64,000 nt of DNA, taken from Nordella sp. HKS 07 (GTDB taxonomy: Bacteria; Pseudomonadota; Alphaproteobacteria; Rhizobiales; Aestuariivirgaceae). Where the stretch lies: positions 744,001-808,000 of the forward strand of contig NZ_CP049258.1 in NCBI RefSeq assembly GCF_011046735.1. Direction: 5' to 3'. This document shows, piece after piece, positions 1 to 64,000 of this stretch. Within the stretch, counting starts at the first letter, position 1. Each line of letters opens with the position of its first letter. The notes beneath the pieces are model-generated. The model saw only the letters and a program-made list of their open reading frames with translations. It did no database searches and had not been told where the DNA came from. The position numbers were made by a program, and so were the translations under genes.

Positions 1-696
1 GCCTTTCGGGAACAGCACTTCCGACTGAAAGACGAAGCGGTCGCCGACCACCAGTATGTCTGAACGCTGGCTGAGAATCTTACGCAAGCGCCCAAAGAAC
101 TCGGAGCGATAGCGCGTCAGCTCCTGCACCCGTTGCGCCAACGCCGAATTGAGCCTCTTGCCGAGATCGATGATCTGGGCCTGGTCCGTGCGTGAGCGCG
201 ATTCGGCATCGGAGAGGAGACCCGAAAGCGCCGCGATCTGCCGGCGGAGCGCGGCAAGCTGCTGGTTCAGCAATTCGACCTTGGCCAAAGCATCGGCGGA
301 GAGCTGCTTTTCCTGGTCCAGCGCGGTGCGCAGGCCTGAGATGGTCGAGCCTGTGCTCTCACCCTTGGAGGCCTCGCCTTCGAGCTGAAGCGCCAGATTG
401 GTCGATTTGGCCTTTTCGGCATTGAGATCGTCGCCCAGCGTCGCGAGATTGAGCTCAAGCTCGGCCTTGGCCGATTTCTCCAGCGCCAGCAACTGGGTCA
501 GCTCTGCGATCTGCGAGCGCAATTGCCCAAGCGCGCTGTCCTGCCCCGAGATTTCGCGCGCCAGCAGGAACTGCGCCACGATGAAGACCGACAGGAGGAA
601 GGTGATGACGAGCAGGAGCTGCGCCATCGCGTCGACGAAGCCCGGCCAATATGGCGCATCGTCATGACGCCTTCGCCGGGAAAGGGCTTGCGCCAT
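1..696 (-). CDS. OmpA/MotB-like membrane protein (partial, 3' end off window)
   Basis: The frame is open from an ATG at 696 to the left edge (232 codons), so the C-terminus is missing. After a basic N-terminus there is one membrane helix at about residues 26-46 (LLLVITFLLSVFIVAQFLLA). A long Ala/Gln/Leu/Glu-rich coiled coil follows to about residue 200, then the start of a globular region (ILVVGDRFVFQSEVLFPKG) that resembles the entry into an OmpA-like peptidoglycan-binding domain. The gene begins 3 bases after the stop of the MotA-like gene, so the two are co-transcribed. The pair looks like a MotA/MotB- or TolQ/TolR-type stator, but no flagellar genes are nearby. The coiled coil is longer than in flagellar MotB. 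The OmpA assignment is inferred because the domain itself lies outside the window. Confidence 0.75.
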   Translation of the reverse strand, partial: MAQALSRRRRHDDAPYWPGFVDAMAQLLLVITFLLSVFIVAQFLLAREISGQDSALGQLRSQIAELTQLLALEKSAKAELELNLATLGDDLNAEKAKSTNLALQLEGEASKGESTGSTISGLRTALDQEKQLSADALAKVELLNQQLAALRRQIAALSGLLSDAESRSRTDQAQIIDLGKRLNSALAQRVQELTRYRSEFFGRLRKILSQRSDILVVGDRFVFQSEVLFPKG

Positions 697-699
697 AGC

Positions 700-1815
700 C
701 TATTCGTCCTCTACCGCGGCGGCGGTGCCGAACCGGCTCACCGGGCCTTGCGGTGGCTGCTTGGCGGTGCGCAGGATGAGCTTCTGCATCTCGTTCTGCT
801 GGACCTGCTGGGCCTGGGCCCATTGCCGCACGATCTTCTGCTCCTCGCGCATCTGCTGCACCAGGCTCGCCACCGCGTCGGCGAGCTTCTCCATCGATTC
901 GCCGTCCTGGGGAGAGAGCGTCGGCAAGCCCGGGGCGGAGAAGGATGAGGCAGGGGAGACGGCAGCGGGCGCCGACGACACCGGCTCGGCGGCAAGCGCC
1001 TCGTCAAGCGTCTGGTTGATGCGCTCGATGCCCTTCTGCAGGCCGGCCATGTCGAGCCTCAGATAGTGCGGCACGGTGAGGGTGCCGCTTTCACCCGCCT
1101 GGATATCGGTGATGGTGGAAAGCCAGTCTTCCAGGTCGTTGTAGAAGCGGTTCTGCGCCTGGCTGGCCTGCAATTCGAGGAAGCCCAGGATCAGCGAGCC
1201 GGCGAGGCCGAAGAGCGAGGACGAAAAGGCGAGGCCCATGCCCGATAGCGGCGCCTCGAGGCCGGTCTTGAGCTCCTCGAAGACGGTGGCCGACTGGGCC
1301 GAGGAGACATCGAGCGCCCGGATCGCGTCGCCGACCGAAGTGACGGTCTCGAGCAGGCCCCAGAAGGTGCCGAGCAGGCCGAGGAAAATCAGCAGGCCGA
1401 CCATGTAACGCGAGATGTCGCGGGCCTCGTCGAGGCGGGAGGCGATCGAATCGAGCAACGAGCGCATCGACAGGGGCGACAGCACGGTGCGGTTGGGCCG
1501 GTCGCGGAACAGCGTCGCCATCGGTCCCAGCAGCCGTGGCGTGTGAGTCGTCTCATGGGCCGGGTCGCTGATCTTGAAGCCGTTGACCCAGTTGATCTCC
1601 GGCCACAGCCGCAAGACAATGCGGAAGGAGTAGCCAACACCCAGAAGGAGGGCGCCGATAATCACCCCATTAAGGCCCGGATTGGCCATAAAGGCCCGCT
1701 GCATATGGGGAAAAAGCACGACCGCGAGGATGGTGACGACCAGCATGAACACCGTCATGCGGACGAGGTAGACTTTCGGGAGTTCGAGGACGGTATGCTC
1801 TTTGGCGTCGGTCAT
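700..1815 (-). CDS. MotA/TolQ/ExbB-family proton channel protein
   Basis: This 371-residue membrane protein has two helices near the N-terminus (about 17-35 and 48-65). A second pair lies around residues 138-165 (GLLIFLGLLGTFWGLLETV) and 195-222 (GLAFSSSLFGLAGSLILGFL), which is the conserved core of the MotA/TolQ/ExbB family. That family forms the proton pore that drives a peptidoglycan-anchored partner. The C-terminal part is Ala/Pro/Ser-rich and then Gln-rich, probably cytoplasmic. The OmpA/MotB-like gene starts 3 bases downstream, so the two should form one complex in the inner membrane. Automatic annotation would often call it flagellar MotA, but without flagellar neighbours a cell-envelope role is as likely. 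Confidence 0.8.
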   Translation of the reverse strand: MTDAKEHTVLELPKVYLVRMTVFMLVVTILAVVLFPHMQRAFMANPGLNGVIIGALLLGVGYSFRIVLRLWPEINWVNGFKISDPAHETTHTPRLLGPMATLFRDRPNRTVLSPLSMRSLLDSIASRLDEARDISRYMVGLLIFLGLLGTFWGLLETVTSVGDAIRALDVSSAQSATVFEELKTGLEAPLSGMGLAFSSSLFGLAGSLILGFLELQASQAQNRFYNDLEDWLSTITDIQAGESGTLTVPHYLRLDMAGLQKGIERINQTLDEALAAEPVSSAPAAVSPASSFSAPGLPTLSPQDGESMEKLADAVASLVQQMREEQKIVRQWAQAQQVQQNEMQKLILRTAKQPPQGPVSRFGTAAAVEDE

Positions 1816-1968
1816 GGGCGGCTTGGGAACCTCAGGGCGCGGTAAATGACTGTAAATCTAGACGATTGCGTGGCGGGTTAACAGCGCGACCGTAAAGCTT
1901 ATCCGGCGTCTCCTGAATTTCCGGACAGGGATCACCTATGTTCGCTGGCGTGGAAAGAGGGGGAGCTC

Positions 1969-2484
1969 ATGACCCTGTTGCCTTGGTTCGCATCTCCAGA
2001 GGCCGCGATGGCCCTGTGGATGGCGGCATCCGTTTCCGTGCCTGACGCAGCCACGCCCGCCGACAAAATGGAGGCCTATATCAAGGACTTGCCGCAAGCG
2101 AGACGCAGCTTGCTGGTCGAGAACTATGTCTGGGCCGGCCTGATGTTTCCGGGCTTCCTCAAATATCGCACACTGCCTCAAATCTACGTGTCCTGCCCAA
2201 AGGAAGGCTGCGCTCCTGCCGCCATCTACAATCTGGAGATCATTCACTCCTACGCGCCCGCCACTCTGGGCCGGCGTGCCGGTGCAGCCGATATGTCCGG
2301 AATCGAAATCTACGTGGCGCCGGAACCGAACGAGTTCAACCGGCGCGATCGCAACACCGATGCGCGGCTTCAACTGGATGCTCACATCACGGCCAAGACG
2401 ATTTTGAACTTCGACCCTGTCGCCTTCGGAAATGTTCCCGCCCCCAGCGCAGGCCAGGCACACCGTCCTATGGCTGGCTGCTAA
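1969..2484 (+). CDS. hypothetical protein, probably frameshifted near its 3' end
   Basis: The start at 1969 is preceded by a strong purine-rich ribosome binding site (agaggggg, about 4 bases upstream). The 171-residue product has a weakly hydrophobic N-terminus that could be a poor signal peptide (SVSVPDAATP) and no domain I recognise. In this frame it ends abruptly at 2484. The +1 frame continues as well-formed protein from about 2438 to a stop at 2602, including LWLAANTYLHGLAAIKPGDN and ending in CQSIGP. The likely switch point is the C-rich run at 2437-2446. The intact protein would be about 210 residues. A sequencing error and a genuine recent frameshift cannot be separated here. An open frame on the other strand (1936-2487) has no supporting signal. 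Confidence 0.45.
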   Translation: MTLLPWFASPEAAMALWMAASVSVPDAATPADKMEAYIKDLPQARRSLLVENYVWAGLMFPGFLKYRTLPQIYVSCPKEGCAPAAIYNLEIIHSYAPATLGRRAGAADMSGIEIYVAPEPNEFNRRDRNTDARLQLDAHITAKTILNFDPVAFGNVPAPSAGQAHRPMAGC

Positions 2485-2587
2485 CACCTATCTGCACGGC
2501 CTGGCGGCAATCAAGCCGGGTGACAATTATGAGAAAGCCCTGTCCGTTCTCGAGAACCGGTACGGGCTTACGGAGAGCCCGTGTCAG

Positions 2588-2636
2588 AGCATCGGACCGT
2601 AAGATGCGAAGTGGTTTTCGGATAACCTCATGCACA
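2588..2636. repeat. Hyphomicrobiales-type palindromic intergenic repeat (short copy)
   Basis: Reading the minus strand, this stretch matches the repeat at 26625-26674 over about 48 bases with few changes. Shared blocks include TTATCCGAAAACC, CTTCGCA and CGGTCCGATGCT. It overlaps the end of the second frame of the hypothetical gene at 1969-2602, so the repeat may have supplied that frame's stop. Confidence 0.6.
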
Positions 2637-3294
2637 ATTTACGTGGCGACACCTGCCAGCGGACTTGTGGGTGACCGCCTTTGCCAATTGAATTCGCGAA
2701 TCTCCGGCAACTGCTTCTCTTGGCACTGAGCTTTCCTGGCCATCTCGGATTCACCGTCGGCCAGACGAAAAATGTCTGCGTGAACTCTGGGATCACTTGA
2801 TCCCTTGCTTGCATTCTCGGGGCGTTGATGTGTCCCTGTTCCGCCAAAGCCCAATTGTGTTGCGCGCTCAGCTTCACGCGATCCGGCCGCATTCAATGGC
2901 CGGCCAGGGATGGTCTGTACATTCTCCGGCCGTGATGGAGTCCCGAGCGATTGACTTGCAGTTCCACCGCCTGTCGTCACGCCCGGCTCTGATGCGGTTT
3001 GTGCGGCATTCTCGAGACGATTACCCTCATCCTTCTTGTTCCACGCGCGTAGCAAAGCTTGTAGGATTTCACGGACTTTTCGGAGGCCGAGAGCCATTCG
3101 GTTGATCCTGTCGCAGTTCGGATAGAGGAGCCTCTTCGGTCAGACTCAGGAGTTGAAGTCCGAACGCAACTCCTCAACTTGATATTTCCAAATCCTACCG
3201 TCTGGCCCACGATGTCAAGCGCTCATCGCCGCCGTCGACGACGTCTTCACGGAGCGCGACACCATCGCGCTCGAATTCGAGTGCAATGAGGGCG
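2603..3294. other. gene-poor region with possible gene remnants
   Basis: About 690 bases lie between the hypothetical gene and pntB with no convincing complete gene. The minus-strand frame at 2639-3097 has low-complexity composition and no start signal. A hairpin is present at 3148-3174 (AGGAGTT and AACTCCT arms). On the plus strand, about 3222-3309 reads as good protein sequence (ALIAAVDDVFTERD, then EFECNEGVS) up to a TGA but has no start. It may be the 3' end of a decayed gene. Confidence 0.5.
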
Positions 3295-4692
3295 TCAGCC
3301 CATCGCCTTGACGATCTCTTCCGTCATCTTCTTGGCGTCGCCGAACAGCATCATGGTGTTGTCGCGGTAGAACAGCCCGTTGTCGATGCCGGCGTAGCCC
3401 GACGACATGCCGCGCTTGATGAACATCACCGTGTTCGCCTTCCACACTTCGAGCACCGGCATGCCGTAGATCGGCGAGGCGGGGTCGTCCTTGGCGGCGG
3501 GATTGGTCACGTCATTGGCACCGATGACGAAAGCGACGTCCGACTGGGCGAATTCCGAGTTGATGTCCTCGAGCTCGAACACCTCGTCATAAGGAACATT
3601 GGCCTCGGCCAGGAGCACGTTCATGTGGCCCGGCATGCGGCCCGCCACCGGATGGATGGCGTATTTGACCGTGACGCCCGCCTTCTTGAGATGGTCGGCC
3701 ATCTCGCGCAGAGCGTGCTGGGCCTGCGCCACCGCCATGCCATAGCCCGGCACGATGATGACCGAGCCGGCGTTTTTCATGATGAAGGCCGCGTCATCAG
3801 CCGAGCCCTGCTTGACGGGTCTGGCCTCGCCACCGCCCGCGGCCGCCGCGGTCTCACCGCCGAAGCCGCCGAGGATGACGCTGATGAAGGAGCGGTTCAT
3901 GCCCTTGCACATGATGTAGGACAGGATGGCGCCCGAGGAGCCGACCAAGGCGCCGGTTATGATGAGCGCGGTATTGGCGAGGGTGAAGCCGATGCCCGCC
4001 GCCGCCCAGCCCGAATAGGAATTGAGCATCGAGATGACCACCGGCATGTCGGCGCCGCCGATCGGCACGATGAGCAGGAAGCCGAGCACCAGGGCGATGA
4101 TGACGATGAGCCAGAAGGCCAAGGCGCTCTGGCCCGCGAAGAAGCTGTAGATGAAGACCAGGAGCGCCAAACCCAGCGCGATATTGATGAGATGCCGGCC
4201 CGGCAGGATGATCGGCTTGCCGCTCATCCGCCCGTCGAGCTTGAGGAAGGCGATGATCGAGCCGGTGAACGTCAGGGCGCCGATGGCGGCGCCGAGCGCC
4301 ATTTCGATGCGGCTCTGGGCGTGGATCTCACCATTGGTGGCGATGCCGAAGGCTTCCGGCGAATAATAGGCGGCGGCCGCCACGAAGACGGCGGCGAGCC
4401 CGACGAGGGAGTGAAAGGCGGCGACAAGCTGCGGCATCGCCGTCATGGCGATCCGCTTGGCGGTGACGGCGCCGATCGCGCCGCCGATCGCGATACCACC
4501 GATGATGAGCGCCCAGGCGAGCCCGCTCGCCGGTGCCGCGAGCAGCAGCGTCGTGATGATCGCCAGCCCCATGCCGATCATGCCGTAGAAATTGCCTTGC
4601 CGCGAGGATTCGGGGCTCGACAGTCCGCGCAGCGCCATGATGAACAAGGCACCGGAGACGAGATAGAGAAAGGCGGCGAGTGAAGCGCTCAT
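3295..4692 (-). CDS. pntB: NAD(P) transhydrogenase subunit beta
   Basis: PntB carries the beta part of the proton-translocating transhydrogenase, which reduces NADP+ with NADH using the proton motive force. The 465 residues match the family length. About nine membrane helices fill residues 1-270 (domain II). The NADP(H)-binding domain III covers about 290-465, with GYGMAVAQAQHALREMA, HPVAGRMPGHMNVLLAEA, IGANDVTNPAA and the near-C-terminal GYAGIDN all visible. It is the last gene of a five-gene operon and starts 2 bases after the stop of the upstream secreted-protein gene. Confidence 0.97.
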   Translation of the reverse strand: MSASLAAFLYLVSGALFIMALRGLSSPESSRQGNFYGMIGMGLAIITTLLLAAPASGLAWALIIGGIAIGGAIGAVTAKRIAMTAMPQLVAAFHSLVGLAAVFVAAAAYYSPEAFGIATNGEIHAQSRIEMALGAAIGALTFTGSIIAFLKLDGRMSGKPIILPGRHLINIALGLALLVFIYSFFAGQSALAFWLIVIIALVLGFLLIVPIGGADMPVVISMLNSYSGWAAAGIGFTLANTALIITGALVGSSGAILSYIMCKGMNRSFISVILGGFGGETAAAAGGGEARPVKQGSADDAAFIMKNAGSVIIVPGYGMAVAQAQHALREMADHLKKAGVTVKYAIHPVAGRMPGHMNVLLAEANVPYDEVFELEDINSEFAQSDVAFVIGANDVTNPAAKDDPASPIYGMPVLEVWKANTVMFIKRGMSSGYAGIDNGLFYRDNTMMLFGDAKKMTEEIVKAMG

Positions 4693-4694
4693 GA

Positions 4695-5261
4695 CTATTC
4701 CTTGACCAGCTCCATGGTGGCGTCCGGGAAGGCCACCGCTTCATATTCGGGATAAGCTTCGCGCAGAATGGCAACCTGTTGAGCATCGCTGCCGCGAACC
4801 AGATACCATAAGCCTTCGTCCTGAAGGGCAAGCGTCGCCGAGCGCATGAGGCTCTTGTCCTCGCCGCCGGTCGTCATCACCGTTTCGGTCGGAATGAGGA
4901 GATAGGGCGTCCCATCGGCGATCTGCCCCTGCTGGGCCTCGGCCATATTCATTGTGAAGGATTGAACACGCAGCGCTTCCAATGTCTGGCCGATGAGCTC
5001 GGCCAAGGTTTTCCGGATGTCGCTCTCGCTCACCTTGTCGTGTTCGGCCATCTTCCTGACGATGCGCGGCGGGATCGCCCGGACCAGGATCTGGAGATCC
5101 TTGCTTTCCATCGCCTTGTCGTATGTCTCCACGGCGGTGTTGAGCATGGTGTTCTCGGCGTCGGTCAGATCGCGTGCGGATGCGCTTTGCAGGCCGGCAA
5201 GACAGGAAAACGCGGCGATGGCCGCTAGAAGGTGCCCCCGCAATCCCCTCACATGTGGCAT
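4695..5261 (-). CDS. secreted hypothetical protein inside the pnt operon
   Basis: The 188-residue product starts at ATG 5261, which shares one base with the TGA of pntAB (TGATG). This coupling, together with a signal peptide (residues about 1-27, hydrophobic stretch LLAAIAAFSCLAGLQSASA), fixes the start even though the frame is open further upstream. The mature part begins DLTDAENTML. It is rich in charged helices and has a beta-like C-terminus (LQDEGLWYLVRGSDAQQVAI, AYPEYEAV). I do not recognise the family. Its position between pntAB and pntB, with 1-2 base junctions on both sides, means it is made together with the transhydrogenase. A periplasmic function linked to that enzyme is possible but unproven. 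Confidence 0.8.
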   Translation of the reverse strand: MPHVRGLRGHLLAAIAAFSCLAGLQSASARDLTDAENTMLNTAVETYDKAMESKDLQILVRAIPPRIVRKMAEHDKVSESDIRKTLAELIGQTLEALRVQSFTMNMAEAQQGQIADGTPYLLIPTETVMTTGGEDKSLMRSATLALQDEGLWYLVRGSDAQQVAILREAYPEYEAVAFPDATMELVKE

Positions 5262-5596
5262 CAGCGGCTCTTCGCGGACTTGGCGGCGGCCGGATCCTTC
5301 TTCTTGTACATCGCCAGCATGCGCTGGGTGACGAGGAATCCGCCGAAGATATTCACCGAGGCGAGGATGAGCGCCAGGAATCCGAAGATCATGGCGAGCG
5401 TCGAGCCAGACGCGATGGCGCCGGCGCCGACCGCGAGGAGTGCCCCCACCACGATCACCGAGGAGATCGCATTGGTGACCGACATCAGCGGCGTATGGAG
5501 TGCCGGCGTCACGTTCCACACCACGTAGTAGCCGACAAACACCGCCAGCACGAAGATCGCGAAAAGCGAGACGAAGGGATCGATCGCATGTTCCAT
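5261..5596 (-). CDS. pntAB: NAD(P) transhydrogenase subunit alpha, part 2
   Basis: This 111-residue membrane subunit carries the alpha part of the proton channel (domain II). Three to four hydrophobic helices are visible, including [20 protein letters not shown] and [20 protein letters not shown], with the characteristic [17 protein letters not shown] segment. The ATG at 5596 begins [10 protein letters not shown], typical of the family; upstream in-frame codons are discounted. In alphaproteobacteria the alpha subunit is split into two genes, as here. Its stop overlaps the start of the next gene by one base. Confidence 0.95.
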
Positions 5597-5609
5597 CGCG
5601 GCAAGCCCC

Positions 5610-6722
5610 TTATGATTTGAACATCTTGTGGACCAGCTCGCCGTCCTTGGCGACAAGCGTGCCGGTGATGATCTCATCCGCCCAATCGATATTGAGCGCC
5701 CCGTCCTTGATCAGGGGATCGAGGAAGTTCTGCAGATTCCTGGCGTAGAGCGGCGAGGCATTGCCGGCGAGGCGACCGGCAAGATTGAGATTGCCCATGA
5801 TCGTCACGCCCTTATGGATGACGACCTCGTCCGGTTTTGAGAGAGGACAGTTGCCGCCACGCTCGACCGCCAGATCGACGATCACCGAGCCGGGCTTCAT
5901 CGTCTCGACCATGTCCTGGGTCACCAGCACTGGCGCCGGCCTGCCCGGGATGAGGGCGGTGGTGATGACGATGTCCTGTGCTTTGATGTGCTCGGCAATG
6001 AGGGCCGCCTGCTTGGCTTTGTCCTCGTCAGACAACTCCCGCGCGTAGCCGCCCGCCGTCGCGGCGTCGGCGACATCGGCGAAGACGAATTTGGCGCCGA
6101 GACTCTTCACCTGCTCTTCCGTCGCCTTGCGCACGTCGGTCGCCGATACGATGGCCCCGAGCCGGCGCGCCGTGGCGATGGCCTGGAGGCCGGCGACGCC
6201 GACGCCCATGATGAAGACCTTGGCCGGCGGCACCGTGCCGGCCGCCGTCATCATCATCGGGAAGGCACGGCCGAATTGCGCTGCGGCATCGATCACCGCC
6301 TTGTACCCGGCGAGATTGGCCTGCGAGGAAAGCACGTCCATCGTCTGGGCGCGCGTGATGCGCGGCATCAGCTCCATGGCGAAGAGGGTGAGCCCCTGCC
6401 TGGCCAGCGCCTCGAGGCCCGGCCGGTCGCCATAGGGATCGAGGATGGCGGCCACCAGGGCGCCTCTCTTGAGCGGCTCCGTGGTCTGAACCTCGGGACG
6501 GCGGACGCTGAGCAGGATATCGGCGTCCTTGCGGACATCCGCGCCATTGCCGATTTTGGCACCGGCGCCGGCGAAGGCATCATCGGAAATGAACGCCCCC
6601 TTGCCCGCCCCGGCCTCGACGGCGACCTCGAAGCCCTTTTTGATGAAGGCTTTGATCGTGTCGGGCGTCGCCGCAACGCGGCTCTCGCCCGGGTAGGTTT
6701 CGGCTGAGACCGCGATCTTCAT
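5610..6722 (-). CDS. pntAA: NAD(P) transhydrogenase subunit alpha, part 1
   Basis: PntAA is the soluble NAD(H)-binding domain I of the transhydrogenase. The 370-residue protein starts [20 protein letters not shown], as usual for the alanine dehydrogenase/PNT N-domain. It contains the PNT signature region ([20 protein letters not shown], about 120-140) and the Rossmann segment [20 protein letters not shown] (about 168-187). It lies 13 bases upstream of pntAB in the same operon. Together with PntAB and PntB it forms the inner-membrane enzyme that supplies NADPH. Confidence 0.97.
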
Positions 6723-6734
6723 ATGTCGGAGGTC

Positions 6735-7022
6735 CTAGCCGACATTGACGGCGGTGATCAGTCCGAAAAGCACGAGAATGCCGGTCGAAAGCAGCCAACG
6801 CTGCGAGCCCGAACGGGCGTCGATCGTCACGGCGATGCAGCCGATGATGAGCCCGGCGAAACCGATGAAAACACTGAGCGACTTGCCGAAGGCGAAAGAG
6901 CTCAGCGCGACCAGCACATAGGCGCAGACGATGCCGAGCGCCACTGAACCGCGTATGAAGGCGCTATAGGTCCTGCGATGCGCGTCCAAATCCATATGGT
7001 GGTCCACTGACTGCTGCGCCAT
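6735..7022 (-). CDS. aa3-type cytochrome c oxidase subunit IV-like protein
   Basis: The 95-residue protein has the short soluble lead HHMDLDAHRRTYSAFI followed by three hydrophobic segments. The HxMDxxAHxxTYxxF-type lead is the hallmark of the small bacterial aa3 oxidase subunit IV family, although typical members have one helix and are shorter, so this is a longer form. It is the first gene of the operon, 12 bases before pntAA, and genes of this family commonly sit there in related genomes. The call rests on the N-terminal motif and the context. Confidence 0.75.
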   Translation of the reverse strand: MAQQSVDHHMDLDAHRRTYSAFIRGSVALGIVCAYVLVALSSFAFGKSLSVFIGFAGLIIGCIAVTIDARSGSQRWLLSTGILVLFGLITAVNVG

Positions 7023-7188
7023 GTCGGAAATCCCCTCAAAACCTTAGACTCTAGGGCAACTTACCTAGCCTAGAGCCTTACGCGCCGCAAGAACTGAGGC
7101 CCGGCGCGGCGATGAGTCCCATGAGTCGCCTTCAAAATCCCGCAAAGGAAGAGCAATATCCTCGTTGCTTCCCCGCCCCGGACGGCTC

Positions 7189-10155
7189 ATGAGACGGCGA
7201 TTGGTAGTCTTCTGGCTTGCACTTGGCCTGTGGCTCACGGGCCTTGTCTGTCCTTGCCCGGCCCAGAACGCCTCACCACCCCCCAATATCCCTCTCCTCA
7301 CCCAACGCGCCCAGGCGGGTGATCCAGACGCCATGATCGCCCTCGGTGAGGCCTATTTGGATGGCAACGGGGTCAAGCGCGACCTCGATATGGCGATCAG
7401 GCTGTTCACTCCGCTCGCGCGGATCAATAATGCCAATGCCGTCTATCTGTTGAGCTTCGCGCTTCGGGAAAGAGGAAAACCGGGCGATCTCAACGATGCC
7501 CTGCGCCACGCCGTGACAGCGCTGAGCCTTGCGAGATACAGCAAGGAATCGAAATTTCTCGAAGCCAACATCCAGTCACAGCTCGGCTTCGTCTATGAAA
7601 GGCTTGGCCGCTACGAGGAAGCCATCGTGGCCTATGAAGCGGCCCGCAGCATCTTCGAACGCAAACTGGGGCCAAAGCATCCGCAGGTCGCGGGTGCTTA
7701 TATGAATCTCGCCAACGGCTTCGCCGGCGCAGGACGCCAGGAGGAGTCGCTGGCCGCGACGGAGAAGGCGTTGCGCCTCATCACCTTGCTCATGGGCGAT
7801 GAAAACGAATTAACGGCAAATCTTTATCAGAACAAGGCCGTCAGCCTCATCGCCCTGGCGCGCTACGGCGAGGCATTGAATGCCCTGGATCAGGCCCAGG
7901 CCATTTATGTGAAATTGGGCGGTCCGGAATCCTCAAAGGTGGCCGATACCCTCCGTAACCGGAGCCGCGCCTTTAACCTTCTCAGCCGCAATCAAGAGGC
8001 CGTCGAAGCGGCGCAGGCCGCACTGACCCTCTACACCAAGTCCTCCTCGCCGGATGGCCTCACTCTTGCCGCGGCTCATGGCGTACTGGGGCTCGCCTAC
8101 CAAGGGCTTCGCCGTTACGCCGAGGCGCGCGTAGAATACCGCGCCGCCATCGCGATATTGCAAGTCAATCATAGCCCTAACTCCGTTGAGATGATCCATC
8201 CGCTCATTAATCTGGGCAACGTGGACGACGATCTCAAACAATTCGAAAGCGCTCTCACCTACTATCAAAAGGCATTCGAGATCATCCTCGATGCCTACGG
8301 TCCCGATCACGCCGAAACCGCCACCATGCTCGGTCGCCTCGGCAACACGTCGTTCAAGCTCAAGCGCTATGATACCGCCCTCGATTATGGACTCGAGGCG
8401 TTGCTCATTCAAACCGGCGCACTCGGCACCGATGTTGACAGCCAGCGCTACACCTACCGGATGCTGGCGCGAACTCTCTCAGCCACGAACAACAGGACGA
8501 CGGCCATCTTCTTCGCCAAGCTGGCCGTCAATGCACATCAGGATGTTCGCGCGCGAAATTCAAAACTGTCGGATGAACTGCGCGCTACGCTGGGCCGGAG
8601 TTTTCAACCTTCTTATTATCTGTTGTCGGACCTGTTGTTGGACGACGGCCAGTTCTCGGAAGCACAGTTCGTGGGCGGTCTGCTCAAACAGCAGGAATTC
8701 TACGAATTCACCCGCAGTCTAGGCGGTCGTTCGCCGACCAATCGAGACATTGAGCCGGGCACCCTTCGTCCCACCGAGGCTGAACTGAAATTCTGGGCGG
8801 ACCTGCAGATGTCCATGGCGCCCGCCCTCAAAATCGCCGCCGATATGCGCGATTTGAGCGCTGCGCGGGAGGCGACGGGAGCGGCCTCGCTCGAAGATCA
8901 GGCTCGGATGCAGGAACTTAAGGGCAAACGTAGTGAAGCCATACGGGTTTTCCTCGCATCCGCGCGCAATCTCATCGATCGCGTCGAATTCGATAAACGA
9001 CAGCAGCAGCAGACAGCATTCGTCTACGGAGAACACTACGCTGAGAAGATTCAGGCGGACTTGCGCTCCATGCCGAGCAATACCGTGCTCTTGCAGATCA
9101 TGAGCCTTGATGACGAACTACATCTCTTCGCAAGCAGCGCAGGACGACAAACGATCTACCGCAAGATATCGGTCAGTCGTTTGGAGCTCGCCGGCAAAGT
9201 GTCAGCGGCCATTGCCGCCGTAAGGAACCGGGGCGATGATGCTCCCGCCCAACTGGCCGCTCTCTATGATCTGCTCATCAGGCCAATTCGATCGGATATC
9301 GACGCAGCTGTCTCACGAGGCGACGCGGACGTCCCGGTTCTTCTTCTCGATCTGTCGGGCTTCCTGCGCTATGTGCCATACGCGGCGCTCTATGACGGTC
9401 GGCATTATCTCGTCGAGGACTTCGCTCTGGCACTCTACAATCCGGCCAGTCCGATAAAATTTGCGGCCATGAGCCGTGACAAGATCAAGGGAGCCGGTTT
9501 CGGCGTCACGCGGCCATTTCCCGGCTTCGCGGCTTTGCCGGGAGCCGCCCGCGAACTCGACTCGGTATTCAAGATCATCGGCGGCAAGCCGAAGCTCGAT
9601 GACGCCTTCACCGAAAGAAGCCTGGCAACAGCGCTCTCGACGAAAACGCAGATCCTTCACATTGCAAGCCACTTCCGGTTCCGTCCCGGCAATGAGAACA
9701 ACTCCTATCTGCTTCTGGGAAATGGCGATGGGCTGACCTTGGCTCAATTGCGCACGCAGAAGCAGTACAGTTTTCGGGGCACCGATCTCATTACGCTGTC
9801 GGCTTGCGACACGGCCATTGGCGGCGGAGCCGAAGGCGAGGAGATCGAAAGCTTCGGCATGCTCGCGCAATCCAAAGGCGCTTCCGCGGTGATGTCTACG
9901 CTCTGGCAGATCGCCGACGAATCGACGGCAGTCCTTATGACCGACTTCTATGATGGGCTCATCAAGCAGGGCCTGGACAAAGCCCACGCCTTGCGGCACG
10001 CGCAGCTCACGCTGATCCGGGGAGAGACAGAGCCACTAACACAAGCCAGTCGCGCGATGACGGTCATTGAAGATACGAGCAGCGAAACGGCAACGGTGCC
10101 CACCGCGCATCCCTACTTCTGGTCGGCCTTCATCCTGATGGGGAACTGGATGTAA
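7189..10155 (+). CDS. secreted Sel1/TPR protein with C-terminal CHAT protease-like domain
   Basis: I choose the ATG at 7189 because it is followed at once by a signal peptide (VVFWLALGLWLTGLVC, cleaved near PAQ), giving 988 residues. Sel1-type repeats lie at about 40-95 (DPDAMIALGEAYLDGNGVKR). About eight TPR units follow at 110-430, then a helical linker. The CHAT domain occupies about 690-985. Its caspase-like dyad is visible as His828 (HIASHF) and Cys873 (LSACDTA), so the fold looks catalytically intact. CHAT domains are caspase-family peptidases found in bacterial signalling and defence. An exported version presumably acts in the periplasm or at the surface. It overlaps the convergent ABC1 gene by 26 bases. 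No dedicated substrate gene is seen nearby. Confidence 0.9.
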   Translation: MRRRLVVFWLALGLWLTGLVCPCPAQNASPPPNIPLLTQRAQAGDPDAMIALGEAYLDGNGVKRDLDMAIRLFTPLARINNANAVYLLSFALRERGKPGDLNDALRHAVTALSLARYSKESKFLEANIQSQLGFVYERLGRYEEAIVAYEAARSIFERKLGPKHPQVAGAYMNLANGFAGAGRQEESLAATEKALRLITLLMGDENELTANLYQNKAVSLIALARYGEALNALDQAQAIYVKLGGPESSKVADTLRNRSRAFNLLSRNQEAVEAAQAALTLYTKSSSPDGLTLAAAHGVLGLAYQGLRRYAEARVEYRAAIAILQVNHSPNSVEMIHPLINLGNVDDDLKQFESALTYYQKAFEIILDAYGPDHAETATMLGRLGNTSFKLKRYDTALDYGLEALLIQTGALGTDVDSQRYTYRMLARTLSATNNRTTAIFFAKLAVNAHQDVRARNSKLSDELRATLGRSFQPSYYLLSDLLLDDGQFSEAQFVGGLLKQQEFYEFTRSLGGRSPTNRDIEPGTLRPTEAELKFWADLQMSMAPALKIAADMRDLSAAREATGAASLEDQARMQELKGKRSEAIRVFLASARNLIDRVEFDKRQQQQTAFVYGEHYAEKIQADLRSMPSNTVLLQIMSLDDELHLFASSAGRQTIYRKISVSRLELAGKVSAAIAAVRNRGDDAPAQLAALYDLLIRPIRSDIDAAVSRGDADVPVLLLDLSGFLRYVPYAALYDGRHYLVEDFALALYNPASPIKFAAMSRDKIKGAGFGVTRPFPGFAALPGAARELDSVFKIIGGKPKLDDAFTERSLATALSTKTQILHIASHFRFRPGNENNSYLLLGNGDGLTLAQLRTQKQYSFRGTDLITLSACDTAIGGGAEGEEIESFGMLAQSKGASAVMSTLWQIADESTAVLMTDFYDGLIKQGLDKAHALRHAQLTLIRGETEPLTQASRAMTVIEDTSSETATVPTAHPYFWSAFILMGNWM

Positions 10156-11500
10156 GCTCCGCCGCGGCGAGCGCCGCGCCCTGCCGCGCCGCGACGCCTT
10201 CGACGCTGAAGCCTTCCAGCGCCTCATTGAACAGCCGGTAGAAATTGAGCTCGGCGCGCAGATGGATGAACACCCCGCCGAGCCCGATGGCCGCACGGTC
10301 CATGAATACGAATTCGCGCGGTACCTTGACCGGCCCTTTCTCCTTCAACGCCTGATGCACCGTGAAGGCCTGGCGGCGGCCATATTCGGCGGGCGACACG
10401 CCATCGGCGATGGCGCGCACCCGATCTTCCATCAGGGGACCGTAGATGAAGCGGGCCCAGATATTCAGGATGTCGATCAGCTCGTTGCTGAGCCCCTGGA
10501 AGCCCCAGGTCTCATAGGCATGCACGACGCGGGCCTGGTCGTTGGCGAGGAGCCCGCGATAAAGATCTACAACGCCCTCGACAAAGCGCGGCGGGAAGAT
10601 GCGGATACAGCCGTAATCGAGGAGGTTGAGGCCGTTGGGCATGCCCGTGCGATCGAGCGACGCCGAGTAGTTGCCGAGATGCGGATCGCCGTGAATCACG
10701 CCATGGCCGCAGAAGGGCGTCCACCAGGCCTCGAAGAGATGGCGGGCGAGGAGATTGCGCGTGTCGAGACCATGCTCCTTGAATTCGAGCAGCTTGCGAC
10801 CTTCGAGCCAGCCCATGGTGATAAGCCGGCGCGTCGACAACTGCGCCTCGACTTGCGGTACATGGATGGTCGGATGGTCTTTGAGGATCTCTGTATAGAG
10901 ACGGATGTGTTTCGCCTCGCGGACATAATCGAGCTCTTCGCGCAGGCGCGCCGCGATTTCCTCGCCGATCTCGCTCGTATCGATCACCGGCGACATGCGC
11001 CGGTGCAGCGCGAAGATGATGTTGAGCTGCTTGAGATCCGCCTCGACGGCCGAATCCATGTCGGGATATTGCAGCTTGCAGGCGAGCGGCCGTCCGTCAT
11101 GCGATGATGCGCGATGGACCTGGCCGAGGGAGGCCGCATGCGCCGCCTCATGCGAAAAATCCGCGAAGAGCTTTCGCCAGTCGGAACCGAGCTCCGCAGC
11201 CATCCGGCGCTTAACGAAAGCCCAGCCCATGGCGGGCGCCTGCGACTGGAGCTGAGCCAGCTCGGCGGCGTAGGCCGCCGGCAGGGCATCCGGAATGGTG
11301 GCGAGAAGCTGCGCCACCTTCATCAGCGGGCCTTTGAGCTGGCCTAGCGCCTCGGCGAGCAACTGGCCTTCTGCGGCCGTGCCCCGTTCGCCGCCGAGTA
11401 GCCGGCCGGCGGCGATGCGGGCGACGGCGCCGCCCACCCCCGTTCCGACATTGGCGTAGCGGAGCAGTCGTCCGGTCAGGCTGTTTTCGTCGTCCGCCAC
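10130..11500 (-). CDS. ABC1 (AarF/UbiB) family atypical kinase
   Basis: This 456-residue protein belongs to the ABC1/ADCK/UbiB family of protein-kinase-like ATPases, often linked to isoprenoid quinone metabolism. Residues about 50-58 hold the family's KxGQ-type helix, here MKVAQL with Ala in place of Gly. The Ala-rich loop follows (HAASLGQVHRA, about 110), then the nucleotide lysine (ACKLQYPDMD). The catalytic loop is GHGVIHGDPHLGNYSA and the metal-binding motif is LLDYGCIR. It reads towards the CHAT gene and their ends overlap. Unlike UbiB it lacks C-terminal membrane helices, so it is nearer to the ADCK3/4-like soluble group. The exact role is unknown. Confidence 0.88.
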   Translation of the reverse strand: MADDENSLTGRLLRYANVGTGVGGAVARIAAGRLLGGERGTAAEGQLLAEALGQLKGPLMKVAQLLATIPDALPAAYAAELAQLQSQAPAMGWAFVKRRMAAELGSDWRKLFADFSHEAAHAASLGQVHRASSHDGRPLACKLQYPDMDSAVEADLKQLNIIFALHRRMSPVIDTSEIGEEIAARLREELDYVREAKHIRLYTEILKDHPTIHVPQVEAQLSTRRLITMGWLEGRKLLEFKEHGLDTRNLLARHLFEAWWTPFCGHGVIHGDPHLGNYSASLDRTGMPNGLNLLDYGCIRIFPPRFVEGVVDLYRGLLANDQARVVHAYETWGFQGLSNELIDILNIWARFIYGPLMEDRVRAIADGVSPAEYGRRQAFTVHQALKEKGPVKVPREFVFMDRAAIGLGGVFIHLRAELNFYRLFNEALEGFSVEGVAARQGAALAAAELTSSSPSG

Positions 11501-11520
11501 TTAAGGTCTCACCGATGAGA

Positions 11521-11559
11521 TGAAATACCCTCGCCCCCCACGGGGGAGAGGGTATTTGG
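11521..11559 (-). terminator. strong hairpin terminator after pepF
   Basis: A near-perfect inverted repeat has arms 11523-11532 and 11548-11557 (AAATACCCTC and GAGGGTATTT) with a C5/G5 inner stem. It ends just before the pepF stop on the transcribed strand. Only a short T run follows, so termination strength is inferred from the stem. Confidence 0.65.
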
Positions 11560-11560
11560 C

Positions 11561-13357
11561 TTATGCGCTGGCTTCCATCGCTTCGAGCTCGTCGATGAAG
11601 CCTTCAATGACCTTGAGCCCCTTCTGCCAGAAGCCAGGATCGCTGGCATCGAGGCCGAAGGGCTTCAGCAGCTCGCTGTGATGCTGGGTGCCGCCCGCTT
11701 TCAGCATGGCGAAATATTTCGCCTGGAAGCCTTCGGCGCTTTCCTGGTAGCGCGCATAGAGCGAGTTCACCAGGCAGTCGCCGAACGCATAGGCATAGAC
11801 ATAGAAGGGCGAGTGAATGAAATGCGAGATATAGACCCAGAACGTCTCGTAGCCTTCCGAGAAGGCGATGCCGGGCCCTAGGCTCTCGCTCTGCACCTCG
11901 AGCCACAGCGCATTGATCTGCTCGGCGGTGAGCTCGCCGTCCTTGCGCGCCGTGTGGATCTTGCGCTCGAACGTATAGAAGGCGATCTGGCGCACGACCG
12001 TGTTGAGCATGTCCTCGACCTTGGCGGCGAGCATGGCTTTGCGCTTCTTCGGATCCGTGGCTTCTTTGAGCAAGGCCTGGAAGGTAAGCATTTCGCCGAA
12101 GACGGAAGCCGTCTCGGCGAGCGTCAAGGGCGTCTGCGCCATGAGCGCGCCTTGCTCGGCAGCAAGCACCTGATGCACACCATGCCCAAGTTCATGGGCA
12201 AGCGTCATCACATCGCGCGTCTTGCCCATATAGTTGAGGAGCACATAGGGATGCGCCGAGGGCACGGTCGGGTGCGCGAAGGCGCCCGACGTCTTGCCCG
12301 GCCTGACCGGCGCGTCGATCCATTTTCTGTCGAAGAAGCGCCCGGCGATCTCCGCCATTTCCGGCGCGAAGCCCCTATAGGCATTGAGCACGGTCGCCTT
12401 GGCATCGTCCCAGGCAACTTCGCGTGTGTCCTCATGTGGCAAAGGGGCGTTGCGGTCCCAATGGGCGAGCTTGTCCTTGCCGAGCCATTTGGCCTTCATC
12501 TGATAGTAGCGATGCGACAGGCGCGGATAGGCGGCGCGCACCGCTTCGACGAGTGCGGCCACGACTTCGGGCTCCACCCGGTTCGACAGATGCCGTGCAT
12601 CGGCGATGTCCTTGAAACCGCGCCAGCGATCGGAGATATCCTTGTCCTTGGCGAGCGTGTTGGTGATGTGGGTGAAGAGCCGCATGTTCTTCTTGAAGGC
12701 CTGAGCCAGCGCATCGGCGCCCGCTTTGCGCTTCGCTTCGTCCGGATTCATCATCAGGGTCAGCGTCGGCTCGAGCGACAATTCCTCGCCGTCGACGGTG
12801 AAGCGCATCTCGGCGAGGCTTTCGTCGAACAGCCGGTTCCAGGCGGAATAGCCGGTCTGCGATTTCTCGAGGAACAGCTCCTCGATCTTGTCGTCGAGCT
12901 GATAGGGCTTTTCCTTGCGCAGATTGTCGATCCACGGCCGATAATGCGCCAGCGCCGGGATTTCGAGCTTTGCCGCCAGCTCCGCATCGGTGATCTTGTT
13001 GAGCTCCAGTTCGAAGAACAGGAGGATGGTAGAGATGTTGGTGAGGCTCGCGCTCACGTCACCGTAGAACTTCGCACGCTGCGGATCCGTGGTGTCGCCG
13101 ACATAATAAAGCTGCGCGTAGGAACCGGTGCGGCCGAGCAGATCACTCAGCTTCTCATAGGCTTCGATCGCCTTTGCCAGATCGCCCCCCGAAAGGCCGG
13201 CGAGCTTGCCCTTGTAGGTCTGTGCAAATCCCTTCGCATCCTCCTCGCCGCGCTGCATGTCCGAGGCGAAAGCCGGATCGGCGGGCGATGCGTAGAGATC
13301 GGCGAGATTCCATTCGGGCAACGGGCCCAGTTTTTTGGCTGTAGCGGCAGCGTCCAT
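11561..13357 (-). CDS. pepF: M3-family oligoendopeptidase F
   Basis: The 598-residue cytoplasmic metallopeptidase degrades oligopeptides. The zinc motif HELGH is at residues 388-392 (LAHELGHGVHQVLA). The third ligand region ETASVFGEML lies about 25 residues later, as expected for family M3. The N-terminal half holds the helical oligoendopeptidase F domain. The C-terminus carries the conserved stretch IHSPFYVYAYAFGDCL. The start MDAAATAKKLGPLPEWNLADL is typical, and the length matches the family. It is transcribed towards the ABC1 gene and separated from it by a hairpin. Confidence 0.93.
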   Translation of the reverse strand: MDAAATAKKLGPLPEWNLADLYASPADPAFASDMQRGEEDAKGFAQTYKGKLAGLSGGDLAKAIEAYEKLSDLLGRTGSYAQLYYVGDTTDPQRAKFYGDVSASLTNISTILLFFELELNKITDAELAAKLEIPALAHYRPWIDNLRKEKPYQLDDKIEELFLEKSQTGYSAWNRLFDESLAEMRFTVDGEELSLEPTLTLMMNPDEAKRKAGADALAQAFKKNMRLFTHITNTLAKDKDISDRWRGFKDIADARHLSNRVEPEVVAALVEAVRAAYPRLSHRYYQMKAKWLGKDKLAHWDRNAPLPHEDTREVAWDDAKATVLNAYRGFAPEMAEIAGRFFDRKWIDAPVRPGKTSGAFAHPTVPSAHPYVLLNYMGKTRDVMTLAHELGHGVHQVLAAEQGALMAQTPLTLAETASVFGEMLTFQALLKEATDPKKRKAMLAAKVEDMLNTVVRQIAFYTFERKIHTARKDGELTAEQINALWLEVQSESLGPGIAFSEGYETFWVYISHFIHSPFYVYAYAFGDCLVNSLYARYQESAEGFQAKYFAMLKAGGTQHHSELLKPFGLDASDPGFWQKGLKVIEGFIDELEAMEASA

Positions 13358-13380
13358 GATCCATCCATCCGATTGGCGTT

Positions 13381-13495
13381 AGATCACGATGAGTTTGGGT
13401 TGAATCAACCCAAACTCATAAAAGTGATCGCCTCATATATGTTAGCGCGGGATTTCTTGCGAAAAACCGGCATCCACTTTTTCGCATCCCGCGCT
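13381..13495. repeat. Hyphomicrobiales-type palindromic intergenic repeat
   Basis: Two parts are visible. The first is a perfect palindrome at 13389-13419 with 15-base arms (ATGAGTTTGGGTTGA). The second at 13444-13495 is bounded by AGCGCGGGA and TCCCGCGCT and contains GCGAAAAACCGG and ATCCACTTTTT. This architecture resembles the element at 26572-26674 and is common between genes in rhizobia-related genomes. The rest of the 394-base gap to 13751 holds no gene I can support. Confidence 0.65.
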
Positions 13496-13751
13496 GGTGC
13501 TCATATGGCCCATGCACGGGACCTCGGCAATAAGACGCGGGGAAACAAGCTGACGCTAGGCCACCTTCGAGGGCTCTGGACAAGCTCGAGAACTGTCCCC
13601 ATTCTCGCCATACCCTTAATCAGCCCTTTACCCTTCTTTGTCACAGTTCGACCGTGAAATTGGGGGGAAGCCAGAGATGCGGTTGGGCGCGCATCGTGAT
13701 CCGGCTTTTTGACCCGAGCGGCCATCGGATAATGAGTGGTGTCGGTCAGGC

Positions 13752-15248
13752 ATGTCAGCACGCGTTCTTATTGTTGAAGACGATCCCGCCCAGAGGCGCA
13801 TCCTCGAAGAGATGATGAAGCGCTTCGGGTTCGAAGCGGTGAGTGCCGAAAGCGGCGCCAAAGGCCTCGACATACTGAGCGGGCCGACAGGCGGCCAGCT
13901 CGAGCTTGTGATCCTCGACCTGATGATGCCGGGTATGGACGGGCTCGAATTCCTTGAGCGCATGGCGGGCGTGCGCGGCCATGTGCCGGTGATCGTGCAG
14001 ACGGCGCAGGGCTCCATCGAGACCGTCATCAAGGCGATGCGCGCCGGGGCGGATGATTTCGTGGTCAAGCCGATCTCGCCCGAGCGCCTGCGTGTCTCGG
14101 TGCAGAACCTGTTGAAGGTGAACGCTCTCACCGAGGAGGTGAAACGCCTCAACAAGAAGGTCGGTGGCGCCTTGACCTTCGACGACCTCATTGCCTCATC
14201 GGCCGCGATGGCGGGCGTCATCAGGCTCGGGCGCCGCGGCGCCCAGTCCAATATCCCGATTCTCATCGAAGGCCAGTCGGGTGTCGGCAAGGAGATCATC
14301 GCCCGCGCCATCCATGGCGAGAGTGAGCGGCGCGGCCGCAATTTCGTCGCCGTCAATTGCGGCGCCATTCCGGAAAACCTGGTAGAAAGCATCCTGTTCG
14401 GCCATGAGAAGGGCTCCTTCACCGGCGCCACCGCCAAACATATCGGCAAGTTCCAGGAAGCCGACGGCGGCACGCTCTTCCTCGACGAAGTGGCGGAACT
14501 GCCGCTCGACATGCAGGTGAAGCTGCTGCGCGCCATCCAGGAAGGCGAGATCGATCCGGTGGGGGCGCGCAAGCCCATGAAGATCAATATCCGGCTGATC
14601 TCGGCCACCAACCGTAACATGATCGAGATGGTCAAGGCCGGCCAGTTCCGCGAAGATCTCTATTATCGCCTGAACGTCTTCCCGGTCATGGTGCCGCCGC
14701 TCAAGGACCGCAAGGACGACATCCCGGCCCTGGTAAATCATTTCATTACCCGCTTCGCCGCCGAGGAAGGCCGCAAGGTGCATGGCATCGATCCGCAAGC
14801 GCTGGCGATGCTGCAGCTCTACAGCTGGCCGGGCAATGTCCGCCAGCTTGAGAACACCGTGTTCCGTGCCATTGTCCTGTGCGAAGGCGACATCCTCGAA
14901 ATCCAGGACTTCCCGCAGATTGCCTCGCTGGTCGAGGGCTATGAGGTGAAGATCCCGGAACTGCCCGCAACGCCGGCGGCCGCCGCGCCGGCCGCCGCCG
15001 GCCCCTCGCGCTCGACCGGCTCGGTCATCTCCGACGGCATGGCGATCGGTATCCCCGCGGTGACCGACGGCGGCCATATCCGCAAGCTCGAGGAGATCGA
15101 AGCCGACATGATTCGCCTGGCGCTCCATCGCTATCGCGGCCAAATGTCGGAAGTCGCGCGCAAACTCGGGATCGGCCGTTCCACCCTGTACCGCAAGATG
15201 CGCGATCTGGGCCTCGAGGACGGCGAGAACGGACGCTCGACTGGCTAG
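13752..15248 (+). CDS. sigma-54-dependent response regulator (NtrC family)
   Basis: This 498-residue activator has three parts. The receiver domain (1-120) has phospho-acceptor Asp56 (VILDLMMPGMDG) and the conserved Lys near 107. The AAA+ domain (about 145-375) has Walker A (GQSGVGKE) and Walker B (GGTLFLDEVAEL). The C-terminal Fis-type helix-turn-helix lies at about 455-490 (MSEVARKLGIGRSTLYRKM). An Ala/Pro linker joins the last two. The sigma-54-contacting loop reads GSFTGA rather than the usual GAFTGA. No histidine kinase gene is adjacent, so it is an orphan regulator. Targets are unknown; the two cell-wall genes downstream are candidates only by position. Confidence 0.93.
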   Translation: MSARVLIVEDDPAQRRILEEMMKRFGFEAVSAESGAKGLDILSGPTGGQLELVILDLMMPGMDGLEFLERMAGVRGHVPVIVQTAQGSIETVIKAMRAGADDFVVKPISPERLRVSVQNLLKVNALTEEVKRLNKKVGGALTFDDLIASSAAMAGVIRLGRRGAQSNIPILIEGQSGVGKEIIARAIHGESERRGRNFVAVNCGAIPENLVESILFGHEKGSFTGATAKHIGKFQEADGGTLFLDEVAELPLDMQVKLLRAIQEGEIDPVGARKPMKINIRLISATNRNMIEMVKAGQFREDLYYRLNVFPVMVPPLKDRKDDIPALVNHFITRFAAEEGRKVHGIDPQALAMLQLYSWPGNVRQLENTVFRAIVLCEGDILEIQDFPQIASLVEGYEVKIPELPATPAAAAPAAAGPSRSTGSVISDGMAIGIPAVTDGGHIRKLEEIEADMIRLALHRYRGQMSEVARKLGIGRSTLYRKMRDLGLEDGENGRSTG

Positions 15249-15581
15249 CGCCAGCCGGCAGGACCAGCATCAGAACGCCCGCTAACCATATGATTCAATT
15301 TGGATTATTATCCAAGTTCGTAACGTTCTAGAGTGATCGCGACCCGATCAACGCGTCGTTGCGGCAAAAACGTAACAGTTTTTCTTTTATGCAACCAAGT
15401 GGCCCCTCGACCGTTGAAATGCCATGAAGGCACGTTTAGCTAGGTCAACCGCCTCGGGCTGGGGCGAGCTAGGTGATAGACGTGATCGGATTGCCGAGAT
15501 TTGCGGGTAAAGGGAAGGAAACCCGGTACCCGCTTTTCCGGATCGCGCGCTGAGGCGGCAACTTATGGGAGTGTTCCGACT
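15249..15581. other. intergenic region with an operator-like palindrome
   Basis: There is no gene in this 333-base gap. A 16-base palindrome at 15300-15315 (TTGGAT-TATT-ATCCAA) lies in an AT-rich patch and could be a regulator site or part of a promoter for the L,D-transpeptidase gene. No convincing -24/-12 sigma-54 promoter was found. Confidence 0.4.
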
Positions 15582-17477
15582 ATGCGGCTGACGCGGGGAT
15601 TGGCGGGCGCCTCTGCGCTCGTTCTGGCTTTGAGCCTGTCAGCTCCCCAAGCCATGGCCGAGCGCGACATGGATACGCCCAGCCGGGTCGTCAAAAGCTC
15701 AGGATCCATCTTCGACTATTTCAAACGCAAGCGCGAAGCCCGCCGTGAAACACTGCGGCGCAATCGGGAGCCGGGCCCCCGTATCCAAAATGCGCCCCTG
15801 ATCGATGTGGACAAGCCCGAGCCGCCGCTCGTCTACCAGCCGGAAAAGCTGGAAGCCTTGCAGGCGGAGTCGTTCAGCGAGCCCGAGCCGACCGAGCCCC
15901 TGGCCCAGGCCGTATACCGAGAATTGCAGAGCCGGGAAGCGGCCCCGCGCGTCACCCGCAACGAAAAGACGGCTATCATCGATCTCTACCGCGCCAACGG
16001 CTTCAAGCCTTTGTGGACGACGCCCGACGGGCTCGACCAGCGCGGCCAGGACGTGCTGCGTCTTCTGTCGAAGAGCGCCGACGAGGCGATGCAGCCCTCC
16101 GACTATCTGCCACCGGCCTTGGGAACCTTTACCGACAGCCCGACCTCCTTCAAGGGAGACTTGGTCCATCTCGCCAGGCTTGACCTGGGCATAACGGCCA
16201 TGGCGCTGAAATATGCCCGCCATGCCTCGGGTGGCCGGATCATCCCGAACCAGCTGACCAAATACAACGATATCGAGACTGAGCCGGTGGCGCCGGGCAC
16301 TGCCATCAAGGTCTTGGCCTGGAGCCCATTTCCAGTCGAATATCTCAACAGCCTGCAGCCGCGGCATCCGGCCTATGCCTTGTTCAAGGCCGAGCTCGCA
16401 AAAAAGCGCGCCGCGCTTCATGTGGCTGACAGCGAGACTATTCCGCCGGGCAGGCGGGTGAAGCCCGGCGACAAGGATTCGCGTATCATCCTCGTCCGCC
16501 ATTATCTCGAGCGGCTCGGCTATCTCGAAGGCGAGGACACGGCGCAGAACAGCCTGCCTGCCACCACCGAAGACGCCGCCTATGGCCTTAAGCTGGTTCT
16601 TGACCCGGCGGTGTCGGATGCGCTGTCGGCCTTCCAGACCGAAGCCCAGATCAAAGTCACCGGCGCGCTTGACCAGGCGACCGTCAATGCCCTCAACGGG
16701 CGCAGCGAAGAAAGCATGGTCAGCAGGCTGGTCTACAACATGGAGCGCCTGCGCTGGCTGCCGAAAACGCTGGGCAGCAAATATGTCTTCGTGAACCAGG
16801 CCGCCTATCAACTGGAAGTCGTGGACAACGGCCGCGAGGTGTGGCGCACCAAGGTCATCATCGGCAAACCCGAGACCCAGACGGTCGCCTTCCACGATCG
16901 GATGGAAACGGTTGTCTTCAATCCCTCCTGGGGCGTGCCGCCATCGATCATCCGCAACGAAATGCTGCCGATCCTGAGGCGAGATCCTTCCTATCTGGAC
17001 CGGCTGGGCTACCGCGTCATCACCAAGGGCGGCCAGATCGTTCGCTCGAGCTCGGTCAACTGGTCGGCCTACCGCAAGGGCGTGCCCTATTCCATCCAGC
17101 AGCCGCCGAGCGACGACAACGCGCTGGGCGAGGTGAAATTCCTGTTTCCCAATTCACACAGCATCTATTTCCACGACACGCCGGCGCGCTCGCTCTTCGA
17201 GCGCTCCGCCCGTGCCTTCAGTCATGGCTGTGTGCGCGTGGAGAACCCCCGTATCTTCGCAGAAACGCTTCTGGGCCTGAGCGACGAAGAAGTGGCCAAG
17301 CGCATCGATAGCGGCGTGAGCCAGAGCGCCAAGGTCAAGGAAGACATCAAGGTCCATCTTACCTATTTCACTGCCTGGCCGGATCAGAAGGGCAGGATCG
17401 TCTACTATGACGATGTCTATGGCCGCGATCAGCGCATGGAGACCGCCTTCTCGGCCACGGCTGTGGCAGCAAGGTGA
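15582..17477 (+). CDS. L,D-transpeptidase (YkuD/YcbB type)
   Basis: L,D-transpeptidases make 3-3 cross-links in peptidoglycan or attach proteins to it, acting in the periplasm. The ATG at 15582 opens a clear signal peptide (ASALVLALSLSAPQAMA), giving 631 residues. The in-frame TTG upstream is rejected. A YcbB-like N-terminal domain spans about 110-280. A peptidoglycan-binding module lies near 295-380 (VSDALSAFQTEAQIKVTGAL). The YkuD domain follows from about 395 with the catalytic motif SHGCVRVENP, Cys550. YcbB-class enzymes of about 600 residues have this layout. A terminator follows directly. The next gene also encodes a cell-wall protein. Confidence 0.93.
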   Translation: MRLTRGLAGASALVLALSLSAPQAMAERDMDTPSRVVKSSGSIFDYFKRKREARRETLRRNREPGPRIQNAPLIDVDKPEPPLVYQPEKLEALQAESFSEPEPTEPLAQAVYRELQSREAAPRVTRNEKTAIIDLYRANGFKPLWTTPDGLDQRGQDVLRLLSKSADEAMQPSDYLPPALGTFTDSPTSFKGDLVHLARLDLGITAMALKYARHASGGRIIPNQLTKYNDIETEPVAPGTAIKVLAWSPFPVEYLNSLQPRHPAYALFKAELAKKRAALHVADSETIPPGRRVKPGDKDSRIILVRHYLERLGYLEGEDTAQNSLPATTEDAAYGLKLVLDPAVSDALSAFQTEAQIKVTGALDQATVNALNGRSEESMVSRLVYNMERLRWLPKTLGSKYVFVNQAAYQLEVVDNGREVWRTKVIIGKPETQTVAFHDRMETVVFNPSWGVPPSIIRNEMLPILRRDPSYLDRLGYRVITKGGQIVRSSSVNWSAYRKGVPYSIQQPPSDDNALGEVKFLFPNSHSIYFHDTPARSLFERSARAFSHGCVRVENPRIFAETLLGLSDEEVAKRIDSGVSQSAKVKEDIKVHLTYFTAWPDQKGRIVYYDDVYGRDQRMETAFSATAVAAR

Positions 17478-17489
17478 CCCCGAAACCTG

Positions 17490-17516
17490 CCGCAGAGGCA
17501 GCTTGCCTTTTTTGTT
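17490..17516 (+). terminator. rho-independent terminator of the L,D-transpeptidase gene
   Basis: The stem AGGCA/TGCCT (17496-17500 and 17504-17508) runs into a T-rich tail, 19 bases after the stop codon. Confidence 0.7.
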
Positions 17517-17690
17517 TAAGCGCCCGTTAATGATAGTGATTTAGGTTATTTTTCGACAGCTATACTGCCTAAGAGTAGCCGTATTCTTGTCGCAAGCATG
17601 GAACTGGTGTAATCCGTTTCTGGGACGGATGACCGTTGTTTTCGGGACAATAGCAAGGGGAACCGGGGTTCAGCCGGTCTAAAAGTGAGT

Positions 17691-19202
17691 ATGGGTTTCC
17701 TGGCCGCTGAAAACGGACAACGTGGATCTTTGACCTCGCGCGTAAGAGGGATCGCTCTCTCTACCGCCTTGGTCGGTGCCTTGACCGCCGGCCTGTGGTT
17801 CGGATTCAGTAACAATGACGCCACCGCCGCTGGCGAGACCCGCACCCTTTCCCTCTATCAGACCCATACGAAGGAAAGCCTGACCGTCACCTACAAAGTG
17901 AATGGCCGCTACATTCCTTCCGCGATGGAAAAGCTCAATTACATTCTGCGTGACTGGCGGCGCAACGAGGTGATCCGCATCGATCCCAAGACCATCGACC
18001 TCGTCTGGGAACTCCATGCCGATCTGGGCTCGACCCGGCCCGTCCATATCGTTTCCGGCTACCGTTCGCCCAAGACCAATGCCTTCCTGAAGCGCATCGG
18101 CCGCAATGTGGCGAAGAAGAGCCAGCACATGATCGGCAAGGCAATCGATATCTATTTCCCCGACGTGCCGACACAGCGGCTCCGCAACAGCGCACTGGTC
18201 CGCCAGGTCGGCGGCGTCGGCTACTATCCGACCTCCGGTCAATATGGTTTTGTCCATGTCGATTCGGGCAAGGTCCGCATGTGGCCGCGCGTGTCGCCCA
18301 ACCAGCTGGCCAAGATTTTCCGCGACTATCGCAAGACCATCGGGGCGCGGCGCAATGCACAGGACCAGGTCATGGTGGCGACGACCGAGTCGGCGCCCGA
18401 TCATGGCGCCATGAAAGCGAAGCTCGCCACCATCGCCAACAGCTATAATGGCGACGAGGACGAGGATGTGGCGGCCGCGAGCGCTCCTGAGGCGACGCCG
18501 GCGGCTGAAGCCGATTCGCAGGCGCCTACCCCGCGCGCAAAGCCTGTCGTTCAGCGCCCTGTCGAGGTAGTTGAAGCCTATCCGGTCCCGCTACCGCGGC
18601 CGAAACCCATTGAAGTCCTCATGATGGCCGCCGCCAACATGCAGATCGAGCCGGCCTCGGCGCCAGCCCGCGGCGTCGAAACAAATTTCAAGTCGCACAT
18701 TCCGTCCGACAGTCTCGGCCCGGTGGCCGGAGCGGAATCGATGGTGGAGGAGCCGGATGTCACCCAGACAGCCAATGTCTCCGCCAAGGGCAGTTTCGCC
18801 GACTCGCTGCGTGACGGCACGGCGGAAAACGTTCCGCTGATCCGCCCGCTGGCCGCATCCGCCGGCAATGACGATCTGTTCTGGTGGCCCAAGCAGCTGA
18901 CCTTCAGCCCTGACCAGGCGATCCGCCGCGATGGGGCACCGCAGGAAGTGGTGCCGGATGACAGCGAGACCATCGCCGAGATGGCCGCCCCGCAGCTTTC
19001 GTCGTCCTCGACCCTGATGATGGCGCAGGCCAATGCCGCCTCGCCCCTGCCGTCGCTGCAGACCACGACCAGCGGCAAGGGCGACATGCTCGAAGTCAAT
19101 CGCTCGGCCAAGGGCAGCATGCTGATGAACGAGCCGGTCGCGCTGCAGAAAAAGCGCCAGACGCTGGGCCAGTTCATCGAAGACATCACCGACAGCAACT
19201 GA
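17691..19202 (+). CDS. exported DUF882/peptidase M15-like protein
   Basis: After a short basic lead and one hydrophobic segment (about 20-40, ALSTALVGALTAGLWFGF) comes the DUF882/YcbK domain. It contains VSGYRSPKTNAFL, SQHMIGKAIDIYFP and YGFVHVDSG, which hold the His, Asp and His of the M15 zinc site. Such proteins are predicted murein endopeptidases. The domain ends near residue 215. The remaining about 290 residues are Ala/Pro-rich, low in predicted structure and unusually long for the family, with no recognised domain. ATG 17691 is used; a GTG two codons upstream is equally possible. Together with the preceding L,D-transpeptidase it suggests a cell-wall pair. Confidence 0.87.
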   Translation: MGFLAAENGQRGSLTSRVRGIALSTALVGALTAGLWFGFSNNDATAAGETRTLSLYQTHTKESLTVTYKVNGRYIPSAMEKLNYILRDWRRNEVIRIDPKTIDLVWELHADLGSTRPVHIVSGYRSPKTNAFLKRIGRNVAKKSQHMIGKAIDIYFPDVPTQRLRNSALVRQVGGVGYYPTSGQYGFVHVDSGKVRMWPRVSPNQLAKIFRDYRKTIGARRNAQDQVMVATTESAPDHGAMKAKLATIANSYNGDEDEDVAAASAPEATPAAEADSQAPTPRAKPVVQRPVEVVEAYPVPLPRPKPIEVLMMAAANMQIEPASAPARGVETNFKSHIPSDSLGPVAGAESMVEEPDVTQTANVSAKGSFADSLRDGTAENVPLIRPLAASAGNDDLFWWPKQLTFSPDQAIRRDGAPQEVVPDDSETIAEMAAPQLSSSSTLMMAQANAASPLPSLQTTTSGKGDMLEVNRSAKGSMLMNEPVALQKKRQTLGQFIEDITDSN

Positions 19203-19632
19203 TCGGCCACCGCCAGATCACGATCGGTTCAGGTCAGTCCGGCCTGGCCTCTTGCACGCCGGCTGCCGCTTGCCTCACCTCGGCAGCGTATATCGGGAAA
19301 TGCCGGAGAAGACGCGTACATGCTTTCGAGAGAGGCGTGAGCACGCATCGGCTGCTCTCCGGTCGCCTTCCTCTGGGCTGGGGCCAGAGAAAGATCCAGA
19401 AGTACAGTGAGATCGAGATAATCGTAGGGAGCGGGCCCGGTCAATCGATCACCGCATTGAATTCCGCGCATGTGTGGCGCAACTGAATGCCGGTCTCAGC
19501 TTTGGAATTTCGTTCTGCTCGCACAGTGGTTTCGCGACGGGCACATGACCTTCAGAACTTCTTCAGGGAGCTGAGCGTTCCCCGCCGGCCGTCTCAGATA
19601 ATGGGCGCCGGCGCAATCGCGACCGCGGGCTA
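19203..19632. other. intergenic region without recognisable features
   Basis: About 430 bases follow the M15-like gene. Short frames on both strands lack ribosome binding sites and protein-like composition. No repeat, tRNA or terminator was recognised. Confidence 0.4.
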
Positions 19633-19824
19633 TCAGCTCTGGTCGACGCACTCGATTGACCCCTCCGCCAGGAGCTGATCTTCGGCGCGCGACAGATAGC
19701 GCCCCTGATGGGCCATGATGGCGGCATCCGGATTGTCGATGGCGGCACGCCAAGCCGCGCCCGCGTGGTCGGCGGCGAATAGTTCCTTGGCCCGCGCCAG
19801 GATCAGTTGTGTCCGCTTGTCCAT
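19633..19824 (-). CDS. small hypothetical protein (63 aa)
   Basis: The frame encodes a 63-residue, Ala-rich, probably helical protein (DKRTQLILARAKELFAADHA, then SRAEDQLLAEG). A plausible ribosome binding site lies upstream on the transcribed strand (AGGGACGG, about 9 bases before the ATG). Composition is protein-like, and the reverse frame in the same place is not. I do not recognise the family. It lies in the same direction as the two other small genes to its right. Confidence 0.5.
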   Translation of the reverse strand: MDKRTQLILARAKELFAADHAGAAWRAAIDNPDAAIMAHQGRYLSRAEDQLLAEGSIECVDQS

Positions 19825-19871
19825 CCTCGCAACCGTCCCTGTGGGGCCTGGCGGCGGATCCGACGCAGGGA

Positions 19872-20015
19872 TTACGCGATGCCCAGGATTTTGAGCGCCG
19901 GCAACACGATCAGCAGGCCAATGGTCAGGCCACCACCCACCATGCGCAGAAACGTCTCAATAATCTCGGTTTTCTCGATAGGAGGCGGGCTCGCCGGAAT
20001 ACGCGTCACTGTCAT
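19872..20015 (-). CDS. small single-helix membrane protein (47 aa)
   Basis: The 47-residue product has a soluble, Pro-rich lead (IPASPPPIEKTEIIETF) and one membrane helix (about 27-45, VGGGLTIGLLIVLPALKILG). The sequence AAGGGAGG sits directly before the ATG. This is too close for the ATG itself, so the GTG two codons later (20009) may be the true start. The pattern of charged N-terminus plus single helix supports a real small gene. Function is unknown. Confidence 0.55.
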   Translation of the reverse strand: MTVTRIPASPPPIEKTEIIETFLRMVGGGLTIGLLIVLPALKILGIA

Positions 20016-20158
20016 ACCTCCCTTGCTGTGTGTCCAGCCGGGACTTCTTACGAGGAGCAGCTCATCGGCTCATCGCATCCCGTTCCAGAAGGCGGAACGC
20101 GCGACGGCCAACCAAGTTCCGGTCGCGCCGAAAAAAAGCGGGCAGGAAGCGGATCCTA

Positions 20159-20422
20159 CTATGCCGCTTCTTCCGTCGGCAGCATGCCGAGCGCATTCAG
20201 ATAGAGATCGAGGATCGCCTCTTCTTCCTCGCGCTCATGGCGGTCCTTCTTACGCAACGAAATGACCTTCCGCAGAATCTTCGTGTCGAAACCATTCGCC
20301 TTGGCTTCGGCATAGACCTCCTTGATATCGCCCGCGACCGCCTTCTTGTCCTCTTCGAGCCTTTCTATACGCTCGACGAGGCTCTTGAGCTGGCCTTGGG
20401 CAAAACTGGTCTTGGCGTCCAT
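20159..20422 (-). CDS. gapR: GapR-like DNA-binding protein (DUF2312/UPF0335)
   Basis: The 87-residue helical protein matches the DUF2312 family throughout: [35 protein letters not shown] and [19 protein letters not shown]. In Caulobacter this family is GapR, an essential nucleoid-associated protein that binds overtwisted DNA ahead of replication and transcription forks and helps topoisomerases. The coiled-coil N-terminus and basic middle are the DNA-clamp parts. It follows the DUF1244 gene by 21 bases in the same operon, an arrangement I regard as common in related genomes. Confidence 0.92.
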
Positions 20423-20443
20423 GAGGATGGTCCTGAGCTGAAG

Positions 20444-20743
20444 CTAGTGCTTATGGGTTGATTTGAAGGCCGCGTCCTGGGCCGGGCTCGCCTCGCGCTG
20501 ATGCTTGGCCTTCCACTCCGCATAGGGCATGCCGTAGACGCGCTGGCGCGCATCGTCGCGCGAAACCTCGAGCCCCCGCGCCTTGGCCGCCTCCTCATAC
20601 CAGTTGGACAGGCAGTTCCGGCAGAAACCCGCCAAGTTCATCAGATCGATATTCTGGACATCGCTGCGCCCGCGCAAATGCTCGACAAGCCGGCGGAACA
20701 CCGCAGCTTCGAGCTCGGTCTCGGTATTGGGATCAGTCGTCAT
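20444..20743 (-). CDS. DUF1244 domain-containing protein
   Basis: The ATG at 20743 gives 99 residues beginning MTTDPNTETELEAAVFRRLV. The family signature MNLAGFCRNCLSNWYEEAA (two conserved Cys) and MPYAEWKAKHQ are present, so the assignment is firm although the family has no proven function. The CxxC pair suggests metal binding. It starts 8 bases after the stop of the N-formylglutamate amidohydrolase gene and is followed by gapR. Confidence 0.9.
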   Translation of the reverse strand: MTTDPNTETELEAAVFRRLVEHLRGRSDVQNIDLMNLAGFCRNCLSNWYEEAAKARGLEVSRDDARQRVYGMPYAEWKAKHQREASPAQDAAFKSTHKH

Positions 20744-20751
20744 TTGCCACC

Positions 20752-21492
20752 TTACATATACCCTTCGAGGATGGGCGCCAGACGCGATATCCACTCATCC
20801 ACACCTGATTGCTGGGCGATCAGATCCTGGCGGATTTCGATCAGGCCATGCCGCAAGCCTCTGCTTGTTCCATGGGTATATAGGGTGTCGCCCTCGAGGG
20901 CACCGGAATAGGGTTCGTTGTCCCCGACACAGAGATCACCCGCCGCCCGGAACGCCTTCAGCAGATATCCGGCGAAGCGCCGGTCCCGCTCCCACAGGAC
21001 ACCCACATGCCAGGGCCTGGGTACCCCCCTCCAATAAGGAGTGAAGCTGTGGAGGGAAACCAATACCGGGTCGATCCCCTGCCCCAGCGCCAGGTCTATT
21101 TCAGCCTTTATGGCGGCGTGATAGGGGCGATGGAACCGGGCGATGCGCCGCTCCCGCTCCGCCACGTCGATTTCGGCATTGCCGGGCACGACGGCACCAT
21201 CCGAAAGCCGCATGACGAGAGTGGGGTCGTCCACGCCGCGATTGGGATCGATCAGGAGACGCGAATAGGTCGTCATCAAAGCGGGACAGCCAAGCGCATG
21301 GGCAAGCCCCCGCGTCACCGCCTCGACTCCGATATCATAGGCGATATGGCGCTCGAACTGCTCGCGCGGCAGACCGAGCGCTCCATACTCGGCTGGAACG
21401 CTATTGCGGGCATGATCGGCGAGAAGGATCAGCCCCCGCTTCAAATTCCCGTCAACTCTGACAAAACTCTCATTAAGGCTTGTTTCAAACAT
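20752..21492 (-). CDS. N-formylglutamate amidohydrolase
   Basis: Members hydrolyse N-formylglutamate to glutamate and formate, the last step of one histidine degradation route. Family motifs are LADHARNSVPAEYG, HIAYDIGVEAVTRGL, TYSRLLIDPNRGVDDPTL, FHRPYH and LVSLHSFTP, with Zn-coordinating His and Asp residues. From ATG 21492 the product is 246 residues; earlier ATGs at 21516 and 21528 are possible. No other hut genes are present. The gene heads the DUF1244-gapR operon and diverges from the DUF1036-pyk pair. A second family member lies at 30434-31324, so the substrates may differ. Confidence 0.88.
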   Translation of the reverse strand: MFETSLNESFVRVDGNLKRGLILLADHARNSVPAEYGALGLPREQFERHIAYDIGVEAVTRGLAHALGCPALMTTYSRLLIDPNRGVDDPTLVMRLSDGAVVPGNAEIDVAERERRIARFHRPYHAAIKAEIDLALGQGIDPVLVSLHSFTPYWRGVPRPWHVGVLWERDRRFAGYLLKAFRAAGDLCVGDNEPYSGALEGDTLYTHGTSRGLRHGLIEIRQDLIAQQSGVDEWISRLAPILEGYM

Positions 21493-21624
21493 TGCAGGTT
21501 TTATACGGGGTCCCATTCGGCCAGTCATCATCTTGCCAAACTTGACGGGAGGACTGGTTGTGGCACAACTTGGCACGCTTTCAGGCCCGCCGCTGTTGAC
21601 GCCTGTGCATTGACAGGGAATGTT

Positions 21625-22104
21625 ATGACAGATTCGCTAGTATCACCGGGGTCCACGGGACGGATGGCACACTTTTTGGCAATATCGACAGCGGCGTTCT
21701 TGGCGCTGGCTTTCATGACGCAAGGCGCCAAGGCCGATCTCAAGCTTTGCAACAAGACCGAAAGCCGCGTCGGTGTGGCGCTCGGCTACAAGGACAAGGA
21801 AGGCTGGGCATCGGAAGGCTGGTGGAATATCGGCGCCAATGGCTGCGAGACGCTGCTGAAAGGCCCGCTGATCGCACGCTACTATTACATTTTCGCCGTC
21901 GACTACGATAAGGGCGGCTCCTGGGGCGGCAAGTCGATGATGTGCACCAGGGACAAGATCTTCACCATCCGCGGCATCGGCAACTGCACCGAACGCGGAT
22001 ACAATAAGACCGGCTTCTTTGAGGTCGATACCAAAGAGGAAGTCGATTGGACCATCTCACTCTCCGGCGAAAAGACGACCACCAGCGGCACGCAATCGCA
22101 GTGA
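21625..22104 (+). CDS. secreted DUF1036 protein
   Basis: ATG 21625 has a good ribosome binding site (aggga, 5 bases upstream) and gives 159 residues. A second ATG at 21664 would start right at the signal peptide (FLAISTAAFLALAFMTQGAKA). The mature part begins DLKLCNKTESRVGVALGYKD and includes EGWWNIGANGCETLL and MMCTRDKIFTIRG, typical of DUF1036, with several conserved Cys. Function is unknown. Its stop overlaps the GTG start of pyruvate kinase (GTGA), so the two are translationally coupled. Confidence 0.88.
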   Translation: MTDSLVSPGSTGRMAHFLAISTAAFLALAFMTQGAKADLKLCNKTESRVGVALGYKDKEGWASEGWWNIGANGCETLLKGPLIARYYYIFAVDYDKGGSWGGKSMMCTRDKIFTIRGIGNCTERGYNKTGFFEVDTKEEVDWTISLSGEKTTTSGTQSQ

Positions 22105-23522
22105 GACGCAACCGTAGCGTCAAGGTAATCGCCACTCTAGGACCTGCCTCCTCCAGCCAGGAGATGATCGAGAAGCTGTTTCTCGCCGGCGCGGACGTAT
22201 TCCGCATCAATATGAGCCACACCTCGCACAAGCTGCTCGAGGAGCTGCATGGCGCGATTCGCAGAGTGGAGCAGAAGCTCAACCGGCCGATCGGCATTCT
22301 GGCCGATCTTCAGGGACCGAAATTGCGGCTGGGTACGTTCAAGGGCGGCGAAGTCCGCATCACTGCCGACCAGACCTTCACCTTTGATGCCAACCCCGAG
22401 CCCGGCGACGAGACGCGCGTCTATCTGGGTCATCCGGAGATCTTCTCGGCCGTCAAGGCGGGCGACAATCTGCTCGTCAATGACGGGCGGCTGCGCGTCG
22501 AGATCACCGATGTGAAGCCCGACAAGCTCACCACGCGGGTGATCTTCGGCGGCTCGCTGTCGGACAAGAAGGGCATCAACCTACCCGACACGATCCTGCC
22601 GATACCGGCCCTGACGGAGAAGGACCGCGCCGATCTCGATTTCGCCGCTCATATCGGCGTTGACTGGATCGCGCTCTCCTTCGTGCAGCGCCCCGAGGAC
22701 GTCGCCGAGGCCCGCAAGCTCATTGCCGGACGCGCCGGTGTGATGGCCAAGATCGAAAAGCCTTCCGCCCTCAATGTGCTGCAGGAAATTCTCGAGATTT
22801 CCGACGGCATCATGGTGGCGCGCGGCGACCTGGGCGTCGAGCTGCCGCTCGAAACCGTCCCGGCGCGCCAGAAGCAGATCACCCGCGCGGCGCGGCGCGC
22901 CGGCCGCCCGGTGGTGGTGGCGACGCAGATGCTCGAATCAATGATCGTCGAACCGGTGCCGACACGCGCCGAGGTTTCCGACGTCGCTACCGCCGTCTAT
23001 GAAGGCGCCGACGCCATCATGCTGTCGGCCGAAAGCGCCACCGGCAAATGGCCGGACAAGGCGGTCGCCACCATGGATGCGATCGCCCGGTCGGTCGAGA
23101 ACGACGCCTTTTACCGCGGCATAATCACGGCGCAGAGAAGTGACCCCGAGCCCACCAGCGCCGATGCCATCTCGGCGGCGGCGCGCCAGGTCGCCGAGAC
23201 CCTCAATCTCGCGGCCATCGTCTGCTATACGGCGACGGGTTCCACCGGCATCCGCATGTCGCGCGAGCGTCCAGATGTGCCGATCATCGCATTATCGCCG
23301 ATCACCGCCACGAGCCGTCGCCTGGCCCTGGTCTGGGGCCTGCATTGCGTTCTGACCGACGACGCGTACGACCTCGACGACATGGTCTCGCGCGCCTGCC
23401 ATATCGCGCAGGCCGAAGGCTTCGCCGATCCGGGTGAGCGCATCATCGTCACCGCCGGCGTTCCGCTCGGCACGCCGGGCGCCACCAACATGCTGCGCGT
23501 CGCCTATCTCGACCGCGACTAG
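22101..23522 (+). CDS. pyk: pyruvate kinase
   Basis: Pyruvate kinase makes pyruvate and ATP from phosphoenolpyruvate and ADP in the cytoplasm. The GTG at 22101 overlaps the previous stop by four bases and gives the family-typical N-terminus MRRNRSVKVIATLGPASSS, so it is preferred over an ATG 18 codons upstream. The 473 residues contain the active-site motif MAKIEKPSAL, GDLGVELPLE, VVATQMLESM and ADAIMLSAESATGKWP. The C-terminal allosteric domain follows (ATGSTGIRMS). Length is normal. Confidence 0.97.
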   Translation: MRRNRSVKVIATLGPASSSQEMIEKLFLAGADVFRINMSHTSHKLLEELHGAIRRVEQKLNRPIGILADLQGPKLRLGTFKGGEVRITADQTFTFDANPEPGDETRVYLGHPEIFSAVKAGDNLLVNDGRLRVEITDVKPDKLTTRVIFGGSLSDKKGINLPDTILPIPALTEKDRADLDFAAHIGVDWIALSFVQRPEDVAEARKLIAGRAGVMAKIEKPSALNVLQEILEISDGIMVARGDLGVELPLETVPARQKQITRAARRAGRPVVVATQMLESMIVEPVPTRAEVSDVATAVYEGADAIMLSAESATGKWPDKAVATMDAIARSVENDAFYRGIITAQRSDPEPTSADAISAAARQVAETLNLAAIVCYTATGSTGIRMSRERPDVPIIALSPITATSRRLALVWGLHCVLTDDAYDLDDMVSRACHIAQAEGFADPGERIIVTAGVPLGTPGATNMLRVAYLDRD

Positions 23523-23686
23523 CGCGGGATGCGAATTCCCTGCAGACTGGACCGCGTTTGCAGGGAATTTGCAGCGGATTTGCAGGGTATTTCGCGAAGA
23601 CCTAAGAAACAGGGATCGATCTTCCGCCTGCATCGCCACATGGCCAAGCTGCCACGCCCGCGCCCGCCGATGCAAGACGTACCTGT

Positions 23687-24298
23687 TCAGATCGGCCGTT
23701 CCTCGGCCTCGATTTCCTCGAGCGCGCGCTTGACGCTTTCCATATGCGGATTGTAGCTCAGGGCCTCGCTGAAGGCGGCGCGCGCCGCCGCAAGGTCGCC
23801 CTGCTGGCGCTTGATCATGCCGAGGCCCGATAGCGCGCCGAAATGCCGGGGCTCGAGCTCGAGCACCTTTTCTATGTCCTTGAGCGAATCGTTGTAGCGC
23901 CCGATCAGGAAGTAAACGGTCGCCCGCTTGTTCCAGGCTTCCGCATAGTCGGGATGCACCTCGATGACATTGTCGAGAATGGACAGCGCAAGACCTGTTT
24001 CATTCGAAGCGGAGGCCTTCATCGCCTGCGCCAGGAGCGCGTCCGCGGTCGGGCTGTCCGACGTCATCCACAGGTTCCAGATCGTCTGCTCGGTTCTTTG
24101 CGCCTCGGCACCGTCCTCGCTCTTGATCAGGCGGGCGAAGAGCTTGTCGAGCTGCTCGGCACGCATTTCCGAAGGCTTCAGCCGGGCGACCGCGGGCGTA
24201 GGCTCAGGGCTGTGATCGCGCGGCTCCGTCTGGGCCTCGGCAGTCGAAGCGATAGCGAAGAGGACGGATAGAGCGACAAGACAGCGCCGGATCAACAT
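23687..24298 (-). CDS. exported TPR protein
   Basis: ATG 24298 begins a signal peptide (RRCLVALSVLFAIASTAEAQ); 203 residues in all. After a linker (to about 45) come TPR units covering about 60-200, such as ALSILDNVIEVHPDYAEAWN, KDIEKVLELEPRHFGALSGL and AARAAFSEALSYNPHMESVK. TPR proteins of this size in the periplasm usually scaffold other proteins; the partner is unknown. Upstream in-frame codons run into the L36 terminator and are discounted. Confidence 0.85.
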   Translation of the reverse strand: MLIRRCLVALSVLFAIASTAEAQTEPRDHSPEPTPAVARLKPSEMRAEQLDKLFARLIKSEDGAEAQRTEQTIWNLWMTSDSPTADALLAQAMKASASNETGLALSILDNVIEVHPDYAEAWNKRATVYFLIGRYNDSLKDIEKVLELEPRHFGALSGLGMIKRQQGDLAAARAAFSEALSYNPHMESVKRALEEIEAEERPI

Positions 24299-24325
24299 GG
24301 CGCCATTATACAGGAGCGCGTGCGG

Positions 24326-24368
24326 CAATAAAATGATCACCGCCGTGGGAGCCCCGCGGCGGTGATCA
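24326..24368 (-). terminator. rho-independent terminator of rpmJ
   Basis: A perfect 12-base stem (24334-24345 and 24357-24368) is followed on the minus strand by TTTTATT. It lies 22 bases after the L36 stop codon. Confidence 0.8.
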
Positions 24369-24389
24369 CAAAACCGTCGACAGAATCGC

Positions 24390-24515
24390 TCAGCCCTGGC
24401 GGGCTTTGAAGCGCGGATTGGTCTTGTTGATGATGTAAATGCGGCCCTTGCGCCGCACGAGACGATTGTCACGGTGGCGTTTCAAGAGCGATTTCAATGA
24501 GTTACGGATCTTCAT
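24390..24515 (-). CDS. rpmJ: 50S ribosomal protein L36
   Basis: The 41-residue basic protein ([20 protein letters not shown], then [13 protein letters not shown]) is bL36 of the zinc-free type. It lacks the Cys/His zinc ribbon of the 38-residue form, as is usual in alphaproteobacteria. It stands alone here, away from the main ribosomal operons, and ends at a strong terminator. Confidence 0.95.
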
Positions 24516-24665
24516 GACAATCACCAAATAAACCAAAATAAATTGCGCCCGGACCGAACGTCCAGGCACCTCTTTCGGAGGCGGGACCATAGTGATATGC
24601 AGATGGCCTGTCAATTCCGCCCTTCGGCTTTCCTACGCAAGGGACGTTGGATCTTTCACCCCGCG

Positions 24666-24875
24666 ATGATCACGACCCAGTTTATTGTCACCGCTTTGGT
24701 CCTGGCGGGCGCGCTTGCCGTCATCGCCCGCATGGTCATCATCGAGAAGCGCCCTCGTAGCGATCTCAATCCGCGCCTCCTCCCGACGACACCGGTCATG
24801 ATCATTTGTGCCTTTGTAGCCCTCCTCGCGCTGGTTCATCTCGTGAATATGGCAGGGGTCCACACGGGTCGCTGA
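24666..24875 (+). CDS. small two-helix membrane protein
   Basis: From ATG 24666 the 69-residue product begins MITTQFIVTALVLAGALAVI and has two membrane helices (about 5-25 and 43-62, VMIICAFVALLALVHLVNM). Basic residues lie between them (IIEKRPRSDLNPRL). It diverges from rpmJ. I recognise no named family; the start is chosen from the hydrophobic N-terminus. Confidence 0.6.
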   Translation: MITTQFIVTALVLAGALAVIARMVIIEKRPRSDLNPRLLPTTPVMIICAFVALLALVHLVNMAGVHTGR

Positions 24876-24946
24876 TCCCGAAACGAAAGGCGCCCGCCCC
24901 CCGGCAAGGGATGCGGGCGCCTCGATCAGACTTGAAAACAGGGTGA

Positions 24947-25399
24947 TCAGGCCGCTTTCTTGTTCTCGATCACCTTCGGCTCGCTTCTGCCGTTGATGGC
25001 GATGGTGCGCGGCTTCATGGCCTCCGGAATTTCGCGCTTCAGCGCGATGTGGAGAAGACCGTTGTTGAGCTCGGCGCCTACAACCTGCACATAATCGGCG
25101 AGCTGGAAGCGGCGCTCAAAGGCGCGCTGGGCGATGCCCTGGTGCAGGAACTCGCTCTTCGATTCGCGTTTATCGACCTTCTTGCCGGTGACGCTGAGCA
25201 TGTTCTGCTTCACTTCAATCGTGATGTCGTCCTGGCCGAAGCCGGCGACCGCCATGGTCACGCGATATTCGTCTTCGCTGACGCGCTCGATATTATAGGG
25301 CGGATAGGCCGGAACTTCGAAGCTTCCGACATTGTCGAGAAGCTGGCCCAGACGGTCAAAGCCGACGGTCGAACGATAAAGGGGGGAAAGATCAAACAT
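24947..25399 (-). CDS. small heat shock protein, Hsp20/IbpA family
   Basis: This 150-residue alpha-crystallin-type chaperone binds unfolding proteins. ATG 25399 gives the IbpA-like start MFDLSPLYRSTVGFDRLGQL. The alpha-crystallin domain spans about 38-130 (PPYNIERVSEDEYRVTMAVA, then LNNGLLHIALKREIPEAMKP), with the C-terminal anchor region PRTIAING. A strong Shine-Dalgarno sequence (AAGGAGGAT) precedes the start and is embedded in a thermometer-like hairpin (25401-25426). Heat induction at the translational level is therefore expected. Confidence 0.94.
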   Translation of the reverse strand: MFDLSPLYRSTVGFDRLGQLLDNVGSFEVPAYPPYNIERVSEDEYRVTMAVAGFGQDDITIEVKQNMLSVTGKKVDKRESKSEFLHQGIAQRAFERRFQLADYVQVVGAELNNGLLHIALKREIPEAMKPRTIAINGRSEPKVIENKKAA

Positions 25400-25400
25400 A

Positions 25401-25426
25401 TGCACATCCTCCTTGAGCAAGGTGCA
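25401..25426 (-). promoter_or_regulatory. ROSE-type RNA thermometer hairpin of hsp20
   Basis: On the transcribed strand the outer stem UGCAC/GUGCA encloses CUUGCUC facing AAGGAGGAU. The U-U-G-C-U block pairs with the Shine-Dalgarno AGGAGG if one G is bulged, which is the defining feature of ROSE elements. A further GC-rich hairpin (CCGCCGCGGCGG) lies upstream near 25470-25481, within the same leader. At low temperature the ribosome binding site would be masked. Confidence 0.7.
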
Positions 25427-25698
25427 GTTGGTTGAGCCCATCTGAATTGACTGGGCCGTTCGGTGCGAACCCGCCGCGGCGGCGTCCGCATAGACTCAAA
25501 TAATTTCCGCGCGAGATATTTCAAGGGCTACCCCGCTGTTCATTTTTTTCAACGGTTTCAGCCGGTTACACAGAGCACACCGAGAAACGAGAGTGAATGG
25601 AGAATGAACGGCCGCTTCGAACTGCGTTCAGTTACAAAACCGTAATCTCCCACCCATCGATGGCGAGGCCATCACAGAAGAAGGTCAAGGAGACATAT

Positions 25699-26058
25699 AT
25701 GTTCGCGAAGCTTATCGTTGCCGCTGCCGCTGTGACCGCTGCCGCCATTGCGGCCGTGCCGGCCCAGGCGAAAACCAATATCGATGTGAATGTCGGCTTT
25801 GGTATCGGCGGCGGCTACGGTGACGGCTATTACGGCGGCGGCTATTACGGTGGCGGCTACTATCCTGCCTATGGTGGCGGCTATGACGGCGTCAGTTGCT
25901 GGAAGGCCAAGAAGATCGTGCAGAATCACGGCTTCTACAAAGTGAACGCCATCAATTGCGGCGGCAAGGTCATGCGCTTCAAGGCCAAGAAAATGGGCGA
26001 TTGGTATCGCGTCAGGGTCAACCGCTGGGGTAACATCGTCGACGTCGATCCCATCTAG
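25699..26058 (+). CDS. secreted PepSY-like Cys-pair protein, tandem copy 1
   Basis: ATG 25699 has a good ribosome binding site (aaggaga) and gives 119 residues. A signal peptide ends near PAQA (24). A Gly/Tyr-rich stretch follows (about 33-63). The C-terminal module of about 55 residues begins SCWKAKKIVQNHGFYKV and holds Cys67 and Cys87. The module (helix, Gly-aromatic turn, Cys, then beta strands ending in NRWGNIVDVD) resembles PepSY-type domains. The same module with identical Cys spacing occurs in the next three genes. Function is unknown; a disulfide is expected in the periplasm. A terminator follows. Confidence 0.82.
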   Translation: MFAKLIVAAAAVTAAAIAAVPAQAKTNIDVNVGFGIGGGYGDGYYGGGYYGGGYYPAYGGGYDGVSCWKAKKIVQNHGFYKVNAINCGGKVMRFKAKKMGDWYRVRVNRWGNIVDVDPI

Positions 26059-26081
26059 CGCGCAGATATGAGATAAAGGGA

Positions 26082-26106
26082 AGAGCGCCCTCAGGGGCGC
26101 TCTTTT
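26082..26106 (+). terminator. rho-independent terminator after tandem copy 1
   Basis: The stem AGAGCGCC/GGCGCTCT is followed by TTTTCGTTT, 24 bases after the stop codon. Confidence 0.75.
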
Positions 26107-26199
26107 CGTTTGGGGAATGAACCCCAAGTGAATATCTCTCCTGGATGAGGTTCAGGCGCATTCTGGGATGCTGTGGTCACCTGAACACAAGGAGCCATC

Positions 26200-26574
26200 A
26201 TGGCCGCCAGACTGCGTCACGCTTTTGCCTTTTTCGCTCTCGCCTTTCCTCTCCTGGCGGCTTCGGCCAACGCGCAGTCCGATCCGCCCGGCGGCAAGCC
26301 GGGCTATACCTGGCCTTCGCACTATGATTTCTTCGTGCCTTATGGCGGTAAGGATGGCGGACCCGTTTATGCCAAGCCCGCTTATAAGGGCGTCAATCTG
26401 ACCTTGAGCTGCCGCGAGGCTGTGGGACTCCTCAAACTGAAGGGTTACAGGGATATCGAGGAGTTGAGCTGCGCTGGATCGGTCTATCGATTCGGGGCAA
26501 AGCTGAATGGCGATCGGCTCGAGATCGAGCTCGACCCGCGCACCGGTGACGTCCTCAGGCGTCACCAGCTTTAG
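26200..26574 (+). CDS. secreted PepSY-like Cys-pair protein, tandem copy 2
   Basis: The 124-residue protein starts at ATG 26200 with AAGGAG six bases upstream. The signal peptide is residues 1-26 (FAFFALAFPLLAASANAQ). A Pro/Gly/Tyr-rich stretch leads to the shared module with Cys71 (LSCREAVGLLKLKGYRDIEE) and Cys91, ending LDPRTGDVLRRH. That ending is very close to the classical PepSY tail (D-x-x-TG-x-V). The TAG stop is also the first base pairs of the adjacent inverted repeat. Confidence 0.82.
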   Translation: MAARLRHAFAFFALAFPLLAASANAQSDPPGGKPGYTWPSHYDFFVPYGGKDGGPVYAKPAYKGVNLTLSCREAVGLLKLKGYRDIEELSCAGSVYRFGAKLNGDRLEIELDPRTGDVLRRHQL

Positions 26575-26674
26575 AGCGCCGGGCGCTGACATAGAATCGG
26601 TCCGGCGCTCTAACTCTTTGATTTGCGCATCGGATTATCCGAAAACCGCTTCGCACTTTTCGGTCCGATGCTGT
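26572..26674. repeat. Hyphomicrobiales-type palindromic intergenic repeat
   Basis: A perfect 11-base inverted repeat (TAGAGCGCCGG at 26572 and CCGGCGCTCTA ending at 26612) is followed by a second part at 26625-26674. That part contains TTATCCGAAAACCGCTTCGC and matches 2588-2636 on the other strand. The first arm includes the stop codon of tandem copy 2. Confidence 0.7.
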
Positions 26675-26835
26675 GGAGCCAAGAAACACTTGGCGGCAGC
26701 CAAAGCCTCCTTCGCTGTACACAAGGTGTTACAATCGGAAGCGGAAAGGCACCATGTCCGCCGCATTTTCTTCACGATCCTCCCGCAACGTGTTCGTGTT
26801 GCGCGAAAGAGCGTGGCAAAGGAGTAATAGGGGTT

Positions 26836-27213
26836 ATGCTCAAGAAATTAATCGCGGTCGGAGCCTTGACTGTTGGCGTGCTGGGTTTCGGCACCATTGG
26901 CCAGGCCTCGGCCGGCACGGATGTCAATATCGGTATCGGCCTCGGCGGCGGATACTATGATCCGGGACCGGTCTATTATGGCGGTGGTCGGCAGATATCT
27001 TGCCGTCAGGGCGCCCGTATCGTGGCTTCGGCAGGGTTCCGCCGCGTCCGTCCGTCCGACTGCAAAGGCTCCGAGTACAAGTATTATGCCTTTCGGCGCG
27101 GCGACATGTATAAGATCACCATGAAGTCGCGCAATGGCAAGATCAAGGATGTCGACCGGATCCGCAGGGGCGGCTGGGACGACTATGATGACGACGACTA
27201 CGGCGACTATTGA
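26836..27213 (+). CDS. secreted PepSY-like Cys-pair protein, tandem copy 3
   Basis: From ATG 26836 (125 residues) there is a signal peptide (KLIAVGALTVGVLGFGTIGQ, cleaved near ASA). The segment TDVNIGIGLGGGYYDPG is very similar to the matching part of copy 1. The shared module follows with Cys56 (ISCRQGARIVASAGFRRV) and Cys76. The C-terminus ends in an acidic Asp/Tyr-rich tail absent from copies 1 and 2. The frame is open upstream through the repeat, but that part is not protein-like. The ribosome binding site is aaggag or agggg. Confidence 0.82.
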   Translation: MLKKLIAVGALTVGVLGFGTIGQASAGTDVNIGIGLGGGYYDPGPVYYGGGRQISCRQGARIVASAGFRRVRPSDCKGSEYKYYAFRRGDMYKITMKSRNGKIKDVDRIRRGGWDDYDDDDYGDY

Positions 27214-27272
27214 GATCGAGACCGATAGGGGAGCGGAGCGGCTCCCCTTCCGACGTGCGAGGGTATGATATC

Positions 27273-27788
27273 ATGCTAACCAGATTTGGACTTGTCGCAG
27301 CTGCCTTGGTGAGCGGTACGATTGCATTCGCGGGTGTCGCGGATGCCGGAGCGAAGCTGAAGTTCAGATACTACGCCTATGATCCGGCTTATGATTACTA
27401 CTACGGCCCCGAATACATCCCGGAGCCGCGCTACTATCGCTATTTCCGGCGCGATCGCCCGGCCTACCTCTATGAGGATGACCGGGATGATTATGACGAC
27501 TATGCCTATGATCCGGACTATTACGAGCCCGAATATATCCCGCCGCGCAAGCGCAAGACCTACGCCAAGCCGCAGATCCAAGAGAGGCCGTCAGCTGCCA
27601 AGAAGAAGCCGGCTGCGATCTCCTGCAGCAAGGCCGGGGAGATCGTCTCAGGCTATGGCTTCAAGAGCGTCAAGCAGGTGACCTGCAGCGGCAAGGTCTA
27701 CGCCTTCAACGCCACGCGCGACGGCAAGCCCTTCTCCGTCAAGCTCAACTCATCGTCGGGCGAACTCACCGAAGTCAAAAAGCGCTAG
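27273..27788 (+). CDS. secreted PepSY-like Cys-pair protein, tandem copy 4
   Basis: The longest member (171 residues) starts at ATG 27273 with a signal peptide (LVAAALVSGTIAFAGVADA). A Tyr/Asp/Pro/Arg-rich, probably disordered segment follows (about 33-115, with EYIPEPRYYRYFRR and YEPEYIPPRKRK forming two similar units). The C-terminal module has Cys118 (ISCSKAGEIVSGYGFKSV) and Cys138 and ends LNSSSGELTEVKKR. The TAG stop lies inside the CTAG that opens the following double-hairpin repeat. Confidence 0.82.
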   Translation: MLTRFGLVAAALVSGTIAFAGVADAGAKLKFRYYAYDPAYDYYYGPEYIPEPRYYRYFRRDRPAYLYEDDRDDYDDYAYDPDYYEPEYIPPRKRKTYAKPQIQERPSAAKKKPAAISCSKAGEIVSGYGFKSVKQVTCSGKVYAFNATRDGKPFSVKLNSSSGELTEVKKR

Positions 27789-27949
27789 TGTCCCGAATCC
27801 GAAGTTCGCCACAGCCAGCGGGACCTTCCGAGCGAACTTCGGATTCGGAAGGACACTAGAAAGCCTAATGATTCTAGTGTGCTTTTGAACGCGAAGTTCC
27901 TGTCGGGGCAAGCCGACTGATATCAGGAACTTCGCGTTCAGCACACTAG
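27785..27949. repeat. double-hairpin repeat, copy 1
   Basis: Module A (27785-27859) has arms CTAGTGTCCCGAATCCGAAG and its near complement ending GGACACTAG. Module B (27874-27949) has arms CTAGTGTGCTTTTGAACGCG and its near complement ending GCACACTAG. A 14-base AT-rich spacer joins them. The first CTAG contains the stop codon of tandem copy 4. Each module is bounded by CTAG. Confidence 0.9.
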
Positions 27950-28110
27950 TGTCCCGAATCCGAAGTTCGTTACAGCCATCGGGACCTTCCGAGCGAACTT
28001 CGGATTCGGAAGGACACTAGAAAACCTTATGATTCTAGTGTGCTTTTGAACGCGAAGTTCCTGTCGGGGCAAGCCGCCTGATATCAGGAACTTCGCGTTC
28101 CGCACACTAG
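27946..28110. repeat. double-hairpin repeat, copy 2 (direct tandem)
   Basis: This is a direct repeat of copy 1, offset by 161 bases with only a handful of changes: module A at 27946-28020 and module B at 28035-28110. The two copies share one CTAG at 27946-27949. A different palindrome with arms CCAGCT-GATC follows at about 28116-28156. Confidence 0.9.
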
Positions 28111-28234
28111 TTCCATCCAGCTCGATCGGGACGAGTTCACTCGATCAAGCTGGGTTGACCGGCCACGGCGGGAAACGGAGCGTTCACGGGCTGATTCTTG
28201 CCGGTTCGCCCCGCCTGCTGTATGCGCTAGGCCC

Positions 28235-29185
28235 GTGGATATCCAACCGCCCTTGATTCCGCTCACCCCCTTGCCCGGCAACGGCTTGCCGGACGGACTG
28301 GTCGCGACCACGGTGACGGCCAAGGATGGCCGCAAGCTGCGCGCAGCACTTGCCGTTCCAAATTCGCCGAAGGGCACGGTGGTGCTTGTTTGCGGCCGAG
28401 GCGATTTCATCGAACGATGGTTCGAGACGATCGCCGATTTTCTTCGCCGCGGCTTTGCCGTCGCCACCTTCGATTTCCGCGGGCAAGGCGGTTCGGAGCG
28501 CGCTTACGAAGATCGCTCCCGCGACGGCATCAAGAGCTTCTCCGAGTATGATGACGACTTCACCTCCTTCATGACGCAGGTCGTCCTGCCGGATTGCCCG
28601 CCCCCCTTCTACGCGATCGGACATTCGACCGGGGGCCTGATTCTTCTCCGGGCGCTGACCAAGCGCACGTGGTTCGAACGCGCGGTGCTGTCGGCGCCGC
28701 TGATGGGGGTCGATACGGGCTTGTGGCCGCTGTCACTGGTGCGCTTTATGTGCGCGCTCGCCCCCAAGGCCGGCTTGGGTCGCCTCTTCCTGCCCGGCCA
28801 GAGCAAACGGCCGATCGCGCCGCAGAACTTCCCCGGCAACAACCTGACCAGCGACCAGCGCCGCTATCACCAGGCGACGACCACACTGGCGAAGCAGCCG
28901 GACCTCGGGCTGGGCGCCCCGACATTCTCCTGGCTCAATGCGGCGCTCCACTCGCTGCGCCAGCTGAACAGGGTGGCCAAATCGACGGCTTTCCGCGCAC
29001 CAATCCTTATCGTTGCGGCGGGCCGCGACCGTGTCGTCGACAATGAGGCGACGCGGCGCTTCTGCGCGACCGCCGCCGGCGTATCGCTCGCCGTCATTCC
29101 GGAGGCGCGCCATGAGATACTGTTCGAGCGCGACAGCATCCGCGAGCAGTTCTTCGCCGCCTTCGACGCCTTCACGCGGGCGTAA
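28235..29185 (+). CDS. alpha/beta hydrolase (lysophospholipase-like)
   Basis: The 316-residue protein starts at GTG 28235 (no strong ribosome binding site). It has the serine-hydrolase elements: oxyanion region VVLVCGRGDFIERW, strand AVATFDFRGQGGSERAYED, nucleophile elbow GHSTGG (Ser about 132), acid APILIVAAGRDRVVD and catalytic His ARHEILFERDS. The short GQGGS motif and the overall order are those of the monoglyceride lipase/lysophospholipase (PldB) group. There is no signal peptide, so it is probably cytoplasmic. The substrate is not known. It overlaps the convergent hisN by 14 bases. Confidence 0.88.
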   Translation: MDIQPPLIPLTPLPGNGLPDGLVATTVTAKDGRKLRAALAVPNSPKGTVVLVCGRGDFIERWFETIADFLRRGFAVATFDFRGQGGSERAYEDRSRDGIKSFSEYDDDFTSFMTQVVLPDCPPPFYAIGHSTGGLILLRALTKRTWFERAVLSAPLMGVDTGLWPLSLVRFMCALAPKAGLGRLFLPGQSKRPIAPQNFPGNNLTSDQRRYHQATTTLAKQPDLGLGAPTFSWLNAALHSLRQLNRVAKSTAFRAPILIVAAGRDRVVDNEATRRFCATAAGVSLAVIPEARHEILFERDSIREQFFAAFDAFTRA

Positions 29186-29966
29186 TGACAGCCAGCGCTT
29201 CCTCGTGAAGCGCGCGCGAGCCGGCGGCGATCACATTGCCGCCTTGCGCCGCCTCGCCCCGATCCCATGTGGTGACGACGCCGCCCGCCCCCTCGATGAT
29301 CGGGATAAGCGGAGCTATATCATAAGGCTGCAAATGCGCGTCGAGGGCGAGATCGACCTGACCTGCTGCCAGGACGCAGAAGAAATAGGCGTCGCCGCCA
29401 TAGCGGGTGAGTTGAGTCGCCAGGCGCAACTTATTAAACACCGCTTTTTCCGCCTCGGAGCGGTAGAGCTCGGGGGCCGTGGTGGTGAATGTGGCCTCGG
29501 CCAGGGGACGGCCGGCGCGGGTGGCAAGCTTGCGCTCGGCGCCGCGATAGCGTGACCAGGCGCCGTCGGGATTTCCATAGAAGGTCTCGCCGACAAAAGG
29601 CTGGTTCATCACCCCGACCTTGGGCCTGCCCTCGAAGTTCAGCCCGATGAGTGTGGCCCAGGTCGGCATGCCGGAAATGAAGGCTCTGGTACCGTCCACC
29701 GGATCCAGCACCCAGGTCAGTCCAGACCGGCTGGGCTTCGTTCCATATTCCTCTCCGTGGATTCCGTGATCCGGAAAACGCTCCTCGATCATCGCCCGCA
29801 TGACCCGCTCGCCGGCCCGGTCTCCTTCGGTGACGGGGTCCCAGACCACCCCCGCCTTGACGTCCACCGGGATGTCGTTGCGGAAATGGGGCATGATCTC
29901 TTTGGCGGAGGCCTCGGCGAGCTCGAGTGCAAATCGGGTGAGTTCAGTCCAGTCCGGGGTTGGCAT
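29172..29966 (-). CDS. hisN: histidinol-phosphatase, inositol monophosphatase family
   Basis: The 264-residue enzyme has the IMPase metal-site motifs: GEEYG (about 72), WVLDPVDGTRAFISG (about 85-99) and YGGDAYFFCVLAAGQVDLAL followed by YDIAPLIPIIEGAGG. Members with this RAFISG wording are the HisN-type phosphatases that dephosphorylate histidinol phosphate in histidine biosynthesis, the form used in many actinobacteria and alphaproteobacteria. Activity on inositol phosphates cannot be excluded. An N-formylglutamate amidohydrolase gene lies upstream on the same strand. Confidence 0.88.
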   Translation of the reverse strand: MPTPDWTELTRFALELAEASAKEIMPHFRNDIPVDVKAGVVWDPVTEGDRAGERVMRAMIEERFPDHGIHGEEYGTKPSRSGLTWVLDPVDGTRAFISGMPTWATLIGLNFEGRPKVGVMNQPFVGETFYGNPDGAWSRYRGAERKLATRAGRPLAEATFTTTAPELYRSEAEKAVFNKLRLATQLTRYGGDAYFFCVLAAGQVDLALDAHLQPYDIAPLIPIIEGAGGVVTTWDRGEAAQGGNVIAAGSRALHEEALAVITPA

Positions 29967-30324
29967 GAGAGATTCCTGGCTTATTTCGGAGATATTTTTT
30001 TCTAGTCTAGCGCGAGGGAAAGGCAGAACGACGGATAGCGCTATTCCGATTCGATTCCCATAAGCGCAATAACTCGACCACTTTTATGGAGTTTCTATTC
30101 AAAATCCCCGAAACCTTGCTGCATCGCAGCAGAGTTATCCAGCTTTGAGACATGCGTCCTGCGCATATCTTGTATCCAAAGATGACTGGATATCGCGTCC
30201 TAATTCACGCATTATACAACAATAACAATGGATTAGGTGATGTTTTGGCGTGTTGCATTTTTTTGGAGCACCGGCAAAAAATTCACTTCGATTGACTCTT
30301 TGACTTGAATTTTTGCTGCTGCAC
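29967..30324. other. AT-richer intergenic region upstream of the sRNA candidate
   Basis: The region between hisN and the sRNA candidate contains no supported gene. It is more AT-rich than its surroundings. It holds possible -35 elements for the downstream plus-strand transcript (TTGACT at 30292 and 30300, CTTGAA at 30304). Confidence 0.45.
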
Positions 30325-30432
30325 TGCCAAATAGATCTCGCGAGTGGAGACGACGTCTTCCCTCGCATGCCCTTCCTGGGCGTTTCCTCCCTAGACTTGG
30401 GCCGGTTCACGAAAGTGATACCGGCCTTTTTT
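30325..30432 (+). ncRNA. candidate AbcR-like (alpha-r15) trans-acting sRNA
   Basis: A plus-strand transcript of about 100 bases would end at a good rho-independent terminator: stem GGCCGGT/ACCGGCC at 30400-30406 and 30420-30426, then T6. No plus-strand gene precedes it. The unpaired part carries two anti-Shine-Dalgarno motifs, UUCCCU at 30358-30363 and UUCCUCCCU at 30384-30392, separated by a small hairpin (CCCTTCCTGGG). Two such CU-rich motifs plus a terminator hairpin is the architecture of AbcR1/AbcR2, the Hfq-dependent sRNAs of rhizobia and Brucella that repress ABC-transporter mRNAs. The 5' end is only estimated. Confidence 0.5.
30400..30432 (+). terminator. rho-independent terminator of the sRNA candidate
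   Basis: A seven-base GC-rich stem (GGCCGGT/ACCGGCC) with a 13-base loop is followed by six T. It lies just before the stop codon of the convergent N-formylglutamate amidohydrolase gene. Confidence 0.75.
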
Positions 30433-30433
30433 C

Positions 30434-31324
30434 TTACTCGGCCGCCTCGCGCCGCGGTTGCATGATATCGGGGAGGCTGGCGAGCAGACCGGCGAATATG
30501 CGATGCAGGGTGAGCTTGACGGCAGCATAGCCGCGGCTGCGCTCGAGCGTGCGCTCGTCGAGATAGAGCGCCCGATTGATCTCGATCTGCAGGGCATGCC
30601 GGTTATGGCTGGGGGAACCATAATTCTGGGTAATGAAGCCGCCGGAATAAGGCTTGTTGCGCAAGACCCTGAGGCCCTGACTGCGGATCAACTCCTCCAG
30701 CATGGACACGATCTCGTCGGCGCAAGCCACCCCATGGCGATCCCCTAGCACGATGTCGACCCGGCCCATGGGATGCGGCGTCACATGTGAGCAGGCCGTG
30801 GACGGCATGGAGTGACAATCGACCAGCAATGAATAGCCGAAGGCCTCGCGGGCCCGGTTGATGAGATCGGACAGCGCCCGGTGATAGGGACGGTACATCG
30901 TCTCTATGCGGGACAGCACCTCAGGCAGCTTAAGGGGGCCACGATAGATCTCGTCGCCCTCGCTCACGATGCGCGGGATGGTGCCGAGCCCGCCGGCAAC
31001 CCGCATGGACGAGATATTGGCGAAGCCAGGCAGGTCTTCGCGAAACATGCGGGGGTCGAGCTCATAGGGCTCGCGGTTCACGTCGAGAAAGGCGCGCGGG
31101 AAATGCGCGTGGAGCAAGGGCGCGCCCAGGTCGGCGACGAAGGAGAAGAGCTCGTCGATATAGCAGTCTTCCGATTTGCGCAGCGCGTGCGGGTTAAGGC
31201 GCGACGCGGCCAGGAAATCAGCCGGATAGATGCGGCCGCTATGGGGCGAATTGAAGATGACGGGCCGTGTCCACTGGCGTGGGGCGAGAATGGCGAAGGG
31301 TTCCAACTCGGCAGGTCTGCCCAA
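30434..31324 (-). CDS. N-formylglutamate amidohydrolase (second family member)
   Basis: The 296-residue protein has the family motifs FNSPHSGRIYPADFL, DVNREPYELDPRMF, YRPYHRALSDLI, LLVDCHSMPS, NKPYSGGFITQNYG and LQIEINRALYLDE, clearer and longer than in the 20752-21492 member. The expected reaction is hydrolysis of N-formylglutamate to formate and glutamate. It sits upstream of hisN on the same strand (separated by the sRNA candidate) and divergent from cpdR. No histidine-degradation genes are in the window, so the physiological substrate is open. Confidence 0.9.
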   Translation of the reverse strand: MGRPAELEPFAILAPRQWTRPVIFNSPHSGRIYPADFLAASRLNPHALRKSEDCYIDELFSFVADLGAPLLHAHFPRAFLDVNREPYELDPRMFREDLPGFANISSMRVAGGLGTIPRIVSEGDEIYRGPLKLPEVLSRIETMYRPYHRALSDLINRAREAFGYSLLVDCHSMPSTACSHVTPHPMGRVDIVLGDRHGVACADEIVSMLEELIRSQGLRVLRNKPYSGGFITQNYGSPSHNRHALQIEINRALYLDERTLERSRGYAAVKLTLHRIFAGLLASLPDIMQPRREAAE

Positions 31325-31481
31325 TTCGAGAAGCTCCTGGGTGGCTAAGTTGGGCGAGTATCGCGGTCAAAAGCGTCGTTGTCCACAGGATAGACGCGCT
31401 TTATAGGACATTTACCTGTCCCGCCTAGTGTGCTGGATTATAGGAGAAGCCGCACATCATGGCGAAACGATCAGGGATATG

Positions 31482-31841
31482 ATGGCCAAGATTATTTTGG
31501 CTGAAGACGACGAGGATATGCGGCGATTTCTGGTGCGTGCGCTCGAACGGGCGGGGCATGCCGTCGTGTCATTCGGCGAGGGCGCCAGCGCCTTCGAGGA
31601 GATCAAGCAGAGCTCCTACGACCTGCTCCTGACCGATATCGTGATGCCCGAAATGGACGGCATCGAGCTCGCCCGCCGGGCAGCCGAACTCGATCCCAAC
31701 CTCAAGATCATGTTCATCACCGGTTTCGCCGCCGTGGCGCTCCACCCCGATTCGCGGGCGCCGAAGGAAGCAAAGGTTTTGTCCAAGCCCTTCCACCTGC
31801 GCGAGCTCGTGGCCGAGGTCGACCGCATGATGGCGGCCTGA
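31482..31841 (+). CDS. cpdR: single-domain response regulator CpdR
   Basis: The 119-residue protein is a lone receiver domain: acidic pair AEDDEDMRRFLVRALERAG, phospho-acceptor in LLLTDIVMPEMDGIELARRA (Asp about 52), and FITGFAAVAL followed by KVLSKPFHLREL with the conserved Lys. The wording from LLLTDIVMPEMDG through KPFHLR is that of CpdR. In Caulobacter and rhizobia, unphosphorylated CpdR directs ClpXP to degrade cell-cycle proteins. ATG 31482 gives the family N-terminus MAKIILAEDDED; an ATG one codon earlier is possible. The CckA-ChpT phosphorelay that would control it is not in this window. Confidence 0.92.
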   Translation: MAKIILAEDDEDMRRFLVRALERAGHAVVSFGEGASAFEEIKQSSYDLLLTDIVMPEMDGIELARRAAELDPNLKIMFITGFAAVALHPDSRAPKEAKVLSKPFHLRELVAEVDRMMAA

Positions 31842-32033
31842 TCGGGTACCGGGCGTCACCTCGTTAGCGGAAATGCAGGGTTTCGAACCGAATCCACTTG
31901 GGGTCCCTGCCCCAACGAAACAAATCCTGGACGAGTATCGTTTTCCGGCTCCAGCTGGCCGGCGGGGTGGTCATAAAGGCTTGCGCTGCGGCCGGCTTCC
32001 CGTTATACGCAGGCCCGCTTCAGACAATGGCGT

Positions 32034-32108
<75 letters not shown>

Positions 32109-32634
32109 TTTCTCGAAGAATCTTCATTCATTTTACGCACACCAAATTCCGGCGCCCCTTCGGCGGCAGCCTTGCGACCTATTTGAGAGTTAATCGGGAG
32201 GCCCGTCAGAGATAGCGATCTCTCCGTTCGCGCCTACTCTGGCGGGCTGATTCATTGCTCGACCAATCAAAATGTCGTGCGCATCTCGCGCAGAGCCTTA
32301 TCCCTCTCCCCAGAGTTACCTGATTGTTGCAAAACAGCAATAGCTGTGTGAACTCGCCTTGATCCGGAAACACCGGCGCGGGAGGAACGAATATATGACG
32401 GACATACCCCTCCAAGGTTCGTTTCCGTGTGCGACCCTGGCAGAAAGATCAACGCCCGACCGATATTACCCCTTGGTCCAACTTGCCGACCGGGAAGAGC
32501 CGGGACAAGCTGAACTATTCCCAGCTTGGTTTTCGGCAGTTTGAGCCGCCGAAAGCAGACGGCTCGTTGCGGTGATCGCCCTCGCGCAACGAGCCGCTCC
32601 TGGACTCCACCAGTCATGGCTATGTCGAAGACGA
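32109..32634. other. intergenic region with a perfect 12-bp hairpin
   Basis: No gene is supported in this 526-base gap; a plus-strand frame at 32359-32544 has no ribosome binding site or protein-like composition. A perfect 12-base inverted repeat (CGGCTCGTTGCG at 32560-32571 and CGCAACGAGCCG at 32585-32596, 13-base loop) lies downstream of the DUF3309 gene. It may end that transcript, though no T run follows. Confidence 0.45.
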
Positions 32635-32787
32635 TCAGGCCCGTCCGGTCAGGACGAGAATGAGCAGGACGATGAAGATGAGCCCAACCGTTCCGCTCGG
32701 GTAATAGCCCCAGCTGCGGCTGTATCCCCAATTCGGTAGCGCACCGATAAGCAACAGAATCAAAATCACCAGCAGTATAGTGCTCAT
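32635..32787 (-). CDS. DUF3309 small membrane protein
   Basis: The 50-residue product (MSTILLVILILLLIGALPNW, then YYPSGTVGLIFIVLLILVL) has two short hydrophobic segments around a Trp/Tyr/Ser turn. This is the standard form of the DUF3309 family of tiny membrane proteins of unknown function. A purine-rich site (GAGGTCGGGA) precedes the ATG at 32787. Confidence 0.88.
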   Translation of the reverse strand: MSTILLVILILLLIGALPNWGYSRSWGYYPSGTVGLIFIVLLILVLTGRA

Positions 32788-32976
32788 TCCCGACCTCGCA
32801 TAATTACATGTTGCCGAACAACGTCTCCTGCGCGCCAAAGTTCCATTTGGCTACCGCCGGCGTCTGCGCCCGTGTCGTGGAAATGGATCTCGTCGGCGCC
32901 TATCCGCTGTGCAACCAATTGCACCACTATGCAGAATTGGCACCGTTCAGAGAGCGCTCCCGCTCACCGTCTGAAT

Positions 32977-34104
32977 TCAGGCTTTCTGATCTTCAGGCGA
33001 AAATTCCCGCCGGATCGCCGCGCTGTGTTCGCCGAGAGCCGGCACCGAAACGGCAGTGAGATCGGGATGGAGCGGTGGTGCGGCGAGTTCGAACATGCCA
33101 CCGGGTGCCCGGCAGGCGATCCGCCGCAACGCCGGATGGGTCGAGAGATCGGCGACCGTCGAGACACGGCCCCAGGCCAGGCCCGCCGCCGCAAGACGCT
33201 CGATCGCCTCGCTTGTCGTCAATGCGGCGAATACAGGCGCGATCTCCTGATCGAGCGCCACGCGATGGGTCAACCGCGCGGTGTTGCTGCCAAAGCGGGG
33301 ATCATCGATGAGTTCGGGTCGCGCAAGGACACGCCGGCACAAGCGCGCCCATTCATCGGCGTTCTGGGCGACGATCACAACCTCCCCGTCCCGGCAGGCA
33401 TAGGGCCGGTAGGGATAGATCGAGGCATGGGCGAGTCCGAAGCGTTCCGTCATGCGCCCGGCATAATCATGGTGGAGCAGCGGCACATTCATCCAGTCCG
33501 CCAGCCCGTCGAACATCGCCATTTCGATCGCGGCACCTTTGCCGTTGCGCTCCCGCGCATAGAGCGCCTCGACGATTGCGGCATGCGCATTCATGCCCGT
33601 GCAGATATCGGCCGCCGAGACGCCGACCTTGGCCGGGCGCTCGGGTGAACCGGTGACCGAGCAGAGTCCGGACTCCGCCTGGACCAGGAGGTCATAGGCG
33701 CGCAAACCGCCGCTGGCCGTATCCCTTCCGTAGCCGACAATATCGACAGCGATCAGGCGCGGGAAACGCGCGACCAGCTGCGCCGCGCCGAGACCCAGCC
33801 GCTCGGCGGCTCCGGGCGCCAGATTCTGGACGAATATATCGGCCTTGCCGAGCATGGTCTCGACGATATGCCGGTCCCCGGCGGATTTGAGGTCGAGCAC
33901 CAGGCTCTCCTTGCCGCGATTGAGCCAGGCGAAATAGGCGCTCATGCCGTGAACGGCCGCATCGTAATGACGCGCCGTGTCGCCTTCCGGGCGTTCGATC
34001 TTGATGACACGAGCCCCCGCATCGGCGAGACGCGCGGTACAGAGCGGCGCCGCCACGGCCTGCTCGATGGCGACAACCAGGAGACCGGCGAGCGGGCGCG
34101 TCAT
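32977..34104 (-). CDS. CaiB/BaiF-family (type III) CoA-transferase
   Basis: Type III CoA-transferases move CoA between carboxylic acids through an aspartyl-CoA intermediate. From ATG 34104 (375 residues) the N-terminus PLAGLLVVAIEQAVAAPLCT, then ADAGARVIKIERPEGDTARH, is typical. Further motifs are NRGKESLVLDLKS, ADIFVQNLAPGAAERLGLG and DLLVQAESGLCSVTGSPERP. The catalytic Asp corresponds to ADICTGMNAHAA. An in-frame TTG four codons earlier is less likely. It begins 8 bases after the acyl-CoA dehydrogenase stop, so the two form an operon for activating and oxidising an organic acid whose identity is not evident. Confidence 0.9.
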   Translation of the reverse strand: MTRPLAGLLVVAIEQAVAAPLCTARLADAGARVIKIERPEGDTARHYDAAVHGMSAYFAWLNRGKESLVLDLKSAGDRHIVETMLGKADIFVQNLAPGAAERLGLGAAQLVARFPRLIAVDIVGYGRDTASGGLRAYDLLVQAESGLCSVTGSPERPAKVGVSAADICTGMNAHAAIVEALYARERNGKGAAIEMAMFDGLADWMNVPLLHHDYAGRMTERFGLAHASIYPYRPYACRDGEVVIVAQNADEWARLCRRVLARPELIDDPRFGSNTARLTHRVALDQEIAPVFAALTTSEAIERLAAAGLAWGRVSTVADLSTHPALRRIACRAPGGMFELAAPPLHPDLTAVSVPALGEHSAAIRREFSPEDQKA

Positions 34105-34112
34105 GCCAAACC

Positions 34113-35270
34113 TCAATAGGACCGCGGAAGGGCGAGAACATGCTCGGCGAGATAGCTCAGGATCATGTTGGTCGAGATGGGAGCCACCTGATAGAGCCGC
34201 GTTTCGCGGAATTTCCGCTCAATGTCGAAATCCTCAGCGAAACCGAAGCCGCCATGCGTCTGCACACAGACATTGGCCGCCTCCCACGCCGCATCCGCCG
34301 CGAGCAGCTTCGCCATGTTCGCTTCCGCTCCGCAATCCCGGCCGGCCTCGAACAAGCGCGCCGCTTCCGCGACCATAAGCTCGGCCGCCCGCATGGACGC
34401 ATAGGCCTTGGCTATGGGGAACTGCACGCCCTGATTCTGGCCGATCGGCCGGCCGAATACGGCGCGCTCTTTGGCATATCCGGCGGCCTTCACGAGGAAC
34501 CATTTCGCATCGCCGATACATTCGGCGCCGATCAGGATCCGCTCGGCATTCATGCCCGAAAGGATGTAGCGGAAGCCTTTGCCCTCTTCGCCGATGAGGC
34601 TTGTGGCCGGTATCCGCAACTCATCGAAGAACACTTCGGTTGTTGCATGATTCATCATCGTGCGGATCGGCCTGATCGATAAGCCATGCCCCAGCGCCTC
34701 GGCCATATCGACGATGAAGACGGACAGGCCGTCGGTGCGCTTGGCGACTTCATCGCGCGATGTCGTCCGCGCCAGCAGCAGCATCAGGTCCGAATGCTCG
34801 GCGCGCGATGTCCAGACTTTCTGTCCGGAGACGACGAAGGCGTCTCCGTTGCGCCGGGCGAATGTCTTGATCGATGTCGTGTCGGAACCGCTGCCCGGTT
34901 CGGTGACGCCGAAGGCCTGCAGGCGCAACTCGCCCGATGCAATACGCGGCAGATAAGTCCGCTTCTGATCATCGCTGCCGTGGCGGAGCAGCGTCCCCAT
35001 GATGTACATCTGCGCATGCGCCGCAGCGCCGTTGCAGCCATTGCGCTGAACCTCCTCGAGAATGGCGGCGGCCGCCGAGAGCGACAGACCGGAGCCGCCA
35101 TGTTCCTCGGGGATGAGTGCCGCCAGCCAGCCGGCCTCCGTCAGGGCCGCGACGAAGTCCGTCGGGTAACGTCTCTCGCGATCGAGCTCCCGCCAGTAGG
35201 CGCCGGGAAATCGCTGGCACAATTTGCGGATTTCCTGGCGGATCTCGCCGTAGGTCTCATTTTCCTCCAT
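34113..35270 (-). CDS. acyl-CoA dehydrogenase
   Basis: This 385-residue FAD enzyme oxidises an acyl-CoA at the alpha-beta position. The order of motifs is standard. The N-terminal helical domain is first, then the middle domain with LQAFGVTEPGSGSDTTSIKT and GQKVWTSRAEHSDLMLLLAR. The C-terminal helical domain follows with AYAKERAVFGRPIGQNQGVQ. Near the end come VCVQTHGGFGFAEDFDIER and RLYQVAPISTNMI. The usual catalytic Glu position near the C-terminus is not obvious, so the substrate class is uncertain. It is coupled to the CoA-transferase downstream. Confidence 0.93.
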   Translation of the reverse strand: MEENETYGEIRQEIRKLCQRFPGAYWRELDRERRYPTDFVAALTEAGWLAALIPEEHGGSGLSLSAAAAILEEVQRNGCNGAAAHAQMYIMGTLLRHGSDDQKRTYLPRIASGELRLQAFGVTEPGSGSDTTSIKTFARRNGDAFVVSGQKVWTSRAEHSDLMLLLARTTSRDEVAKRTDGLSVFIVDMAEALGHGLSIRPIRTMMNHATTEVFFDELRIPATSLIGEEGKGFRYILSGMNAERILIGAECIGDAKWFLVKAAGYAKERAVFGRPIGQNQGVQFPIAKAYASMRAAELMVAEAARLFEAGRDCGAEANMAKLLAADAAWEAANVCVQTHGGFGFAEDFDIERKFRETRLYQVAPISTNMILSYLAEHVLALPRSY

Positions 35271-35291
35271 GGGATTTTCTATCGCCAGTTG

Positions 35292-36212
35292 TCACTTCGC
35301 GGGGAGCGGGATGAACTCCGTCTCGTCCGGCACCGGACCGAAACGACCGGTCTTCCAGTCCTCCTTCGCCGCCTCGATGCGCTCCTTGCGCGAGGAAACG
35401 AAATTCCACCAGATGTGGCGGGGCCCTTCCATTGCAGTGCCGCCCAGAAACATCATGCGGGTCTTCTTCGCCGTCTTGATGGTGATGCGGTCACCGGGAC
35501 GGAAGATCAGCATCTGGGGTGCGGCGAATGTTTCGCCGGCGATATCGACCTCGCCCTCGACCAGATAGACGGCGCGCTCTTCATAGGTGGCATCGAGCGG
35601 CACGGCGACGCCGGCCTCCGCCGTCACTTCGACATAGAACCAGTCGGACACCATGGTAACAGGCGAAGTAGCGCCGAACGCCGATCCGGCGATCACGCGC
35701 GCGCGCAGATTCCTGTCTTCGATGATCGGCAGTGTCGCCGCGTCGAAATGTTGGAAAGAGGGCGCCATTTCTTCCTTATCAGCCGGCAGCGCGATCCAGC
35801 TCTGCAAGCCCAACATCGCCTGACCGTTCTTGCGCTGCATGTCGGGCGTGCGCTCGGAATGGGCGATGCCGCGCCCCGCCGTCATGAGATTCATCGCGCC
35901 CGGCATGATCTCCTGGATATTGCCCTCGCTGTCGCGATGCAGGATCGAGCCGTCGAAGAGATAGCTGACGGTGGCTAGCCCGATATGGGGGTGCGGCCGC
36001 ACATCCATGCCATGCCCGGCGATGAACTGCACCGGCCCGAAATGATCGAAGAAGATGAAAGGCCCGACCATCTGGCGGCGACCATGCGGAAGGGCGCGGC
36101 GCACATTGAAGCCATCGCCGAGATCGCGCACGCGGGGCACGATGACGAGATCGAGCGCATTGCAGGATTTGACGTCGCCTAGAATCGGATCGTTTGTCGG
36201 TAGCCAGCTCAT
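35292..36212 (-). CDS. pirin family protein
   Basis: Pirins are bicupin proteins; some bacterial members are quercetinases. ATG 36212 has a good ribosome binding site (GAGGAG) and gives 306 residues. The N-terminal cupin holds the metal residues in FFDHFGPVQFIAGHGMDVRP-HPHIGLATVSYLFDG, HRDSEGNIQEIMPGAMNLMT and GIAHSE. The C-terminal cupin begins near 185 (YVEVTAEAGVAVPL). An upstream in-frame GTG (36233) is less well supported. It lies 21 bases upstream of the acyl-CoA dehydrogenase gene but no functional link is obvious. Confidence 0.93.
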   Translation of the reverse strand: MSWLPTNDPILGDVKSCNALDLVIVPRVRDLGDGFNVRRALPHGRRQMVGPFIFFDHFGPVQFIAGHGMDVRPHPHIGLATVSYLFDGSILHRDSEGNIQEIMPGAMNLMTAGRGIAHSERTPDMQRKNGQAMLGLQSWIALPADKEEMAPSFQHFDAATLPIIEDRNLRARVIAGSAFGATSPVTMVSDWFYVEVTAEAGVAVPLDATYEERAVYLVEGEVDIAGETFAAPQMLIFRPGDRITIKTAKKTRMMFLGGTAMEGPRHIWWNFVSSRKERIEAAKEDWKTGRFGPVPDETEFIPLPAK

Positions 36213-36256
36213 GCCCCACTCCTCTTCACTCACAAAATAACAAAACTACGCGCAGA

Positions 36257-37741
36257 CTAAGCCAATTCGCGGCTTCGGCAAATATCGTAGGTCTGCTGCC
36301 AGGGCCTGAGCCGCTCGAAAGCGGCACTCACCGCCAGCACATCCGTATCGGCATAGCGCTTGCCGATGATCTGCATGCCGACCGGCATGCCCTTGGCGAG
36401 GCCTGCCGGAATGGATGCCGCCGGATGGCCGGTGAAGTTGATCGGAAAGGTGAGGCACCAGCCGATGAGCCGGTTGACCTTTTCGCCGGCGACCGTCTCG
36501 GGCCCCAGCGTATTGCCGTCCTTCGCATTGGTGACCGGCAGACACCCGAGTGTCGGCGAGATGAGAATGTCGTGATCGGCGAAGACATTCTGCACCGCAT
36601 CATAGATCTCGGTGCGCACGACCTGCGCCTGGTTGAGCGCGACCGCCGTCATGTCCTTGTAGCGGTCGAACCAATAGAGATATTCGGGCGGCAGGTCGGC
36701 GCGGTGCTTGCCGAGGAGATCGACGCCCGCCGCCTGCAGGCCGTATATGCCGCTGACATTGAGCGGCATGATAATCTGGCACCAGAGATCGGCGAGCTCC
36801 ATATGCGAGCGTTTGATACCGAGCTTGACGTCGGTCACGACAGCGCCCGCCTCGCGCAGGGCATCGACCGCCTTGCGCACCGTCTCGGCGACCTCGGGCT
36901 CGACCGGGAACACGTCGAGATCGGGGCTGTAGGCGATGCGCATGCCCTTGATCGGGCGATCGAGAGCGCCAAGGAAATCCACGGTCTCGTCGAGCGCATA
37001 AGGATCGCGGCGGTCATAACCGGCAAGCGCGGTGAGCGCCAGAGCGGCGTCGCGCACATTGCGGGTGATCGGTCCCTCGAAGAGGAAGGGTGTTTCGGCC
37101 GAGAACGCATTGGGCCGCGTCCACATCGGCACACGGCCGAAGGCCGCCTTGTAGCCATAGACGCCGCACCAGGAAGCGGGGATGCGTATCGAGCCGCCGC
37201 CATCGGTACCCTCCGCCAGCGGCAGCAGACCATCGGCCACCGCCGCGGCGCTGCCGCCCGACGAGCCGCCCGGATTCTTCGTCGTGTCGAACGGATTGCC
37301 GGTCGGCCCGAACAGGTAATTGTCGGTGACACCGCGAAAGCCCATGACCGGGCTGTTAGTCTTGCCGACAATGATGGCGCCGCCGCGCTGCTCGATGCGC
37401 TCGGCAAAGGGACAAGCGATATCCGGCCTGAAGTCCTTGAGTGCGCGAATGCCGCCAAGGGTTGCCGGCCAACCCGGCTTGAAGTCGAAGAGATCCTTGA
37501 TCGCCACTGGCACGCCGTGGAGCGGCCCGAGCGTCCTGCCCGCCATGACAGCCTGCTCGGCCGCCTTCGCCGCCTCGCGCGCCTCATCCGGCGCCAGATG
37601 GACCACCGCATTGAGGCTCGGATTGCGCTCCTCGATCCGCTTGAGGAAGTGATCTACGACTTCGACTGGAGACAGCTTCTTGCTCTTGATGGCTTCGGCG
37701 ATGCTGCCGGCCGAAGCATAGGAAAGATCGTCGCCTGTCAT
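36257..37741 (-). CDS. amidase (amidase signature family)
   Basis: The 494-residue hydrolase has the Ser-cisSer-Lys triad of the amidase signature family: Lys in GVPVAIKDLFDF (about 82), the Gly/Ser-rich core NPGGSSGGSAAAVADGLLPL (about 152-171), and the nucleophile Ser in DGGGSIRIPASWCGVYGYK. The N-terminus (AGSIAEAIKSKKLSPVEVVD) and C-terminus (FTGHPAASIPAGLAKGMPVG) are also typical, as is the length. It is related in sequence to GatA, but no gatB/gatC is adjacent, so it is probably a catabolic amidase of unknown substrate. Confidence 0.93.
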   Translation of the reverse strand: MTGDDLSYASAGSIAEAIKSKKLSPVEVVDHFLKRIEERNPSLNAVVHLAPDEAREAAKAAEQAVMAGRTLGPLHGVPVAIKDLFDFKPGWPATLGGIRALKDFRPDIACPFAERIEQRGGAIIVGKTNSPVMGFRGVTDNYLFGPTGNPFDTTKNPGGSSGGSAAAVADGLLPLAEGTDGGGSIRIPASWCGVYGYKAAFGRVPMWTRPNAFSAETPFLFEGPITRNVRDAALALTALAGYDRRDPYALDETVDFLGALDRPIKGMRIAYSPDLDVFPVEPEVAETVRKAVDALREAGAVVTDVKLGIKRSHMELADLWCQIIMPLNVSGIYGLQAAGVDLLGKHRADLPPEYLYWFDRYKDMTAVALNQAQVVRTEIYDAVQNVFADHDILISPTLGCLPVTNAKDGNTLGPETVAGEKVNRLIGWCLTFPINFTGHPAASIPAGLAKGMPVGMQIIGKRYADTDVLAVSAAFERLRPWQQTYDICRSRELA

Positions 37742-37928
37742 AGTTCCTCCCGTTTGGCATTAGGAGCGCAATCTTAACCGCGGATGGCGGTTTGGCACCC
37801 TGCCTCGGCGCATATCAGGCATGCCGGCCGGCTTCGCCCTTTGGTTCACCGCGATTCGCCGTTTTTGGCGCTGTTCACGAAGTCCCGTTACACCGCATTC
37901 TCGTGTTCTCACACGAACGGACCTGCCA

Positions 37929-38621
37929 ATGATCGATCTATACTACTGCGGCACGCCGAATGGCCTCAAGATGACGGTATTCCTCGAGGAGGCCCAGCTT
38001 CCGCACCGCATCATCAAGGTCGATATCGGCAAGGGCGAGCAATTCAGACCGGACTTCCTGGCCATCTCACCGAATGGCAAGATCCCCGCAATGATCGATC
38101 ATGCTCCGGCCGATGGCGGCGAGCCGATCGCCCTGTTCGAGTCGGGCGCCATGTTGCTCTATCTCGCCGACAAGATCGGCCGCTTCCTGCCTGGGGATCT
38201 CAGAGGCCGCAATGAAGTGATGAAATGGCTGTTCTGGCAGGTCGGCGGACTTGGGCCGATGGCCGGGCAGATCGGCCATTTCAATGTCTATGCGCCGGAG
38301 AAGGTGCCTTATGCGATCGAGCGCTATGCACGCGAGACATCTCGTCTCTACAAGGTCCTCAATACGCGCCTCGCCGATCGCGAATTCATTGCCGGCGATT
38401 ATTCGATCGCCGACATGGCCTGTTATCCCTGGATCGTTCCGCATAAGGGCCACCGCCAGGCGCTCGACGATCATCCGAATCTCAAGCGCTGGTTCGACGC
38501 CATCGCCAGACGCCCGGCGGTGATCAGGGCCTATGCCGGCACGCGCGACTCCTATTCCTCGCCGAAGCCAGTTTCCGATGCGGAGAGACGTATTCTCTTC
38601 GGCACCTCCGCGGGATCGTGA
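37929..38621 (+). CDS. glutathione S-transferase family protein (YfcG-like)
   Basis: ATG 37929 gives 230 residues. The thioredoxin-fold N-domain starts MIDLYYCGTPNGLKMTVFLE, with the cis-Pro region SPNGKIPAMIDH and FESGAMLLYLADKIG. The helical C-domain has GDYSIADMACYPWI. The GTPNGLK wording and the YAxETxRLYKVLxxRLADREF stretch match the YfcG/Ure2p-like disulfide-reducing subgroup. The frame upstream of 37929 is not protein-like. It stands alone between convergent and divergent neighbours. Confidence 0.9.
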   Translation: MIDLYYCGTPNGLKMTVFLEEAQLPHRIIKVDIGKGEQFRPDFLAISPNGKIPAMIDHAPADGGEPIALFESGAMLLYLADKIGRFLPGDLRGRNEVMKWLFWQVGGLGPMAGQIGHFNVYAPEKVPYAIERYARETSRLYKVLNTRLADREFIAGDYSIADMACYPWIVPHKGHRQALDDHPNLKRWFDAIARRPAVIRAYAGTRDSYSSPKPVSDAERRILFGTSAGS

Positions 38622-38628
38622 CTCCTTC

Positions 38629-39819
38629 TCATATCTTCACAAGCATGGCGGTCACATACATGATCGCCAAGCCGGTCGCGGTTCCGGTCAGCACCGGCTT
38701 CGTCATCAGCCCGCTGGACAGGTCTTTCGAGCCGCGGGCCAGCAGCGCGCTGATCTCGACGACGACCTGCGCGATGGCGCCCGCGCCGATGGCCAGCGCC
38801 AGCGCCGACCAATGTGGCGCATAGGCGAGACTCCCGGCCCACATGCCGATGACGGCGGGCCCTCCGGCGATCAGCGCCAGCAGCGCGAAATGCTTCAATG
38901 ACGGTTTGATCTTGAGAAGCGGGGCCGCGATACCGATGCCTTCGGTGATGTTGTGGAGCGTGAAACCCATGACCAGGAATGTGCCGAGACCGGCGGCGCC
39001 GGCGGCAAAGGCGGCGCCAATGGCAAGCCCTTCCCCGAGATTGTGGAGACCGATGCCGATGGCGATGTAGGTGGCAAGTGCCAGGCCGCTTGGCGCGCCC
39101 TGCCGGCGCGACAGGCTGAGCAGGAAGGCGAAGCTCGCACCGGCGGCCAGGATCACCATCATCGGTCCCTGGAAGATGCTCGCCGAGCGTCCGGCGAATT
39201 CAAGCGCATCCTCCAGCGTGTCGATCAGAAGGAAAACCAGCAGACCGACGGTCATTGCCAGCAGGAACTTCATGAGCGCCGGGCCGGCGCCGCGCAAGGC
39301 CGGGAAGAAAGCCAGCCCGATCACGACCGGCACGATACCGACAAAGGCGCCCAACAGCCCCTGTGACACGAAATTAAGCGAGCTGGCCTGTGGTGTTTCG
39401 ACCGCCACCGGAATGTCGTGCCCGAAGGTAGCGCCGGTATTGGTGACGAAGGTCACGCTATGGGCTTCACCAAGCACCCAGGGAAAGGGAACGGAGATCC
39501 AGGCGACGCTGCCGCGTTCCAGGGGTCCGGGCGGATCCTGGGTGAAGCGCCAATAGGCGGAATCGACCTGTACCTGCGCGATGGTCATCGGTTCCGAACC
39601 ACCGCCCCTCACCAGGAGCCGGATGCCATTCTGGTCGAGTATCGTGCGCTCGACGGTGAGATTCTCGACCGGCGGCGCGCCATTGCCGAAATTGCCGAGC
39701 AGATCACTGGAGACGAGCCACCACAGCGCGCCGATCAGCAAAGCAAGGGGCACGAGAAGCCAGGAAAGCCTGGCATAGGACGGCGCGACGGAGGATTGCG
39801 GGGTTTCGTCGACGCTCAT
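38629..39819 (-). CDS. ZIP-family metal transporter with N-terminal extracytoplasmic domain
   Basis: The 396-residue protein has an N-terminal helix (20-38) and a beta-rich non-membrane domain (about 50-145). About eight helices follow from residue 150. Helices IV and V carry the ZIP metal motifs HNLGEG (259-264) and HNITEG (289-294). ZIP proteins move divalent metals (Zn, Fe, Mn) towards the cytoplasm. The about 100-residue extracytoplasmic domain is unusual, as most ZIP proteins start directly with the membrane part. Its start overlaps the stop of the multicopper oxidase gene (ATGA), so the two are translationally coupled and share the promoter with MntR-type operators. Manganese is the favoured ion from the regulator; iron or zinc is possible. 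Confidence 0.85.
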   Translation of the reverse strand: MSVDETPQSSVAPSYARLSWLLVPLALLIGALWWLVSSDLLGNFGNGAPPVENLTVERTILDQNGIRLLVRGGGSEPMTIAQVQVDSAYWRFTQDPPGPLERGSVAWISVPFPWVLGEAHSVTFVTNTGATFGHDIPVAVETPQASSLNFVSQGLLGAFVGIVPVVIGLAFFPALRGAGPALMKFLLAMTVGLLVFLLIDTLEDALEFAGRSASIFQGPMMVILAAGASFAFLLSLSRRQGAPSGLALATYIAIGIGLHNLGEGLAIGAAFAAGAAGLGTFLVMGFTLHNITEGIGIAAPLLKIKPSLKHFALLALIAGGPAVIGMWAGSLAYAPHWSALALAIGAGAIAQVVVEISALLARGSKDLSSGLMTKPVLTGTATGLAIMYVTAMLVKI

Positions 39820-40943
39820 GACAGGGCCTCCACCACGTCGAACATGCCCATCCAGCCAAGCTCGGTGAATTCCGACTGATGAGCGTGGAACATATAGAGC
39901 CCCGGCTCATGATCGCTCTGCTCGGCAAAGGTGAATTCCAGGATGCCGCGCTGCGCCTGACATTGCATGATGATGTCGACCGTCTTGAGCGTCGGCGTGA
40001 GCGTCGTGCCCTGGTCGTAATAGTCGAAGAAGTTGCCGTGCAGGTGGAAGGAGTTGATCGGATCGAACTCCGTCACATTCACCAGATAGATGCGGACCGG
40101 CCGGCTGCGCACCACCTTGATCGGCTTCTTGGCATAGCAATGGGCAATCGTGTTGCAGGCGTAGAACTCATTCTCGCCGTCGAAATTCGTGTCGAAGGCG
40201 TTCATGACCATGGCCATCTCCTGCCATCTTGCGTTCTCCGGCGTGCCGAGAAGACGCGACTTGGCGGCTTCGGCCATCTCGGGATGACGCGCCGGATCGG
40301 GATCGATCACGAACAGGCCATACATGCCTTTGTGGATATGCCGCGCCAAGGGCAGCGCGTGGCAGTGATAAAGATGACAGCCATAGGGTCTCGCATCGAA
40401 TTCGTAAGTGAACTCCTCGCCAGGCGCGACGAGACCGGCGCCCGGAATGCCGTCCATGCGGGCAGCGTGAAATCCATGGAAATGCATCGAATGAGGATGC
40501 GACCCGAAATTCTTGAAGACGATGCGCACCCTTTCTCCCTCGGTGACGCGCAAAGCGGGACCGGGAACACGTCCATTGAATGTCCAGGCCGGGAATTTGA
40601 CGCCAGGAGCGATCTCGATCTCCTTGTCTTCCGCGGTCACCTGGAAGGTGCGCAGCTTGCGCCCGTCGGGCAGGTACGACACCTCGCCCGTATCCCACTC
40701 GGTCAGCATCGCTGTGGGGTCGAAGCCGTTGTTCGCGCTGTCGACATCGCCAACGGTGATCATCTCGCCATGGGCGTTCACGTGCGCGCTGGTATCCGCG
40801 GCGGCGGAATTGTGCCCTTGATGCCCTGACACCTGATCGCCTTGCCCGAGCGCACCTTTGGCACCGACCAGGGCACTGCTCGCCGCTAATAGTCCCGCCC
40901 CCATCAAACCGCGTCTCTTGAGATCGACCGGCCAGCCCGACAT
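39816..40943 (-). CDS. two-domain multicopper oxidase, exported
   Basis: ATG 40943 (375 residues) has a ribosome binding site (GGGAG) and a signal with twin Arg (LKRRGLMGAGLLAASSALVG). Copper ligands are visible: H154-F-H156 (MHFHGF), H193-C194-H195, H202/H204 and M207 in domain 1; H300-L-H302 (FHLHG) and H353-A-H355 in domain 2. The Cys of the type 1 site is in domain 1 only, since domain 2 has HAH. A two-domain protein with trinuclear-site His in both halves should assemble as a trimer, like nitrite reductase and two-domain laccases. It is the first gene of the operon with ZIP, under MntR-like operators. It may oxidise Mn(II) or Fe(II) in the periplasm. Confidence 0.88.
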   Translation of the reverse strand: MSGWPVDLKRRGLMGAGLLAASSALVGAKGALGQGDQVSGHQGHNSAAADTSAHVNAHGEMITVGDVDSANNGFDPTAMLTEWDTGEVSYLPDGRKLRTFQVTAEDKEIEIAPGVKFPAWTFNGRVPGPALRVTEGERVRIVFKNFGSHPHSMHFHGFHAARMDGIPGAGLVAPGEEFTYEFDARPYGCHLYHCHALPLARHIHKGMYGLFVIDPDPARHPEMAEAAKSRLLGTPENARWQEMAMVMNAFDTNFDGENEFYACNTIAHCYAKKPIKVVRSRPVRIYLVNVTEFDPINSFHLHGNFFDYYDQGTTLTPTLKTVDIIMQCQAQRGILEFTFAEQSDHEPGLYMFHAHQSEFTELGWMGMFDVVEALS

Positions 40944-40993
40944 GACACTCTCCCAATTAGCCCACTCAAAGAATATCAGCATATGCGTAATAT

Positions 40994-41009
40994 TATAGCA
41001 AGAGCTATA
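40994..41009. promoter_or_regulatory. putative MntR operator 1
   Basis: The palindrome TATAGC-AAGA-GCTATA matches the core of the known MntR site, ATAGC-N4-GCTAT. It lies 51 bases upstream of the multicopper oxidase start and probably overlaps its promoter. Confidence 0.7.
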
Positions 41010-41034
41010 TTTTGTGAAAAGTATCGGAATGTTA

Positions 41035-41050
41035 TATAGCCGTAGCTATA
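41035..41050. promoter_or_regulatory. putative MntR operator 2
   Basis: The palindrome TATAGC-CGTA-GCTATA has the same core as operator 1. Its centre is 41 bases away, about four helical turns. It lies about 21 bases upstream of the mntR start, so autoregulation is likely. Confidence 0.7.
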
Positions 41051-41070
41051 TCGTTTTGGAGTGAAGTGAG

Positions 41071-41520
41071 TTGAAAGAGGCCTCAAACAGTCCGGCGGAT
41101 GAAACCTCCGGCGCCGATGCGCGCGCCGAAGGTTTCCGTCAGACCCGCCACAATCGGCGAAGCGAACTTGCTGAGGACTATGTCGAGCTGATCGCCGAGC
41201 TGATCGCGAGCCGCGGCGAGGCCCGGCAAGTCGAGATCGCGCAGCGCCTCGGGGTAGCGCAACCGACAGTCGCCAAGATGCTCAAGCGCCTCGCTGCGGA
41301 AGGTCTGATCCTCCAGCAGCCCTATCGCGGCATTTTCCTGACCGAGGAGGGCAAAAGTCTTGCCGAGATGAGCCGTGAGCGGCATCAGGTGGTGGAGAGT
41401 TTCCTGCTGGCTTTGGGTATCAGCGCGGAGACGGCGCAGGTCGATTCCGAAGGTATCGAACATCATGTAAGCCAGGAAACCCTCGACGCCTTCAGGGAGT
41501 TCCTGCGCAAGAATTCATAG
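41071..41520 (+). CDS. mntR: manganese-responsive regulator, MntR/DtxR family
   Basis: The 149-residue protein starts with TTG 41071 (GGAG 12 bases upstream) and matches enterobacterial-type MntR. A polar lead is followed by [20 protein letters not shown]. The winged helix-turn-helix is [20 protein letters not shown], then [20 protein letters not shown]. The metal and dimer domain holds [20 protein letters not shown] and [17 protein letters not shown], with Glu/His ligands. MntR represses or activates Mn transport genes when Mn2+ is high. It diverges from the multicopper oxidase-ZIP operon, with two matching palindromes between. Confidence 0.9.
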
Positions 41521-41552
41521 ACACATCGGCTTCCCTGATCTCCGCCGTGGTG

Positions 41553-42890
41553 TCAGGACTTTGATCGTTCCGGACCCGAAGTCGAGGCCGATTGTCGGTT
41601 TTCATCCCCGGTGATGAGACGCGCGCCTCGCTCGAACGAGAAGTAGGCCACGACCCAGTCGAGGAAGACGATGGCACGGTTACGGAAGCCGATGAGGAAC
41701 CAGATATGGGCAAAGCACCAGATCACCCAGGCGACGAATCCGGACAGTCCGAAGCCGCCGAAATCCGCGACCGCCGATTTGCGCCCGATGGTCGCGAGAT
41801 TCCCATAATTCCGGTACGCGAACGGATCGGCCGCGCGGTGATCGAGCTTGGCCATGATGGCCAGAGCGGCATAGCGGCCCATCTGTTTGGCGGCGGGCGC
41901 GATACCGGGGACAACGACGCCTTTGGCATCGGTCACCGCGGCCGTATCGCCGATCACGAAGATATTGTCGGCGCCCGGCGGATGCAGCTTCGCGTCGACA
42001 AGGACCCGGCCGGCGCGATCGCATTCGGCCTTGAGCCACCTGGCCGCCGGTGACGCCACGACGCCCGCCGCCCAGACAATCGTAGCGGAGGCGATCCGGC
42101 TGCCGTCCTTTAGGGAAACTCCGTTCTGATCGCACCCCGTGACCGCGGCGCCGGTCATGGTGGTGACGCCGAGCCGGGCAAGCTGCTTTGTCGCCGAGCG
42201 CGACAGTCGCTCCGGGAATGAGGCCAGGATCCTGCTACCCGCTTCGATCAGAATGATCCTGCTCTGAGTGGAGTCGATGCGGCGAAAATCGCGTCTCACC
42301 GTGCGGTGCGCCAACTCGGCGATGGAGCCCGCCATTTCGACCCCGGTCGGACCACCGCCGACGACGACGAAGGTCAAGAGATGACGGCGTTCAGTCTCGT
42401 CTTCCGTGGCCTCTGCCTGTTCGAAGGCCAGGAGAATCCGGCGGCGGATCTCTGTCGCATCATCGATCTTCTTCAGGCCAGGGGCGAATTCCTCCCATTG
42501 ATCATTGCCGAAATAGGCATGCCGGGCGCCTGTGGCGACGATCAGATAATCGAACGGAACGCGGCGCGTGGCAGTCACCACCTCGTTCCTCGACCTATCG
42601 ATATCGACCACCTTGTCCATGAGCACCGCGACATTCTTCTGCCGCGAGACGATGCGCCTGATCGGCGATGCGATCTGGGCGGGCGACAGGCCGGCTGTCG
42701 CCACCTGATAGAGCAGCGGTTGGAACAGATGATAATTGTGCCGGTCGAGCAAAGTCACGTCGACGGGCGCGTGACGGAGTGTTTTGGCGGCCGTCAGCCC
42801 GCCAAACCCGGCGCCGAGGATGACGACCTGGGGTCGCCTTGACGATGCGTCTGGGCTGTCGCTCAAGCCACACCTGCTTGTTTTGTCCAA
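41553..42890 (-). CDS. type II NADH dehydrogenase-like FAD oxidoreductase
   Basis: The 445-residue flavoprotein has two Rossmann motifs: the FAD site VVILGAGFGGLTAAKTLRHA (about 22-41) and the NAD(P) site FVVVGGGPTGVEMAGSIAEL (about 173-192). It also has the NDH-2 quinone-side segment NYHLFQPLLYQVATAGLSP and the FAD end-motif NIFVIGDTAAV. A hydrophobic C-terminal stretch (FVAWVIWCFAHIWFLIGFRN) anchors it to the membrane. It should pass electrons from NADH to quinone without pumping protons. The only available start codons are TTG (42890, or 42866), so the N-terminus is uncertain. It reads towards mntR. Confidence 0.9.
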   Translation of the reverse strand: MDKTSRCGLSDSPDASSRRPQVVILGAGFGGLTAAKTLRHAPVDVTLLDRHNYHLFQPLLYQVATAGLSPAQIASPIRRIVSRQKNVAVLMDKVVDIDRSRNEVVTATRRVPFDYLIVATGARHAYFGNDQWEEFAPGLKKIDDATEIRRRILLAFEQAEATEDETERRHLLTFVVVGGGPTGVEMAGSIAELAHRTVRRDFRRIDSTQSRIILIEAGSRILASFPERLSRSATKQLARLGVTTMTGAAVTGCDQNGVSLKDGSRIASATIVWAAGVVASPAARWLKAECDRAGRVLVDAKLHPPGADNIFVIGDTAAVTDAKGVVVPGIAPAAKQMGRYAALAIMAKLDHRAADPFAYRNYGNLATIGRKSAVADFGGFGLSGFVAWVIWCFAHIWFLIGFRNRAIVFLDWVVAYFSFERGARLITGDENRQSASTSGPERSKS

Positions 42891-42938
42891 TCAAGCGAGA
42901 ATGGGCGATTTGTGGCGGGGGCGCAACCCGCCGAGGAC

Positions 42939-43184
42939 TTATCCTCCGGCGATGCGCGGCAGAAGGTAAACTTCCGCATTCTCCGGAATTCGTTCGTCCC
43001 ACGAATCCCGGAAGATGCGTCCGTTGATGGATACCGCGATACCGCGTCCGATATGCGGCTCGAGACCGGGATATTCGGTCTCGAGCCTGCTGAACAGTTC
43101 GCGGATATTGCCGGCCTCAACCTCGACGGCCTCCGTGCCTCCGGCGGCCGCCCTGAGCGACCCCCAGAGCACGACCTTGACCAT
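42939..43184 (-). CDS. MoaD/ThiS-family sulfur carrier-like protein
   Basis: The 81-residue ubiquitin-like protein begins MVKVVLWGSLRAAAGGTEAV and ends in a terminal Gly-Gly (LPRIAGG), the residue pair that is thiocarboxylated in MoaD and ThiS. MoaD donates sulfur to molybdopterin. The gene lies on the same strand as, and downstream of, the three-gene molybdenum hydroxylase operon. A supply of cofactor to that enzyme is therefore likely, but the double-hairpin repeat (43186-43349) now separates them. No moaE or moeB is present in the window. Confidence 0.85.
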   Translation of the reverse strand: MVKVVLWGSLRAAAGGTEAVEVEAGNIRELFSRLETEYPGLEPHIGRGIAVSINGRIFRDSWDERIPENAEVYLLPRIAGG

Positions 43185-43185
43185 A

Positions 43186-43349
43186 CTAGTGTCTCGAATC
43201 CGAAGTTCGCATCAACCAGCAGCGTCTTCCGAGCGAACTTCGGATTCGAAAGGACACTAGTAGATTTATAATTCTAGTGTGCTTTTGAACGCGAAGTTCC
43301 TGTCGGTACAAGCGGCCAGATTTCAGGAACTTCGCGTTCAGCACACTAG
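43186..43349. repeat. double-hairpin repeat, copy 3
   Basis: Module A (43186-43260) and module B (43274-43349) match the two copies at 27785-28110, with changes mostly in loops and spacer. The last CTAG supplies the TAG stop of the molybdenum hydroxylase large subunit, and the first base lies 2 bases before the MoaD-like start codon. Confidence 0.9.
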
Positions 43350-45619
43350 GCTGCCTTCGCTTTCGCCTGCTCGTCCAGCGCCTTCAGGATGCGCGGCGGC
43401 GACATCGGAATATGCGTCATACGCACCCCGGCCGCGTTGGAGACGGCATTGGCGATCGCAGCGAGCGGCGGAACGATCGATGTCTCGCCGACGCCACGCA
43501 CACCATACGGATGGTTCGGATTCGGGATCTCCAGAATGACCGTGTCGATCATCGGCAGGTCCGAACAGACCGGGATGCGATAATCGAGATAACCGGCATT
43601 CTGCAGCCGCCCGTCCTTGCCGTAGATATACTCCTCGTTGAGCGCCCAGCCGATGCCCTGCGCGGCACCGCCCTGATACTGGCCCTCGACATAGGCCGGA
43701 TGGATCGCCTTGCCGGCGTCCTGGATCACCGTGTAGCGGATGATCTTGGTGGCGCCGGTATCGGGATCGAGCTCGACGTCGCAGATATGGGTGGCGAAGC
43801 TGACACCCGCACCGTCGGCGACGAACTCATTATGCCCCGCGATCGGTCCGCCGGTATTGGCGGCGGCTGCCGCGATCTCCTTGAGCGAGAGCGGCGGGAA
43901 GTTGCCGGCATTTGCGCCGGCGGGCTTCGCATGACCGTCTTCCCAGGTGACCGCGTCTTCCGGGATGTCCCACATCTTGGCGGCGCGCTGGATGAGCACC
44001 TTCTTGGCATTGCGCGCGGCGATGACCGTGTTCATGCCCGAGGAGAACGTCACGCGGCTGCCGTCGCTCATGTCGTTGTGACCGAGCGAGCTCGTATCGG
44101 CGACGATGCAGCGCACATTCTCGTAAGGCACGCCCAGCTCTTCCGCCGCGATCAGCGCCATGGAGGCACGCGAGCCGCCGACGTCGATCGTGCCGACCGA
44201 TACCGTCACCGAGCCGTCGGGCGTGACGTTGAGCGAAGTGCAGGTCTGGCCGCCGAAATTGAACCAGAAGCCGCAGGCCATGCCGCGTCCCTGGTTCTTC
44301 TTGAGCGGCGCCTTCATATGCGGATGGTTCTTCGCCGCTTCGAGGGTCGGGCCGATGCCGATCGGGCCATAGGTCGGGCCATAGGAGGACTTGGTGCCTT
44401 CCTTGGCTGCGTTCTTGATGCGGAACTCGACGGCATCCATGCCGATCTTATGCGCGAGCTCATCGATCACGCTTTCGACCGCGAAAGCGGCCATCGGCGC
44501 GGAGGGCGCGCGATAGGCGGCGACCTTCGGCCGGTTGACCACGACTTCATAGCCGACCGTCTTCACATTCTTGAGGTCGTAGCAGGCATAGGAGGTCATG
44601 GCGCCGAGCTCGGCCCACATGCCGAGGAACGGGCCGCCCTGATAACGCAAGGTGGCCTGGGCGGCAGTGATCCGGCCGTCCTTCGTGGCGCCGATCTTGA
44701 CGTCGATCGATGTCGAGCTCGTCGGACCAGAGGCCTTGAAAACCTCATCGCGGGTCATCACCAACTTCACCGGCCGGTTGGCCTTGCGCGACAAAGCGAG
44801 TGCCAGCGGCTCGGCCCATACATGGGTCTTGCCGCCGAAGCCGCCGCCGATCTCGGACGCCGTCACGCGCAGTTTCGCGGCATCGATGCCGAGAAGCGTG
44901 GCACAGGTATTGCGATAGACGAAGTGGCCCTGGGTGCAGACCCACATCTCGCCCTGGCCGTCCGGCCCGACATTGGCGAGACAGGCATGCGGCTCGATAT
45001 AGCCCTGATGTGTCTGCTCGGTCTTGAAGGTCCGCTCGATGATGACATCGGCTTGCTTGAAGCCCTGCTCGACATCGCCATGGCCATATTCCGTACGCTT
45101 GGCCACGTTGGATGCCTTTGTCGGCTTGGGCTCGACGCCTTCGGTGAACATCTTGGCATGCAGAACCGGCGCCGTCGGCTTCACCGCTTCATCGACGTCG
45201 GTCACATGCGGAAGGACCTTGTATTCGACGTTGATGAGCTTCAGCGCCTTTTTCGCCGTATTCGCATCGACGGCGGCGACGGCGGCCACCGCATGGCCGT
45301 CATAGAGCGCCTTCTCGCGCGCCATGCAGTTAACCAGGATGTCATACATGCCGCTGTCACCATTGGTGAGGTCGGGCAGGTCGGCGCTGGTGATGACCGC
45401 CTTCACGCCGGCGAGCTTTTCAGCCTTCGACGTATCGATCTTGACGATCTTGGCATGGGCGTGCGGCGAGCGCAGCACGAGACCCACAAGCTGGCCCGGC
45501 GCGAATGCATCGGCCCCGTAGCGGGCGCGGCCCGTCACCTTGTCGATGCCATCGGGACGCAGCGGGCGGGTGCCGACGACCTTGAATTTCTGACCGGTAT
45601 AGTTGGTGTCGTAAGCCAT
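43346..45619 (-). CDS. xanthine dehydrogenase-family molybdopterin-binding subunit
   Basis: The 757-residue large subunit binds Moco and performs hydroxylation. Visible motifs include GRARYGADAFAPGQLVGLVL, the metal-site region SEIGGGFGGKTHVWAEPLAL (about 252-271), VAAYRAPSAPMAAFAVES, and the active-site Glu motif GVRGVGETSIVPPLAAIANA near the C-terminus. Length is normal for the carbon monoxide/xanthine dehydrogenase superfamily. Operon order is FAD subunit, 2Fe-2S subunit, large subunit, with 2-3 base junctions. The substrate cannot be read from sequence: the VAYRGA/AYRAPG-type loop differs from that of CO dehydrogenase (no AYRCSFR), so a CO substrate is unlikely. Its stop codon lies inside repeat copy 3. 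Confidence 0.93.
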   Translation of the reverse strand: MAYDTNYTGQKFKVVGTRPLRPDGIDKVTGRARYGADAFAPGQLVGLVLRSPHAHAKIVKIDTSKAEKLAGVKAVITSADLPDLTNGDSGMYDILVNCMAREKALYDGHAVAAVAAVDANTAKKALKLINVEYKVLPHVTDVDEAVKPTAPVLHAKMFTEGVEPKPTKASNVAKRTEYGHGDVEQGFKQADVIIERTFKTEQTHQGYIEPHACLANVGPDGQGEMWVCTQGHFVYRNTCATLLGIDAAKLRVTASEIGGGFGGKTHVWAEPLALALSRKANRPVKLVMTRDEVFKASGPTSSTSIDVKIGATKDGRITAAQATLRYQGGPFLGMWAELGAMTSYACYDLKNVKTVGYEVVVNRPKVAAYRAPSAPMAAFAVESVIDELAHKIGMDAVEFRIKNAAKEGTKSSYGPTYGPIGIGPTLEAAKNHPHMKAPLKKNQGRGMACGFWFNFGGQTCTSLNVTPDGSVTVSVGTIDVGGSRASMALIAAEELGVPYENVRCIVADTSSLGHNDMSDGSRVTFSSGMNTVIAARNAKKVLIQRAAKMWDIPEDAVTWEDGHAKPAGANAGNFPPLSLKEIAAAAANTGGPIAGHNEFVADGAGVSFATHICDVELDPDTGATKIIRYTVIQDAGKAIHPAYVEGQYQGGAAQGIGWALNEEYIYGKDGRLQNAGYLDYRIPVCSDLPMIDTVILEIPNPNHPYGVRGVGETSIVPPLAAIANAVSNAAGVRMTHIPMSPPRILKALDEQAKAKAA

Positions 45620-45622
45620 GGA

Positions 45623-46099
45623 TCAGGCTCCTCTCATCTCACGGGCAGCGTCCTGTACGGCGCGCACGATCTTGTCATAGCCGGTGCAGCGGCAGAGATT
45701 GCCGGCGAGGCCGAAGCGGATTTCTTCTTCGGTCGGGTTGGCGTTCTTCTTGAGCAAAGCGCGCGCCGCGATCAGGAATCCCGGCGTGCAGATGCCGCAT
45801 TGGAGAGCGGCATGCTCGATGAATTTACGCTGCAGCGGATGCAGCTTGTCGCCATCCGCCATGCCTTCGATGGTCTCGATCTTGCGGCCGTTCGCTTCGG
45901 CGCCGAGCACCAGGCAAGAACAGACGAGTTCACCGTCGAGCGTGATGCTGCAGGCGCCGCAGTCGCCGGTGCCGCAGCCTTCCTTGGCGCCGGTCAGGCC
46001 GAGACGGTTGCGCAGGACATCGAGCAGCGGCTCGTTCGCCTCGCAGACGAACTCGGCGGGATCGCCGTTGATCGTTGTGGATACGTGAACGCCAGCCAT
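45623..46099 (-). CDS. 2Fe-2S subunit of molybdenum hydroxylase
   Basis: The 158-residue electron-transfer subunit has a plant-type ferredoxin cluster, GCGTGDCGACSITLDGELVC (about 41-60), and the second helical 2Fe-2S domain with QCGICTPGFLIAARALL (about 100) and NLCRCTGYDKIV (about 137). It passes electrons from the Moco subunit to FAD. It is the middle gene of the three-subunit operon. Confidence 0.95.
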   Translation of the reverse strand: MAGVHVSTTINGDPAEFVCEANEPLLDVLRNRLGLTGAKEGCGTGDCGACSITLDGELVCSCLVLGAEANGRKIETIEGMADGDKLHPLQRKFIEHAALQCGICTPGFLIAARALLKKNANPTEEEIRFGLAGNLCRCTGYDKIVRAVQDAAREMRGA

Positions 46100-46101
46100 A
46101 A

Positions 46102-46959
46102 TTATTTGCCTCCTGCGCGCTGATACGCGATTTTTGCAGCCCGCTTTGCCAGCACGCCTGCGACTTTGGTTCTGAATTCGATGGTTCCGCGCTTATCGTC
46201 GATCGGCGAGCAGGCGGCCGAACATGCCGCGGCGAGCCTGTCGAGCGCTTCATCGTCGAGCTTGCTGCCGATGATGGCCTTGGCGGCAGGCGCTACCAGC
46301 AGCACGGTCGGCGCGACGGCGCCCAGCGCCACGCGCGCCTCTTTGATCACACCCTTCGCGTCGAGCACGAGATTGACGCCGGCCGACACCACCGCGATGT
46401 CCATTTCGGAGCGCGGGATGAAGCGCAGATAGGCATCGCCCGAGCGCGCCGGGCGCTTGGGCAACAGCAGCGATTCGACGATTTCGCCCTTGGCGAGGCT
46501 TGTGCGGCCCGGACCGGTCGGAATTTTCTCGACCGGGACGGTGCGCTTCTTTTTCGGCCCAACAATGACGGCCTGCGCGCCTGCGGCGATGAGAGCCGGA
46601 ACGCTGTCGGCGGCGGGCGATGCATTGCAGAGGTTGCCCACCATGGTGCAGCGACCCTGCACCTGCTTCGAGCCGATGAGATTCGCCGCCTCGACGACGC
46701 CTGGCCAGGCTTTCTTGACCGCGCTTTCACCGAGCTCGACGCCCGAGACCGCAGCACCAACCTGGAAACCGGAGGCGGTCTTCTTGATCTGCCGCATCTG
46801 CGGGATATGCTTGATGTCGACGATGAGGTCAGGCTCGATGAAGCCCCCCTTCATGCGGACGAGAAGATCGGTTCCTCCCGCCAGAATTGCAGACTTTCCT
46901 TTTTCCTTTGAGAGAAGTGTAACCGCGGCCTTGGTCGAGCTGGGTGCTTCGTATCGCAT
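46102..46959 (-). CDS. FAD-binding subunit of molybdenum hydroxylase
   Basis: The 285-residue medium subunit carries the FAD motifs AILAGGTDLLVRMKGG (about 22) and GRCTMVGNLCNASPAADSVP (about 103-122), plus the C-terminal CO dehydrogenase flavoprotein domain. It is the first gene of the operon; the 2Fe-2S gene begins 2 bases downstream. It is rich in Lys compared with its neighbours. Confidence 0.93.
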   Translation of the reverse strand: MRYEAPSSTKAAVTLLSKEKGKSAILAGGTDLLVRMKGGFIEPDLIVDIKHIPQMRQIKKTASGFQVGAAVSGVELGESAVKKAWPGVVEAANLIGSKQVQGRCTMVGNLCNASPAADSVPALIAAGAQAVIVGPKKKRTVPVEKIPTGPGRTSLAKGEIVESLLLPKRPARSGDAYLRFIPRSEMDIAVVSAGVNLVLDAKGVIKEARVALGAVAPTVLLVAPAAKAIIGSKLDDEALDRLAAACSAACSPIDDKRGTIEFRTKVAGVLAKRAAKIAYQRAGGK

Positions 46960-47339
46960 AAATCCTATCCACCTGGGTTGCTTGCGTGCGGATCACGCTT
47001 ATCGTTCAGGGGCTTCGAGAAAGCACCGCCCCGTTCCGAGGCGCGATTGTCAACCACCAGCCCCTTGGCCGTCAATACGGCCGGGTGAAGTTTGCCCGCG
47101 GTGAGACTTTTAGTCCGACGCGCCGGCAAAAAAATGCACTACGACAGGTCGTAATCACGTCGCGCGAGCTCCCTTCATCCGACACTGTCGGACAAACGTG
47201 CGAAAATGGCGAGCACAGGGTGCGAAGCACGTGTGTTCCCGCGCTATCCCGTGGTTGAATATTGTCCGCGATTCGGGCTCTTGTTTTTATATTTTATACA
47301 ATGTACAGAACCATCAGCGATGGAGCTCAAGGCTAAGCT
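46960..47339. other. divergent promoter region with an operator-like palindrome
   Basis: No gene is supported between the molybdenum hydroxylase operon and the epimerase. A 14-base palindrome TACGAC-AG-GTCGTA at 47140-47153 could be a regulator site. An AT-rich patch at 47280-47305 is a likely promoter for the plus-strand gene. Confidence 0.4.
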
Positions 47340-48344
47340 ATGGCCAGATCTACATTTTTCTGCATCGACGCGCATACCTGCGGCAATCCGGTGCGGGTCA
47401 TCACCGGCGGCAGCGTGCCGAGGCTCGACGGCGTCACGATGTTCGAGCGCCGCCAGCATTTTCTTGAGCATTATGACTGGATTCGCACCGGGCTGATGTT
47501 CGAACCGCGCGGCCATGACATGATGTCGGGTGCGATTCTCTATCCGCCCACACGCGAAGATTGCGATGTCGGCATCCTCTTCATCGAGACCTCGGGCTGC
47601 CTGCCCATGTGCGGTCATGGAACAATCGGCACCGTCACGGTCATCATTGAACAAGGGCTAGTCGTACCAAAGACGCCGGGACTCCTGCGTCTCGACACAC
47701 CTGCGGGTCTCGTCGAGGCGCATTTTGAGAAGACCGGGAACCATGTCGAGCGCGTGCGCATCGTCAATGTCCCCTCCTTTCTCCTGGGCCGCGCCTATCC
47801 GATCGCCGTCGAGGGCCTGGGCGAACTTCACGTCGATATCGCCTATGGGGGCAATTTCTACGCGATCGTCGAGGCCCAGCAGAACTACTTCGACCTGGCC
47901 GAGACAAAGCCCGCCGATCTCCTGCGCTGGTCGCCGCAGCTCAGGGATGCATTCAACAAACGCCATAAGATCGCGCATCCGGCAAACCCCGCCATCGACC
48001 GCCTCACTCATGTGCTGTGGACCGGCAAGCCGCAGACGAGAGGCGGCTCGGCCCGAAACGCCGTCTTCTATGGCGACAAGGCGATCGACCGCTCCCCCTG
48101 CGGCACCGGCACCTCGGCGCGCATGGCGCAGCTCGCAGCGACGGGCCGGCTCGGCGACAAGGATGTCTTCGTGCATGAATCGATCATCGGCTCGATCTTC
48201 AAGGGCCGCATCAAAGGCCACACCAAGGTTGGTGATCTCGACGCGATCATCCCCTCGATCGAAGGCTGGGCCCGCATCACCGGCCTAAACACCATCTTCC
48301 TCGATGACAACGATCCCTATGTGAAGGGCTTCCAGGTGGTTTGA
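47340..48344 (+). CDS. proline racemase family enzyme, probable 4-hydroxyproline epimerase
   Basis: The 334-residue enzyme starts FFCIDAHTCGNPVRVITGG. It has the first catalytic Cys in the motif MCGHGTIGTVTVI (about residue 90) and the second in DRSPCGTGTSARMAQLAA (about 253). Two Cys mark a racemase/epimerase rather than the dehydratase branch, which has Thr at the second position. Epimerases of this length act on trans-4-hydroxyproline, but proline racemase cannot be excluded. No other hydroxyproline genes (dapA-like, D-amino acid dehydrogenase) are adjacent. Confidence 0.88.
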   Translation: MARSTFFCIDAHTCGNPVRVITGGSVPRLDGVTMFERRQHFLEHYDWIRTGLMFEPRGHDMMSGAILYPPTREDCDVGILFIETSGCLPMCGHGTIGTVTVIIEQGLVVPKTPGLLRLDTPAGLVEAHFEKTGNHVERVRIVNVPSFLLGRAYPIAVEGLGELHVDIAYGGNFYAIVEAQQNYFDLAETKPADLLRWSPQLRDAFNKRHKIAHPANPAIDRLTHVLWTGKPQTRGGSARNAVFYGDKAIDRSPCGTGTSARMAQLAATGRLGDKDVFVHESIIGSIFKGRIKGHTKVGDLDAIIPSIEGWARITGLNTIFLDDNDPYVKGFQVV

Positions 48345-48470
48345 ACTTGCTCCTCAGGGTTCGCTTGGCCATATAGGACTCAATGAGGATGATCACCCGA
48401 CACATTGTCTGAGCCAACTGCCGCGCTTGTTTCAGCGCGCCAACCCACTTTCTCAACTGGGACAGCAGAG

Positions 48471-49349
48471 ATGACTCAGGACATTACCCCTTACCGCGAT
48501 GCCGTCATTCGCGTGTTTCCGGATCTGGCGACCGCCAGCTTCCGCCCGCTCACCATGGGCTTTCATTCCCTGGCGCTCGACGTCGACGATCGCCTGATCT
48601 TCAAGTTCCCGCGCGGCGAAGAGGCCGAGGAGGCCTTGCGCCGCGAAGCCCGCATCCTTGCCGCCATCCGCCCGCATGTCACGCTGCCGGTGCCGGATCT
48701 CGATTTGATCGAGGAGCCGATGCTCTTCTCACGCCATACGAAGATAAAGGGCGAGCATCTCGTCAGGGAACAATATGAGAAGCTGCCAACGACAACGCGC
48801 GACTGTCTCGCCGATGACCTGGCGCAGTTCTATGCCGAATTACACGCGCTCGATCCGGCGATCCTGCGTGCCGCCGGCGCGACGGCGATACTGCCCTGGC
48901 GCCCCCTCGCTGATATCCGTTCCAAGGCGCTGCCGCTCGTGCCGGCCGAATATCGAGCACTTTGTGAAAGAACGCTCGATGCCTATGAGGCTCTGACGCC
49001 TGATCCCTTGGGCGCGACCTACGGCTTCTTCGACGGACATGGCTGGAACATGGCCTTCGATCACGGGAACCAGCGCATCAATGGAGTCTACGATTTCGCC
49101 GATTCAGGTTTCGGACCGCTGCATCAGGATTTCATCTATTCCTCGCTCATAGCGCCGCAGCTGACGCTAATGATCGCCGAGCGATATGGACGTATGACAG
49201 GAAATTCGATGGAGCCTGAGCGCATCGGCATATTGATCGGCATGCACAGGCTGTCGGACCTCGCCGAGCTCGCCGACGATCCACATTATGTGGAGATGCT
49301 GCGTGATCATCTGGCTGTTTGGGCCAGGGATCGCCACATTTTCGGCTAG
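48471..49349 (+). CDS. APH-type phosphotransferase
   Basis: ATG 48471 gives 292 residues of the aminoglycoside phosphotransferase/choline kinase fold. Visible parts are the nucleotide-site strand DRLIFKFPRGEEAEEALRRE, the hinge HTKIKGEHLVREQYEKL, the Brenner-like loop FFDGHGWNMAFD and the metal motif VYDFADSGFGPLHQDF. The catalytic loop has DGHGWN where APH enzymes usually have HGDLHxxN, so the catalytic Asp must come from the same loop in altered order. The substrate is unknown and antibiotic resistance should not be assumed. Stop codons overlap those of the convergent threonine aldolase gene. Confidence 0.82.
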   Translation: MTQDITPYRDAVIRVFPDLATASFRPLTMGFHSLALDVDDRLIFKFPRGEEAEEALRREARILAAIRPHVTLPVPDLDLIEEPMLFSRHTKIKGEHLVREQYEKLPTTTRDCLADDLAQFYAELHALDPAILRAAGATAILPWRPLADIRSKALPLVPAEYRALCERTLDAYEALTPDPLGATYGFFDGHGWNMAFDHGNQRINGVYDFADSGFGPLHQDFIYSSLIAPQLTLMIAERYGRMTGNSMEPERIGILIGMHRLSDLAELADDPHYVEMLRDHLAVWARDRHIFG

Positions 49350-50398
49350 CCCTGTTTCAGCAGTCCGATGAAGCGATCGGCATCCTCGCGTGGCGTTGCG
49401 AAGGACAGCACGAAGCGGCAGAAGACTTCGTCCTCCGCGATGCCGCCGGGGCCTAGAATGTCCACTCCCCATTGATGGAAGTGCGCACCCGCCGCCTGCA
49501 GCTTGTCATGCAGGGCGCGCGGCATCACCGCGAAGATCTCATTGGCCTCGACCGGCAGCGGGATGCGGACGCTGTTCGATTGCCGCAAGCCTTTCGCCAG
49601 GTACTGGGCAAGGCCATTGGCGATGCGCGCATTATCGAGCCACAGGTCGTTTTCGAGATAGGCCAGCATCTGGGCGCCGAGGAAACGGCTCTTTGAAATG
49701 AGCTGCCCGCCGCGCATACGCCGATAGAGGAAATCCTCCGCCAGCCCCGTATCGAAGAAGACGACGGCCTCGAGCAACATGCCGCCATTCTTGGTGCCGC
49801 CGAAAGACATGACATCGATGCCGGCCTTCCAGGTGATCTCGGCCGGTTTCACACCGAGCGCCGCGACCGCATTGGCGAAGCGCGCCCCGTCGATGTGGAA
49901 CTTCATTTTGCGCGATTTGACGACCTCCGAGAGCGCTTTGATCTCGGCCGATTGATAGACGCGGCCAAGCTCGGTCGAATTGGTGATCGACAGTGCGGCA
50001 GGCTTCGGATCATGTTCGCCGCGCAGGAAGCCTTTCAACGCCTTCTCGACAACCGCCGGCGTGATCTTGCCTTCGGCGCCTTCGAGTCCGATGACCTTGG
50101 CACCACCGGTGAACATCTCCGGGCTGTTGCATTCATCGATCGCCGTATGCGCCTCGTTGTGGGTGAACACGGCGCCGTAAGGCGGCGCCAGCGCCGAGAG
50201 AGCCAGTCCGTTCGCCGCCGTGCCGGTCGTTACCAGGTAGGCGCGCACTTCTTTCTCGAATACCTCCGAGAGCTTCGCTTCTGCCCGCTTCGAATAATCG
50301 TCATAACCGTAGGATGGAGACGTGCCCTGATTGGCCGCTTCGATCGCGGCGAGGATCTTCGGGTGAATGCCGTAGACATTGTCGGAGGCGAAATTCAT
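49346..50398 (-). CDS. ltaE: low-specificity L-threonine aldolase
   Basis: This 350-residue PLP enzyme cleaves threonine or allo-threonine to glycine and acetaldehyde. The N-terminus MNFASDNVYGIHPKILAAIE is typical for the beta-eliminating lyase/threonine aldolase family. Further motifs are LVTTGTAANGLALSALAPPY, FTHNEAHTAIDECNSPEMF, the Asp and Arg in MKFHIDGARFANAVAALGV, and the PLP Lys in DVMSFGGTKNGGML. Length is normal. Confidence 0.92.
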   Translation of the reverse strand: MNFASDNVYGIHPKILAAIEAANQGTSPSYGYDDYSKRAEAKLSEVFEKEVRAYLVTTGTAANGLALSALAPPYGAVFTHNEAHTAIDECNSPEMFTGGAKVIGLEGAEGKITPAVVEKALKGFLRGEHDPKPAALSITNSTELGRVYQSAEIKALSEVVKSRKMKFHIDGARFANAVAALGVKPAEITWKAGIDVMSFGGTKNGGMLLEAVVFFDTGLAEDFLYRRMRGGQLISKSRFLGAQMLAYLENDLWLDNARIANGLAQYLAKGLRQSNSVRIPLPVEANEIFAVMPRALHDKLQAAGAHFHQWGVDILGPGGIAEDEVFCRFVLSFATPREDADRFIGLLKQG

Positions 50399-50893
50399 GG
50401 AGGAGGCCTTTCGGTGAGGAAGTGATGCCTACTCAAGCGCAAGCCGCCTGCCAACCCTTCACTCAGCTGACCTCGCGCAATTTTGTTTCGATCTTTATTC
50501 GACGGCCAATCTTTACTTGCGCCCCTGGGTTTAGTCTGACATAAAAGAAAAAGGACAGCATGACTGTCCTTTTTGCAGCGCAACAAAGTTCAGGAACGCC
50601 CGGATGATCCGGACCAATGCCAATACGGCTCTGAACACGACGACCGGTAACACGGCCGACTGCCTGCGCACGCCCCGAGCTAAAACGACGAAAACGAAAA
50701 AGGATTGAAGCTCCGGGACGACCCTTGAAGGGTGCCGGAGGTTCGATCCAGATCAGGCCACGCGGGAAAGCCCGCGGCAGGCCCGGCATCACGAAACTCC
50801 AGCACCGACCGTACGATCTGCCCCACTGAACGGGTTTCTCACCCCGCGCAGTGGTTTATAAAAGTGTTCAGGAAACGTGAAAGGCTCGAGGCC
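50399..50893. other. structured gltB upstream region
   Basis: This 495-base gap between ltaE and gltB holds a strong terminator (50546-50574) and two further hairpins: 50711-50740 (CTCCGG/CCGGAG with inner CCCT/AGGG) and 50761-50776 (CGCGGG/CCCGCG). It could contain a leader or a small RNA. Short frames on both strands are not convincing. Confidence 0.5.
50546..50574 (-). terminator. strong, probably bidirectional rho-independent terminator
   Basis: A perfect stem AAAAAGGACAG/CTGTCCTTTTT has a five-base loop. On the minus strand it continues into CTTTTATG, so the T tract is longer in that direction. There is no gene immediately upstream on either strand, which makes the position odd. Confidence 0.75.
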
Positions 50894-53800
50894 ATGAACC
50901 ACGCGACCCCGCTTCTTCCCGAAGGCCTGCCCGAGGCGCAGGGTCTTTACGATCCGCGCCGCGAGCATGATGCCTGCGGCATTGGCCTCATCGCCAGCAT
51001 CCAGAACATCAAGAGCCACAAGATCATCGCCGATGGCCTGAGCATCCTGCGCAATCTCGAGCATCGCGGTGCCGTCGGCGCCGATCCCAAGGCGGGCGAC
51101 GGCGCCGGAATCCTGCTCCAGATCCCGCATGATTTCTTCCAGGCCGAGGCCAAGCGCCTTGGCTTCGCCCTGCCCGAGCCGCAGCAATACGCCGTGGGCC
51201 AGCTCTTCATGCCGCGCGAGCCCGTCTATCGCCAGGACATCGAGCGCATCTGGTGGGAGACGGCGCGCGAGGAAGGCCTGAAGGTATTGGGCTGGCGCGA
51301 CGTGCCGGTCGACGAGAGCGTGCTCGGCCATAGCGTCAAGCCGACCGAACCTTTCCACCGCCAGCTCTTCATCAGCCGCGGCCCCACCATCCGCGACGAG
51401 GCGCATTTCGAGAGGAAGCTCTTCGTCTGCCGCAAGGTGGTGTCGAACCGCGTCCTCGAAGTGCTGGGCGCCAAGGGCCGCACCTATTATCCGGTCTCGG
51501 TCTCGAGCCGCACCATCGTCTATAAGGGACTCGTCCTCGGCAAGGATCTGGGCCTCTATTACAAAGACCTGGCGGATGAGCGCGTGACCTCCTCGCTCGC
51601 CATGGTGCATCAGCGCTTCTCGACCAACACCTTCCCGTCCTGGCCGCTGGCGCATCCCTATCGTTTCATCTGCCACAATGGCGAGATCAACACGCTGCGC
51701 GGCAACTACAATTGGATGGCGGCGCGCCAGGCCAATATGAAGTCGGACATCCTGGGCCGCGATCTCGAGAAGCTCTGGCCCATCTCCTATGAAGGTCAGT
51801 CCGATTCCGCCTGTTTCGACAACGCGCTCGAGCTTCTCTTCATGGGTGGCTATTCGCTCCCCCATGCGATGATGATGCTTATCCCTGAGGCGTGGGCCGG
51901 CAATCCGCTGATGGATGACGATCGCCGCGCCTTCTATGAATATCACGCGGCACTCATGGAGCCCTGGGACGGGCCCGCCGCCATGGTCTTCACCGACGGC
52001 CGCCTCATCGGCGCCACGCTCGACCGCAACGGTTTGCGCCCCTCGCGCTACATGGTGTCGGATGACGGGTTCGTGCTGCTCGCCTCCGAAATGGGCTGCC
52101 TGCAATTCGCCGAGGAGAAGATCATCCAGAAATGGCGCCTCCAGCCCGGCAAGATGCTGCTCATCGACCTCGAGCAGAAGCGCATCATCTCCGACGACGA
52201 GTTGAAGAAATCGCTTGCGACCCAGCATCCCTACAAGGAATGGCTGAAGCGCACCCAGGTCGTGCTGCGCGAGATGCCGGCCGCCAGGACCAAGCGGCCG
52301 AAGATCGCCGTTCCCCTGCTCGACCGCCAGCAGGCCTTCGGCTACAGCCAGGAAGACTTGAAGCTCCTGATGGCGCCGATGGCGCAGACAGGCCAGGAAG
52401 CCGTCGGCTCGATGGGCAATGACACGCCCATCTCGGCGCTATCCGACAAGCCGAAGCTCCTCGACACCTATTTCAAGCAGAACTTCGCGCAGGTGACCAA
52501 CCCGCCGATCGACCCGATCCGCGAAGAGCTGGTCATGTCGCTGGTCTCCTTCATCGGCCCCAGGCCCAACCTGCTCGACCTCAAGGGCACCTCGAGCCAC
52601 ATGCGTCTCGAAGTGCCGCAGCCCATCCTCACCAATGAGGAGCTGGAGCGCATCCGCACCATCGGCGTGGTCAAGGACAACTCGTTCCGCACCGTGACCA
52701 TCGACGTCACCTATGACGTCGCCAATGGCCCCGAATATATGGAAGCCGCCCTCGAGGCCATCTCGGCGGGAGCCGAGCGCGCGGTGCGCGACGGCTACAA
52801 CATCATCATCCTGTCGGATCGCGCGGTGTCCGCCGAGCGTGTGCCGATCCCGGCGCTGCTCGCCACCTCCGCCACCCATCACCATCTGATCCGTCAGGGC
52901 TTGCGCACCTCGGTCGGCCTCGTGGTGGAATCGGGCGAGCCGCGCGAAGTGCATCAATATTGCACGCTCGCGGGCTATGGCGCGGAAGCGATTAACCCCT
53001 ATCTGGCCTTCGAGACACTCGAGGACATGATCGCCTCGCTCGACGAGAAGATTACGCCCGAGGAGGCCGCCAAGCGCTATATCAAGGCCGTCGACAAGGG
53101 CATCCTCAAGGTCATGTCCAAGATGGGCATCTCGACCTATCAGTCCTATTGCGGCGCCCAGATCTTCGACGCCATCGGTCTCTCGAGCGAATTCATCAAG
53201 CGCTATTTCACCGGCACGGCGAGTCAGATCGAAGGCGTCGGCCTCGGCGAGATCGCCGCGGAAGCCTTCGCCCGCCACGCCGCGGCCTTCGGCGAGAATC
53301 CTGTGCTGTCGAGCACGCTCGAAGTGGGCGGCGAATATCTCTATCGCATCCGTGGCGAGCAGCATGTCTGGACACCGGAATCGGTCGCCAAATTGCAGCA
53401 CGCCGTGCGCGGAGAGTCGCACGAAACATATCGCGATTTCGCCAGGCTGGTGAACAACCAGAGCGAACATTTCATGACGCCGCGCGGGCTGTTCCGCATC
53501 AGGAAGGCGGAAGAGATCGGTCGCAAGCCGATCCCCGTCGACGACGTCGAGCCCGCCAAGGACATCGTCAAGCGCTTCGCGACGGGCGCCATGTCCTATG
53601 GTTCCTTGAGCCGCGAGGCCCATACGACGCTCGCCATCGCCATGAACCGCATCGGCGGACGCTCCAACACCGGCGAAGGCGGCGAGGAGCCGGATCGCTT
53701 CAAGCCGCTGCCCAATGGCGATTCGATGCGCTCGGCGATCAAGCAGGTCGCCTCCGGCCGCTTCGGCGTCACCACCGAATATCTGGTCAACGCCGATCAG

Positions 53801-55573
53801 ATCCAGATCAAGATGGCGCAAGGCGCCAAGCCTGGCGAAGGCGGCCAGCTGCCCGGCCACAAGGTCGACGCGACGATCGCCCGCGTGCGCTATTCGACGC
53901 CGGGAGTCGGCCTCATCTCGCCACCGCCTCATCACGATATTTATTCGATCGAAGACCTGGCCCAGCTCATCTTCGATCTGCGCAACACCAATCCTTCCGC
54001 CTCGGTGTCGGTAAAGCTCGTCTCCGAAGTGGGTGTGGGCACGGTTGCGGCGGGCGTCGCCAAGGCGCGCGCCGATCATGTCACCATATCGGGCTTCGAG
54101 GGCGGTACCGGCGCTTCACCCTTGACCTCGATCAAGCATGCCGGCAGCCCGTGGGAGATCGGCCTCGCCGAGACACAGCAGACCCTCGTCACCAACCGCC
54201 TGCGCGGACGCATCATCGTCCAGGCCGATGGCGGCATCCGCACCGGCCGCGATGTCATGGTCGCGGCCCTGCTCGGGGCCGATGAAATGGGTTTCTCGAC
54301 GGCACCACTCATTGCCGCCGGCTGCATCATGATGCGCAAGTGCCATCTGAACACCTGCCCGGTCGGCGTCGCCACCCAGGATCCGGTGCTGCGCAAGCGC
54401 TTCAAGGGCACGCCTGAGCAGGTCATCAACTATTTCTTCTTCGTCGCCGAGGAAGTGCGCGAGCTGATGGCCGAGATGGGCATCCGCCGCTTCGACGATC
54501 TCGTCGGCATGAGCGAATATCTCGACAAGCTTGCGGCCATCGACCACTGGAAGGCCAAGGGCCTCGATTTCAGCCGCATCTTCGAGAAGCCTCAGGCCAT
54601 CGGCAAGGTATCGATCCGCCGCGACGAGCCTCCGAAGCACGATCTCTCCGAAACGCTCGACACCTATCTGATCGAGCAGGCCGAGCCTGCGCTCACTTCC
54701 GGCACGCCCGTCGAAATCGAGGCCAAGGTCACCAATGTCCATCGCACCATCGGCGCGATGCTCTCGGGCGAGGTCGCCAAGCGCTATGGTCACACAGGTC
54801 TCCCCGAGGACACGATCCGCGTCGGCCTCACCGGCATTGCCGGACAGAGCTTCGGCGCTTTTCTTGCGCATGGCGTGACGCTGGAACTCACCGGCGAGGC
54901 CAACGATTATGTCGGCAAAGGCATCTCTGGCGGCAAGCTCATCGTCAAGCCGCATGATAGGATCGGCTTCGTCCCGGAAAAGTCCATCATCGCCGGCAAT
55001 ACGGTGCTGTACGGCGCGATCGGCGGCGAATGCTATTTCCGCGGGGTCGCCGGCGAGCGCTTCGCGGTGCGCAATTCCGGCGCCATTGCCGTCGTCGAGG
55101 GCGTCGGCGATCATGGCTGTGAATACATGACCGGCGGCGTCGTGCTGGTGATCGGCGAGACGGGGCGCAACTTTGCCGCCGGCATGTCGGGTGGCGTCGC
55201 CTATGTGCTCGATGAGCGCGGCGATTTCGCCCAGCGCTGCAATCTCGCGATGGTCGACCTCGCCCCTGTGCCGGCGGAAGAGGAATCGATCGAACGGCTC
55301 CACCATCATGGCGGCGATCTCGAGCATCACGGGCTCGTCGACGTGACGGCGCATATGGATCGTCACGACGCCGAGCGCATCTGGCATCTGCTCGGCCGTC
55401 ACCTGAAATATACGGGCTCGGGCCGGGCACGCGAAATCATCGATCACTGGGGCGACTACCTGCCGAAATTCGTGAAAGTAATGCCGGTCGAATATGCCCG
55501 CGCTCTGCACGAGCTCGAAAAGGCACAGGAGACGAGCGACGGCATGACCATTGGCATGCAGCGGAGGGCATGA
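50894..55573 (+). CDS. gltB: glutamate synthase (NADPH) large subunit
   Basis: GltB makes two glutamate from glutamine and 2-oxoglutarate, with electrons delivered through GltD. ATG 50894 gives 1559 residues; the catalytic Cys28 ([13 protein letters not shown]) becomes the N-terminus after removal of a 27-residue propeptide. Domains in order: Ntn glutaminase (28-430), central domain (470-800), and the FMN/2-oxoglutarate barrel (830-1230). The barrel carries the 3Fe-4S cysteines C1144, C1150 and C1155 ([12 protein letters not shown]). Last is the GxGxG beta-helix (1280-1540). Length is typical. A REP-like repeat and a GST gene separate it from gltD. Confidence 0.97.
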
Positions 55574-55596
55574 TGAGTGCAGGCCGATCCCAAAAC

Positions 55597-55713
55597 CATC
55601 ACCCTGAGGTGCGAGCGCAGCGAGCCTCGAAGGGTATGCTTCCGCACTTTCGCTCTATCCTGATGGACGCTTCGAGGCCCGCCTTCGGCGGCCACCTCAG
55701 CATGAGGGGTATT
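55597..55713. repeat. REP-like inverted repeat between gltB and the GST gene
   Basis: Two blocks of opposite orientation are visible: ACCCTGAGGTGCGAGCGCAG with GCCTCGAAGGGT, and CGCTTCGAGGC with CACCTCAGCATGAGGGG. They form a long imperfect palindrome of a type common between genes in this bacterial group. Confidence 0.65.
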
Positions 55714-55718
55714 GACGG

Positions 55719-56315
55719 ATGATGCGCGTCTATGGCGACAAGGGGTCCGGCAACTGTCAGAAGGTCAGCATCACCGCTGACTTTCTGCAGATCCCCTATC
55801 AATGGATCGATATCGACATCACCAAGGGGGAAAGCCGCACGGAGGCCTATCTCCGCAAGAGCCCGATGGGCCAGGTGCCGATGATCGAGCTCGATGACGG
55901 CCGCTGCCTGGCGCAGTCCAATGCGATCATCCGTTATCTGGCGCAGGATACGAGCCTGCTTCCCGCCGATCTCTTCACCCAGGCGAAGATCGACGAATTG
56001 CTGTTCTGGGAGCAATACAGCCACGAGCCCTATGTGGCGACCAGCCGCTACCACATGGTCTATCTCGGCCGCACCAAGGATCAGCGCGAAGCCTGGCGCG
56101 TCGAGCGCGGCGAGAAGGCGCTCGACCTGATGCAGCAGTTGATCAAGGGAAAGATGTGGTTCGTGGGCGACAGCCTGTCGGTCGCCGACATCGCCCTTCT
56201 CGCATATACGCGGCTTGCCCATGAGGGTGGCTTCGATCTCAGCTCACGGCCCGATGTGGGGGCCTGGATCATGCGCGCCGAGATGGCGCTCGGCCTGCCG
56301 CCGGCGGGAAACTAG
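55719..56315 (+). CDS. glutathione S-transferase family protein
   Basis: The 198-residue protein has a thioredoxin-like N-domain (VYGDKGSGNCQKVSITADFL, MGQVPMIELDDGRCLAQSNA, IIRYLAQDTSLL) and a helical C-domain (MWFVGDSLSVADIALLAYTR). It starts at one of two adjacent ATGs (55719 or 55722) with GAGGGG about 10 bases upstream. It is inserted between gltB and gltD, on the same strand and 9 bases before gltD, so it is expressed with glutamate synthase. No functional link with that enzyme is established. The substrate is unknown. Confidence 0.88.
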   Translation: MMRVYGDKGSGNCQKVSITADFLQIPYQWIDIDITKGESRTEAYLRKSPMGQVPMIELDDGRCLAQSNAIIRYLAQDTSLLPADLFTQAKIDELLFWEQYSHEPYVATSRYHMVYLGRTKDQREAWRVERGEKALDLMQQLIKGKMWFVGDSLSVADIALLAYTRLAHEGGFDLSSRPDVGAWIMRAEMALGLPPAGN

Positions 56316-56324
56316 GAGAAGACG

Positions 56325-57743
56325 ATGGGGAAGATTACCGGCTTTCTGGAAATCGATCGGCAGGAGCAGAAATACGCGCCGGCCTCAGACCGCGTGCGCC
56401 ATTTCCGTGAGTTCACCATTCCGCTCGATGACCGCGACACGCAAAAGCAGGCGGCGCGCTGCATGGATTGCGGCATTCCCTATTGTCACACCGGCTGCCC
56501 GGTGAACAACCAGATCCCGGACTGGAACGATCTCGTCTATCAGGGCAAATGGCGGGAGGCGGCGATCGATCTCCATTCGACCAATAATTTCCCCGAATTC
56601 ACCGGCCGCATTTGTCCCGCACCCTGCGAGGAAGCCTGCACGCTCAATCTCGAAGACGTGCCAGTGACGATCAAGACCATCGAGCAGGCGGTCGCCGACA
56701 AGGCCTGGTCGGAAGGCTGGATCAAGCCTGAGCCGCCGGAGGAGCGGACCGGCAAGCGCGTGGCGATCGTCGGCTCGGGCTCGGCCGGCCTCGCCGCCGC
56801 CCAGCAGCTCGCCCGCGTCGGCCACGAGGTGCATGTCTTTGAGCGTTTCGCCAAGGCCGGCGGCCTGCTGCGCTATGGCATTCCCGACTTCAAGATGGAG
56901 AAGCATCCGATCGACCGTCGGGTCGAGCAGATGGAGGCCGAGGGCGTCACCTTCCATTACAACGTCGATATCGGCGTAACGCGTCCCTTCCATTCGCTCA
57001 CAGATGCCTATGACGCGGTGCTGCTGGCCGGCGGCGCCGAGCGTCCGCGCGATCCGGGCCTGCCCGGCATGGAGCTTCAAGGCGCGCATTACGCCATGCC
57101 CTTCCTCATCCAGAGCAACCGGCGTGTCGGCGGCGAGGATGTGTCGGGCGAGCCCCCGCTTGTCGCCACCGGCAAGAACGTCGTCGTCATCGGCGGCGGC
57201 GACACGGCGTCCGACTGCATCGGTACGTCCTTCCGGCAAGGCGCTCTGTCGGTGACGCAGCTCGATATCCGCCCGGTCCCGCCGGAGCAGGAAGACAAGA
57301 TGCTGGTATGGCCCTATTGGCCGACCAAGTTCCGCACCTCCTCATCACAGGCCGAGGGCGCGGCGCGCGAATTTTCTTGCGCCACGCTCGCCATTGTCGG
57401 CGAAAAGAGCAAGGTCACGGGTGTCAAATGTGCCCGCGTGAATCAGAAGCGCGAGCCTTTGCCCGGCACGGAATTCATCATCAAGGCCGACCTGGTCTTG
57501 ATCGCCATTGGCTTTGCCGGACCTGAAGAGAAAGGGCTCTTGCAAGAGACGCATTTCGAGCGGGACAAGCGCAGCAATGTCAAAGCCACGACCGACGACT
57601 ACAAGACCTCCGTCGACAAGGTCTTTGCCGCCGGTGACATCCGCAAGGGGCAGTCGCTGGTCGTCTGGGCCATTCGCGAGGGCCGCCAGGCGGCGCGCGC
57701 CATCGATGAGTATCTGATGGGATCTTCGGAACTGCCGAGATAG
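56325..57743 (+). CDS. gltD: glutamate synthase (NADPH) small subunit
   Basis: GltD oxidises NADPH and passes electrons through FAD and iron-sulfur clusters to GltB. The 472 residues carry the N-terminal Cys clusters ([20 protein letters not shown] and [15 protein letters not shown]). The FAD site is [20 protein letters not shown] (about 144), and the NADPH site is [20 protein letters not shown] (about 284). The C-terminal FAD motif is [20 protein letters not shown]. The ribosome binding site AGGAGA is 6 bases upstream. A hairpin GGGAGCC/GGCTCCC at 57771-57790 follows and may end the transcript. Confidence 0.97.
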
Positions 57744-57856
57744 AGCGTCGGAGGGCGCGCAGCGCCTTCCGGGAGCCCTGTCAGGCTCCCATCAACTCCA
57801 CCCCGCCTCCGTCCCTCCGGCGCCGACGGCGGAGCGGATTTGATAAATTGCCCGGC

Positions 57857-57908
57857 TTGACAGCTGCTTTTCTCCATGCCTAATTAGTTCGTCACCAGAT
57901 TGAACTAA
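57857..57908 (+). promoter_or_regulatory. sigma-70-type promoter and ROK operator
   Basis: A perfect -35 box TTGACA (57857-57862) is followed after 18 bases by TAATTA (57881-57886). An inverted repeat with arms TTAGTTC (57884-57890) and GAACTAA (57902-57908) overlaps the -10 and start region. This is the form expected of a ROK/NagC-type operator and implies autorepression. Confidence 0.65.
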
Positions 57909-57929
57909 CTGTCCCGCCTCCAAAGTGTG

Positions 57930-59189
57930 ATGGAAACTCTCCCGCCAAACGCCTCCGCCACGGCGCTGCCCCGGCTCTTCAGCCTGCGAACGGTGGTCGA
58001 AATGATCGTCACCGCAGGCCCGATCACGCGTGCCGAGATTTCCCGGCGGACGGGACTGTCCAAGCAGGCCGTATCGGAAGTGGCGCTCCAGCTCGAGAAC
58101 GCCGGATGGATCGGCAAGGTCGGCCGCACACACGGCAATATCGGCCGAACCGGCATCACCTATCAGATCGTATCTTCCGCCGCCTATGTCGTCGGGATCG
58201 ATCTGGGCGGCTCCAAATGCCGGCTCGCCCTTGCCGATCTGAGCTCGCATGTCGTCGCCGAGGCGACGACCGCCACGCATCCGGGCGGTGGGCTCCAGGC
58301 CTTGCGTCACATCGCGGACGAAGTCGACCGCCTCATCGCGGAGGCCGGTATTGACCGGGCGAGGATCCAGCGCGCCGTTATCGGCTGCCCCGGAATCATC
58401 GATCCGCGCAGTGGCCGCCTCAATCATTCGCCATCCATACCCGACCTGACCGGAACCGATATCGCCGGATCTCTCAGCACCTTGCTCGGCGTGCCGACGT
58501 CAGCCGAAAACGACGTCAATCTCGCCGTCCTGGGCGAACATTGGCAGGGACGCGGACGCGGCGCCGACAACCTGGCCTTCGCCGCCCTCGGCACCGGCAT
58601 CGGCCTCGGCCTGATGATCAATGGCAGGCTTGTCCGCGGCAAGCGCGGCGCGGCCGGAGAAATCTGCTTCCTGCCAATCGAGAACGATCCCTTCGAAGAG
58701 AACATCCTCGGCGAGGGCGCCTTCGAGCGCGCCATCGGCAGCCGAGGCATTCTGGCCCGCTATCGCCGCCTGGCCACAGAGCGCCGCGACGACCCGGCTG
58801 TTCAATCCGTTCACGACATCTTCGAGGCCATGCGCCGGGGCGACCCGTTCGCCGAGAGCACCATCGACGAAACCGCGAAGCTGCTCGCCTTCGGACTCCT
58901 TTCGCTCACCGCGATCATCGACCCGGACATGATCGTTCTCGGCGGCAATATCGGCATTCAGCCCGAACTGGTCGAGCGCGCCGGCGCCTATGTCAAAGCC
59001 GGCTCGGAGCAGCCGCCGCTGATCAAGGCGAGCGCGCTCGGCAATCGCGCCACCCTGGTCGGCGCCTTGGCGACCGGCCTCGCGCAGCTCCAGGAGTCGC
59101 TCTTCGCCATACCGACGACAGGTCCGTTTCCGCTGCCGGATCCGGAGCACGGGATGGCGAGCATCGGCAAGCCTGCCGCGGAGTTGTGA
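57930..59189 (+). CDS. ROK-family transcriptional regulator
   Basis: The 419-residue repressor has an N-terminal winged helix-turn-helix (about 18-80, TRAEISRRTGLSKQAVSEVA) and a ROK sugar-kinase-like domain. That domain has the ATP-site motif VVGIDLGGSKCRLALAD (about 88) and the sugar loop RAVIGCPGIIDPRSGRLNHS. In place of the ROK zinc motif (CxCGxxGC) it has AAGEICFLPIENDPFEENIL, so zinc binding is lost. This loss suggests a variant effector site. It starts at ATG 57930 (or GTG 57927) without a clear ribosome binding site. It heads the ABC transporter operon and overlaps the next gene by four bases. Confidence 0.9.
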   Translation: METLPPNASATALPRLFSLRTVVEMIVTAGPITRAEISRRTGLSKQAVSEVALQLENAGWIGKVGRTHGNIGRTGITYQIVSSAAYVVGIDLGGSKCRLALADLSSHVVAEATTATHPGGGLQALRHIADEVDRLIAEAGIDRARIQRAVIGCPGIIDPRSGRLNHSPSIPDLTGTDIAGSLSTLLGVPTSAENDVNLAVLGEHWQGRGRGADNLAFAALGTGIGLGLMINGRLVRGKRGAAGEICFLPIENDPFEENILGEGAFERAIGSRGILARYRRLATERRDDPAVQSVHDIFEAMRRGDPFAESTIDETAKLLAFGLLSLTAIIDPDMIVLGGNIGIQPELVERAGAYVKAGSEQPPLIKASALGNRATLVGALATGLAQLQESLFAIPTTGPFPLPDPEHGMASIGKPAAEL

Positions 59190-60271
59190 AGACCGTGCAT
59201 CCATCCGCCGCGACAGGGGTGAGCGAGCACGGGCTTGTCCGATTGGACGGTCTCGCAGTGACCTATGGCGCCTTCCATGCGCTGCATCCGCTGGATCTGA
59301 CGATCGAGCATGGCGATTTCCTCGCCATTCTCGGCCCATCGGGCTGCGGTAAGACGAGCCTGCTGCGCGCGCTCGGCGGCTTCCAGCGTCCGAGCTCCGG
59401 CAGGATCTTCATCGACGGGCAGGATCTGACCGCCGTCGGTCCGGAGAAACGGCCGACCAACACCGTCTTCCAAGGCTACGGCCTCTTTCCCCACCTGAAT
59501 GTCAGACAGAATATCGGCTACGGCCTGCGCATCGCCGGACGCGACCGCGCCGACATCGCGCAGCGCGTCGAGCATATCGCCGGACTCGTCCGGATGCAGT
59601 CGTTCCTCGATCGTCCGATCGACAAGCTCTCCGGCGGCCAGCGCCAGCGCGTAGCACTTGCCCGCGCTTTGGTCATGCGGCCGAAGGTATTGCTGCTCGA
59701 TGAGCCCCTGGCGGCGCTCGATCTGAAGCTGCGTCAGACCATGCAGGAGGAGCTGCGGCGCATCCATCGCGAGATCGGCGGCACTTTCGTCTTTGTCACC
59801 CATGACCAGGCCGAGGCGTTGAGTCTCGCGACACGGATAGCCGTGATGAACGAGGGCCATCTGGTCCAGATCGGCTCGCCGGAGGATATCTATCAGCGCC
59901 CGCGCAGCCGCTTCGTCGCGACATTCCTCGGCGAGGCCAATGTTCTCGAGGCGGCGCGCCGATCAAACCGCGTGACGCTGGATGCCGGCGGCAGCTTCGA
60001 GAGCAAGGGACAGGACGGCGATCTCAGCATCGCGGTCAGGCCGGAACTGATCAGGATCGCACCGCCCGCCGGCACTGCCGACATCACCCTTCAAGGGCGC
60101 CTGCTCGAGCGCATCTATCTCGGATCGCATCTGCGCTATGCGCTAGCGCTTTCCGATGGCAGCCAGCTGGTCGTCGCCGCCGACGCCGCCGATCAGCGCA
60201 ACCCGCATGTCCCCGGCCAGGAGCTGACTGTCGGCTGGACGCATGACGCGCAAGTTCTGCTCGACAGCTAA
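59186..60271 (+). CDS. ABC transporter ATP-binding protein (POPT/spermidine type)
   Basis: The GTG at 59186 overlaps the ROK stop (GTGA) and gives 361 residues. The ATPase has Walker A GPSGCGKT (about 50), Q-loop TVFQGYGLFPHLNV, signature LSGGQRQRVALARA, Walker B VLLLDEPLAALD and the H-loop VTHDQAEAL. A C-terminal TOBE domain follows (ISIAVRPELIRI-type region and GRLLERIYLGSHLRYALAL). This matches PotA-type subunits. It would power the importer formed with the two permeases and the binding protein encoded downstream. Confidence 0.93.
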   Translation: MKTVHPSAATGVSEHGLVRLDGLAVTYGAFHALHPLDLTIEHGDFLAILGPSGCGKTSLLRALGGFQRPSSGRIFIDGQDLTAVGPEKRPTNTVFQGYGLFPHLNVRQNIGYGLRIAGRDRADIAQRVEHIAGLVRMQSFLDRPIDKLSGGQRQRVALARALVMRPKVLLLDEPLAALDLKLRQTMQEELRRIHREIGGTFVFVTHDQAEALSLATRIAVMNEGHLVQIGSPEDIYQRPRSRFVATFLGEANVLEAARRSNRVTLDAGGSFESKGQDGDLSIAVRPELIRIAPPAGTADITLQGRLLERIYLGSHLRYALALSDGSQLVVAADAADQRNPHVPGQELTVGWTHDAQVLLDS

Positions 60272-60312
60272 AGCTTCGAACAAACCCATCGACACAAACT
60301 GGAGGAATTTGA

Positions 60313-61440
60313 ATGAGCGACAACGGAATAATCGGAATACGCCAGGTGGCGCGGGTATCACGACGGCAGATGCTGGCCGTCATGGCAGGCGGCACCGCGG
60401 CCCTGGCCTCGTTCCGCTCCGCCGCCGCTGCCGGCAAGGATAAGGTGACCATGTTCGGCTGGGACGGTTATCAGGCCGGCCTGATGGCGACATCCAACCT
60501 GGCCGACCAGAATATCGAACTCGCTTTCGCGGCGATGAACAACAATGACGAGATCATCACCCGCCTCGCCAGCGGCGGCGGCGATATCGATCTCATTACG
60601 CCCTATATGGGCTATGTGCCGCTGCTGGCGGCGGCCGGCCTCATTCAGCCGATCGACGATGCGCTGGTCCCCAATCTGCAAAAGGTGTCCGAGCTGTTCC
60701 GCGACGACCGCAACATCCTGATCGATGGCAAGCGTTATGCGGTCCCGTTCACCTGGGGATCGGGCGCCATGATCTATGACCCCGCCGTCATCAAGAGCGC
60801 CCCGACCAGCTGGCTCGACGTGCTCAAGCCCGAATATGCCGGCAAGGTCGGAATGGCGGACGATCCCTTGGGCAACCTGCTGCTGGCGGCCATGCTGACC
60901 ACCGACGCCGAAGTCCCGACCCGCCTGACGCGGGAGCAACTCGACAAGGCGATCGCCTTCCTGGTCAAACTGAAGAAGGAGCATGTACGCCAGATTGCCG
61001 TCAGCTTCGGCGAGCTCGCCGACGCACTGGCGCGCAACGAGGTCAGAATCACCTTCAGCGGCGGTGAATTCATCAAGAAATATGCCGCCGACAAAGGCAA
61101 GACGGTCGAGTTCACCTATCCGAAGGAAGGCACCTTCGCCTGGCTCGATGTCTGCGCTCTGTCGGCCACCAGCCGCAACACCGCCGCCGCCCACAAGGTG
61201 CTCAACGAGATGATCGAGACCAAATCGCAGCTCGCGCTCGCGAAGGAGACGGTCCAGGGAATCTGCAACCAGGATGCGATCGCGGCACTCGATCCGTCCC
61301 TGAAGATCTACCCCTATGACAATCTGGCAGACTTCGGCAGCAAGGCGAAATTCTACCAGATGCCACCGCTCGAGGCAGCGGACGGCATCATGACCTGGAC
61401 CGACTGGCAAGAGGCCTATGAAGGCTTCAAGGCGGCCTGA
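60313..61440 (+). CDS. extracellular solute-binding protein (PotD-like family)
   Basis: The 375-residue binding protein has a twin-arginine type signal (SRRQMLAVMAGGTAALASF, cleaved near AAAA), so it may be exported folded. The mature part shows the PotD/POPT fold: FGWDGYQAGLM, ITRLASGGGDIDLITPYMGY, VPFTWGSGAMIYDPAVI and EYAGKVGMADDPLGNLLLAA. The polyamine-binding residues cannot be confirmed. Given the NagB-like and ROK kinase genes downstream, the ligand may be a sugar derivative rather than a polyamine. Confidence 0.9.
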   Translation: MSDNGIIGIRQVARVSRRQMLAVMAGGTAALASFRSAAAAGKDKVTMFGWDGYQAGLMATSNLADQNIELAFAAMNNNDEIITRLASGGGDIDLITPYMGYVPLLAAAGLIQPIDDALVPNLQKVSELFRDDRNILIDGKRYAVPFTWGSGAMIYDPAVIKSAPTSWLDVLKPEYAGKVGMADDPLGNLLLAAMLTTDAEVPTRLTREQLDKAIAFLVKLKKEHVRQIAVSFGELADALARNEVRITFSGGEFIKKYAADKGKTVEFTYPKEGTFAWLDVCALSATSRNTAAAHKVLNEMIETKSQLALAKETVQGICNQDAIAALDPSLKIYPYDNLADFGSKAKFYQMPPLEAADGIMTWTDWQEAYEGFKAA

Positions 61441-61465
61441 CGGCGCAGGACGATACGGGGACGGC

Positions 61466-62314
61466 ATGATGCGGTGGAACCGGCAGCAATGGTCGGTAGC
61501 GTGGATGATGACGCCGGTGGCGGTCATCTTCATGCTGCTCTTCATTCTGCCGTCCCTGAACTATTTCATAATGAGCTTCTGGCGCGTGGCGGCCTTTCGC
61601 GTTGTCCACGATTTCTCCTTGGCCAATTACGCGCGCACCCTCGGCCAGCACCTTCCGGTCCTCTTCTATACGTTCAAGCTTGCCCTGCTGACGGCTTTGA
61701 TTACGACCGTGCTGGGCTTCCTGCTGGCCTATGTGATCCGATTCAAGGCCGGAAAGCTGGCGCCATTCCTGCTGCTCGTGACCTTGCTCACCTTGTTCGG
61801 CGGCTATCTGATGAAGGTCTATGCCTGGAAGACGATTCTCGGAAACGAGGGTGTCATCAACAGCGCTCTGATCGGCCTTGGGCTCATCGAGCAGCCTATC
61901 ACGTCGCTGTTTTACTCTCCGGGCGCTGTTGTCGTCACGCTGGTCCACTTCCTGCTCCCCTTCGCCGTGCTGCCGATCTTCTCGTCGCTGCGCGGCGTGC
62001 AGGAAACGGAGATTGAATCGGCGCGCGATCTCGGCGCCTCGAGCTGGCGGATCGTCGGTGACATCCTCGTGCCACGCTGCCGCACCGGCATCCTCGCGGC
62101 CTTTTCCCTCTGCTTTCTCGCCGCCGTCGGCGACTATATCACGCCGGCGATCGTCGGCGGCACGATCAGCATGTTCGGCCGTATCATCGAAAGCCAGTTC
62201 GGCCAGGCCTTCAATGCGCCGCTTGGGGCGGCGATGTCCTTCGTCATGCTGTCCGCCTCGGCCCTGGTGCTGCTGACCGCCGGTCTCCTCCTGCGCCTGT
62301 GGAGGCCGCGTTGA
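61466..62314 (+). CDS. ABC transporter permease 1 (PotB-like)
   Basis: The 282-residue inner-membrane permease starts MMRWNRQQWSVAWMMTPVAV at ATG 61466 (or 61469). It has six helices and the EAA loop ETEIESARDLGASSWRIVGD (about 187-206) that contacts the ATPase. Members of this family pair with a PotC-like partner, here the next gene, whose ATG shares one base with this stop (TGATG). Confidence 0.92.
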   Translation: MMRWNRQQWSVAWMMTPVAVIFMLLFILPSLNYFIMSFWRVAAFRVVHDFSLANYARTLGQHLPVLFYTFKLALLTALITTVLGFLLAYVIRFKAGKLAPFLLLVTLLTLFGGYLMKVYAWKTILGNEGVINSALIGLGLIEQPITSLFYSPGAVVVTLVHFLLPFAVLPIFSSLRGVQETEIESARDLGASSWRIVGDILVPRCRTGILAAFSLCFLAAVGDYITPAIVGGTISMFGRIIESQFGQAFNAPLGAAMSFVMLSASALVLLTAGLLLRLWRPR

Positions 62315-63093
62315 TGGAAACCGCGAGCCGCTCCTTCATCTGGCAACTGACCGGTCTGGTCTTTGTCATCTTCATGACCGCGCCCCTCGTGCTGGTCGTG
62401 CTGTTCTCCTTCACCGGCGGCGACATCGCGGCCTTTCCCATTCCTTCCCTGTCGCTGCGCTGGTGGCGGGCGCTATTCGCCAAGCCCGAATTCTTCGACG
62501 CCCTGCGCAACAGCACGATCATCGGACTGTCCGTCTCCGCGATATCGACCATCGTGGGCACGGTAACGGCGCTGGGCATGCTGAAGCTCTCAGAGCGCAC
62601 GGCGGCACTTGTCACTTTTCTCCTGGGACTGCCGCTGCTGCTGCCCGCTTTGGTCCTGGCGGTCTCGCTCCTGTCGTTCTTCATCGGCATCGGTCTCAAG
62701 CTCGGCCTGCTCACCGTCATCCTGAGCCACCTCCTCTTCATCTTGCCCTTCGTCGTGATGATCATCTTCTCGCGCCTGCGTACGTTCGACCTGTCGATCA
62801 TCGAGAGCGCTCGGGATCTCGGCGCTTCGCCGGCGCGCGCCTTCTGGACCGTCACCTTGCCGATCATCGCTCCCACCCTCATCGGCGCCGCCCTCATCGC
62901 GCTGGCTTTGTCGATCGACGACCTGATCATCACCTTCTTCACCGGCAGCGGTGCGGCCACTCTGCCGACGCTGGTCTGGTCGATGATCAGGACAAATCTC
63001 ACGCCGGCGACGAATGCGCTCGGCACGCTGCTTCTGGCGGCCACGCTAGGCGGCACGCTCATCGCCATGCGGCTGACGAAGTTCAGGGGCTGA
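62314..63093 (+). CDS. ABC transporter permease 2 (PotC-like)
   Basis: The 259-residue permease has six helices, the start METASRSFIWQLTGLVFVIF, and the EAA loop LSIIESARDLGASPARAFWT (about 162-181). The segment FSFTGGDIAAFPIPSLSLRW is the typical PotC loop. ATG 62314 overlaps the preceding stop. It completes the importer. Confidence 0.92.
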   Translation: METASRSFIWQLTGLVFVIFMTAPLVLVVLFSFTGGDIAAFPIPSLSLRWWRALFAKPEFFDALRNSTIIGLSVSAISTIVGTVTALGMLKLSERTAALVTFLLGLPLLLPALVLAVSLLSFFIGIGLKLGLLTVILSHLLFILPFVVMIIFSRLRTFDLSIIESARDLGASPARAFWTVTLPIIAPTLIGAALIALALSIDDLIITFFTGSGAATLPTLVWSMIRTNLTPATNALGTLLLAATLGGTLIAMRLTKFRG

Positions 63094-63135
63094 CGAGGCG
63101 GCGCTCCGAAATCATCCAAGGAAGGATCAGTCATT

Positions 63136-63927
63136 TTGCCCGAAAAGTTGCATGTGTTCGAAACGTCTCAGGCCCTCGGCGAACGCCTCGCCCAGGATAT
63201 ACTCACCCGGATCGTCGCCAAGGGTGAGGCGCCTTTCCTGCTCGGCTGCCCGGCCGGACGCAGCCTGAGGTCGACCTATGAGGCTCTCGCGCGCCTTGCC
63301 GCCCAGCAGGCCGCCGACCTCTCCCGACTGGTCATCGTGATGATGGACGACTATGTGACGCGCGATGAGGCCGGCCGGTATTCGTTCTTGTCCGATACGG
63401 ATCCCACGACCTGCCTCCATTTCGCCGAATATGAACTGCGCCGGCCGATCAATGCGGGCCTTGCACCGGCGCTTCATATCCGCGGCGAGAACATATGGTT
63501 TCCCGATCCGATGGATCCTGCCGCCTTCGACGCCCGCATCGCGCAGGCCGGCGGCATCGATCTGTTCCTGCTCGCCAGCGGCGCCTCCGACGGCCACGTT
63601 GCCTTCAATCCACAGGGATCGCCGCGCAACAGCATTTCGCGGGTGATCCGCCTTGCCGAGGCGACCCGCCAGGACAATGTGGTTACCGACCCCGCTTTCG
63701 GCTCGGCGAGCCGCGTTCCCGAATTTGGCGTGTCCGTCGGCATCGCGACCATTGCCGACCTCACACGCTCGGCGGTTCTGGTGCTGATCGGTGCCGACAA
63801 ACAGACAGCGCTCCGGCGGATCATGGCCGCCACTGCCTATGATCCGGACTGGCCATCCACCGTCATCTGGGATTGCGCCGACGCTCGTGTCTATGCCGAT
63901 TCCCCGGCGGCTGGAGCAAGGGCCTAG
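63136..63927 (+). CDS. glucosamine-6-phosphate deaminase/6-phosphogluconolactonase family protein
   Basis: The 263-residue protein belongs to the NagB/6PGL superfamily. Motifs are LGCPAGRSLRSTYEALARLA (phosphate-binding turn), LVIVMMDDYVTRDEAG (NagB has MDEY) and LLASGASDGHVAFNPQGSPR (NagB has GxGxDGHIAFNEP). The pattern is closer to NagB than to lactonase, but several catalytic-loop residues differ. It starts with TTG 63136 (aagga about 9 bases upstream). Its place after a ROK-controlled importer and before a ROK kinase suggests conversion of an imported, phosphorylated amino sugar. Confidence 0.82.
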   Translation: MPEKLHVFETSQALGERLAQDILTRIVAKGEAPFLLGCPAGRSLRSTYEALARLAAQQAADLSRLVIVMMDDYVTRDEAGRYSFLSDTDPTTCLHFAEYELRRPINAGLAPALHIRGENIWFPDPMDPAAFDARIAQAGGIDLFLLASGASDGHVAFNPQGSPRNSISRVIRLAEATRQDNVVTDPAFGSASRVPEFGVSVGIATIADLTRSAVLVLIGADKQTALRRIMAATAYDPDWPSTVIWDCADARVYADSPAAGARA

Positions 63928-63931
63928 TCGC

Positions 63932-64000
63932 GTGACAGTTTGCATTGGCATCGACTTCGGCGGCACCAAGATTGCGGCGGGCCTCGTCGATATTTCATCG
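63932..64000 (+). CDS. ROK-family sugar kinase (partial, 3' end off window)
   Basis: From GTG 63932 the frame is open to the right edge (23 codons) and reads MTVCIGIDFGGTKIAAGLVD. This is the ATP-binding DxGGTK motif that begins ROK kinases (glucokinase, N-acetylglucosamine or N-acetylmannosamine kinase). It starts 4 bases after the stop of the NagB-like gene. The substrate cannot be told from this fragment. Confidence 0.8.
   Translation, partial: MTVCIGIDFGGTKIAAGLVDISS

What the first reader, a model, noticed from the sequence alone, without database searches (positions are those of the whole stretch)
38629..41520. MntR-controlled multicopper oxidase plus ZIP transporter module
Seen: an MntR-type gene diverges from a coupled multicopper oxidase-ZIP operon, and two TATAGC-N4-GCTATA palindromes lie between them. 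Known: E. coli MntR binds sites with an ATAGC-N4-GCTAT core and controls Mn transport genes. Inferred: oxidase and transporter are one manganese-responsive unit that oxidises a metal in the periplasm and moves it across the inner membrane. I am not aware of a described MntR regulon built this way.
Basis: partly seen in the sequence, partly recalled or inferred. Interest (0 to 1): 0.72.

Follow-up and report, generated by a model that had tools for sequence, protein, structure and literature searches.

The report
Manganese-controlled oxidase and metal importer operon
A copper-containing oxidase and a metal transporter are encoded together behind switch sites of the kind cells use to turn manganese uptake off, and the same gene pair turns up beside manganese- or iron-type switches in distant bacteria and archaea, so it looks like an uncharacterised way of taking in manganese.

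Summary
A single-copy mntR diverges from a multicopper oxidase (MCO)-ZIP pair that overlaps by 4 bp. The only two exact TATAGC-N4-GCTATA sites of the 7.18-Mb genome lie between them; the MCO-side site overlaps the -10 of a promoter-like TTTTCA-17-TATAAT. E. coli mntH carries the same core.

ZIP follows MCO in 80 of 80 loci found by MCO, 6 of 6 genomes found by ZIP and 20 of 20 plasmid loci opened. The regulator changes but stays of manganese/iron kind: 30 of 30 loci with window-type MntR have ATAGC-N4-GCTAT; 16 of 18 with another MntR have TTAG-N6-CTAA; 22 of 32 without MntR have a Fur-family-like TGCAA box, seen also at mntH in 5 of 7 genomes. DtxR-family genes adjoin the pair in 9 of 17 non-alphaproteobacterial loci.

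Best reading: a manganese-repressed import module, ZIP as importer, Tat-exported MCO as periplasmic metal oxidase. Metal, direction and the MCO's role are inferred. Ten text searches found no description; the likeliest paper was not held. Patchy: 7 of 289 genomes.

The parts
38629..39819 (-). ZIP-type metal transporter with an extra N-terminal anchor and periplasmic beta domain
   Evidence: ORF; Pfam Zip below cut-off; model mean pLDDT 83.7; best fold match BbZIP 5tsa
38635..39381 (-). eight-helix ZIP core (residues 147-395); HNLGEG 259-264 and HNITEG 289-294
39412..39666 (-). beta-sandwich domain (residues 52-136) between the anchor helix (14-37) and the ZIP core; periplasmic side inferred from usual ZIP topology (recalled)
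   Evidence: only weak fold matches
39816..39819 (-). 4-bp overlap (ATGA) of MCO stop and ZIP start
   Evidence: overlap of 4 in 56 of 80 loci by automatic start choice
39816..40940 (-). two-domain multicopper oxidase, probable start at 40940 (listed ORF reaches 40982)
40839..40940 (-). twin-arginine export signal region of the oxidase (end approximate)
   Evidence: read from sequence; R23 R24 invariant in 17 sequences from Alphaproteobacteria to haloarchaea
40992..41020 (-). promoter-like TTTTCA-17-TATAAT of the oxidase-ZIP operon (10 of 12 matches)
40994..41009 (.). operator A, exact TATAGC-N4-GCTATA, overlapping the -10 and spacer
41035..41050 (.). operator B, exact TATAGC-N4-GCTATA, 21 bases before the mntR start codon
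   Evidence: no promoter-like site on the + strand
41071..41520 (+). mntR, manganese-binding DtxR/MntR-family regulator

Best explanation
It is a manganese-repressed metal import module. When cell manganese is sufficient, Mn-MntR binds operators A and B, covers the promoter and keeps the oxidase-ZIP operon (and probably mntR) low. When manganese is scarce both proteins are made together. The ZIP brings a divalent ion, most likely Mn(II), into the cytoplasm. The Tat-exported two-domain copper oxidase stays in the periplasm and uses O2 to oxidise a competing or toxic reduced metal, most likely Fe(II) or Cu(I), so that the ZIP takes mainly manganese. Shown by sequence: gene pair, operators at the promoter, copper and metal ligands, regulator-operator co-variation. 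Inferred: binding, repression, metal, direction and the guarding role of the oxidase.
For: Exact operators unique to this locus in the genome, one overlapping the -10; same core upstream of E. coli mntH; single MntR; TTTAGC-N4-GCTAAA at this genome's better Nramp gene. Site type follows regulator type: ATAGC-N4-GCTAT 30 of 30 against 0 of 18, TTAG-N6-CTAA 0 of 30 against 16 of 18. Loci without MntR: TGCAA box in 22 of 32, same class of box at mntH in 5 of 7 genomes that have both. DtxR-family genes adjoin the pair in Deinococcus (with Nramp), Actinobacteria and haloarchaea. All eight trinuclear-centre histidines and the T1 Cys/His ligands invariant in 17 oxidases; ZIP metal-site residues invariant in 19.
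Against: No binding, expression or transport data. At least 6 of 20 plasmid loci have a gene annotated for copper resistance, chaperoning or binding nearby. 10 of 80 loci have no exact match to any of the three operator patterns, and 8 of 17 non-alphaproteobacterial loci have no adjacent DtxR-family gene; one of these has an ArsR-family gene instead. In G017 the oxidase has a TGCAA box but mntH an ATAGC site. DtxR-family regulators can sense iron rather than manganese (recalled). The -35 is poor in most relatives (at least 4 of 6 in 2 of 30). The guarding role rests on chemistry, not on data.
Confidence: 0.55

Rival explanations
1. Copper-tolerance module: the oxidase detoxifies Cu(I) as CueO does, and the ZIP brings in manganese (or zinc) to replace metals displaced by copper; MntR control reports that loss.
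For: Copper-annotated neighbours in at least 6 of 20 plasmid loci; the oxidase is related to copper-resistance oxidases (CopA 89 bits, CueO 50 bits, both far below cut-off); mobile plasmids.
Against: The window copy has no copper gene among the five proteins scanned here; operators are of MntR, DtxR and Fur-family kinds; only 13 methionines in residues 60-388, so not Met-rich.
Confidence: 0.2
2. Oxidation-coupled uptake like Fet3-Ftr1: the oxidase hands its own oxidised product (Fe(III) or Mn(III)) straight to the ZIP.
For: Strict pairing and overlap of the genes; extra domain on the ZIP that could dock the oxidase; Rieske or plastocyanin genes directly after the ZIP in 2 of 3 cyanobacterial, 2 of 3 Rhodococcus and 4 of 5 haloarchaeal loci.
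Against: The permease has the ZIP fold and ZIP metal-site residues and no RExxE motif; ZIPs carry divalent ions (recalled); no redox partner beside the pair in the window or the 80 loci (one distant weak match).
Confidence: 0.13
3. Detoxification: MntR acts as an activator at high manganese, the oxidase turns excess Mn(II) into oxide and the ZIP exports or redistributes metal.
For: MntR activates manganese efflux genes in B. subtilis (stated in a passage of PMC9240420); some multicopper oxidases oxidise Mn(II) (recalled).
Against: Operator A overlaps the -10 in the window and a -10-like hexamer (at least 5 of 6) starts inside the site in 27 of 30 relatives, a place for repression; ZIPs are importers as a rule (recalled).
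Confidence: 0.06

Closest known systems
MntR regulon of E. coli (mntH; target status recalled)
   Same: Same regulator family; same ATAGC-N4-GCTAT core just upstream of mntH
   Different: Target is an oxidase-ZIP operon; mntR itself shares the intergenic region
Mur regulon of rhizobia (sitABCD, mntH)
   Same: Relatives without MntR carry Fur-family-like boxes at this operon and at mntH; Mn-repressed in R. leguminosarum (PMC5575495, passages)
   Different: The window's locus uses MntR; the oxidase-ZIP operon is not named in the passages seen
Fet3-Ftr1 iron uptake of yeast
   Same: Multicopper oxidase paired with a permease
   Different: Permease is a ZIP, without RExxE; two-domain bacterial oxidase; manganese-type control
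Two-domain multicopper oxidases 7rab/7rac and 3gdc
   Same: Same family (E 2e-166 and 7e-97); the 3gdc residues printed read the same as the Arthrobacter FB24 plasmid oxidase, which lies in such a pair
   Different: Named only 'multicopper oxidase' in the PDB listing; no physiological role found
ZIP transporters ZupT and BbZIP
   Same: Fold and metal-site residues
   Different: Extra N-terminal anchor and beta domain; HNLGEG and HNITEG where HNxPEG is usual (recalled); below curated cut-offs

Membership tests
MntR (proteobacterial type) | Curated family score | tested here: met
   NF008273 227 bits, cut-off 153
MntR (proteobacterial type) | Metal ligands of B. subtilis MntR (D8, E11, H77, E99, E102, H103; recalled) present | tested here: met
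   Ungapped alignment to 1on1 puts them at D36, E39, H105, E127, E130, H131, all invariant in 29 sequences
MntR (proteobacterial type) | Mn-dependent binding to its operator | not testable with these tools
   Sites present; binding needs an experiment
Multicopper oxidase, two-domain, T1 copper in domain 1 | Two Cu-oxidase domains, eight trinuclear-centre His, T1 Cys and His in domain 1 only | tested here: met
   Pfam; H167, H169, H206, H208, H313, H315, H366, H368, H164, C207, H215 invariant in 17 sequences; site roles by recalled patterns
Copper nitrite reductase | Curated family score | tested here: not met
   TIGR02376 91.5 bits, cut-off 296.3
CueO / CopA copper-resistance oxidase | Curated family score | tested here: not met
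   CueO 49.6 against 525, CopA 89.1 against 478.95
ZIP transporter | ZIP fold with paired metal-site residues in TM4 and TM5 | tested here: met
   Best fold match BbZIP; H259, N260, E263, N290, E293 invariant in 19
ZIP transporter | Curated sequence score (Pfam Zip; NCBIfam ZupT) | tested here: not met
   29 against 35.1 bits; 33.9 against 252: a divergent member, not ZupT
Fet3-Ftr1 uptake | Ftr1-type permease with RExxE | tested here: not met
   No RExxE; ZIP fold
Mur regulon (relatives without MntR) | Mur box shared with known Mur targets | tested here: inconclusive
   TGCAA box in 22 of 32 and same class at mntH in 5 of 7 genomes; that it is the Mur box rests on recall

The most novel reading that the evidence does not exclude
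The pair is an uncharacterised, horizontally spread manganese acquisition system of aerobic bacteria and haloarchaea in which a periplasmic copper oxidase is needed for the ZIP to do its work: an oxidase-gated ZIP, sometimes with a Rieske or plastocyanin electron carrier, put under whichever manganese-type repressor the host owns (two kinds of MntR, Mur, DtxR type).
Probability: 0.3. Interest if true: 0.82.

Novelty: new variant of a known kind. Interest (0 to 1): 0.62.

Why it matters
The well-known bacterial manganese importers are Nramp and ABC (Sit) types (recalled). A conserved oxidase-ZIP unit under manganese-type repressors would add another kind and tie copper enzymes to manganese supply. 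It makes directly testable why microbes pair metal oxidases with permeases, suggests a role for a two-domain oxidase family with solved structures but no stated function, and the exchange of operator types upstream of one operon is a natural experiment in regulon evolution.

Tried and rejected
The MCO structure prediction had mean pLDDT 63.8 and was not used; ligands were read from alignments. The pdb_via library was not available. Palindromes with mismatches are noise in the window and in the genome (104 places at up to 2 mismatches, backward control 866), so I relied on exact 16-mers, position and conservation. The neighbourhoods of the other five exact 14-mers in the genome were not inspected. 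Wider conserved neighbourhood: the window's NDH-2 and GST had no match in the 80 loci (E 1e-10). Rieske and plastocyanin partners of other phyla: one weak match in the 80 loci (L079, about 2.6 kb past the ZIP), none directly beside the pair. Nitrite reductase, CueO/CopA and Fet3-Ftr1 membership rejected (membership tests). Fold matches of the beta domain alone were weak (archaeal pilus and archaellum proteins, E 0.008 and worse) and are not used.

Limits of the counts: the 80 loci are the best 80 of 132 found and include near-identical pairs (L012/L013, L041/L042, L068/L069, L078/L080); L152 of the ZIP search has the same oxidase as L068/L069, so the 6 of 6 holds 5 loci not already among the 80. 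The operator patterns other than ATAGC were found by listing dyads in these same loci and then counted in them; the control is random pieces of the loci. The Fisher values ignore relatedness. The automatic start choice misread L011 and L021. Outside Alphaproteobacteria the label 'MntR-II box' means only the pattern TTAG-N6-CTAA; L113 has it without a known regulator, and L107, L118 and L115 have a DtxR-family gene without it. L053, L063, L068, L069 and L070 also have an imperfect ATAGC-like site (2-3 mismatches). The 20 plasmid loci were chosen by me from 147 records to cover many taxa.
Full report
What is there. The ORF list and sequence give a ZIP gene at 38629-39819 (-), a multicopper oxidase (MCO) at 39816-40982 (-, probably starting at 40940 with a Tat signal) and mntR at 41071-41520 (+). 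The two coding frames overlap by ATGA. Two exact TATAGC-N4-GCTATA palindromes lie at 40994-41009 and 41035-41050; in the 7.18-Mb genome the exact 16-mer is found at these two places only. A promoter-like TTTTCA-17-TATAAT on the minus strand spans 41020-40992, so its -10 (40997-40992) overlaps the oxidase-side palindrome by four bases and the rest of the palindrome fills the spacer (3 promoter-like sites, all on this strand and at this place, against 0.3 in shuffles). No promoter-like site was found for mntR.

The regulator. The protein passes the curated MntR cut-off, has 2h09 'transcriptional regulator mntR' (E. coli by recall) as its best solved match, keeps the six metal ligands known from B. 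subtilis MntR (positions recalled) and is the only match to itself in the genome. E. coli K-12 has ATAGCCTTTGCTAT 17 bases before the mntH start, so the same core stands at an established MntR target (target status recalled). This genome has two Nramp genes: the better has TTTAGC-TTAT-GCTAAA about 205 bases before the matched domain, a relative of the same site; the other has none.

Conservation of the pair. A scan with the oxidase gave 132 loci, of which the best 80 were kept. In all 80 the ZIP follows the oxidase; the 4-bp overlap is kept in 56 of 80 by automatic start choice. Divergent MntR is found in 48 of 80. Because that scan started from the oxidase, I also searched with the ZIP: 7 of 289 sampled Alphaproteobacteria have it at E <= 1e-40, the window's genome included. 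The other 6 all have the oxidase directly upstream, and 3 of them have MntR directly after the ZIP (one of the 6, L152, has the same oxidase as L068/L069). Of 147 plasmid records with a ZIP match I opened 20 loci: all 20 have the oxidase directly upstream. They include Cyanobacteria, Deinococcus, Bacillaceae, Actinobacteria and haloarchaea.

The switch changes, its kind does not. The 48 loci with MntR fall in two groups. Thirty have the recognition helix [14 protein letters not shown] and all 30 have an ATAGC-N4-GCTAT site; 18 have other helices (GVxxPTVxKxLxRL), none has that site, and 16 have TTAG-N6-CTAA. Random 280-bp pieces of the same loci have these in 35 and 20 of 4000. The sites sit at promoter-like places: in 27 of 30 a hexamer with at least 5 of 6 TATAAT bases starts inside the oxidase-side site, though a -35 with at least 4 of 6 is seen in only 2 of 30; all 16 TTAG sites follow TTGACA (15) or TTGACT (1) at -10 distance. 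Of the 32 loci without MntR, 2 keep the exact ATAGC site, 22 have TGCAA-N11-TTGCA or TGCRA-N5-TYGCA (background 20 and 26 of 4000) and 8 have none of the patterns; five of these eight (Mesorhizobium L020, L023, L027, L031, L032) have a site 2-3 mismatches from TATAGC-N4-GCTATA. So 70 of 80 loci have one of three operator types. The TGCAA boxes look like Fur-family (Mur) boxes by recall. As a check I searched Nramp in 21 of those 32 genomes: 13 have one. Of the 7 that have both an Nramp gene and a TGCAA box at the oxidase, 5 have the same class of box upstream of the Nramp domain, one (G017) has TATAGCATCAGCTATA instead, and one (G021) only a half site. In R. leguminosarum sitABCD and mntH carry a Mur box and are repressed by Mur with manganese (PMC5575495, passages).

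On a tree of 107 oxidases the three operator labels need at least 5 changes (shuffled mean 35.1; 29 rows without a label not counted, quick method, LG+G4, 27 of 100 inner branches under 80% support). Operator type follows lineage but seems to have been replaced several times, while manganese/iron-type control stayed.

Other phyla. A DtxR-family gene lies directly beside the pair in 9 of 17 loci outside Alphaproteobacteria: Deinococcus, three of three Arthrobacter-type loci, one of three Rhodococcus loci and four of five haloarchaea (not). Domains were checked for six of the nine; the other three are by annotation. None adjoins in three Cyanobacteria, two Bacillaceae (one search has an ArsR-family gene there) or two Rhodococcus. 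In Deinococcus the regulator is followed by an Nramp gene, and TTAG-N6-CTAA lies 57 and 189 bases before the oxidase, the second next to the regulator's start. All four haloarchaeal loci with the regulator have TTAG-N6-CTAA 23-39 bases before its start (background 79 of 5000 random 200-bp pieces); L107, L118 and L115 have no such site. A Rieske gene follows the ZIP directly in two of three Cyanobacteria and two of three Rhodococcus (3 kb further in the third); a plastocyanin gene follows in four of five haloarchaea. DtxR-family proteins can sense iron or manganese (recalled), so outside Alphaproteobacteria the metal is open.

The proteins. The oxidase has T1 ligands H164, C207, H215 and eight trinuclear-centre histidines (H167, H169, H206, H208, H313, H315, H366, H368), all invariant in 17 sequences from Alphaproteobacteria to haloarchaea; it looks like a working O2-reducing two-domain oxidase and fails the nitrite-reductase cut-off. 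Assignment of residues to sites rests on known patterns (recalled). The 3gdc residues printed read the same as those of the Arthrobacter FB24 oxidase in such a pair. The ZIP model (53 relatives, mean pLDDT 83.7) shows an N-terminal anchor, a beta-sandwich and eight long helices; the best solved match is BbZIP (E 5e-7). H259, N260, E263, N290 and E293 are invariant in 19 sequences; H289 is nearly so.

How it most likely works, and how sure. Shown by sequence: pair, operators, co-variation, ligands. Inferred: Mn-MntR represses; low manganese induces; the ZIP imports Mn(II); the oxidase removes a competing or toxic reduced ion at the ZIP's periplasmic face. Against: at least 6 of 20 plasmid copies lie near genes annotated for copper, so copper tolerance is the main rival; direct oxidation-coupled uptake and detoxification are less likely.

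Novelty. Ten text searches listed no paper whose title, abstract start or read passages describe this unit; I did not read most listed papers. The 2006 reconstruction of alphaproteobacterial iron and manganese regulons (recalled) is not held, nor is the pSinB plasmid paper cited in PMC6115938 known to be held (not looked up), so prior notice cannot be excluded. I rate it a new variant of a known kind, sporadic within Alphaproteobacteria but spread over several phyla.

Noticed in passing
L102 5096-5521, L103 5074-5508, L108 5053-5472, L116 4553-4972; L109 5119-5529, L110 5100-5522, L117 4599-5021, L120 4599-5021: A Rieske protein (Cyanobacteria, Rhodococcus) or a plastocyanin-like protein (haloarchaea) is the third gene after oxidase and ZIP, which hints at an electron-transfer partner. 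Absent beside the window's pair.
   Followed up: partly
L020, L023, L027, L031, L032, upstream of the oxidase: Five Mesorhizobium loci without mntR share a half-decayed site, [CT]TAAGCCATTGCTATA, that may be read by another regulator or an altered MntR.
   Followed up: no
L039, L044, L047, L048, L050, L052, L056, L061, upstream of the oxidase: Devosia-type loci have two different boxes about 45-50 bases apart, TGCAA-N11-TTGCA and TGCRA-N5-TYGCA.
   Followed up: no
L063 and L069, upstream of the pair: ORFs that look by eye like mercury-transport proteins (MerT, MerP type) lie nearby, so some copies may travel with mercury-resistance genes (not scanned).
   Followed up: no
L067: A contig labelled Verrucomicrobiaceae carries a locus that falls among Rhodobacterales; probably a misbinned metagenome contig or recent transfer.
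   Followed up: no
G000:C1:5022009-5022024 (L143), upstream of Nramp in L088: TTTAGC-TTAT-GCTAAA: likely second MntR-type target of this genome, with a slightly different site.
   Followed up: partly
window 41553-42890 (-): Type II NADH dehydrogenase-like protein (NDH2_C domain) convergent with mntR; no match in the 80 related loci.
   Followed up: partly
L105 5605-6568, L106 5081-5257: tatA (and tatC in L105) genes follow the pair in Bacillaceae plasmids, in keeping with Tat export of the oxidase.
   Followed up: no
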